Source: Ignavibacteriota bacterium (GTDB taxonomy: Bacteria; Bacteroidota; Ignavibacteria; UBA10030; UBA6906). Taken from it: a DNA stretch of 34,745 bases. The stretch's first letter is position 1. Each line of letters starts with the position of its first letter. This document shows positions 1 to 34,745 of this stretch, one piece after another. Location of the stretch: positions 1 through 34,745 of the forward strand of contig PMBF01000085.1 of assembly GCA_003152875.1 (NCBI GenBank), read 5' to 3'. A model generated the notes under the pieces. It was given only the letters and a program-made list of their open reading frames with translations, was not told the DNA's origin and made no database searches. The position numbers and the translations under genes were made by a program.

Positions 1-30
1 TAGCGCGTCTGCCAATTTCGCCATCCGGGC
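1..30 (-). tRNA. tRNA-Leu, 5' part only (cut by window edge)
   Basis: Read on the minus strand, this begins with acceptor strand GCCCGGA, then TG, then a D-arm of the form GGCGAAATTGGCAGACGC. That combination, including AATTGGCAGACGC, is characteristic of bacterial tRNA-Leu. Only the acceptor 5' strand and the D-arm are inside the window. The anticodon and variable arm lie to the left, so the isoacceptor cannot be read. Confidence 0.85.
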
Positions 31-724
31 ATGAAAATCAAGCTGTTTTTGACACCTCGGAAACTTAAGAAAACAAAGAGCTGCCGATCATAAGTAAGGA
101 TTTAGAGGGTTTTGTATTCAGTGTCAAAGAGCAGCAGATGCTTCTGAAATGACATGGTAAGGAAAACCCTCGAAAAAGTAAAGGGTGGTCTGCGGAGTCT
201 TGGGCCGGGAATACTTCTGACCATATTACTATTATAGAGGAGCCCACTTGTGAGACTGGACTCTGATTCAGCCGCAGGTGCATGCTGATCGAGCATCCAA
301 CCGGCGATTGCCGACCGGTTGCGACGCATCAAAACCCAGGAGGGAAAGGAGTTCGACGGGCACCGGGCGAACCGGCTTTGCCCAAGATTCCGTTGGTTGG
401 GATGAGCGCGGCTGCCGGAGACCACAACGGGCCATCACACACTCGCTTCACCAGTAACTCCTCCATCTTGGTGATCCTCCTTGATGTGCCACAATAAACA
501 TGGTCCAAGAATTAGTCGGCGTTGAGTTACAATAGTATCTTTGTTCGTCAAGAAGCTAAGACACAGGAAATGTCAAGAGGATTGTGCAAGAGGATTATGG
601 TGATTCTTACAGTTGGCGTTTATGAGATCAACGATGTTGTGCGGATCCTGTCTGCCCTCTCCGGGTTGCCGAAGGTGCCACCCGTGGCCATGGTTCGGCG
701 CTACACTTCACGGAACATCTGCAA
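31..724. other. Gene-free stretch between tRNA-Leu and the aminotransferase gene
   Basis: No convincing gene was found on either strand: the open frames are short, lack ribosome sites and match no family I recognise. Two small inverted repeats are visible. ATGCT/AGCAT surrounds position 288, and CAACCGG (298-304) faces CCGGTTG (315-321). The part near 300-420 has a coding-like composition but is broken by stops, so it could be the remnant of a lost gene. Confidence 0.4.
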
Positions 725-1939
725 TCACATGCGGTGCGACGCTGCCATGTCCGCCTTCAATGATTCAGCGATTATTTGAATTCCTCGTTCGATCTTGTCC
801 TCAGTGGTGTTGGAATACGCCAGTCTGAGATGACCATTGTCCTTTCCTTCAGGATCGAAGGTCCTGCCGATGACGAAGATAGCCCCTTTCTCGACGCTGG
901 CCTTGAGTACCCCAATGACATCGAGCTGCGGCGGCAGCTTTAGCCAGATGTAGAATCCGCCCCGCGGTTCGGTCCATGTGACCTCTTTCGGGAAATACTC
1001 CCGGATCGCCGCCACGGTGAGATCTTTGCGCTGTCTGTAGGTCTTCCGCAGCCGCTCGAGATAAGGGTAGATCTTGCCGCTCCTCAGGAATTCGTTTGCT
1101 AAAACCTGGGTGAAGTTCGGTGAACAGGCGTCCATGGACTGCTTGCACAGTTCAGCCTTTTGAAAAATCTCCGGCGGGACCAGCATCCAACCCAGCCGGA
1201 ATCCCGGGCCAAGGATCTTCGAGAATGTTCCCGTGTAACAGATGGTCAATTGTTCTTCGTAGAGAGCTTTCATCGGAACGACGATCTTGCGGGCTTCCTC
1301 ATCAAAATAGAGTTCCCCGTAGGCATCATCCTCTATGAGAAGCTGATTGTGCTTCGTTAGCACCTCAGCGACATCATACTTCCGCTGATTACTGTAGAGC
1401 GTTCCCGCAGGGTTGTGAAAGTTCGGTGTCAGATATACGAACTTCGGCGGCCTTTCGTGCAACTGTTTCAGGACGCCATCCAATGCGTTCACTTCAATTC
1501 CGTCGTCGTCCAGGTCGACTCCCCTGAGCTTTCCCTGATAGGAGTTGAATGCCGAAATGGCGCCGATAAAGCACGGATTTTCGGTGACAACCAGGTCCCC
1601 CGGGTCGATGAAGATCTTGCCAAGGATGTTTATGGCCTGAAGAGAACCCGTCGTGATCATCAAGCGGTTTCTTCCTGCCGGGAGTCCCCTGCTCTTCAGA
1701 TAATCCTGCAACGACTCAAGAAGAGGAGGATATCCTGTAGTGGGGCCGTACTGAAAGGCCGTCTGTTTGACGTCTCTCGACAGGGCAGCGTAGATGTCGT
1801 CTATTTCCTGGACCGGGAAAAGCTCGTTCCCGGGCATGCCTCCTGCGAACGAGATGATGTCAGGCCGGATCGCTAATCCCATCAGGTCACGAATTTCCGA
1901 TGTTCGAAGCGATGCGACGACAGTCGAAAATCGAATCAT
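725..1939 (-). CDS. Class I/II PLP-dependent aminotransferase (2-aminoadipate / aromatic type)
   Basis: This is a fold-type I aminotransferase of 404 residues that moves an amino group between an amino acid and a 2-oxo acid using pyridoxal phosphate. Visible landmarks are FAGGMPG near residue 31, the TPNFHNPAG motif near 171-179, the cofactor-binding IEDDAYGEL near 202-210, and the Schiff-base lysine K241 in TGTFSKILGPGFRLGW. The pattern fits the LysN/AadAT and MocR-like subgroup, which acts on 2-aminoadipate, branched or aromatic substrates. The start has an AGGGAG upstream, and the ACT-domain gene ends 11 bases before it. It is therefore the last gene of the paaK-ACT-aminotransferase operon. 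Context favours aromatic amino acids, but the exact substrate is inferred. Confidence 0.9.
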   Translation of the reverse strand: MIRFSTVVASLRTSEIRDLMGLAIRPDIISFAGGMPGNELFPVQEIDDIYAALSRDVKQTAFQYGPTTGYPPLLESLQDYLKSRGLPAGRNRLMITTGSLQAINILGKIFIDPGDLVVTENPCFIGAISAFNSYQGKLRGVDLDDDGIEVNALDGVLKQLHERPPKFVYLTPNFHNPAGTLYSNQRKYDVAEVLTKHNQLLIEDDAYGELYFDEEARKIVVPMKALYEEQLTICYTGTFSKILGPGFRLGWMLVPPEIFQKAELCKQSMDACSPNFTQVLANEFLRSGKIYPYLERLRKTYRQRKDLTVAAIREYFPKEVTWTEPRGGFYIWLKLPPQLDVIGVLKASVEKGAIFVIGRTFDPEGKDNGHLRLAYSNTTEDKIERGIQIIAESLKADMAASHRM

Positions 1940-1950
1940 TTCCCGACTCC

Positions 1951-2376
1951 CTAGATTTCGTAAATCTCGCTTGCCCTGACAAGCTCCATCGCGTGCTTCT
2001 GAAGAGCGGTAATCGTCTGCTGCATTGCCTCAGTGCGAATGATGACCGTCGCGCGGTCTCCCAAAGCAAATGCGTACATGTATTCGATACTGATTCGCTC
2101 GGCGGACAGGATTTTTAGTGCGCGGTGCAATCCCCCCGGCTCATGCGGCACAACCAGTCCGATCACCTCAGTGATGTGGACGGCGAAATTCTTCTCTTTC
2201 AGCACATTCTCAGCCGCCTCCGGCTTGCTGACGATGAGTCTGAGAACGCCGTAATCGGCCGTGTCGGCGATGCTGAATGCCGTGATGTTGATCCCTGCGT
2301 CTGAGAGGGCACCGGTTACCTCGGTCAAACGGCCGGATTCGTTCTCGAGAAAAATGGAAAGCTGCTTGATGATCAT
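1951..2376 (-). CDS. ACT domain protein (tandem ACT)
   Basis: This is a 141-residue protein made of two ACT domains, the small ligand-binding fold that senses amino acids. The first starts at IIKQLSIFLENESGRLTEV and has the usual loop with N, G and L. The second starts near residue 71 at VVPHEPGGLHRAL. I chose the ATG at 2376 because the ACT fold begins there and AGG stands five bases upstream. A TTG at 2418 would add an unstructured 14-residue tail. Stand-alone ACT proteins of this type recur next to phenylacetate-CoA ligase and indolepyruvate oxidoreductase genes, where they probably sense an aromatic amino acid. No oxidoreductase genes lie in this window. The ligand is inferred from context. 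Confidence 0.85.
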   Translation of the reverse strand: MIIKQLSIFLENESGRLTEVTGALSDAGINITAFSIADTADYGVLRLIVSKPEAAENVLKEKNFAVHITEVIGLVVPHEPGGLHRALKILSAERISIEYMYAFALGDRATVIIRTEAMQQTITALQKHAMELVRASEIYEI

Positions 2377-2428
2377 GGAAGCCTGGTGTTCAAGATTGTG
2401 GGGATTTGTGGGTGACAAACGTGAGAGG

Positions 2429-3730
2429 CTATGAGAGTTTTCGTTTGTCGATGACCCGTTTGGCTTTCCCTTCGCTTCTCTCGATGGACTTCGGTTCTAC
2501 AAGCTTCACCGTCGCGGTGAGACCAAGCGCGGATTCGATGTTCTGCCTGATCTTCCTCCTGAGGTCCTCCAGTTTCTTGATCTCATCGGAAAAGAACTGT
2601 CCGTCGACCTCGACTCGCACCTCCAGCTGATCAAGATTGTTGATACGGTCGACGATCAGCAGGTAGTGTGGCCGCGTCTCCCTCATCTCGAGAAGGACGG
2701 CCTCAATCTGCGATGGGAAGACGTTCACGCCGCGAATGATCAACATGTCGTCAGAACGACCCAGGCACTTCTGCATCCGCACGAGCCTACGGCCGCAAGC
2801 ACAGGTATCCGCATTCAGGACCGTGAGATCGCGAGTACGGTAGCGGAGCAACGGCAACGCTTCCTTGGTCAGACAGGTAAAGACCAGCTCGCCCATCTGG
2901 CCGTAGGGCAACACCTCTAGCGTCTCCGGATTGATAATCTCAGGAACGAAGTGATCCTCGAAGACATGGAGACCGCACTGATGCAGGCATTCGGAAGAGA
3001 CGCCTGGTCCGATGACCTCGCTCAACCCGTAGATATCGAGAGCTTTGATCTGCAGCTTTTCTTCAATTTCACGGCGCATCTCCTCGGTCCAGGGCTCCGC
3101 TCCGAGGACCCCTGTTTTCAGTTTGAATGACCCAACCGGCATGTTGGCCTCAGCCATGGCCTCCGCCAGGAACAGAGCATACGATGGCGTGCAGGCAAGG
3201 ATCGTTGAGCCGAAATCATGCATCAACTGAAGCTGGCGCTGGGTGTTCCCTCCGGACATGGGAATGACCGTTGCCCCGATCTTCTCCGCTCCATAGTGGA
3301 GACCGAGTCCCCCTGTGAAGAGACCATACCCGTAGGCAATGTGGAGGACATCATTCCTTCCTGCGCCAGCAGCAGAAAGCGTCCGGGCGACCACCTCGGC
3401 CCAGAGGCTGATATCCTTCCGGGTATAGCCGACAACCGTCGGCTTGCCCGTCGTCCCGCTCGATGCATGAAGCCGCACAACCTCCGACGCCGGAACTGCG
3501 AAGAGGCCGAAAGGATAGTTATCCCGGAGATCCTGCTTTGTGGTGAATGGGAGATCCTTCAGCTGATCAATATGCCTGATGTCGCCTGGTTCGAGGCCGA
3601 GCTGATGAAACTGGCGCCGGTAGAAAGGAACATTATAATAGAGGCGCTCCACCATGGCAGTCAGCCGTTCGCTCTGCAGGCGGATGAGCCTTTCCCGGTC
3701 CATACATTCGATGGTTTCGTTCCAGATCAT
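2429..3730 (-). CDS. paaK: Phenylacetate-CoA ligase family (aryl-acid:CoA ligase, AMP-forming)
   Basis: This is an adenylate-forming ligase of 433 residues that activates phenylacetate or a related aryl acid to its CoA thioester with ATP, in the cytoplasm. The N-terminal YYNVPFYRR motif (31-39), the P-loop SSGTTGKP (90-97), the IYGLSE motif and the C-terminal segment with a lysine-rich tail (RVIDKRKLS) are typical of PaaK. The length matches the family. Since the operon also holds an ACT protein and an aminotransferase but no phenylacetyl-CoA epoxidase genes, it more likely serves anaerobic interconversion of aromatic amino acids and aryl-acetyl-CoA than aerobic phenylacetate breakdown. The ribosome site before the ATG is weak. 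The promoter and leader hairpin are described separately. Confidence 0.92.
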
Positions 3731-3783
3731 AGGTTGCAGATTCCATTGAACAAGGAGTGTTCGAAGCTCGCCTTCAACAAGAA

Positions 3784-3810
3784 GCCTCTCCTGTCACAGA
3801 CAAGAGAGGC
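3784..3810 (-). promoter_or_regulatory. Strong hairpin in the paaK leader
   Basis: GCCTCTCCTGTC and GACAAGAGAGGC flank a three-base loop, giving a 12-pair stem with one G-T pair. It lies about 55 bases before the paaK start and downstream of the predicted promoter, so it would be in the mRNA. There is no run of T after it in the paaK direction. It could slow polymerase, protect the message, or be half of an attenuator. It matches no riboswitch class I know. Confidence 0.45.
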
Positions 3811-3863
3811 CATCACTCCGGCCAACTGCACATCTCTCCAGGAGACAGGCGGGTCCGCCTGGT

Positions 3864-3894
3864 CAATGTACCACGGGTCCCAGTGATTGTCAAG
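3864..3894 (-). promoter_or_regulatory. Putative promoter of the paaK operon
   Basis: On the minus strand, TTG (3893-3891) is followed by 20 bases and then TACATTG (3870-3864). This is the same layout as the other promoters proposed here. The leader before paaK would be about 130 bases. Confidence 0.55.
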
Positions 3895-4360
3895 GTACAA
3901 ACAGCGGACAGCCATCGCGGACAGCCATTGCAGACAAGCACCGCTCCCATGCTTTTCACTGTGGAGGTCTCATCCTGTCTTCCTCATGCAATACACCGAT
4001 GATGTCTCAGATAGTCGATGCTTCCATCAGTACCGACAGCATGACGTACTGCGTGTAGCACCTGATGAAAGCGAACTGCCCGAAGCTCCTCGCAGTTCGG
4101 GAGGTCCCTATCTTTCGCGATCCTTTGCCCAGCTCATCCTGGAACTGCCTTGTCGATGTTCGGACGGGAGAGATCGTGGCGGTTGAGCATCTCTTCATCT
4201 GTGATTAGCGTCACTCTTCCACGGGGCGGGAAGGGGATTTTGAGGGAAACCGAGAACTCGCCGCTGGACTGTGGCCGGTGTCACAGGTTTTTCCCGCCGG
4301 CTTGCTTAGCTTTCCAATAGAAGCTCTGACGCCGCTCTCTCAATCTTCAGTGGAGCTGAC
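3895..4360. other. Gene-free stretch upstream of the small exported peptide gene
   Basis: No gene is recognised. Two overlapping stems are visible: GAACTGC (4073-4079) with GCAGTTC (4092-4098), and CCCGAA (4079-4084) with TTCGGG (4096-4101). They cannot form together. GGCGGGAA (4225-4232) faces TTCCCGCC (4291-4298) across 58 bases. A weak TAGCTTTC element near 4306 could be the -10 of the small gene at 4361. Confidence 0.35.
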
Positions 4361-4510
4361 ATGCAATTCTGGAAATTCGCAACCATACTGGCCCTGGCCT
4401 CGATCCCTTTACTTCTCCTGAATACTGCTCACGCTGACAGAAAAGTAGGTGTGCGCCCCATAGTAGGAGATGACGACAACATCTTCGAGCGCGAACTTAC
4501 CACAAACTGA
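4361..4510 (+). CDS. Small exported peptide, 49 residues, unknown function
   Basis: An ATG with GGAG five bases upstream opens a 50-codon frame. Residues 1-25 look like a Sec signal peptide: MQFWK, a hydrophobic core with LALASIPLLLL, then NTAHA as an AxA cleavage site. The mature part would be only 24 residues, charged, with an acidic GDDDN and an FERE segment. Nothing in it is recognised. A strong hairpin follows about 50 bases after the stop. The signal-peptide pattern, ribosome site and downstream terminator support a real gene, but the short length leaves doubt. Confidence 0.5.
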   Translation: MQFWKFATILALASIPLLLLNTAHADRKVGVRPIVGDDDNIFERELTTN

Positions 4511-4562
4511 CGCGCCAACAGCCCTGGGCTGGGGGGCTCAGGGAACATGGTGCCGTAAAGGC

Positions 4563-4602
4563 AAAGGCATGATGCAAACCGGGGGGTTTGTACCATGCCT
4601 TT
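4563..4602. terminator. Convergent hairpin terminator
   Basis: AAAGGCATG (4563-4571) pairs with CATGCCTTT (4594-4602), and inside it CAAACC (4575-4580) pairs with GGTTTG (4585-4590) around a GGGG loop. Only one position between the two stems mismatches. A TTTT (4607-4610) follows on the plus strand. It stands between the exported peptide gene and the 3' end of the penicillin-binding protein gene, so it can serve both directions. Confidence 0.75.
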
Positions 4603-4623
4603 TGCGTTTTGCTGATCCGGGAA

Positions 4624-6876
4624 TCAGAAGCTGATTGTTCCGCCCGCCTCTTCACCCTCTTTCCACCTGGACGTCGTGTGCTTGTCGCACTTCGGCGGCA
4701 GGTTCTTCTCCGTGAAGTACTCGATCGTCATGTCCGGACAAAACGGCGTCGCCAGTTTCTTCGTTTCCCTGCAGATTTTCTCCTCCAAGACCTTGGGGGG
4801 TTTGTCGAAATACTGCAGGATCATCCCGATCGACTTGTCTTCGTAGACATACTTCATAAATCTCCCCCAGATCGGCGCCGCGGCCCGGCCCCCCTGTCCA
4901 TCCCATGTGCGGAAATGGACGCTCTTGTTGTCAAAACCCACCCAGACACCGGCAACGATCTGGGGCGTGTAGCCTATAAACCAGGCATCGGCGAATTCCG
5001 TTGTCGTCCCGGTCTTGCCTGCTGCCGGGAGCTGAAAATAGTCGCGCACATGCGCACCCGTCCCACCGTTCACCACACCTTCCAGCATGGAGGTCATGAT
5101 GAAGGAGGTCTCGTCGCTGAGCACCTCACGCTGGGAGGGGGTACTCTCTTCGAGCACGGTTCCGTTCTTGTCCTCTATCTTCATGATGGAGACCGGCTCC
5201 ACACGAACGCCGTGGTTGGCGAGCACGCCGAACGCACTGGTGATCTCGAGCGGTGTGACCTCTCCTGTGCCCAGGGCAAGTGACTCAAAGGGAGGAAGGG
5301 GAGAAGAGATCCCCATCCGTTTCGCATACTCGATCACCTGATTGACGGGTGCAATCTGATCGATGGCCCTGATCGCCACCAGGTTGATGGACATCCTCAC
5401 TGCTTCGCGGATCGTGGTCATTCCCCCGTATTCACCGTCAGAATTCGATGGCGTCCACCGGGTCCCGTCGGGATTGATGATCGTGAACGGCTGGTTCAAC
5501 AACTCATACGCCGGTGAGTATCCGTTATCGATGGCCACCGTGTAGACAAACGGCTTGAAGGCGCTCCCCGGCTGGCGGCGGATCTGGGTCACGTGGTTCA
5601 ACCCGTACTTGAAATTGCGGAAATTCTGTCCGCCGACCATCGCCAGAATGCCTCCGGTCTTGGGATCGAGGGCGACGAACCCCACTTCGATCGTCCTGGC
5701 CACCTCCTTGATCGAGTCGATCCATGTGGAATTGTGGCGCAACGCGGCAAAGATGCTGTCGCGCTGGAAAGCCGAAGCCGCTTTGCGGTATTGCGGCGAC
5801 GTGATGATGGCCTGCTCGACGACTCTTCCGAGCACGTCACGTTGCTTCGACCAGTCCCATTGCTTGTCGAACAAACCCTGGTAAATCGCAAGATGCTCCT
5901 CAACGGCCCTGTTTGCGGCACGCTGCATCCTGCTGTCGAGCGTCGTGTAGACCGATAATCCATCCCTGTAGAGATCGAAACCTTCCTTTTCCGCTTTCTG
6001 GGTCAACCGCTGGCGGATGTACTCCACAAAATGCGGCGCGATGCCGGTGGACGACATCTCCTGGGCTGAGCGAAGCTGGATCGGCTCGCCGCGTGCTTCC
6101 TTCAATTCCTTCTCTGTGATGGCATCATATTTCACCATCTGACTCAGCACAAGATTGCGCCGGCCGAGGGCCCGCTCCGGATGGTTGATGGGATCGTAGT
6201 AGCCGGGTCCCTTGAGCAGCGCGATCAGCGTAGCGGTCTCAGCCAGGGTCAGATCCGCCGGCTGTTTTCCAAAATAGACCTGGGAGGCGGCCTGGACTCC
6301 GTACGCCCCACGGCCGAAATAGACGACGTTCAGATAGAATTCCAGAATCTCATTCTTGGTGAATGACCGCTCGAGCTGCACCGATGTGATGAACTCGCGG
6401 ATCTTGCGGGTCATGGTGTCGAAGACCGTATGGTCCTCGTGACCCAGGTAGAGGTTGCGGGCCAATTGCATAGTGATGGTGCTCGCGCCTTCCTTCGACC
6501 GGAAGATGAGATTTTTCACCATTGCCTTCATGAAACGGATAACATCCACTCCCCAATGACCGTAGAAATCCTTGTCTTCCGTGGCGATCAAAGCATCAAC
6601 CACGGGTTTCGGGATCTCCTTCAGCGAGAGGTGCGAGCGGTTCTTGATGTAAAACATGTCGAGCACTTCACCATCCACGGAATAGACCTTGGTGGCCAGC
6701 TCGGCTTTCGGGTTTTCGATGCGCTCCAGCGAGGGAAGGGCTGAGAAGAGGTAGACCGTAAACGCCGAACAGATCGCCAGCAGCACGCCGGCGACGATGG
6801 TCCACCGTCCCTGGTTACTCTGGAAGAACCTCTTCAGCCGTGCCGGTACTCCCGTGTCGCTCTCCCGTGGTTGCAT
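4624..6876 (-). CDS. Class A penicillin-binding protein (PBP1A type)
   Basis: This is a bifunctional peptidoglycan synthase of 750 residues that polymerises lipid II and cross-links the strands in the periplasm. It has a short cytoplasmic tail and one membrane segment near 26-47. A GT51 glycosyltransferase domain follows, with catalytic E100 in ATEDKDFYGHWG and the GASTITMQLARNL motif. A linker and then the transpeptidase domain come next: active-site S438 in SAFK, an SIN motif near 490-500, and KTGT at 621-624. The C-terminal tail carries four cysteines, two around 700. A CAGGAG lies eight bases before the ATG. The lpxH stop is three bases upstream, so the two are translated from one message. 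Length and motifs are complete. Confidence 0.95.
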   Translation of the reverse strand: MQPRESDTGVPARLKRFFQSNQGRWTIVAGVLLAICSAFTVYLFSALPSLERIENPKAELATKVYSVDGEVLDMFYIKNRSHLSLKEIPKPVVDALIATEDKDFYGHWGVDVIRFMKAMVKNLIFRSKEGASTITMQLARNLYLGHEDHTVFDTMTRKIREFITSVQLERSFTKNEILEFYLNVVYFGRGAYGVQAASQVYFGKQPADLTLAETATLIALLKGPGYYDPINHPERALGRRNLVLSQMVKYDAITEKELKEARGEPIQLRSAQEMSSTGIAPHFVEYIRQRLTQKAEKEGFDLYRDGLSVYTTLDSRMQRAANRAVEEHLAIYQGLFDKQWDWSKQRDVLGRVVEQAIITSPQYRKAASAFQRDSIFAALRHNSTWIDSIKEVARTIEVGFVALDPKTGGILAMVGGQNFRNFKYGLNHVTQIRRQPGSAFKPFVYTVAIDNGYSPAYELLNQPFTIINPDGTRWTPSNSDGEYGGMTTIREAVRMSINLVAIRAIDQIAPVNQVIEYAKRMGISSPLPPFESLALGTGEVTPLEITSAFGVLANHGVRVEPVSIMKIEDKNGTVLEESTPSQREVLSDETSFIMTSMLEGVVNGGTGAHVRDYFQLPAAGKTGTTTEFADAWFIGYTPQIVAGVWVGFDNKSVHFRTWDGQGGRAAAPIWGRFMKYVYEDKSIGMILQYFDKPPKVLEEKICRETKKLATPFCPDMTIEYFTEKNLPPKCDKHTTSRWKEGEEAGGTISF

Positions 6877-6879
6877 TTG

Positions 6880-7611
6880 CTACTCCTGCTTGCCGTTCCA
6901 TGTGTTCAATGACATGCTGCCGTCCGCGAACCTTCCGTAGGTCGCATGATTGATCCAGTCGCCCAGGTTGACGTACGTGCCCCGATCGAGCTGGATCAAC
7001 CGAGGCTCGTGCCGGTGTCCCATGACCACGACGTCCACCCCCCGTGCAATGGCCTCGCGAGCGTGAGCGAGCATCCCTGCGTCTTCGCCAAAATCCTTCT
7101 GGGAGGTGTAGGCGCGGCTCGTGCGGGACGAACCACGGGCGATGCGCACGCCCCAGTCGGGATGCAGCCAGCGATAGGCCCGGAAGCTCAACCTGCTGCG
7201 GAGCACGGGTTTGATGAGCTTGTATCCGAGATCATGTGTCGCCAGGCCGTCGCCGTGATGAAGGTAGAACCGCTTGCCGTCCAGAATCGTTTCGTACGGC
7301 TTCGCGTGAACCTCCATGCCCAGTTCCTTCTCGAAGTAATCATCCACCCAGTAGTCGTGGTTTCCCAGGAGATAATCGACGCGGATCCCTCGATCGGTGA
7401 ACTGCTGCAGGGCCGCCAGAGTCCGGTGGAATCCTTTCGGGATTACTGTCCGGTATTCGAACCAGAAATCAAACAGGTCCCCCACGACAAAAAGACGATC
7501 CGTCGACGGCAGGATCTCCGTCAGAAACGCAAGGAGTCTGTCCTCCTTGCGCTTCTCCACTTCACGGGCTCCTAGTCCCAGATGCACATCGGATATGAAA
7601 TAACTGGTCAT
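6880..7611 (-). CDS. lpxH: UDP-2,3-diacylglucosamine diphosphatase LpxH-like
   Basis: This is a calcineurin-like metallophosphoesterase of 243 residues expected to cleave UDP-2,3-diacylglucosamine to lipid X in lipid A synthesis at the inner membrane face. The dinuclear metal motifs are all present near the expected places: SDVHLG at 7-12, GDLFDFW, LLGNHDYW and GHRHEP, plus HHGDG. I start at the ATG at 7611 because the fold begins directly at MTSYFISDVHLG. A GTG at 7662 would overlap the stop of the preceding gene and add 17 residues. Neither start has a good ribosome site. The gene is coupled to the penicillin-binding protein downstream, so the operon joins two envelope steps. LpxH-like proteins of this group can have other substrates. 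Confidence 0.82.
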   Translation of the reverse strand: MTSYFISDVHLGLGAREVEKRKEDRLLAFLTEILPSTDRLFVVGDLFDFWFEYRTVIPKGFHRTLAALQQFTDRGIRVDYLLGNHDYWVDDYFEKELGMEVHAKPYETILDGKRFYLHHGDGLATHDLGYKLIKPVLRSRLSFRAYRWLHPDWGVRIARGSSRTSRAYTSQKDFGEDAGMLAHAREAIARGVDVVVMGHRHEPRLIQLDRGTYVNLGDWINHATYGRFADGSMSLNTWNGKQE

Positions 7612-7654
7612 GGACCGTTCATCGAGTTTATTCCCCCACCTTGATTGAGGGACC

Positions 7655-8122
7655 TTAACCACCCTGCACCGGCGGCGAAGGGCTCCTGGCGGAAACCTCC
7701 AACTTCAGTGCCTGCACCTGTTTGCGGCACCATCCCTTCGACCCCGAGCAATAGAAGTACGTCACCTTTGCCTGTACGGGATATGTACCGGGTGGAATCC
7801 CACGCGAAAGGACAACCGGTTGACGCAGCGGATGGGATGTCCTGATGTAACCGCTCCGGCGGTCGACCTCGACACGGAGGCCTCCCGCCTTCCGCAAGAC
7901 GGACAAGGAGTCCAAATCGATATTCACCACGGGGTCAGCGATGAGATGAAAGTCGTCGGCCGGTGCGAATTTCAGCAGTATCTCTGTGCTGTCGCCGGGA
8001 TTGAGTGAGGAGGATACCAACGTTGCCTGGAGCCGGATATATGATTCTTCGGATGGTTCCTGAGCTGAGGCTGAGAAAACAGCCAGGACAAGAATGAGAA
8101 TAATCGGTGCAAACCGTCGCAT
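7655..8122 (-). CDS. Exported DsbD N-terminal (alpha) domain-like protein
   Basis: This is a 155-residue protein with a signal peptide (MRRFAPIILILVLAVFSASA, then Q). The rest is one beta-rich domain resembling the periplasmic N-terminal domain of DsbD. The pattern YFYCSGSKGWC corresponds to the redox cysteine pair of DsbD-alpha. The preceding segments (LKFAPADDFHLIADP, GTYPVQAKVTY) fit the immunoglobulin-like fold. The membrane and thioredoxin parts of DsbD are absent, so its electron donor must be elsewhere. It could also be a redox-inactive adhesin-like relative. I chose the ATG at 8122 because the signal peptide starts there. The frame extends upstream to 8200 without a signal. Confidence 0.65.
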   Translation of the reverse strand: MRRFAPIILILVLAVFSASAQEPSEESYIRLQATLVSSSLNPGDSTEILLKFAPADDFHLIADPVVNIDLDSLSVLRKAGGLRVEVDRRSGYIRTSHPLRQPVVLSRGIPPGTYPVQAKVTYFYCSGSKGWCRKQVQALKLEVSARSPSPPVQGG

Positions 8123-8257
8123 GCACACAATGTAGGGAAAAAAGGACAGAACAGGAAGAGCATGACGAACAGGCTCCGGGTAAAAATCAGTTCGGGACAA
8201 CAGAGAATACCGGCGGGAAGGAGAGGTAAGCCGGACCGGCTCTCTCCGGGGGAGACT

Positions 8258-9574
8258 TCAAGGCAGGCGGGGGGGTGTCGCTTCGACGGAGAGTCCCGGG
8301 TGAGCGCGGCCGGGTTCATGCACGCCCCGAAGGATTGCCAGACCCGCGACGAAGAACAGCCCGATCACCAATACGGCGAACCGCTCGTTGGTCAGGTCCG
8401 CGATCACACCATAGATGAGGGGCCCAACGACCGCCGATGCCTTGCCGCACAAGCCGTCATAGAAACCGAAGAACTCCGCTTCGTGTGTCTGCGGAGTCAG
8501 GAGGGCCATCAGGCTCCTGCTGGCCGATTGCGAGGAACCGATCGCAACCCCGGCCGCTAGTGCCACGGCATAGAACACCGGGATCGTCGCGACGAAACAT
8601 GCCGCGACACAAATGGCAATCCAGAGCAGGAGCGTGATCATGATCGTCTTCTTCGGGCCAATTCTGTCGGTGATGACCCCGAAGACGAGGGACCCCAGGA
8701 TTGCACTGGTCTGAACGACAGCGAAAAACACAATGATGTCGGCATCGCTCATCCGGAGGACACTCTCCGCAAAGATCGCCGCAAATGCGATGACGGTGAG
8801 GATGCCATCGTTATAGATAAAGAAGGCAACCAGGAATCGGGCGATTGCAGGATGTTCGCGCCTGACGAACAGCGACCGGAAGGTTGAAGCCGATCGGTCC
8901 ATTCCCGCCCGGATCAACGATCGCGGCCGGAGTCCTTCGAGCGGAGGTTCATGGACGAAGAGAAACATCGGGAGGGAGAAGACCAGAAAGAACACCGCGG
9001 CAAGGACAAATGACAGGCGGACATGAAAGAAATATGAAGGGTCGCTCTGCGGGGGGAGAATGAGCATCACGAGCAGGAGGACCGCGAGGGCACCGGCATA
9101 TCCCATGGCGAAACCGTATCCCGAAACCCGGCCATATGATGTCGGGGCGGTCAGTCCGGGAAGGAACGCGTCATAGAACACCAGGCCTCCTTCGAAACCG
9201 ATATTCGCCGCCACGAACAGGAAGATGCCGGTCAGAACCATTCCCTCCTGCACGAAGAACATCAGTCCCGTGCAGAGAACAGACACAAGCGTGAACAGCA
9301 GGAGGAATCGCTTCCTGCTCCGGGAGAAATCGGCGGCCGCTCCAAGCGGGGGAGACAGGATTGCCGCGCAGATCATGGAGAGGCTGACCGACAGCCCCCA
9401 GAGCCAGTGCCGGCCTCCCGCCACGTGGTTGGTGAAATACCGGGAATAAATGACGGTGACGACAATAACGGAAAATGCGGTATTCGCGAAGTCAAACAGG
9501 GTCCACGAGGCAATGCGCCAGCGCGAGGGATGTTGGGGGGTGATGCCGTGTGGCCGGCCTGGGGCTTCCGGCAT
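8258..9574 (-). CDS. MFS transporter, UMF1 / Atg22-like family
   Basis: This is a membrane protein of 438 residues with about twelve hydrophobic segments. The opening WTLFDFANTAFSVIVVTVIY is the signature of the UMF1 family, which is related to the yeast vacuolar effluxer Atg22. The loop with DFSRSRKRFL after the second segment and DRIGPKK in the second half are the usual MFS A-loop equivalents. Family members are thought to move amino acids or other small solutes, but the substrate here is unknown. The gene follows nusB by 15 bases and precedes the DsbD-alpha-like gene by about 135 bases. The cytoplasmic N-terminus is proline-rich. Confidence 0.88.
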   Translation of the reverse strand: MPEAPGRPHGITPQHPSRWRIASWTLFDFANTAFSVIVVTVIYSRYFTNHVAGGRHWLWGLSVSLSMICAAILSPPLGAAADFSRSRKRFLLLFTLVSVLCTGLMFFVQEGMVLTGIFLFVAANIGFEGGLVFYDAFLPGLTAPTSYGRVSGYGFAMGYAGALAVLLLVMLILPPQSDPSYFFHVRLSFVLAAVFFLVFSLPMFLFVHEPPLEGLRPRSLIRAGMDRSASTFRSLFVRREHPAIARFLVAFFIYNDGILTVIAFAAIFAESVLRMSDADIIVFFAVVQTSAILGSLVFGVITDRIGPKKTIMITLLLWIAICVAACFVATIPVFYAVALAAGVAIGSSQSASRSLMALLTPQTHEAEFFGFYDGLCGKASAVVGPLIYGVIADLTNERFAVLVIGLFFVAGLAILRGVHEPGRAHPGLSVEATPPRLP

Positions 9575-9589
9575 GCTGGTGGGTCGGAG

Positions 9590-10075
9590 TCAGGTGTTCT
9601 TGATCGATGATTTTCGGGCACGCGGCGTTTCACCTTCACACAGGCCGCGCCCGGACTTCGGAAGATCTCCCGCTGTCTTCATGTCGTTGAGGACGGCGTC
9701 CAGGACTCCGTTCACAAACTGCCCGCTGCGCGAGGTGCTGAAGAGCTTGGCAAGCTCAATCGCTTCATTCATCGAGACCTTGGGCGGGATCTCTTTGAAG
9801 AACAGGAGTTCGCAGATAGCCATGCGGAGGATCAACCGGTCGAGCACTGCAATCCGCTTGAAGTCCCAGTTGGTCACCTTATCGCGGATAATCAGATCGA
9901 TGTCGCTTGTATGCTCGATGGTGTGGACGACGAGGCGCTTCGCGAACTCATGGGCCGGCTTGTTGTCCGAGAGGCCCGCCAGAACGCACTTGATGACATG
10001 GTCGACGGGATCGCCACCAATCTCGAAGGCATAAAGAGCCTGGACAACCTTCTCACGGACAATCCTTCGTCGCAC
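9590..10075 (-). CDS. nusB: Transcription antitermination factor NusB
   Basis: This is an all-helical RNA-binding protein of 161 residues that, with NusE, loads on boxA of rRNA operons and prevents early termination. Typical pieces are RRIVREKVVQALYAFE at the N-terminus, DRLILRMAICELLFF in the middle and PPKVSMNEAIELAKLFS-type residues followed by FVNGVLDAV. I chose the GTG at 10075 because GGAAGGA sits six bases before it. The product would then begin MRRRIVREKV as is usual in the family. A GTG at 10093 would add six residues and has no spacing to its own ribosome site. The C-terminal 20 residues are charged and beyond the family core. It heads the leftward envelope operon. Confidence 0.93.
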   Translation of the reverse strand: MRRRIVREKVVQALYAFEIGGDPVDHVIKCVLAGLSDNKPAHEFAKRLVVHTIEHTSDIDLIIRDKVTNWDFKRIAVLDRLILRMAICELLFFKEIPPKVSMNEAIELAKLFSTSRSGQFVNGVLDAVLNDMKTAGDLPKSGRGLCEGETPRARKSSIKNT

Positions 10076-10174
10076 GGCAGGTCCTTCCGTCACTCCGTCT
10101 TGTCAACGGTGAGCATGTGCAGTACAGAACACATCGAATGTTTCATGTTCACCACAGGTCACACACAGCAACGA

Positions 10175-10206
10175 CAATAATAACGAAAATCACGCCGAAG
10201 GGCAAG
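10175..10206 (-). promoter_or_regulatory. Putative promoter of the nusB operon
   Basis: On the minus strand, CTTG (10206-10203), 20 bases and TATTATTG (10182-10175) form a promoter of the same layout as others in the window. It predicts a leader of about 95 bases before the nusB GTG. Confidence 0.6.
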
Positions 10207-10301
10207 CGAGAGCCCGCCACGGCCTGGATGCCGCTTGTAGCGTTTTCCGGTCCGGAGGCGAAAAGGCGGGTAACGGGGCCATCCGGCGCATGGCTCCCGG
10301 G

Positions 10302-11369
10302 TCAATCGAAAATTGATGTGCCCCTGGATGCCTTTCGGGGCGGTTTCTGTGCAGCCGGCGGAGCCGGCGGGGGAACGACTTTCCAGTTCACCGGTCCCCA
10401 GATAAACTTCCCGCTCAGATCAATGTAGCCTCGTTGGGCCCCAAGCTGCACAAGGGCAACGCCGTCCTGAAACTGACCCGCCTCGTCAAACTGGCATGTG
10501 ATTACGATTTTTCCCGAGCGGTCGATGTATCCCCACTTCTTTTCATCTCTCACGGCAGCCCTGTCCCCGGAGAAATCCAGGGCTCCCTCGAACAGGAGAG
10601 CAATGACGATCTTGCCGCTGTGATCGATGTATCCCCACTTCGACCCTATCTTCACGGCAGCAAGCTCCCCGGAGAACCTGCGCTCTTCGGCGAATTGCGG
10701 CGGAACCACAGGCTTCCCCTCGAGGTCGATGTAACCGCATTTCTGGCCTACCCGCACTGCAGCCACGTCCTCCACGAAATCTTCGGCAGTGTCATACTGT
10801 GGATTGAGTGCAATTTTTCCATCATGGGTGATGTACCCCCAGCGGGAACCGACCTTTGCTGCCGCGAAACCCATGATGAAATCGTGGACGCCGTCGAAGA
10901 TGGGGTTGATGGCCATGTGACCATCGGGGTCCACAAATCCCCACTTTGTCCCGGTCCGGACGCGAGCCGTGCCGTCGACGAATTCGCCGGCTTCGTCGAA
11001 CTGGGGGTTGATCTTGAGATTGCCTTCCGGGTCGATGAAGCCATACTTGTCACCGACCCGTACCGCTGCCACCCCTTCGGAAAAGGGCTGTGCCCTGTCG
11101 TACTGCGGGTTGATGATGATCTTGCCGTCCGGGTCGATGTAACCGTAGCTTGTGCCCACCTTTATCGCTGCCAGACTCTCGGAGAAGGGCTCGGCGCCAT
11201 CGAACTGGGGCTGGACGACGACTGTCCCCGACTTATTGATGTATCCGTGTCTGTCTTCCTGAGAGATCACATACAGACCGCTTGTGTCACGGGTGCCCTC
11301 CTTATCGCCGCAGGAAGAGAAGACGAGCGCAGAAGCAGCTATGACTGAGACGGCTAAGAATCGAAGCAT
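10302..11369 (-). CDS. WG-repeat lipoprotein with nine repeats
   Basis: This is a 355-residue protein with a lipoprotein signal ending at C20 (ALVFSSC), so it is probably anchored in the outer membrane or periplasm. The rest is nine tandem WG-type repeats of about 33 residues. Each contains a G-[YF]-[IV]-x-x-x-G core, for example GYIDPDG, GFIDPEG, GYIDHSG and GYIDLSG, followed by an NPQFD-like turn and a segment like FSEGVAAVRVG. The final repeat ends in a proline-rich tail. Such repeats form beta hairpins and are thought to mediate binding, but no ligand or function is known. The start at 11369 is the ATG that opens the signal peptide. Confidence 0.9.
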   Translation of the reverse strand: MLRFLAVSVIAASALVFSSCGDKEGTRDTSGLYVISQEDRHGYINKSGTVVVQPQFDGAEPFSESLAAIKVGTSYGYIDPDGKIIINPQYDRAQPFSEGVAAVRVGDKYGFIDPEGNLKINPQFDEAGEFVDGTARVRTGTKWGFVDPDGHMAINPIFDGVHDFIMGFAAAKVGSRWGYITHDGKIALNPQYDTAEDFVEDVAAVRVGQKCGYIDLEGKPVVPPQFAEERRFSGELAAVKIGSKWGYIDHSGKIVIALLFEGALDFSGDRAAVRDEKKWGYIDRSGKIVITCQFDEAGQFQDGVALVQLGAQRGYIDLSGKFIWGPVNWKVVPPPAPPAAQKPPRKASRGTSIFD

Positions 11370-11413
11370 GATCTGACAGGTTGGGAAGGTAGATGAAGAG
11401 AGTTCAGACAGTG

Positions 11414-11445
11414 CAAATATATGTTTCGTGTGCGACAAGGTCAAC
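11414..11445 (-). promoter_or_regulatory. Putative promoter of the WG-repeat gene
   Basis: On the minus strand, GTTG (11445-11442), 20 bases and TATATTTG (11421-11414) match the Bacteroidota -33/-7 consensus fully. The start of transcription would be about 40 bases before the ATG. Confidence 0.7.
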
Positions 11446-11520
11446 GATCCGGAATGGATTCATTGGGCGCGCTTTCCAGTTCCCGCGGCACAGACCCCAA
11501 TCAGAACCAACAGCTGTGCT

Positions 11521-11550
11521 TTTGAAGAGTTTTTGGGCTTTCGTATATTG
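11521..11550 (+). promoter_or_regulatory. Putative promoter of the GT-B-like gene, predicting a leaderless mRNA
   Basis: TTTG (11521-11524), 19 bases and TATATTGT (11544-11551) form a promoter. The ATG at 11555 begins where transcription is expected to start, so the mRNA may have no leader. No ribosome site is present before that ATG, in agreement. Confidence 0.55.
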
Positions 11551-11554
11551 TCCC

Positions 11555-12925
11555 ATGCACGACGAAGCCCACCAAACCTCCATCATTCACGCACAGCCTG
11601 CCTCGGGGCGCACCCGCCGGCCGCGCGCATGGGTAGTATCTGCCGACATGGGGTATGGTCACCGTCGGGCAGTTCATCCACTGCGCGACATTGCCGAGGG
11701 GGGGATCATCAACGCCGGGTCGAGCGAGTCGACGCCCCCGGCTGAACAGAAACTGTGGGAGCGGCTGCTTCACGGTTACGAGGCATTTTCGCGAGCAAGG
11801 AGTCTTCCCTTCATAGGCCGGCCGCTGTTCAGCATCCTCGACACCCTTCTTCGTATCCCTTCGTTTTACCCGATGCGTAATCTCTCCAGCAGCACCTTTC
11901 AGGTCGCGCTTCTGGATTCGCTGATCAAAAAGGGACTGTGCAGCGGCATCATGGAAAAAGTGCGCTCACGCCACCTTCCGATGATCACTTCGTTCTTTGC
12001 GCCCGCGATAGCTGCCGACAGGGCGGGCCATGAGACTGTCTACTGTCTGATTTGCGATGCGGATCTCAACAGAGTCTGGGTCGCGAGAGAGCCGTGGGAG
12101 AGCCGCATCACGTATTTTGCCCCATGCGGGAAGGCGGCGCAGCGTCTCAAGGCGTATGGGGTGCCGGAGCAGCGGATTTTTCTCACCGGATTCCCGTTCT
12201 CGAGGAGCCTGCTGGGAGGCCGCGACCTTCCGGTGCTGAAGGAAGATCTCGGCCAGCGTCTGTTCTACCTGGATCCCTCAGAGCTCTTCAGGCAGAGACA
12301 CGGACCCAGCGTTGAACATTTTCTCGGAAAGAAGCAGTGCATCTTCCGTCATGAACGAGTCCTGACAGTCACATTTTCCGTAGGCGGGGCCGGGGCGCAG
12401 ACGGAGGTTGGGATGTCCATCGCCCGGAGCTTGAAGAAGTCGATCCACGACGGGAGGATCCGGCTCAATCTCGCGGCCGGCGTAAGACCCTCCGTCCGCG
12501 ACAGTTTTCAGCAATTAAAGAGTGAGGTTGCTCCCGATTCCCCTTACCTGCAGATTCTCCATGCCGACAATCTGGACGACTACTTTGATGTCTTTGACGG
12601 GGCCCTCAGGAGTACCGACATCCTCTGGACAAAGCCCAGCGAACTCTCCTTCTACTGCGGACTCGGGATTCCAATTGTGACCACCCCGGCGATAGGGTCT
12701 CAGGAACAGTTCAACAGGCGGTGGCTGCTGGAACTCGGGGCAGGCATAAGGCAGGAAAACCCCGACTACACGGACCAGTGGCTGTTTGACTATCTCCGGA
12801 ACGGCCTGTTCGCGGATGCGGCGTGGTCGGGGTTCCTCAAGGCCCGCAAACTCGGTATTTACAACATTCTTGATATTCTCTCTACCGGAGTCATGCCGCC
12901 CGAGACATCGGCCATCTTACGCTGA
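11555..12925 (+). CDS. GT-B fold glycosyltransferase-like protein, specificity unknown
   Basis: This is a 456-residue protein resembling the MGDG synthase / MurG-like GT-B superfamily. The N-terminal AWVVSADMGYGHRRA (residues 28-42) corresponds to the glycine-rich loop with GHRRA. The C-terminal half contains SVGGAGAQTEVG and then WTKPSELSFYCGLGIPIV, the nucleotide-sugar site pattern in which a serine, glutamate and small residues line the pocket. No membrane segment is seen. I chose ATG 11555 because the frame upstream runs through the divergent promoters. It stands alone between the WG lipoprotein and the T9SS protein genes, so neither partner nor product is indicated. A lipid or cell-wall acceptor is possible but only by analogy. 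Confidence 0.6.
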   Translation: MHDEAHQTSIIHAQPASGRTRRPRAWVVSADMGYGHRRAVHPLRDIAEGGIINAGSSESTPPAEQKLWERLLHGYEAFSRARSLPFIGRPLFSILDTLLRIPSFYPMRNLSSSTFQVALLDSLIKKGLCSGIMEKVRSRHLPMITSFFAPAIAADRAGHETVYCLICDADLNRVWVAREPWESRITYFAPCGKAAQRLKAYGVPEQRIFLTGFPFSRSLLGGRDLPVLKEDLGQRLFYLDPSELFRQRHGPSVEHFLGKKQCIFRHERVLTVTFSVGGAGAQTEVGMSIARSLKKSIHDGRIRLNLAAGVRPSVRDSFQQLKSEVAPDSPYLQILHADNLDDYFDVFDGALRSTDILWTKPSELSFYCGLGIPIVTTPAIGSQEQFNRRWLLELGAGIRQENPDYTDQWLFDYLRNGLFADAAWSGFLKARKLGIYNILDILSTGVMPPETSAILR

Positions 12926-12967
12926 CCCCTTCAATCACCCGGGTCCATTGCCCCCCCCTTCGCCGCA

Positions 12968-12996
12968 TCAGAATCCCGCTGTATCAGAATCCCGCT
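12968..12996 (+). repeat. Short direct repeat
   Basis: TCAGAATCCCGCT occurs twice, 16 bases apart, in a C-rich gene-free spacer of about 240 bases after the GT-B-like gene. Confidence 0.5.
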
Positions 12997-13169
12997 TCAG
13001 ACTGCTTGAATTTCTGAAAGGCGTTCCGCATATTCCCGGAAGTTCGAGGCCATCCGGCTCTCGACCTTTCCCGCCCACCCGTCTTCTCGTGGTTAGGCTC
13101 TCCCGCCCTCCCGTCCCTCACCCGCACCACTGAAGCCCTCCCGGCAAAGCGCGAAAGGAGGAGCAACTC

Positions 13170-14378
13170 ATGAATCGACGATTATGGCGGCAATGCTGCC
13201 TGAAGACCCCGAAGGTGTGTCTGGCGATTCTCATCGCAATGCATATTGACGCGCCGGCCCAGGTTCGTATCAGCCAGATCTACGGTGGAGGAGGCAATGC
13301 AGGCTCGACATTCAAGAACGATTTCATTGAGCTTTTTAATGCTGCGGCAGAGAGTGTGGGCATCAGCGGCTGGTCAGTTCAGTATGCGTCGTCTGCCGGT
13401 GCTGCGTGGCAGAAGACAGACCTGCTCGGTACCATGGGACCGCTGTCCTGGTTCCTGATCCAGGAGGGGCAAGGCGCGGGCGGGACCGAGCCGCTGCCAC
13501 CTCCCGATGTCACGGGCACGATCGGGATGAGTGCGACGGCCGGCAAGGTGGCTCTTGTTCTCAACGAGACTCTTCTTTCGGGGGGACGCCCGGTAGGCGA
13601 ATCGATTGTCGACATGGTGGGATTCGGACCGGGTGCAAGCTGTTATGAAGGTCCGGCTCCTGCTCCCGCGCCGGGAAATGCGACGGCGGTCCTCAGGAAG
13701 GGAGAAGGCATGGTTGACGGGGATGACAACCGGAGTGATTTTGAGGTCGCGCCTCCTCAACCCCGGAATAGCGCGCGCGCGCCGCTTCCCGTGCGCCTTG
13801 TCCGTTTTGTCGCGGAAGCCGCTGGAAGACACCGCACCATGGTTTCATGGTCCACAGACTCGGAAATCGGGAGCTACGGATTCTTTGTCGAGAGAAGAAA
13901 CAAAGGGGAAGAGGGGTTCGTCGAGCTCCCCCGAAGCTTTCGTCAAGGCTGCGGGACGACGACCGATCGTCACGATTACCAGTTCACAGACGAAGATCCC
14001 CCGGCCGTACCTTGCGAGTACAGGCTGCGGGAAGTGAGTCTCGCAGGCACTGCGAATTTCAGCCAATCGATCGAAGTTGTGCCGGTGACATCCGTGACCG
14101 GAGAGGTGGCGGCTACCCTCCGGCTCATGCAGAATTACCCGAACCCCTTCAATCCCTCGACGAGCCTCGAGTTCACGGTGACCCGGACAGAGCGAGTCTC
14201 GCTAAGGGTCTACAGCATTCTGGGGCAAGAGGTGGCGTTACTCTTCGATGGAACCGCAGAGGTTGGCCGGCGTCACCTGGCTCGGTTTGACGCCAGGATG
14301 TTGCCGGCGGGTGTCTATTTTGCCAGGCTGGAATCGGGTGGGAGGAGCTTGATGGTAACCATGCTTGTCATACGATAG
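13170..14378 (+). CDS. Type IX secretion substrate with lamin-tail domain
   Basis: This is an exported protein of 402 residues. A signal peptide covers about 1-30, ending IDAPA. A lamin-tail domain follows (about 32-195, beginning RISQIYGGGGN, with FIELFN and GWSVQYAS). Next is a fibronectin-like strand region (about 210-310, VSWSTDSEIGSYGFFVERR). The C-terminal T9SS sorting domain covers about 320-402, with LMQNYPNPFNPST, VSLRVYSILGQEV and AGVYFARLESG as landmarks. The sorting domain is normally cut off at the outer membrane while the protein is released or anchored. The ATG has a very strong AAAGGAGG site (13154-13161). The role of the lamin-tail part is unknown. In exported bacterial proteins it often accompanies nucleases or adhesins, but no enzyme domain is present here. 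Confidence 0.88.
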   Translation: MNRRLWRQCCLKTPKVCLAILIAMHIDAPAQVRISQIYGGGGNAGSTFKNDFIELFNAAAESVGISGWSVQYASSAGAAWQKTDLLGTMGPLSWFLIQEGQGAGGTEPLPPPDVTGTIGMSATAGKVALVLNETLLSGGRPVGESIVDMVGFGPGASCYEGPAPAPAPGNATAVLRKGEGMVDGDDNRSDFEVAPPQPRNSARAPLPVRLVRFVAEAAGRHRTMVSWSTDSEIGSYGFFVERRNKGEEGFVELPRSFRQGCGTTTDRHDYQFTDEDPPAVPCEYRLREVSLAGTANFSQSIEVVPVTSVTGEVAATLRLMQNYPNPFNPSTSLEFTVTRTERVSLRVYSILGQEVALLFDGTAEVGRRHLARFDARMLPAGVYFARLESGGRSLMVTMLVIR

Positions 14379-14480
14379 AGACTGATTATCGACATGTGAG
14401 CGGTTGGGAGGTGTCCGATGCAAGTCTGGCTGCGCCTTCGCAAGCCCAGATCCATGAAGCGGGAGTAAGTATAGATGGGC

Positions 14481-14509
14481 TTGAAAGATTGGAGATTTCT
14501 CGGTACAAT
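14481..14509 (+). promoter_or_regulatory. Putative sigma-70-type promoter of the regulator gene
   Basis: TTGAAA (14481-14486), 17 bases and TACAAT (14504-14509) form a near-consensus promoter. Transcription would begin around 14516. Confidence 0.65.
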
Positions 14510-14524
14510 CTGAGCATGGTATAA

Positions 14525-14536
14525 CAGGTATACCTG
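14525..14536 (+). promoter_or_regulatory. Putative operator palindrome
   Basis: CAGGTATACCTG is a perfect 12-base palindrome placed just after the predicted transcription start. It is preceded by a further GGTATA copy at 14518. That is where an autorepressor would bind. The regulator encoded next is the natural candidate. Confidence 0.5.
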
Positions 14537-14721
14537 CATCCTCCCACAGGCGGGGTCGCTCGTGCAATTCAGAATCTATGGCCCAGCGGGGAGGCAGATT
14601 CCTTCGTCCCGGACGAGTCAGTCAGGTGTGGTCATGCCAGGGCGGTGCAGTCCCTCGTGCACGGGGATAGCCTTGCAACGGCCTGCAATACATCAGGATG
14701 TAGAGAGGGGGAGATGAGATC

Positions 14722-15861
14722 ATGGCGATAGATATTCGCAAGCCGATCCCGCTCTACCGGCAGATCGCAGAGGAGATACGGGGGACAATTCTCGCCGGCA
14801 AAGTCCAGGTCGGGAGCCAGATTTCATCTCAGCATGAGCTTGCCCGGCAGTACGGCGTCAGTCTTATCACGGTGAAGAAGGCCCTCTCCGAGCTGGTCCA
14901 TGAAGGGGTCCTCTTCAGCCGGGCCGGCAGGGGGACATTCGTCGAACGCCCGCCCGCCGAGTTCAAGCCATTAAAGATCCAGACGCTGGGGATCGTCCTG
15001 CGTGACCTTGCCAGTCCCTTCTTCTCCCTGATCGTGCAGGGTATTGAGGCGAACGCGTCCAGGCTGGGATTTAGCATCCTGGTGTCGAGCGCATCCAACG
15101 AGCAGGAGAAAGAGGATAGCCAGATCAGGCATTTCCACTCGATCGGCGTGGGCGGATTGATCATTGCCTCGATGACACACGATGCGAGAGCATCGGAGGC
15201 GGTCCGGAATCTTCACCGTTGGGAGTTCCCCTATGTTATGGTCTCCTATCTCGAAGATCCCGACATTTACCGTGTCGGTACGGATCACCGTGCGGGAGCA
15301 GCGATGGCAACACGGCACCTTCTCGATCTTGGCCGCAGAAGCATCGGTTATATAGACGGTGAAGAGGGAAACCCCGTGGGCCGGCAGCGCAGCAGGGGGT
15401 ATGGAGAAGCTCTCGCAAGGTCAGGTCTTGAGCCGGATCCGCGCTTCCAATTCCGCCTGCGGCAGCGGGGAGAGTGGAACGACTTTCAGTCCGGCGCGGA
15501 AATCGGCGACCAGGCCTGGGCCAACCGGACTCTTCCAGAGGCATTCTTCGTCTACAACGATCTGGCTGCGCTGGGGCTTCTCCAGGCCCTTCTCAGGCAT
15601 GGAGTCCGTGTGCCCGAGGATGTCGCCATCGTCGGATTCGATGATATCGGTCAGGCCCAATTTGCGACGGTTCCGCTCACCACCGTCCACCAGCCCACAT
15701 TTGAGATCGGGACGAAGGCGGTTGATGTGCTTGTGCGTCGCTTGGCCGGCGAGGCGGCGGAGGCGCAGACGATCCTGATGCCGAGTCTGGTAGTCAGAGA
15801 ATCATGCGGTGCTGTGTCCGGAACAGCGGGACCGCAGGTGGAGAGCCGGAGGGTACCCTGA
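14722..15861 (+). CDS. GntR-type regulator with LacI-like sugar-binding domain
   Basis: This is a DNA-binding regulator of 379 residues. Residues 1-75 are a GntR winged helix (PLYRQIAEEIRGTILAGK, then SQHELARQYGVSLITVKKAL and the wing GRGTFV). Residues about 88-370 are a periplasmic-binding-protein-like domain of the LacI family (LGIVLRDLASPFFSLIVQGIE, then IVGFDDIGQAQFATVPLTTV). This AraR-type combination usually represses sugar-use genes until a sugar binds. The gene stands 50 bases before a 6-phosphogluconate dehydrogenase gene on the same strand, so it probably controls that cluster and itself. The effector is unknown. The start is the only ATG placing PIPLYRQ correctly, with a purine-rich AGAGGGGGAGA upstream. 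Confidence 0.92.
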   Translation: MAIDIRKPIPLYRQIAEEIRGTILAGKVQVGSQISSQHELARQYGVSLITVKKALSELVHEGVLFSRAGRGTFVERPPAEFKPLKIQTLGIVLRDLASPFFSLIVQGIEANASRLGFSILVSSASNEQEKEDSQIRHFHSIGVGGLIIASMTHDARASEAVRNLHRWEFPYVMVSYLEDPDIYRVGTDHRAGAAMATRHLLDLGRRSIGYIDGEEGNPVGRQRSRGYGEALARSGLEPDPRFQFRLRQRGEWNDFQSGAEIGDQAWANRTLPEAFFVYNDLAALGLLQALLRHGVRVPEDVAIVGFDDIGQAQFATVPLTTVHQPTFEIGTKAVDVLVRRLAGEAAEAQTILMPSLVVRESCGAVSGTAGPQVESRRVP

Positions 15862-15911
15862 GGCCGTGACGGTTCACTCAATTCTTTCAGAACATCAAGG
15901 AGGGGTTTCGA

Positions 15912-17303
15912 ATGCACATAGGACTCATCGGGGTGGGGGTGATGGGACAGAACCTAGCGCTGAACATCGAGCGGAACGGCTTTCCCGTCGCCGTCTATGA
16001 TCGAGCGACCGAGAAGACCCGCGACTTTCTGGGGGGGAAGGCGAAGGGGAAACACATTGCCGGCGGGGAAAACATTGAGCAATTTCTTGCCCTGCTCGAG
16101 CCGCCCCGGCGCATCATCATCCTTGTCAACGCGGGGAAGCCGGTGGACGATGTGATCGGAGGTCTGAAACCGCATCTGAGAGAAGGTGATGTTCTGATCG
16201 ACTGCGGCAACTCCTTTTTTCACGACACCGAAAGGCGCGCAGCCGAACTGTCCCCGCTAGGGGTCTACTTCATGGGCTCGGGGGTGTCGGGTGGTGAGGA
16301 GGGAGCCCTGAAGGGGCCGAGCATCATGCCGGGAGGCGCCAGGGAGGCCTACGGTCTCGTCGCGCCCGTCCTGCAGGCCATTGCCGCGAAGGTCAACGGC
16401 GAGCCGTGCTGCTCCTACATCGGACCGCGGGGAGCGGGTCACTATGTCAAGATGGTGCACAACGGAATCGAGTACGCCATCATGCAACTGATCTGCGAGA
16501 CCTATGACGTGCTCTCATCGGGTCTGAGCCTGTCCGCCCTTCAGATCGCGGATGTGTTTGAGCGCTGGAACGCCACCGACCTCAACTCCTACCTTTTCGA
16601 GATCACGGTGAGGGTCCTGCGTACCATGGACCCCGACACCGGGAAGCCGATCGTCGACGTCATTCTGGACACGGCCGAACAGAAGGGGACGGGCAAATGG
16701 ACATCCCAGAATGCCTTTGACCTCGGCGTGCCCATCCCCACCATCAACGCCGCCGTGGAATCGCGCATCCTGTCCGGGCTGCGGGCTCAGCGGCTCTCCG
16801 CTGCGGGCGTGCTTCAGGGGCCGCCGCGCGGTGAGAAACCGGGCGCCGCACGGATTGCGTCCATTGCGGATGCCCTGCACGCGTCGATCATTGTCTCCTA
16901 TGCGCAGGGGCTTGCCCTGCTGAAGGCAGCCTCCGATGAATACACCTATGACCTCAAGCTGAATGAGATTGCAGCCCTGTGGAGGGGCGGATGCATCATC
17001 CGTGCGAAGATCCTTGAACCGATCCGCACGACCTTCGCAAAGAACCCCCCTCCGGTGAATCTCATGGTGGACCCAGGTTTCAGCGTCCTTCTCAACGCCA
17101 AGCAGGCCGCATGGCGCGAGACGGTGCGGCTCGCGATGAGTCAGGGAATTCCGACGCTCGCAATGGCCGCCTCATTGAACTACTACGATGCGTACCGGGC
17201 TTCGCGCCTCCCGGCAAATCTGCTGCAGGGACAGCGTGACTTCTTCGGCGCGCACACCTACAGGCGGCTGGACAAGGAAGGGACATTCCACACGCAGTGG
17301 TAG
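15912..17303 (+). CDS. gnd: 6-phosphogluconate dehydrogenase, decarboxylating
   Basis: This is an enzyme of 463 residues that oxidises and decarboxylates 6-phosphogluconate to ribulose 5-phosphate with NAD(P), in the oxidative pentose phosphate pathway. The N-terminal GLIGVGVMGQNLALNIERNG is the dinucleotide fold. GHYVKMVHNGIEYAIMQ contains the catalytic lysine and the substrate-binding His-Asn. ILDTAEQKGTGKWT is the family signature. The length matches the dimeric form. AAGGAGG (15896-15902) stands nine bases before the ATG. It follows the regulator and is followed by the PdxB-like and kinase genes with gaps of 31 and 60 bases, which suggests one operon. Confidence 0.96.
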   Translation: MHIGLIGVGVMGQNLALNIERNGFPVAVYDRATEKTRDFLGGKAKGKHIAGGENIEQFLALLEPPRRIIILVNAGKPVDDVIGGLKPHLREGDVLIDCGNSFFHDTERRAAELSPLGVYFMGSGVSGGEEGALKGPSIMPGGAREAYGLVAPVLQAIAAKVNGEPCCSYIGPRGAGHYVKMVHNGIEYAIMQLICETYDVLSSGLSLSALQIADVFERWNATDLNSYLFEITVRVLRTMDPDTGKPIVDVILDTAEQKGTGKWTSQNAFDLGVPIPTINAAVESRILSGLRAQRLSAAGVLQGPPRGEKPGAARIASIADALHASIIVSYAQGLALLKAASDEYTYDLKLNEIAALWRGGCIIRAKILEPIRTTFAKNPPPVNLMVDPGFSVLLNAKQAAWRETVRLAMSQGIPTLAMAASLNYYDAYRASRLPANLLQGQRDFFGAHTYRRLDKEGTFHTQW

Positions 17304-17334
17304 TCAGTTCCTCATTCAGAGCCGGAAGGCGTTC

Positions 17335-18486
17335 ATGCACATTGTCGTCGACAGGAACATCCCGCTCGGCGCCGAGGCATTCTCCACGATCGGCGACATT
17401 ACGGCGGTCGACACCCGCAGCTTCAGTCCGGAGTCGGTTCGCCACGCCGACGCCGTGATCATACGTTCCGAGACGGCTGTCAGCAAGGCGTTTCTCGAGG
17501 GAAGCAGTGTGAAGTTTGTGGGCACGGCAACGATCGGGACGGATCATGTGGACACGGAATGGCTGTCATCGCGCGGGATCGGCTTTGCCAGCGCTCCCGG
17601 ATGCAACGCGAATTCCGTCTGCGAATACATCGTTGCAGCTCTCCTGGAACTGGGCAGCAGGTACGGGTTCATGCTCGAAGGAACCAGCCTGGGCATCGTC
17701 GGGGTGGGAAATATCGGCAGCAGGGTTGAGCGGGCGGCCGGCGCCCTCGGGATGCGGGTGATGCTGAACGATCCGCCCCTTGCGAGGGCGACAGGGGATC
17801 CGAAATATCGTTCCCTGGACGAGCTGATGCCGGCCGACATCATCACGCTGCACGTGCCGCTCACGAGGTCAGGCGGGGATGCGACCCGTCACCTGTTCGA
17901 TGCCCGGCGCATGGCGTCAATGAAACAGGGATCCATCCTGTTGAACGCCTCCAGGGGAGGCGTTGTTGAAACACAGGCCCTCCGGAATGCACTCCTGAGC
18001 GGCCGCCTCCGCGGGGCGGTCCTCGATGTGTGGGAAGGCGAACCGGCGATCGATGCCGGTCTGTTGATGCAAACCACCCTGGGCACGGCTCATATCGCGG
18101 GGTATTCCCTCGACGGCAAGGTGAATGCGGTTCGCATGATCTATGAGGCCGCGTGCGCGTACTTCAGTCTGGACCCCGTGTGGCGGGTTTCCCGCCTGCC
18201 TGATCCGGGAACGAAGCATATAGCGCTCCCCCCCGAAGCTCCGCGGAGCGACCGCGTACTTCTTGGACTTGCCCGGCAGTGTTACGACATCACCCTGGAT
18301 GACCGTAACCTCAAGGCACTGTCGCAGCTCCCGCCCCCCGAGCTGGGGCGGGAGTTCATGATGCTCCGCTCGGGGTATCGCGTGCGCCGTGAATTCCCGG
18401 CCACCGAAGTTTTCGGAGGGTCCGACCGGCTCCGCGCACTCATACGGTCGCTTGGCTTCACGGTTGCGGGGGAAGCTCCGCACTGA
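17335..18486 (+). CDS. pdxB: 4-phosphoerythronate dehydrogenase (PdxB-like)
   Basis: This is a D-2-hydroxyacid dehydrogenase of 383 residues with the PdxB layout. It has a catalytic and NAD fold (LGIVGVGNIGSRVERAAGALG near 115-135), NASRGGVV with the catalytic arginine, a glutamate in WEGEPAID, the histidine in TAHIAGYSLDGKVNAVRMIYEA, and a C-terminal extra domain of about 90 residues. HIAGYSLDGK is the PdxB form of the motif, in place of the HIGGST of SerA. The enzyme oxidises 4-phospho-D-erythronate on the route to pyridoxal phosphate. Its place between gnd and a KDG kinase is odd for a vitamin gene and could indicate another sugar acid phosphate as substrate. GGAAGG stands five bases before the ATG. 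Confidence 0.82.
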   Translation: MHIVVDRNIPLGAEAFSTIGDITAVDTRSFSPESVRHADAVIIRSETAVSKAFLEGSSVKFVGTATIGTDHVDTEWLSSRGIGFASAPGCNANSVCEYIVAALLELGSRYGFMLEGTSLGIVGVGNIGSRVERAAGALGMRVMLNDPPLARATGDPKYRSLDELMPADIITLHVPLTRSGGDATRHLFDARRMASMKQGSILLNASRGGVVETQALRNALLSGRLRGAVLDVWEGEPAIDAGLLMQTTLGTAHIAGYSLDGKVNAVRMIYEAACAYFSLDPVWRVSRLPDPGTKHIALPPEAPRSDRVLLGLARQCYDITLDDRNLKALSQLPPPELGREFMMLRSGYRVRREFPATEVFGGSDRLRALIRSLGFTVAGEAPH

Positions 18487-18546
18487 GAAGTATTCCGGAA
18501 GGACCAGCGCGCGGGAAAACCTGTCACACACAACAGAGAGAGACTT

Positions 18547-19632
18547 GTGGCTCTTACCGTTCTGTCCGCTGCCGAGACGACGTTCGATCTTGTCTCACTC
18601 GGGGAATGCATGATCCGCCTGAGTCCCCCCGGCCATCAGCGCATTGAACTCACACCAGTCTTTGAAGCCTATGCGGGGGGAGGGGAATACAATGTGTCGT
18701 ATGCGCTGGCACGCTACGGCCTGCGGACGGCATTTGTGTCGAAACTCGTCGACAACCCCCTCGGGCATTTCATCCGAAACCACGCCCGGGCGAGCGGCAT
18801 GGATTTTCGCGAAGTGCTCTGGGTGCCGTTTGACGGGTCCGGGCGTGCCGATCGCACCGGCCTCAACTTCACGGAAGTGGGGATCGGCGTGCGGGCAAGC
18901 GTCACGCTGTACGATCGCGGTCACACAGCGATCTCGCACATGAAGCCGGAAGACTATGATTGGAAGACGCTGTTCGGTGAAAGGAAAGTGCGCTGGTTTC
19001 ATACGGGGGGCATCTTCGCGGCTCTGAGTGAGAGCTGCGCCGACACGGCGCTCGCCGCCATGAAGGCGGCCCACGAGGCAGGCACCATCGTTAGCTACGA
19101 TCTCAATTTCCGGAGCAAACTCTGGACGAGCAAGAAGGCCATCGAAACCACCAGAAAGCTCGTGCCCTATATCGACACGCTCATCGGCAACGAGGAGGAT
19201 TTTCAGAAGGTGCTCGGTTTCCAGGTAGAGGGGACAGACGAGCGGCTCAGCCGGCTCCCCGTTGAAGGATACAAGGCCATGGTGGAACGGGTGGTGAAGG
19301 CATATCCGGCGGTCCGAGCCGTCGGAACCACCCTCCGCGAAGTCGTGAGCGGCCTGGTGAACAATTGGTCGGCGATCATGTACGTAGACGGCCAGTTCTA
19401 TACTTCGAGGCAATACAGAGGCCTCGAGGTCGAAGACCGCGTGGGAGGGGGCGATGGATTCTGTTCCGGATTCGTGTTTGGCTTGCTTCAAGGGATGTCA
19501 CCGCAGGACTGTGTAGAGATGGGTGCCGCGCATGGAGCCTTGCTCCAGAGCACACGCGGCGATACCAGCATGGTCACCATGGATGAGGTGCGTCACGTCA
19601 TGGAAGGGGGGAGCGCCCGGATCAAGCGCTGA
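18547..19632 (+). CDS. kdgK: PfkB-family sugar kinase, probable 2-keto-3-deoxygluconate kinase
   Basis: This is a ribokinase-fold enzyme of 361 residues expected to phosphorylate 2-keto-3-deoxygluconate with ATP, feeding the Entner-Doudoroff route. Visible features are VSLGECMIRLSPPG near the start, GGGEYNVSYALARYG (the first PfkB signature), VSYDLNFRSKLWTSKKA (typical of KDG kinases), and VGGGDGFCSGFVFGL as the GAGD-type anion hole with the catalytic aspartate. The first residue of that motif is G where A is usual. The start is the GTG at 18547 with an AGAGAGAG tract upstream. It is the last gene of the gnd cluster. Another keto-sugar substrate is possible. Confidence 0.85.
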   Translation: MALTVLSAAETTFDLVSLGECMIRLSPPGHQRIELTPVFEAYAGGGEYNVSYALARYGLRTAFVSKLVDNPLGHFIRNHARASGMDFREVLWVPFDGSGRADRTGLNFTEVGIGVRASVTLYDRGHTAISHMKPEDYDWKTLFGERKVRWFHTGGIFAALSESCADTALAAMKAAHEAGTIVSYDLNFRSKLWTSKKAIETTRKLVPYIDTLIGNEEDFQKVLGFQVEGTDERLSRLPVEGYKAMVERVVKAYPAVRAVGTTLREVVSGLVNNWSAIMYVDGQFYTSRQYRGLEVEDRVGGGDGFCSGFVFGLLQGMSPQDCVEMGAAHGALLQSTRGDTSMVTMDEVRHVMEGGSARIKR

Positions 19633-19661
19633 GCCGCAGTCGGAAAGCTCCCCATTTTTTG

Positions 19662-19768
19662 TCGCGATTTTCCGCAAGAGAGCTGAATTGCAACGATTGT
19701 AGGGTGGTGCCGGGAGCGGTTTGATGTGTCCGGCAATCCCTTCAGCTAACTTCCGTCGGAAATCGCGA
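19662..19768. repeat. 107-bp imperfect inverted repeat upstream of cas6-like gene
   Basis: TCGCGATTT (19662-19670) plus CCG (19672-19674) pairs with CGG (19757-19759) plus AAATCGCGA (19760-19768). AGCTGAA (19681-19687) pairs with TTCAGCT (19741-19747). GATTG (19695-19699) pairs with CAATC (19734-19738). An alternative inner stem is TGCCGG (19708-19713) with CCGGCA (19730-19735). The right end is four bases before the cas6-like ATG. It could be a folded mRNA leader or the ends of a small mobile element. Confidence 0.7.
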
Positions 19769-19771
19769 TCC

Positions 19772-19787
19772 CATGCGATATCGCATG
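19772..19787. promoter_or_regulatory. Perfect 16-base palindrome over the cas6-like start codon
   Basis: CATGCGATATCGCATG reads the same on both strands and contains the ATG of the next gene. It may be an operator, a small RNA hairpin covering the start, or chance. Confidence 0.45.
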
Positions 19788-20525
19788 ACATTCCGGGTCC
19801 CTGTCCCGAGAACCCGAATCCCCCTTTCCTACAACGGAGCGCTTTCCGCTCATCTGGCCGAATGGCTGGGAGTGATCCCCCCGCTTCCTGACAGCCACGA
19901 CCCGGCTTCCATGCCGTTCGATCATTTCGTCTTCTCCCGCCTTGTCATCAAGTCGAAGATTGTCGACATGAAGAGTCTGACAATCAAACTCCTCTCTCCA
20001 ACGGTCGTGCTCTATCTGGGAATCCCCGAGGCTGGAGGGGATAATCCCCGATCGCCTTCGGCTTTGTTGGGACGTGAAGTGCTGCTGGGAACAGAGGGTC
20101 AGAACCTGCTAATAGAAAGGGTCGAGTCGTTACCCCCCCCAATCTGGTCGCGGAGGATGAATTTCCGCATGCTCTCACCGACCGCGGTCCCGGGACCCGA
20201 TGGCACCTGGCTGAGGGCAGACGACGCTCGACTGAGTGAAACAATACGCCTGCTCCTCCTGAACCGTTACCGATCTCACTTCAACCACTCACCTTCCGTC
20301 GACGAGGAACTGACAGCAGTCGTTGATCCTACCTATCTGAGCCAACGGGGCGGCGGTGCAGGAGTTGTGAAAAGGGTCCGCCTTAACGCCTCCGGCGGCG
20401 AACCTCGTGATGTTCACGGCTTTGTCTGTCCGATCACTCTGCGCGGCAATCCGCGACTTATCGCACTCGCTTACGATAGCGGCCTCGGAACATTGGGGAT
20501 GCTCGGTTTTGGAATGATGGGATGA
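19773..20525 (+). CDS. cas6: Orphan CRISPR RNA-processing endoribonuclease, Cas6 family
   Basis: This is a 250-residue protein with the Cas6 layout. It opens with the strand MRYRMTFRV, then a helix region with PLSYNGALSAHLAEWL (17-32), a strand HFVFSRLVI (51-59) and IKLLSPTVVLYL (71-82). FRMLSPTAV and a helix LRLLLLNRYRSHF-like follow. It ends with the glycine-rich GLGTLGMLGFGM (237-248), the RNA-binding hallmark of Cas6. Cas6 cuts the CRISPR transcript inside each repeat. H42 and H51 lie where catalytic histidines occur in this family, H42 being nearest by spacing to the histidine of the Pyrococcus enzyme. No other cas gene or repeat array is within the window. It has no visible ribosome site. 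Confidence 0.8.
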   Translation: MRYRMTFRVPVPRTRIPLSYNGALSAHLAEWLGVIPPLPDSHDPASMPFDHFVFSRLVIKSKIVDMKSLTIKLLSPTVVLYLGIPEAGGDNPRSPSALLGREVLLGTEGQNLLIERVESLPPPIWSRRMNFRMLSPTAVPGPDGTWLRADDARLSETIRLLLLNRYRSHFNHSPSVDEELTAVVDPTYLSQRGGGAGVVKRVRLNASGGEPRDVHGFVCPITLRGNPRLIALAYDSGLGTLGMLGFGMMG

Positions 20526-20540
20526 ACGTGACGCAACGCA

Positions 20541-20570
20541 TTGCGCTTGTCGAGCTTTTGTTTATATTGG
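20541..20570 (+). promoter_or_regulatory. Putative promoter of the histidine kinase gene
   Basis: TTG (20541-20543), 19 bases and TATATTGG (20563-20570) match the local promoter layout. The leader before the kinase ATG would be about 125 bases. Confidence 0.55.
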
Positions 20571-20699
20571 CAAGTGAACCCATGTGACCGATCGATTCCC
20601 ATCGCTGGTGTGAAGCTGCAGGACTGAATCTCCCCCAGTGTCCCGCAGCGTGACAACTGCCTGCGTCCAAAACAGTTCCTCCCCACAGAGGGCCGCTCC

Positions 20700-22949
20700 A
20701 TGCAGTCCGAACCAAGTACTGTTCCTCGTTCCGAGAAATCCCGGGTCGGTGACATCCTTGCTGCCTGGTCATCACCGGATGATGCGCCGTCCGGGATTCA
20801 GGATTCGCAGGCGGTCGCGCCCTCCTCCGATACAGTTCGCGAACCGGGAACCTCCGAGGGGCAGGATGAATTCTGTTTCCAGGGAATTCTCGACAGCGTC
20901 GAGGAAGTACTTTTCCTTCTGGACCCGGACGGAACCGTGCGGTACATCAATGCCACGATCGTACGGCTCATCGGCAAGCCAGCCAAAGAAGTCACGGGAC
21001 GCCCGCTCGCAGAGTTTGTTCATCCCGAAGACCACCCGCTCCTGCGCCGGTACATCGCAGCAGCCCTGCGCGGCGAACACTGGCCGCAGGAGTTCCGCCT
21101 GCTTCATGCAGACGGCAGCCTGACGCGTGCCCGCGCCATCACGCAGCGGTTCATGCAGCAAGGATCGGTCAAGGGTGTCAGCGGAGTCTTTTCAGACATG
21201 GAAGGTGAGCAAAGCTTGCGCACCCTTTCGGTCGCTCTCGACCAGAGTCCGGCCTCCGTTATTGTGACGAATGCTGCCGGCGAAATTGAGTTTGTGAACC
21301 GCAGGTTCGTCGAGGTGACCGGCTACGCCCTGGAGGAGGTAAAGGGAAAGAACCCGCGCTTCCTCAAGTCGGGCCTCACACCGGCACTGACGTATGAACA
21401 GATGTGGGCTGCTCTGGATTCCGGGAATGATTGGTACGGCGAATTCCTGAACCGCAAGAGGAACGGCGAGCTTGTGCTGGAGGAGGTGCATGTCTCCCTG
21501 GTCCGCGACTCCGCCGGGCGGACGACGCACTATGTCAGCACCCACCAGAACGTCACATCGCGCAAGCTGGCGGAGGAACAGCTCCGTGATTCGGAACAGC
21601 GTTACCGGATCCTGCTGAACACCGTCGGCGACGCCCTCTTCATGGTCGATCAGAAGTCCGGGCGCATCCTGGACTGCAACGCGGCCTCCGAGAAGATGTA
21701 CGGCTATTCGCGCGAGGAGATGCTGTCGCAGCGGGTAGTCGATTTGTCGTCGGAACCATACGCGACATCCCTCGATACCGCGAACCCGCCGCCCAGGATT
21801 CATCTCCGGTATCACTGCAGGAGGGACGGCACGGTCTTTCCGGTGGAAATCTCCAACGGCGCCTATACCGTCGGCGGGCGTACTGTGATCATCTCCTCGA
21901 TCCGGGATATCACCAAGCGCATCCAGAACGAAGAGCTTCTCCAGCAAACAACGCGGCGGAATGCCGTCATCCTGGAGACTGCGATCGAGGGGTTTTACAT
22001 CCTGGACGAGAAGGGAAGGATCACCGACGCCAACGCTTCGCTCTGCCGGATGCTCAAGTACACCCCCGACGAAATCAAGTCGCTCGTTATCGGCGATATC
22101 GATGCCATGATGAGTCATGAGGAGATCATGACCGCCATGGCGGATCTGAGCGGCGATCCGGTCTTCTTTGAGACCAGACAGCGGCGTAAGGACAATGTGG
22201 TGATCGACGTTGAGGTTCGTGCGCAGCGGGTGGAGATCGAGGGACAGCGCATGGTATTCTGTTCGGCCCGGAACATCACCGAGCGCAAACGCGCGCGCGA
22301 GGCGCTGGAGACTTCCCTGCACGAGAAGGAAGTGCTCCTGAAAGAAGTGCATCACAGGGTGAAAAACAATCTGCAGATCATCTCCAGTCTGCTCAGCCTG
22401 CAGTCAAGGCAGGTGAAAGACCCCTCGGACCTCGTCCTCTTCACCGAGAGCCAGAACCGCGTCCGGACCATGGCCCTCATCCACGAGCGGCTGTACCGGT
22501 CTGGAGATCTGACCCATGTCGGCATGAAAGACTACGTCGAGAGCCTCACGTCCGCCCTTGTGCAGTCCAACGGCGCCGCCGCGCCGGGCTGCGAGGTGGC
22601 CGTCGAGGTAATCCCGGCCAACCTGACCTTCGACATCTCCATGTGCGTGCCGACCGGCCTGGTGGTGACCGAGCTGGTCACGAACGCGCTGAAGTATGCG
22701 TTCCCCGGCGGGCGCTCCGGCAAGGTCATTGTCCACCTTGAACAGGATATAGCGGGAGTGTACCGTCTTTCGGTGGCCGACAACGGGGTGGGGTTGCAGT
22801 CAGGCATCGACTACCGCAACACGTCCACCCTGGGCATGCAGCTGGTGCTGAGTCTGGCCGAGCAGCTCGGAGGGACCGTCACGCTCGACCGCTCGATGGG
22901 GACAAAATTCACGGTGACATTCGCCCGGCCCGAGCCCCCGGCCTCGTGA
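20700..22949 (+). CDS. Soluble four-PAS sensor histidine kinase (HisKA_2 type)
   Basis: This is a signalling kinase of 749 residues without membrane segments, so it senses something inside the cell. Four PAS domains lie at about 57-165, 173-290, 301-410 and 421-540. After each of the last three come the short helical linkers typical of PAS-PAC units (for example ITKRIQNEELLQQ). The phosphorylation motif EVHHRVKNNLQIISSLLSLQ holds H551-H552, with the one before the arginine the expected acceptor. The ATP domain follows with ELVTNALKYAFP (N box) and DNGVGL. This HisKA_2/HATPase arrangement often phosphorylates a separate antiterminator or diguanylate regulator, but none is encoded nearby. The input signal is unknown. 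Confidence 0.93.
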   Translation: MQSEPSTVPRSEKSRVGDILAAWSSPDDAPSGIQDSQAVAPSSDTVREPGTSEGQDEFCFQGILDSVEEVLFLLDPDGTVRYINATIVRLIGKPAKEVTGRPLAEFVHPEDHPLLRRYIAAALRGEHWPQEFRLLHADGSLTRARAITQRFMQQGSVKGVSGVFSDMEGEQSLRTLSVALDQSPASVIVTNAAGEIEFVNRRFVEVTGYALEEVKGKNPRFLKSGLTPALTYEQMWAALDSGNDWYGEFLNRKRNGELVLEEVHVSLVRDSAGRTTHYVSTHQNVTSRKLAEEQLRDSEQRYRILLNTVGDALFMVDQKSGRILDCNAASEKMYGYSREEMLSQRVVDLSSEPYATSLDTANPPPRIHLRYHCRRDGTVFPVEISNGAYTVGGRTVIISSIRDITKRIQNEELLQQTTRRNAVILETAIEGFYILDEKGRITDANASLCRMLKYTPDEIKSLVIGDIDAMMSHEEIMTAMADLSGDPVFFETRQRRKDNVVIDVEVRAQRVEIEGQRMVFCSARNITERKRAREALETSLHEKEVLLKEVHHRVKNNLQIISSLLSLQSRQVKDPSDLVLFTESQNRVRTMALIHERLYRSGDLTHVGMKDYVESLTSALVQSNGAAAPGCEVAVEVIPANLTFDISMCVPTGLVVTELVTNALKYAFPGGRSGKVIVHLEQDIAGVYRLSVADNGVGLQSGIDYRNTSTLGMQLVLSLAEQLGGTVTLDRSMGTKFTVTFARPEPPAS

Positions 22950-22953
22950 ACGG

Positions 22954-23502
22954 TCAGGGCGGATACCGGTCCTCCGGCCCGCTTATCCATTCCCTTTCGG
23001 GTGCGAGGGCGGGTACCGCGGTCATGGTGGCGCCGAACCCGATGTACCGTCTCGTCACCATGCTGAATGGAATGGTGACGATCCGTGCAAGCTTGTCCGC
23101 AAAAAACTCCACGCCGAAGCGGCGTGCGAGATCCTGCAGATGCCGCCGCAGGTCAGCAAGGCGTTCCCGTCTCTCCAGCGCTCCCTGAATGGCGGAGCCC
23201 GCCGAGCCGGCGCGCGCCAGTCCGCGGTCCGAACGTTCGACCTGCCGGACGTCGGCCGGGGCAAGAAGGGCATCCTCCCAGTTCCTGATGTCGGCGCGTA
23301 CCTCCGGATCCCGCTCGTATCCCCGGTCCACCCCCTCCAAGGATTCCTCCTCTCCTTCGATTGCCAGCATCATCAAGCGGTTCAATGCCCGGGTGATCTG
23401 CCGCCGGGTACTCCCTTCAGGAAATCTCACCGGATAGAAGCGCAGGCTTTCCAAAATCCCCTCGAGGGTCCTGGCCCGGCCCGGACCCGTTGACTCTCGC
23501 AT
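22954..23502 (-). CDS. Hypothetical helical protein, 182 residues
   Basis: No family is recognised. The frame starts at an ATG (23502) with a weak purine stretch upstream and ends four bases from the convergent end of the kinase gene. The sequence is rich in arginine, glutamate and leucine with predicted helices (for example RRQITRALNRLMMLAIEGEEES, and ERRERLADLRRHLQDLARRFG). A less polar C-terminal part contains IPFSMVTRRYIGFGATM. It fills the gap between two plus-strand genes exactly and reads divergently from the ROK gene. That supports a real gene; a longer reading of the same frame would run into the ROK gene and is a shadow. DNA with this composition can also give false frames. Confidence 0.5.
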   Translation of the reverse strand: MRESTGPGRARTLEGILESLRFYPVRFPEGSTRRQITRALNRLMMLAIEGEEESLEGVDRGYERDPEVRADIRNWEDALLAPADVRQVERSDRGLARAGSAGSAIQGALERRERLADLRRHLQDLARRFGVEFFADKLARIVTIPFSMVTRRYIGFGATMTAVPALAPEREWISGPEDRYPP

Positions 23503-23507
23503 TCCGC

Positions 23508-23538
23508 TTGAGAGGCAGAACGCAATTGAGTATCTTCT
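23508..23538 (+). promoter_or_regulatory. Putative promoter of the ROK kinase gene
   Basis: TTG (23508-23510), 20 bases and TATCTTCT (23531-23538) give the same layout as the other promoters and a leader of about 45 bases. Confidence 0.5.
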
Positions 23539-23586
23539 GGTGTGCAACTCGCCTGCAAGTCCCTGTGCCTTACAGAGAGACCTCAC

Positions 23587-24552
23587 ATGGCAACAGACGT
23601 CGTTATCGGCATCGATATCGGAGGGACCAACACAGCCTATGCGGTCGTGGATCGTTCCGGCACCCTGGCCTGCGAATCCTCGGTTCCCACCCGCGGCTAC
23701 CGGAGCCCTGAAGAATTCGTAGCGGCGGTCAGCGAACGAATGCGGGAATCGCTCAAGGGGCTCGGGCAGAGCGTCACATTGCGGGGTGTCGGCATAGGTG
23801 CTCCGAACGCCAACTACTACAACGGGACCATCGAGTTCGCCCCCAACCTTGAATGGAAGGGTGTGATCAAAATGGCCGGGCTCTTCGCCGGACACTTCCC
23901 GGTCCCTGCCGCGATCACCAATGACGCAAACGCCGCGGCCATCGGAGAGATGCTCTTTGGCGGCGCACGAGGCATGAAGGATTTCATCGTCATCACACTC
24001 GGGACGGGGCTCGGCAGCGGTATCGTGGCAGGAGGCCAGCTCGTCTACGGGCATGACGGGTTTGCGGGGGAAATCGGGCATACCATCGTCGATCCCGACG
24101 GGAGGCAGTGCGGCTGTGGCCGGCGCGGCTGTCTCGAAACGTACGCCTCGGCCTCCGGCATCAAACGAACCGTATTTGAGCTTCTGGCAACGTCGAATCT
24201 GCCGAGCGAGCTGCGCGAGGTCGCGTTCACCGGGCTGACCGCCGCCATGGTATCCGATGCTGCCCTGCGCGGGGATCCTCTTGCCCTGGAAGCATTCGAG
24301 CATACCGGCCGGCTTCTGGGCCTGAAGCTTGCCGATGCCGTCGCCCATACCAGTCCGGAGGCCATTTTCCTCTTCGGTGGACTGGCAAACGCGGGTGAAC
24401 TCATCTTCAAGCCCACGCAGCGCTGGATGGAAGAATACATGTTGAACATCTTCAAAAACAAGGTGAAGCTGCTTCCCTCCGGCCTCAAGGACAAAAACGT
24501 CGCCGTTCTGGGGGCGGCTGCACTCATCTGGAACGAACTGAAGAATGGCTGA
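23587..24552 (+). CDS. ROK family glucokinase
   Basis: This is an ATP-dependent sugar kinase of 321 residues, most likely phosphorylating glucose. The phosphate loop IGIDIGGTNTAYAVV is at 7-21. ITNDANAAAIGEMLFG has the catalytic aspartate. GTGLGSG follows. GEIGHTIVDPDG with its histidine and the zinc motif CGCGRRGCLE are diagnostic of the ROK family. The start is ATG 23587, where the fold begins. The frame extends 45 bases upstream to a second ATG that lacks support. The downstream nuclease gene has no separate promoter that I can see, so it may share this message. Mannose or N-acetylmannosamine kinases look similar, so the substrate is inferred. Confidence 0.88.
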   Translation: MATDVVIGIDIGGTNTAYAVVDRSGTLACESSVPTRGYRSPEEFVAAVSERMRESLKGLGQSVTLRGVGIGAPNANYYNGTIEFAPNLEWKGVIKMAGLFAGHFPVPAAITNDANAAAIGEMLFGGARGMKDFIVITLGTGLGSGIVAGGQLVYGHDGFAGEIGHTIVDPDGRQCGCGRRGCLETYASASGIKRTVFELLATSNLPSELREVAFTGLTAAMVSDAALRGDPLALEAFEHTGRLLGLKLADAVAHTSPEAIFLFGGLANAGELIFKPTQRWMEEYMLNIFKNKVKLLPSGLKDKNVAVLGAAALIWNELKNG

Positions 24553-24637
24553 GCGAGCTGGGGGCGGATTCCCCTCCGCTCATTCTGCCCGACCGGGAGG
24601 CGAGGTGAACGATGGGTGTGAAGGCTGAGCACTCCTC

Positions 24638-26086
24638 ATGAAAAGAACCGCTCTCTCGCAAGGGACGCTGGCGATCGTCGATACCGAAACGACAGGGACA
24701 AGCCCTCTGTACTGCCGTGTCATCGAAGTCGCAGTGCTTCGTGTCGAGCGGGGGAAGGTTGTCCGCACATTCCATACACTCGTGAACCCCGAGCGTCAGA
24801 TCCAGCCCATCATTGAGTCGGTGACCGGCCTTACGGCCGCGGAGCTCGAAGGGGCGCCGGTGTTCAGCGACATTGCCCGCGACCTGCTCGAAGTCCTCGA
24901 TGGCGCACTCTTCGTCGCCCATAACGCAAAATTCGACTACGCGTTTCTGCGGACAGAATTCCAGAGAGCGCACCGCTCATTCACGGCCCGCTGCCTCGAT
25001 ACCGTTTCCCTCTCGAAGAGGCTCTATCCCGAGTTCCTTCATCACGACCTGAGCAGCCTGATAGCCCGCTATGCCCTTCCCTGCGAACACCGCCATCGCG
25101 CCCTCGGCGATGCGTCGGCGCTCTGGGAGTTCATCAAGCATGCGGAGCAGACCCAGGGGTCAAAGCGGTACGCTGAAGTCATTTCATTGCTGACTGCCGG
25201 AGGGAGCGCCGCTCATCTGGACAGGGAAGTTCTGCGGGCTCTTCCTGAATGTCCGGGGGTCTACCTGCTCTACGGGCAGGGGGGAGAGTTGCTGTATGTC
25301 GGGAAGAGCACAAACATCCGGCGCCGTGTGCTGTCCCATTTCAGCATGGCAAGCTCCGGAGGGAGCGAGTTTGAACTGTTCCAGCATACACACAACGTGG
25401 AAGCCAGACCCACCACGGGCGATCTGGGAGCGCTTCTCTTGGAGTCCCGTCTCATCAAGGAACTGAAGCCGATCCATAACAGGGTCTCGCGCGCCAAGCG
25501 GCGGCTTGTCGTCGTCACACGGGATCAGAACGCGAACGGATATGCGACGGCGTCGATGGAGGTACGGGACAGGATCGATGCCGCCGACATTCCCTCGATC
25601 CTCACGGTATTCAAGCACAAGCAGCAGGCGAGGGAATATCTTGCTACCCTTGCCAAGGAGTTCTCTCTCTGTCACAAGCTGCTGGGTCTTGAGCGCACGG
25701 CAACTTGCTGCTTTCAACATCATCTTCACCGGTGCAAGGGGGCATGCGTCGGGGAAGAGAATCCGGGGAGTTACAATGCCCGCTTTGAACAAGGGTTTGC
25801 CGAGCGGCGCATCCGGTCATGGCCGTACAAAAGCGGAATCCTGATCGAAGAGAAGGGGGAAAACCGGGGGGAGGCGTTCCTGGTCGATCACTGGTGCCTC
25901 CTCTCGTCTGTGCGTTTTGGAGAGGATGGAGAACAGGATGTGGTCCCAGGTACCGACTCCTTCGACTATGACAGCTACAAGATTCTTCTCAGGTATCTCA
26001 GCAATCCCAGGCACCGCCGCTCGGTCAAGGTTCTCTCACCGAAGGAATACACGGGGCTTCTTGACAGCCTCCGAGAACATTCTTGA
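24638..26086 (+). CDS. DnaQ-like exonuclease fused to GIY-YIG nuclease
   Basis: This is a 482-residue protein with two nuclease domains. Residues about 10-175 form a DEDDh 3'-5' exonuclease: D15 and E17 in IVDTETTG, D100 in HNAKFDYAFL, and H153 with D158 in HRALGDA. Residues about 200-290 form a GIY-YIG domain with G207-V-Y and YVGKSTNIRRR, as in UvrC and Cho. Further on is a cysteine-rich stretch CCFQHHLHRCKGACVG like the UvrC cysteine region. This fusion is known in several phyla and probably acts in DNA repair. In mycobacteria and others it is annotated as DnaQ-like or UvrC-like. The 3' end overlaps the promoter of the next gene. Confidence 0.9.
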   Translation: MKRTALSQGTLAIVDTETTGTSPLYCRVIEVAVLRVERGKVVRTFHTLVNPERQIQPIIESVTGLTAAELEGAPVFSDIARDLLEVLDGALFVAHNAKFDYAFLRTEFQRAHRSFTARCLDTVSLSKRLYPEFLHHDLSSLIARYALPCEHRHRALGDASALWEFIKHAEQTQGSKRYAEVISLLTAGGSAAHLDREVLRALPECPGVYLLYGQGGELLYVGKSTNIRRRVLSHFSMASSGGSEFELFQHTHNVEARPTTGDLGALLLESRLIKELKPIHNRVSRAKRRLVVVTRDQNANGYATASMEVRDRIDAADIPSILTVFKHKQQAREYLATLAKEFSLCHKLLGLERTATCCFQHHLHRCKGACVGEENPGSYNARFEQGFAERRIRSWPYKSGILIEEKGENRGEAFLVDHWCLLSSVRFGEDGEQDVVPGTDSFDYDSYKILLRYLSNPRHRRSVKVLSPKEYTGLLDSLREHS

Positions 26087-26113
26087 CAATCTCGCCGCTT
26101 CGCTCTACATTTC
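26083..26113 (+). promoter_or_regulatory. Putative promoter of the GH27 gene
   Basis: TTG (26083-26085), 20 bases and TACATTTC (26106-26113) overlap the stop of the nuclease gene. The leader would be about 65 bases. Confidence 0.6.
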
Positions 26114-26182
26114 AACATTCTCACCGGTCATTATTCAACATCCTCCATCCTTGAACCCTACCGGCTCCCCCCAGGACACGCC

Positions 26183-28483
26183 ATGAAACGCACCATTCTC
26201 CTTCTCTGTCTCTTGAGCATCTCCGCAGCATTGCTGCACGCGCAGAACCCGGCCTACTACATGAAACAGAATACGTGGCAGGAGACCCTCCGCCTCTCGC
26301 GGGAAGCGCTCGAACATCACCTCTTGCCGATTCGGCGGGCGGAGCAGACCATGCTGGGCTCCTGGTATGTCATTGGCCCTTTCCCGAGCCAGGCGAAAAA
26401 TCCCTTTTCCGAGATTTTTCCGCCTGAGCGGGAGATCGTTCTGGGGAAGAGGTACGGTAACCTGATATGGATGAAGCGTGCCGACTGGAAAGGAGGCGAA
26501 GTCATCGATCTGCTGGCTATCCCGCAGAGCGCCACGTATCTGTACCGTGCCGTCTCCTCGCGGAGGGACACTTCGATGACGCTCTACCTCGGGAGCGACG
26601 ACGGAATTCAGGTCTGGGTGAACGGCTCTCGTGTGCTGGCCGACAGCTCGGACCGGGGCTGCGCTCCGAACCAGGATACGGTCCTGGTGCCCCTCAGAAA
26701 AGGGAAGAACGACCTTCTGATGAAGATCGACAACAACGAGGGGGGGCATGCGTTCTACTTCTCGCTTTCAGGGGTTACTCCCGACAGGCTCTGGGATCTT
26801 GTCGGGCGTGACTTTCAGGGCGAGGACCAGGTGCGTGAGATGAGCTGGGAGCGCAACGACAGCATCTGGGAGGCCGCCTGGAAGCAGGGTGACCTGCGTG
26901 AGCTCGGCCGGCGCTATGCTCAGGCCTATCTCAAAGCCGCTGCAGAAGAGGGCGTCGAGAAGCCCGAACCTCCCTCCGGGGTGAAGGACGCAGACGATCT
27001 TGCCCGCATTCGCAGCCTTTATCTGGCGATGCGGCGAAGGGAGCTCGCAGACCTCGTTGCTCTGACGCCAAAAGAACGGGCCGAGCCTCGCATCACCGGC
27101 CCTCGCGTCTTTGGAGTTCGACCGGGCCACCCGTTCCTTTTCCGGATCTCGGCCACGGGGGAGCGACCCATGACGTTCTCCGCCCCCGGGCTCCCGGACG
27201 GCCTCCTGCTGGATTCCACTTCCGGCCAGATCACCGGCACCCTGAAGCTGCGGGGGGAACACAAGGTGGTCTTCAAAGCCACCAATGCCCGAGGCTCGAG
27301 CATGCGCGACTTCAGAATCCTTGTCGGCGACCGCATTGCCCTCACTCCTCCGCTGGGATGGAACAGCTGGAACTGCTTCGCTTCGGCAGTCACGGACGAG
27401 AAGGTCCGCCACGCGGCAGACGCCATGGTCAGGAGCGGCCTGATCAATCACGGATGGACCTATATCAACATCGACGATTGCTGGGAGGTGCGTCCCGGGT
27501 CGGTTGATCCCGAAACCCGGGGGGTCCCGCGGGACAGCCGCGGGCGCATCAACACCAATGCAAAGTTTCCCGACATGCACGCCCTGGCGGAATATGTGCA
27601 TGCCCAAGGCCTGAAGCTGGGGATTTATTCGTCCCCCGGCCCCCTTACCTGCGCCGGGTTCACGGGAAGCTACCAGCATGAACTCGACGATGCGCGCCAG
27701 TACGCCGACTGGGGAATCGACTATGTGAAGTATGACTGGTGTTCCTACGGAGCTATCAACCATGACTCGAGCCTCGCTTCGTACGAGAAGCCCTACCGGG
27801 TGATGCGCGCGGCGCTCGATTCGGTGGATCGGGATATCGTCTTCAGCCTTTGCCAGTACGGCATGAGGAACGTGTGGGAATGGGGCGACGAGGTGGGGGG
27901 GAATTCCTGGCGGACGACCGGGGACATTGTGGATAGCTGGCGGAGCATGTCGTCGATAGGTTTCAACCAGAGCCAACTCGCCCCGCATGCAGGTCCCGGC
28001 CATTGGAACGATCCCGACATGCTGGTGGTCGGATGGGTGGGATGGGGGCCGGCGCTGCATCCGACACGGCTCTCGCCCAACGAGCAGTTGACGCACATCA
28101 GTCTGTGGAGCCTTCTTTGCGCTCCGCTCCTCATCGGGTGCGACATGACGAGGATTGACGACTTCACGTCCAGCCTTCTGAGCAATGACGAAGTGCTCGA
28201 GGTGAACCAGGATCCTCTCGGAAAGCAGGCGCGGAAGGCCGCCGCGAACGGCGATCTTGAAATATGGGTGAAAGAACTCGCGGATAGCTCCCTGGCTGTG
28301 GGCTTGTTCAACCGGGGCTCCAGGAAGACGGACATCACAGCAACGTGGGCGGATCTTGGAATCACCGGCACGGCCGCTGTGCGCGACCTCTGGCGCCAGC
28401 GCGACCTCGGTTCCTTCACATCGGAATTCAAGGCAGCTGTTCCACGCCACGGTGTCGTCCTCGTCCGTGTGACAACCCATTGA
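26183..28483 (+). CDS. Exported alpha-galactosidase-like glycosidase, GH27, with extra N-terminal domains
   Basis: This is a secreted enzyme of 766 residues. A signal peptide (1-20) is followed by a beta-sandwich with SWYVIGPF and LYLGSDDGIQVWVNG (about 50-200) and a linker. Next comes an Ig-like putative binding domain with SATGERPMTFSAPGLPDGL and SGQITGT (about 300-380). The GH27 barrel starts at TPPLGWNSWNCF (about 388), and a C-terminal beta domain ends the protein. D518 in YVKYDWC is the nucleophile and D581 in WRTTGDIVDSW the acid/base. GH27 removes terminal alpha-galactose or alpha-N-acetylgalactosamine. The N-terminal half is much longer than in simple GH27 enzymes. A GH20 gene follows 147 bases later, so the two probably act on the same glycan. 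Confidence 0.92.
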   Translation: MKRTILLLCLLSISAALLHAQNPAYYMKQNTWQETLRLSREALEHHLLPIRRAEQTMLGSWYVIGPFPSQAKNPFSEIFPPEREIVLGKRYGNLIWMKRADWKGGEVIDLLAIPQSATYLYRAVSSRRDTSMTLYLGSDDGIQVWVNGSRVLADSSDRGCAPNQDTVLVPLRKGKNDLLMKIDNNEGGHAFYFSLSGVTPDRLWDLVGRDFQGEDQVREMSWERNDSIWEAAWKQGDLRELGRRYAQAYLKAAAEEGVEKPEPPSGVKDADDLARIRSLYLAMRRRELADLVALTPKERAEPRITGPRVFGVRPGHPFLFRISATGERPMTFSAPGLPDGLLLDSTSGQITGTLKLRGEHKVVFKATNARGSSMRDFRILVGDRIALTPPLGWNSWNCFASAVTDEKVRHAADAMVRSGLINHGWTYINIDDCWEVRPGSVDPETRGVPRDSRGRINTNAKFPDMHALAEYVHAQGLKLGIYSSPGPLTCAGFTGSYQHELDDARQYADWGIDYVKYDWCSYGAINHDSSLASYEKPYRVMRAALDSVDRDIVFSLCQYGMRNVWEWGDEVGGNSWRTTGDIVDSWRSMSSIGFNQSQLAPHAGPGHWNDPDMLVVGWVGWGPALHPTRLSPNEQLTHISLWSLLCAPLLIGCDMTRIDDFTSSLLSNDEVLEVNQDPLGKQARKAAANGDLEIWVKELADSSLAVGLFNRGSRKTDITATWADLGITGTAAVRDLWRQRDLGSFTSEFKAAVPRHGVVLVRVTTH

Positions 28484-28571
28484 TCGTGGCGCGGATCATG
28501 CCGATGGTCGGGCCGTTGGTCATGGGTGAGCGGGGATTGGAAACCGACCCGCCGACGGACGCACCGATACT

Positions 28572-28594
28572 GAGGTCAGGATCTTCCGGACCTC
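28572..28594 (+). promoter_or_regulatory. Hairpin between the two glycosidase genes
   Basis: GAGGTC (28572-28577) pairs with GACCTC (28589-28594), with GGA/TCC inside and a TCT loop. It has no T run, so it may be a message-processing or partial stop site that sets the ratio of the two enzymes. Confidence 0.4.
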
Positions 28595-28630
28595 TCATGC
28601 CACTCTCGATGACCCCGGAAAGGACAGTCT

Positions 28631-30313
28631 ATGGTAAGAGCAATAGCAGTTGCCTTTGCCGCGTGTTCGGTGCTGATCGCAGGGTGCCGCCCGGCATATG
28701 AGTCGGCGAGAATTATCGCAACGGGGGCAGACATTATTCCACGTCCGGTGAGGGTCGAATCATCGCAGGGCACGTTTCGCCTGCAGGCAACAACCCCGGT
28801 CATCGTCCAGGCGGGAGCCGAAGGCGCAGATTCTGTCGGCCGGTATTTCATCAGGACACTTGCGGCAGCAGGCGGCATGGAACTGAGCCTGGTGACTCGC
28901 ACCGCGGTCGCCGACACCGACAACGCGGTTATTCTGTCACTTGAAGGCTCTCTCCGGACCGGATTCGGAGATGAAGGGTACATCCTTTCCGTGACGCCGC
29001 GGCAGGCGAAGATTTCGGCTGCCGCTCCTGCAGGTCTCTTCTACGGCATTCAGACCCTCCGCCAGCTTCTCCCTCCGGACGCGTTCAGCAGCGTTCCCCT
29101 ACAGGGTGTTCTCTGGTCGGTTCCGTGTGTTCGGATCGAAGATGTCCCCAGGTTTCCGTGGCGGGGGATGCACCTGGATGTCTCCCGGCATTTCTTCGGG
29201 AAGGCGTTCATCAAGGAGTATCTCGACCTGATGGCAATGCACAAGTTGAACGTCTTTCACTGGCACCTGACAGACGACAATGGCTGGCGGCTCGAAATCA
29301 AGCGGTACCCGAGGCTCACCTCGATCGGGGCGTGGCGCGTCGACCGCGAACAGGATAACTGGCAGAAGCGCCAGTCACAGCAGCCTGGCGAGAAAGCAGC
29401 CTACGGCGGGTATTACACGCAGGATGATGTGCGGGAAATTCTTGCCTATGCGAAGGAGCGGTACATCACGGTTGTCCCCGAGATTGAAATGCCCGGCCAC
29501 TCGGTTGCCGCGCTCTCAGCATATCCCGAATATTCATGCACCGGCGGACCCTTCACCGTGCTGCCGGGGGGGTACTGGCCGAACGTGGATATCTACTGCG
29601 CCGGCAATGAGGGGACTTTCACCTTTCTGGAAGGCATCCTCACTGAGGTCACCGATCTCTTCCCGTCGCCCTACGTCCATATCGGCGGCGACGAAGCCGA
29701 TAAGGCGAACTGGAAGAAGTGTCCGAAGTGCCAGGACCGGATCAAGGGGGAGGGGCTGAAGAACGAAGAAGAACTGCAGAGCTATTTCATCCGCCGGATT
29801 GAGATTATCCTCAACGCGAGAGGGAAAAGGCTGATCGGCTGGGATGAGATTCTCCAGGGCGGGCTGCCACCTAACGCCACGGTGATGTCGTGGCAGGGGA
29901 TGGGGGGGGGGATTGCCGCTGCGAAAGCCGGCCACGATGTGGTGATGACTCCGACCTCTACCTGCTACTTCGACTATTATCAGGCGAAGAGCGGTGAGCC
30001 GGAGGCACCCGGAGGTTTCCTTCCATTGGACTCGGTCTACAGATTTGAGCCGGTGCCCGACGATATCTCTCCGGGCCAGCGGCCGCACATCCTGGGGACA
30101 CAGGCAAATCTGTGGACGGAATACGTACCGACGGCATCGCATGCGGAGTATATGGTTCTCCCCCGTATGTGCGCGCTGGCGGAGGTGGCCTGGACGATGC
30201 CTGAGCTGAAAGACTTTGACGACTTCCTCAGCCGCCTGGAGAAACAGTATTCCCGGTTCGACCGGATGGGCGTCAACTACCGTGGCCGGACGGTCAGGTC
30301 CACGCGTCCCTAA
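28631..30313 (+). CDS. Beta-N-acetylhexosaminidase lipoprotein, GH20
   Basis: This is a lipoprotein of 560 residues that cuts terminal beta-N-acetylglucosamine or -galactosamine from glycans. The lipobox LIAGC ends at C19. A GH20 domain 2 (about 35-150) precedes the barrel. PWRGMHLDVSRHFF (about 176-189), FHWHLTDDNGWRLEI, and HIGGDEADK with the catalytic pair D354-E355 are classical. WQGMGGG and the tryptophan in ANLWTEYV complete the substrate pocket. AAAGGA stands before the ATG. It follows the GH27 gene on the same strand. Such a pair suits host or biofilm glycans, chitin-like oligomers or cell-wall recycling; lipid anchoring suggests action at the cell surface or in the periplasm. Confidence 0.94.
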   Translation: MVRAIAVAFAACSVLIAGCRPAYESARIIATGADIIPRPVRVESSQGTFRLQATTPVIVQAGAEGADSVGRYFIRTLAAAGGMELSLVTRTAVADTDNAVILSLEGSLRTGFGDEGYILSVTPRQAKISAAAPAGLFYGIQTLRQLLPPDAFSSVPLQGVLWSVPCVRIEDVPRFPWRGMHLDVSRHFFGKAFIKEYLDLMAMHKLNVFHWHLTDDNGWRLEIKRYPRLTSIGAWRVDREQDNWQKRQSQQPGEKAAYGGYYTQDDVREILAYAKERYITVVPEIEMPGHSVAALSAYPEYSCTGGPFTVLPGGYWPNVDIYCAGNEGTFTFLEGILTEVTDLFPSPYVHIGGDEADKANWKKCPKCQDRIKGEGLKNEEELQSYFIRRIEIILNARGKRLIGWDEILQGGLPPNATVMSWQGMGGGIAAAKAGHDVVMTPTSTCYFDYYQAKSGEPEAPGGFLPLDSVYRFEPVPDDISPGQRPHILGTQANLWTEYVPTASHAEYMVLPRMCALAEVAWTMPELKDFDDFLSRLEKQYSRFDRMGVNYRGRTVRSTRP

Positions 30314-30412
30314 TCTTGTGACACTTTCCCCTGCTGTATTTCTGTGCATGGGGGTCTGCAAAGGACTGCCGAGAACCGTTGGTCTTGCTTCCGGCAGGCA
30401 TTGTGAGCCTCG

Positions 30413-30460
30413 CTTCAGCTGTGGCATATTGTAGAGGGCACAACAATATGTTCACTGAAG
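30413..30460. repeat. Two-part inverted repeat after the GH20 gene
   Basis: CTTCAG (30413-30418) pairs with CTGAAG (30455-30460), and CATATTGT (30425-30432) pairs with ACAATATG (30443-30450) around a 10-base loop. It could end transcription of the glycosidase pair or mark the edge of a lost element. Confidence 0.5.
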
Positions 30461-30484
30461 AGGAGGCTTTCGTTGTTTTGGAGA

Positions 30485-30508
30485 TGCCGTCTTGGGTTGA
30501 AAACGGCA
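30485..30508 (+). repeat. Small hairpin
   Basis: TGCCGT (30485-30490) pairs with ACGGCA (30503-30508) around 12 bases. It lies in the gene-poor stretch after the larger inverted repeat. Confidence 0.35.
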
Positions 30509-30849
30509 AAAGGGGCAGATAAATCGCCGGAGGACATCGATAGGCGCTGATTTGGCTCCGGGCAATTACGATAAACAAAAAAATTCACGATTACTTAGCT
30601 CAAACACCTTGCTTTTTTGGTCGGTTTTGACGATATTGTTGATAGTGGCGGATTCGTCGCGAATTGCTTGCCTGTAGGAATCCATCTGCTGATCGTATTA
30701 GCATATAATTGTGGCGTCGCGAGCAGCGGAATCCACGTTTGCTCCGGATGGAGTGCCAATTGCGGCGACTTTTCAAAGATAGGCTCCGGATTTCGCCCAC
30801 AGGCGGGCATTTTTGGGAACAATCTATTGTTAGATGCGTATGAGGGGAA

Positions 30850-30891
30850 ATGAACAGGGTCTGGATTAACCCAAAGAGGAGGAAGACGTGA
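30850..30891 (+). CDS. 13-residue leader ORF coupled to the zinc-ribbon gene
   Basis: An ATG with GAGGGG just upstream opens MNRVWINPKRRKT, whose TGA overlaps the GTG of the next gene (GTGA). The ribosome site of the next gene lies inside this frame. The overlap implies translational coupling. With 13 codons it could be chance, so it is listed with low certainty. Confidence 0.35.
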   Translation: MNRVWINPKRRKT

Positions 30892-31052
30892 AGAAGGAAG
30901 TCCTCAACGTGTGCCGGTATTGTGCGAACAGCTTCCAGGGTCCCAGCGGCTCATATCGTTGCCCTAAATGCAAGAAGAAAGAGCTGCAATACAAGGCTCA
31001 GCGTGAAAAGGTCCGGAAGAGTCTTCCCTACTACCTGAAGACTGACATCTGA
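30888..31052 (+). CDS. Zinc-ribbon microprotein, 54 residues
   Basis: This is a small basic protein with two CxxC knuckles, C9-R-Y-C12 and C25-P-K-C28, that would hold one zinc ion. A lysine/arginine-rich helix follows (KKKELQYKAQREKVRKS) and the protein ends YYLKTDI. The fold and charge suggest binding to RNA, DNA or a ribosome. AGAGGAGG stands just before the GTG, one of the best ribosome sites of the window. A 13-pair hairpin follows the stop. No family name can be given. Confidence 0.7.
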   Translation: MKKEVLNVCRYCANSFQGPSGSYRCPKCKKKELQYKAQREKVRKSLPYYLKTDI

Positions 31053-31078
31053 TATCCGGAAATCAGGAACGAAGAAAT

Positions 31079-31112
31079 CGAGAGGGGTCCCGTCACAAGG
31101 GGACCCCTCTCG
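31079..31112 (+). terminator. Perfect 13-pair hairpin after the zinc-ribbon gene
   Basis: CGAGAGGGGTCCC (31079-31091) pairs without error with GGGACCCCTCTCG (31100-31112) around an eight-base loop. There is no T run after it, so it may end transcription with help or protect the 3' end. Confidence 0.6.
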
Positions 31113-31507
31113 CCGTAATGTCAATCACCACTCACCTTTGCTGCACCATCCGGCGGCAGCGACAAGCGCTGTGCATTCCCTGACACCTTTTCTTCACATT
31201 TCTTCAAATTCCGTGAAGATCACGTAAAGCCTGTGGGTTGTCACCTGGTGAGGCGCCCCTCTGTCCGAGAAGGTGTGATGCTGCTCACTGGGTTGCGATC
31301 CTAGGTGACTGGTGCCTTGAGCCCCCTGAAGGGGCATATTTCTTCCGTCAGGAGGAAGAGCTGTGGCGTTTTGTCCGAATCGAAGGGACTTTTCATGAAT
31401 ACTTAATACTGAGCAATTGCCTCTCTTCGATCGGTGCAGTACATTGCACATGGAAAGGGAAGGGTTCGTGCGGCATGAGGATCGAGGCAACGAGTAAGGA
31501 AGTCGGT
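31113..31507. other. Gene-free stretch before the small unknown protein gene
   Basis: The frame of the following gene stays open back to 31238, but there are no convincing starts there. GCCCC (31321-31325) and GGGGC (31331-31335) form a short stem followed by ATATTTCTT, a possible weak terminator. A promoter is listed separately. Confidence 0.4.
31417..31447 (+). promoter_or_regulatory. Putative promoter of the small unknown protein gene
   Basis: TTG (31417-31419), 20 bases and TACATTGC (31440-31447) give the usual local layout and a leader of about 57 bases before the ATG at 31508. Confidence 0.6.
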
Positions 31508-31849
31508 ATGAACGTAAACGAATTGCTCGACCGTCTCCGGGAGGAGCCGGATGCGTTTGCAGCCGTGTGGGAGGATGAAGCGCTGCGGCACGGTCGAGGA
31601 TCTCTGGTGTTCCTTCCCGCGCGCGAGGAGAGCGAAGGGATCAACGGGATGGATTGTGAATTCTGGACTCTCGATGACATCCGTGCAAGGCTCCGCGATC
31701 TTGGAGTCGAGGATGAATTCCCTCTCCGCTGGCTTCTGGAATGCGATGCCAATTACGGCCTGCCGGTCATCATTATTTCCCCTCACCCGCAGACGGGGTA
31801 TTACAATCTGTGCTTCCACCGTCTCAATCGTGCTTCCCCTCTTAACTGA
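31508..31849 (+). CDS. Hypothetical protein, 113 residues
   Basis: No family is recognised. It is acidic and looks globular: MNVNELLDRLREEPDAF, then a mixed region with SLVFLPAREES, DCEFWTLDDIRARLRDLG and a C-terminal strand region IIISPHPQTGYYNLCFHRLN. There is no signal peptide or membrane segment. I chose ATG 31508 because AAGGA lies seven bases upstream and it follows the predicted promoter; an ATG at 31475 in the same frame would add 11 residues. The next gene has its own promoter, so the two need not be linked. Confidence 0.65.
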   Translation: MNVNELLDRLREEPDAFAAVWEDEALRHGRGSLVFLPAREESEGINGMDCEFWTLDDIRARLRDLGVEDEFPLRWLLECDANYGLPVIIISPHPQTGYYNLCFHRLNRASPLN

Positions 31850-31944
31850 AACGGCACTCCCCCCCCCGATCCCCGCCAGCCCGAAGATTTCCTCTGACCT
31901 TCCGCGCCCAGGCGGATCCCGAAATACGGGATCAGGCACGCCCG

Positions 31945-31976
31945 TTTGCCCCTCAGAAAAACCTTCCGTATCTTGG
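31945..31976 (+). promoter_or_regulatory. Putative promoter of the serA-like gene
   Basis: TTTG (31945-31948), 20 bases and TATCTTGG (31969-31976) match the Bacteroidota-type layout. The leader would be about 25 bases and ends with CGGAGG. Confidence 0.65.
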
Positions 31977-32005
31977 CGTCGTCCCACCTCAAATCGGAGG
32001 ACCTC

Positions 32006-32932
32006 ATGAAGATTCTGGTGACAGACGGCATTTCGCAGGAGGGTGCCAAGATCCTCAGCGATGCCGGCTTTGAACTCGACCAGCTCGCCCTGAACCCTGA
32101 ACAGCTCCTTGAGAAGATCTGCGCATATGACTGTATCATCGTGCGTTCGGCCACAAAAGTGACGAAGGCAGTCATTGACGCCGGAAGCAGGCTGAAAGTC
32201 ATTGCCCGCGGCGGTGTCGGCGTGGACAACATCGATGTCGAACATGCCGCGGCCAAGGGCGTGATGGTGCTCAATACTCCGGCCGCTTCGGCGATCTCGG
32301 TCGCCGAGCTGGTGATCGGCCACATGCTCGCCGTGAGCCGCTTCCTTCACCTGAGCACCATGGAGATGCGGCAGGGGAAGTGGCCGAAGAAGGAATACTC
32401 CAAGGGCATCGAGCTCTACGGAAAGACGCTGGGCATCATCGGTCTGGGCAACATCGGCAAGGAGGTCGCACGCCGCGCGCTCGGGCTGGGCATGAAGGTC
32501 CTTGCCTACGATCCGCCGTTCGCCCCCATGGAGTTCATTGTCGAGATCACCACGCGGGAGAAGCTGCTATCCACCTCGGACTTCATCACGCTGCACACCC
32601 CTCTCGACAAACAGCACGGAGCGGTCATCGGGCGGAAGGAATTCGAGGTCATGAAGAAGGGGGTCGTGCTGGTGAACTGCGCCCGGGGAGGGGTCGTGGA
32701 CGAAAAGGCGCTCCTCGAGAATCTGAACAGCGGGAAAGTCGGAGGGGCCGGTATCGATGTCTTCGAGCACGAGCCGCCCGACGAGTCCACGAAAGCCCTC
32801 ATCAACCACCCGCGTGTCAGCGTGTCGCCGCACATCGGCGGTTCGACAGTGGAGGCCCAGGAGAGGGTGGGGACGGAGATTGCCCTCAAGGTCGTCAAGG
32901 CCCTGAGTGCCGGGAGATACTCCTCGCTCTGA
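32006..32932 (+). CDS. serA: D-3-phosphoglycerate dehydrogenase-type enzyme, short form
   Basis: This is an NAD-dependent D-2-hydroxyacid dehydrogenase of 308 residues, most like the short 3-phosphoglycerate dehydrogenases that make 3-phosphohydroxypyruvate for serine synthesis. Features are ARGGVGVDNID (about 70-80), LGIIGLGNIGKEVARRALGLG (the NAD fold), NCARGGVVDE with the catalytic arginine, a glutamate in DVFEHEPP, and the histidine in SPHIGGSTVEA. It lacks the C-terminal regulatory ACT domain, so serine feedback through that domain is not expected. ATG 32006 has CGGAGG five bases upstream. The symporter gene starts 31 bases after the stop and may be in the same message. Confidence 0.88.
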   Translation: MKILVTDGISQEGAKILSDAGFELDQLALNPEQLLEKICAYDCIIVRSATKVTKAVIDAGSRLKVIARGGVGVDNIDVEHAAAKGVMVLNTPAASAISVAELVIGHMLAVSRFLHLSTMEMRQGKWPKKEYSKGIELYGKTLGIIGLGNIGKEVARRALGLGMKVLAYDPPFAPMEFIVEITTREKLLSTSDFITLHTPLDKQHGAVIGRKEFEVMKKGVVLVNCARGGVVDEKALLENLNSGKVGGAGIDVFEHEPPDESTKALINHPRVSVSPHIGGSTVEAQERVGTEIALKVVKALSAGRYSSL

Positions 32933-32963
32933 TCACCAAACCCACCCCTGCAGAAAGGCGTTT

Positions 32964-34190
32964 GTGAAGTTCCGTCCTTCCCTCACGCAGATGATCTTCG
33001 CCGGCATGGGGATCGGCCTGATTGTGGGCTGGTTCTTCCCCGGAGCTGGCGTCGCCCTCCGTCCTCTCAGCATCGTTTTCATCAGGCTCATCAAGAGCCT
33101 CATCGCCCCTCTGATCTTTGCGACCCTGGTGGCCGGCATCGCCGGACATGGCAACCTGAAGCAGGTGGGCCGCATGGGGGCGAAAGCCCTGATCTACTTC
33201 GAGATCGTGACCACCCTGGCGCTTGTGATCGGGCTGGTGGCAGTGAACCTCGTCCGTCCCGGCGTGGGTGTCAACCTGCAGGCGGTTTCTCACGTGCAGG
33301 AGTTCGCCGGGAAGGAGCAGACGTTTGCCGAGGTGGTCACCCATATCGTCCCGCAGAGCGTCATCCAGGCGATGGCCGAGGGTGAAGTGCTGCAGATCGT
33401 GGTGTTTGCCGTGCTGTTCGGGATCGCGCTTGCCCTCCTGCCTGAAGGGAAGCGTTCCGTGATGCTTTCGTTCTGCGATTCCCTGGCAGAGACGATGTTC
33501 AGGATGACGGGGATCGTCATGAAGTATGCGCCGATCGGGGTCGGCGCCGCAATTGCCGTCACGGTTGGCCACCGGGGGCTGAGTGTGCTGGTGAATCTCG
33601 CGCTGCTCATCCTCACCTTGTACGGGGCTCTCGCGGCCTTCCTGCTGCTGGTGCTGCTTCCTGTCGCCATGATTGCGGGAGTGCCTGTGCGCCGGTTCAT
33701 TGCTGCGGTTAAGGAGCCGGCCATGATCGCCTTCTCGACTACCAGCTCGGAAGCGGGATTGCCACTGGCCTTCGAGAACATGGAAGCATTCGGCGTTCCC
33801 CGGCGCATCGTCGCCTTCGTCCTTCCCACCGGATACAGCTTCAATCTTGACGGCAGCACGCTGTATCTCTCCCTCGCGGCGATCTTCGTTGCGCAGGCTG
33901 CGGGGATCGAAATGCCTCTGGGAACTCAAGTCCTGATGATGGTGACGCTCATGCTCACCAGCAAAGGGGTTGCCGGCGTCCCCCGGGCATCACTGGTAAT
34001 CCTCGCCGGCACACTGGCATCCTTCGGGCTTCCCCTGGAGGGGGTCGCTGTGATCCTCGGCGTTGACGAGATCCTCGACATGGGGCGAACGGCCGTCAAC
34101 CTCGTCGGCAACTGTCTTGCCACGGCTGTCGTCGCCAGGTGGGAAGGGGTCACCTTCAAGCAACAGGGGCCGGTGATCGCGGAGGGTTGA
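32964..34190 (+). CDS. Dicarboxylate/glutamate:cation symporter (DAACS family)
   Basis: This is a membrane carrier of 408 residues that brings in glutamate, aspartate or C4-dicarboxylates with protons or sodium. It has the eight-helix plus two-hairpin layout of the GltPh family. Key parts are STTSSEAGLPLAFENME (the first hairpin serine stretch), GYSFNLDGSTLYLSLAAIFVAQ (the NLDGT-type unwound helix) and GVAGVPRASLVILAGTL (the second hairpin). ENVRNCLATAVV-like residues near the end (LVGNCLATAVV) hold the substrate asparagine. The start is the GTG at 32964, with AAAGG eight bases before it. The frame upstream overlaps serA and is not needed. Confidence 0.92.
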   Translation: MKFRPSLTQMIFAGMGIGLIVGWFFPGAGVALRPLSIVFIRLIKSLIAPLIFATLVAGIAGHGNLKQVGRMGAKALIYFEIVTTLALVIGLVAVNLVRPGVGVNLQAVSHVQEFAGKEQTFAEVVTHIVPQSVIQAMAEGEVLQIVVFAVLFGIALALLPEGKRSVMLSFCDSLAETMFRMTGIVMKYAPIGVGAAIAVTVGHRGLSVLVNLALLILTLYGALAAFLLLVLLPVAMIAGVPVRRFIAAVKEPAMIAFSTTSSEAGLPLAFENMEAFGVPRRIVAFVLPTGYSFNLDGSTLYLSLAAIFVAQAAGIEMPLGTQVLMMVTLMLTSKGVAGVPRASLVILAGTLASFGLPLEGVAVILGVDEILDMGRTAVNLVGNCLATAVVARWEGVTFKQQGPVIAEG

Positions 34191-34266
34191 CCGTGCGCGA
34201 TGACCCCAGAGAAGCGCGGCGGATTGTGCGGGCCGCCGATCCACACTCCACAATCGACAGCTGACC

Positions 34267-34745
34267 ATGGATATCCTATCCATTTCCCGGGGGCTGCTGG
34301 GTCTGGCCCTGGTCACGTTCATGGCATTCCTCTTCTCCTCCAATCGCAGGGCAATCAACTGGCGCCTCGTTGCGGTGGGGATCGTCATGCAATTTGGCTT
34401 TGCTTTTCTCGTGGGGAAGACCTGGATCGGCCGGGAAGTGTTCGGCTGGATCAGCCGGTGGTTCGTGGTCCTCTTCAGCTTTGCGGGAGAGGGGGCACAG
34501 TTCGTTTTCGGCAGCCTCGCGAAGAGTCCGGATACCCAGGGAAGCCTTGGCTTTTTCTTCGCGTTTCAGGTCCTGCCCACCATTATCTTTTTCGCATCAC
34601 TCATGGCAACCCTGTACTACCTGGGGATCATGCAGCGGGTGGTCCAGGGAATTGCCTGGATCATGGCACGGCTGCTCAGGACGAGCGGGGCGGAATCGCT
34701 CGACGTCGCGGCCAACACCTTCATCGGGCAGACCGAGGCTCCACT
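34267..34745 (+). CDS. NupC-type concentrative nucleoside transporter, 5' part
   Basis: The frame opens at an ATG and runs off the right edge. It encodes 159 residues with at least four hydrophobic segments. The pattern LLGLALVTFMAFLFSSNRRAINWRL, then GWISRWFVVLFSFAGEGAQFVFGS, FFFAFQVLPTIIFFASLMATLYYLG, and SGAESLDVAANTFIGQTEAP is that of the CNT family, which moves nucleosides with sodium or protons. GQTEAP is the family signature in the substrate hairpin. About 60 percent of the protein lies beyond the window. No clear ribosome site precedes it; it follows the symporter by 76 bases. Confidence 0.92.
   Translation, partial: MDILSISRGLLGLALVTFMAFLFSSNRRAINWRLVAVGIVMQFGFAFLVGKTWIGREVFGWISRWFVVLFSFAGEGAQFVFGSLAKSPDTQGSLGFFFAFQVLPTIIFFASLMATLYYLGIMQRVVQGIAWIMARLLRTSGAESLDVAANTFIGQTEAP

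Follow-up and report, generated by a model that had tools for sequence, protein, structure and literature searches.

The Cas6 protein of Pyrococcus furiosus has a His/Tyr/Lys catalytic triad, and the Cas6 glycine-rich loop follows the consensus G-φ-G-x5-G-φ-G with one or more basic residues in its variable part (PMC3727216). The family extends to an inactive homologue from P. horikoshii, PhCas6nc, which binds RNA in a wrap-around manner (PMC3727216). Cas6 active sites are plastic, and the S. solfataricus Cas6 without a catalytic histidine can still cut (PMC3652601). Isolated cas loci occur frequently and are commonly interpreted as remnants; like the locus described here they hold cas genes without CRISPR, but they comprise at least three cas genes, whereas ours comprises cas6 alone (Zhang and Ye 2017, PMC5294841). 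Here we describe this single gene, from an Ignavibacteriota bacterium, and weigh what its product may now do.

The stretch of DNA that we analysed (the window, 34,745 nucleotides) is the entire contig C11, one of 120 contigs of a 3.96-Mb MAG that is 97% complete. Within it the cas6-like gene is flanked by 19.8 and 14.2 kb of resolved sequence, and its neighbours are a sugar kinase and a sensor kinase, as the initial annotation had proposed:

18547 to 19632, plus strand: PfkB-family carbohydrate kinase, upstream neighbour (domain match)
19773 to 20525, plus strand: cas6-like gene, 250 amino acids, ATG start, two RRM (RAMP) domains
20700 to 22949, plus strand: PAS/HisKA_2/HATPase sensor kinase, downstream neighbour (domain match)

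The open reading frame is a real, intact Cas6 homologue. Its product matches Pfam Cas6_C (PF01881) with an E-value of 6.3e-10 and 40.4 bits, above the curated cut-off of 23, and PADLOC Cas6b (E 2.2e-20) over residues 1 to 249; the NCBIfam cas6 equivalog TIGR01877 scores 51.0 bits, slightly below its cut-off of 58.65. AlphaFold yielded a confident two-domain model (pLDDT 86.6, pTM 0.84), and this model, together with Foldseek, revealed two RRM/RAMP domains in tandem, folded as in Cas6. Cas6 structures fill the top Foldseek ranks, the solved ones at about 1e-12 or better, and the best nine PDB Cas6 matches have TM-scores of 0.62–0.76. Profiles and predicted fold thus agree in placing the protein inside the Cas6 family, to which it had been assigned from its sequence. 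The protein has a pI of 9.8, and in the alignment its first residues, MR, are in register with the start of its relatives. The start of the gene, ATGCGATATCGCAT (window 19773–19786), is a perfect 14-base palindrome that spans the start codon.

By both sequence and fold, the best matches are PH0350 (3qjj, Foldseek E 8.9e-17), which we take to be PhCas6nc, and PF0393 (3ufc, 1.2e-16); the active P. furiosus Cas6 (3i4h) follows at 2.6e-12. PH0350 and PF0393 resemble the window protein in having a short loop before the F-x-F-S strand and in having the Tyr and Lys positions replaced. They differ in that they lack Tyr, His and Lys alike and keep the Glu-Lys of the glycine-rich loop, whereas the window protein keeps His42 and has lost Glu-Lys. 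The active P. furiosus Cas6 (3i4h, 3pkm) has the fold and the triad histidine in common with the window protein, but its Tyr and Lys correspond to Ala29 and Asp50. The residues concerned are encoded as follows:

19857 to 19859, plus strand: codon 29, Ala at the catalytic Tyr position (by alignment; Tyr in 50 of 50 cas- or array-associated homologues)
19896 to 19898, plus strand: codon 42, His, the sole triad residue kept (by alignment)
19920 to 19922, plus strand: codon 50, Asp at the catalytic Lys position (by alignment; Lys or Arg in 50 of 50 associated homologues)
20481 to 20516, plus strand: glycine-rich loop GLGTLGMLGFGM, residues 237 to 248, conserved glycines kept, Glu-Lys changed to Thr-Leu

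In a profile alignment with P. furiosus Cas6, the Tyr, His and Lys of the triad (presumably Tyr31, His46 and Lys52 in Pyrococcus numbering) fall on A29, H42 and D50, so that the window protein lacks the complete His/Tyr/Lys triad. Two histidines, H42 and H51, had been named as candidate catalytic residues. H42 aligns with the catalytic His and lies 22 residues past Y20, the same spacing as in short-loop methanogen Cas6 proteins, but in a shortened loop that is of low confidence in the AlphaFold model. H51 does not align with it and occupies the variable position of F-K-(H/L)-F. The glycine-rich loop is present as annotated; its core, GLGTLGMLGFG, has the glycines and no basic residue, and thereby departs from the loop consensus. 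Across 31 near-invariant sites the window protein keeps 19, whereas the other 68 sequences keep at least 25, except one orphan (L065) with 16; because the named loci were retrieved by a glycine-loop pattern, which biases the sample towards that loop, we also excluded the loop, whereupon the window protein was second lowest with 14 of 22 sites kept, the next ones keeping 16. With the loop's basic residue and two members of the triad replaced, the case for a normal RNA endonuclease is weakened: the Cas6 plan proposed for the protein holds in family and fold, and fails in the normal catalytic set. Cutting has probably been lost or reduced, although some activity is possible since His42 is kept and a Cas6 without this histidine can cut (PMC3652601).

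We favour, at a probability of about one half, the reading that the window gene encodes a Cas6 remnant that binds RNA, is catalytically weakened so that it cuts little or not at all, and is kept for a non-immune role. The gene would derive from the type I-B/III Cas6 clade found in its own order, and the CRISPR array and partner genes would have been lost, or else cas6 arrived alone. The two-RRM fold, basic character and glycine-rich loop are retained, whereas the tyrosine (now Ala29), the lysine (now Asp50) and the loop's basic residue are gone. The protein thus probably still binds RNA and cuts it inefficiently, if at all, resembling the inactive P. horikoshii homologue, and binding RNA in some non-immune role would be what preserves the gene. 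Take-over for another RNA is possible, binding being likelier than cutting. The RNA-binding reading is weakened by poor codon usage, by the retention of His42, by the fragmented MAG and by the lack of an ortholog with which to gauge selection after CRISPR loss. We nevertheless favour it over a functionless relic, a Cas6 acting in trans and a re-targeted nuclease.

The gene had been annotated as an orphan without a CRISPR array or other cas genes, and a whole-genome check agrees with this within the reach of a 97%-complete MAG. The window contig contains no array, and since the window is a complete contig, that contig has no adjoining sequence that could hold a cas operon; the window also contains no tRNA and no Rfam match. 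Cas1 was not found in the assembly by a search that did detect it in 7 of the 31 genomes covered and in 9 of 14 controls, and type III RAMP proteins were not found by a search that detected them in a relative (G015). Type I-B Cas7 was not found with TIGR01875, which found Cas7 in G047; as TIGR01875 missed the Cas7 of G015, this negative is weak on its own, and a repeat of the search with the G015 Cas7 as query was again negative in the assembly and positive in G015 and G090. For Cas3, the assembly gave only helicases below the cut-off, of the same kind as those given by E. coli and B. subtilis. The 30-base repeat of the clade, GTTTGAATCGRACYANNGTRGAATTGAAAC, occurs with up to three mismatches in 6 of 10 relatives (G015, G018, G047, G073, G075 and G021); at the same tolerance the 3.96-Mb assembly contains none, not even single copies, and nowhere does it have TTGAAAC motifs paired at the spacing of an array. 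Furthermore, direct reading of 1.79 Mb (45%) of the genome, with an array scan that recovered the arrays of control loci, showed no array with any repeat and no cas protein. A degenerate repeat beside cas6 was considered and rejected: the best candidates match 16 of 30 bases near the gene and 18 of 30 in the window, and shuffled sequence does equally well.

These results bear on the suggestion, made in the initial annotation, that the protein may serve a distant array in trans; the array and effectors of such a working Cas6 would then be on sequence missing from the assembly or on an unbinned plasmid. The MAG is in 120 contigs with about 3% missing, His42 is kept, and the G018 bin illustrates how MAGs can lose a cas operon, as it contains Cas6 and repeats while Cas1, Cas7 and an over-cut-off Cas3 went undetected in it. 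However, the G018 cas6 lies 259 bases from a contig end, unlike the window cas6, which is in mid-contig with resolved flanks among household genes. With the clade repeat absent and the effector genes undetected, and with two members of the triad and the loop's basic residue gone, when 0 of 50 associated homologues show triad loss, we consider an array in trans improbable. In G018 (L053, G018:C254), cas6 stands at one contig end and the repeats stand at a different one.

A phylogenetic tree of 69 Cas6 proteins groups the window protein with relatives of its own family and order (support 100/98), several of which adjoin type I-B/III genes; its end branch measures 1.48 against a median of 0.34, and branches of such length are placed less surely. 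The Ignavibacteria type I-B/III Cas6 proteins (G015, G018, G047, VGWB01000049 and JAMCXB010000014) belong to the same clade, at 34–38% identity over the full length, and differ from the window protein in having an intact triad; several have cas genes beside them and several the repeat. Among the other searched genomes of the window's family, only G015 and G018 gave a Cas6 match. No ortholog of the window Cas6 was found, the nearest proteins being 36–38% identical, and a single-protein search of genome contigs with it returned no relative. Conservation of the gene order in relatives, which had been raised as a check, is not observed: family members carry the PfkB kinase at about 80% identity, but with no cas6 behind it. 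Either the gene was gained in this lineage alone, or it has survived where others repeatedly lost it. A viral or plasmid origin was considered and rejected, as phage and plasmid collections gave no match and IMG/VR one distant match.

The same long branch, on which many conserved sites were lost, would also suit a decaying relic, the functionless last gene of a lost CRISPR–Cas locus whose frameshift is yet to come. Codon usage points the same way: the cas6 score is 0.025 bits per codon against 0.28–0.39 in the neighbours, and GC3 is also lower, as in a foreign gene or one under weak selection. Partner genes are undetected, and isolated cas loci are often read as remnants (PMC5294841). Against decay, the frame has no interruption and both its ends are in register, and the fold is predicted with confidence by AlphaFold. 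When neutral decay was simulated from a relative's gene, 1.3% of the copies were stop-free at 70% identity and 0 of 300 at 60%. Since neutral simulation nearly always brings stops, selection maintained the frame along most of the branch, perhaps at a time when the array was still present, and the survival of an open frame over so long a branch argues against plain decay. All of this selection may predate array loss, and we regard a relic as unlikely, but as the strongest competitor of the RNA-binding reading.

The leader of cas6 (19659–19772) folds into one extended imperfect hairpin of −46.3 kcal/mol, with arms TCGCGATTTTCCG... and ...CGGAAATCGCGA. Such a hairpin, as an example of another structured RNA, could be the substrate of a co-opted, still active nuclease that uses His42 in an altered active site; His42 is at a fitting spacing, and the plasticity of Cas6 active sites (PMC3652601) would allow it. 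Yet the fold is unremarkable, as 99 of 1,732 window stretches are as good or better and, for a longer stretch, so are 11 of 200 shuffles, and we rejected the leader as a candidate substrate. The loss of Tyr and Lys also speaks against a co-opted active nuclease, which we consider the least probable of the four accounts.

We then compared orphan and cas-associated homologues. The 70 homologues fall into three groups: 50 whose locus includes cas genes or an array, 15 on contigs too short for judgement and 5, the window gene included, that are flank-cleared orphans, defined by a minimum of 4 kb of flank on either side without cas genes or arrays, a limit chosen after the loci had been seen. The triad is Y-H-K or Y-H-R in 50 of 50 associated homologues and Y-H-K in all 15 on short contigs. 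The five orphans read A-H-D (window), F-T-Y (L065), Y-K-P (L059), Y-N-K (L227) and Y-H-K (L051), assignments that depend, in the loop, on the alignment, an earlier version of which read the Tyr position of L059 differently. Thus, the triad is damaged in 4 of 5 orphans against 0 of 50 associated homologues (Fisher p 1.5e-5, for a small group and with kinship ignored); these orphan calls come from locus flanks, partners having been sought in only some of the genomes, two of which (G180 and G137) are only about 67% complete. Since the orphans included in the tree, which leaves out L059, sit in different parts of it, the losses look like separate events. It is possible, and we suggest it tentatively, that loss of catalytic residues with the fold kept recurs among orphan Cas6 proteins, those of the window, G160, G180 and a Nitrospirae MAG each having changed differently after leaving their cas genes, in a recurrent domestication as non-immune RNA-binding proteins.

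If orphan cas6 genes do persist without arrays while the triad erodes, they offer a natural test of non-cutting roles of Cas6; if the window gene is merely decaying, it is an ordinary remnant. Orphan Cas6 proteins are also a warning that CRISPR immunity should not be called from a lone cas6 match.

Several further observations were made in passing. The divergent Cas6-like orphan of G160 (L065:9969-11999) adjoins an EcoRI restriction endonuclease gene (PF02963, 466 bits), and the orphan Cas6 of the Nitrospirae MAG (L227:9983-10756) has Asn at the catalytic His position. Elsewhere in the window, direct repeats with 102-base spacing (10486–11198) lie within a minus-strand open reading frame at about 10305–11444, and an RNase T-type 3′–5′ exonuclease domain is fused to a GIY-YIG domain in a single open reading frame (24638–26086).
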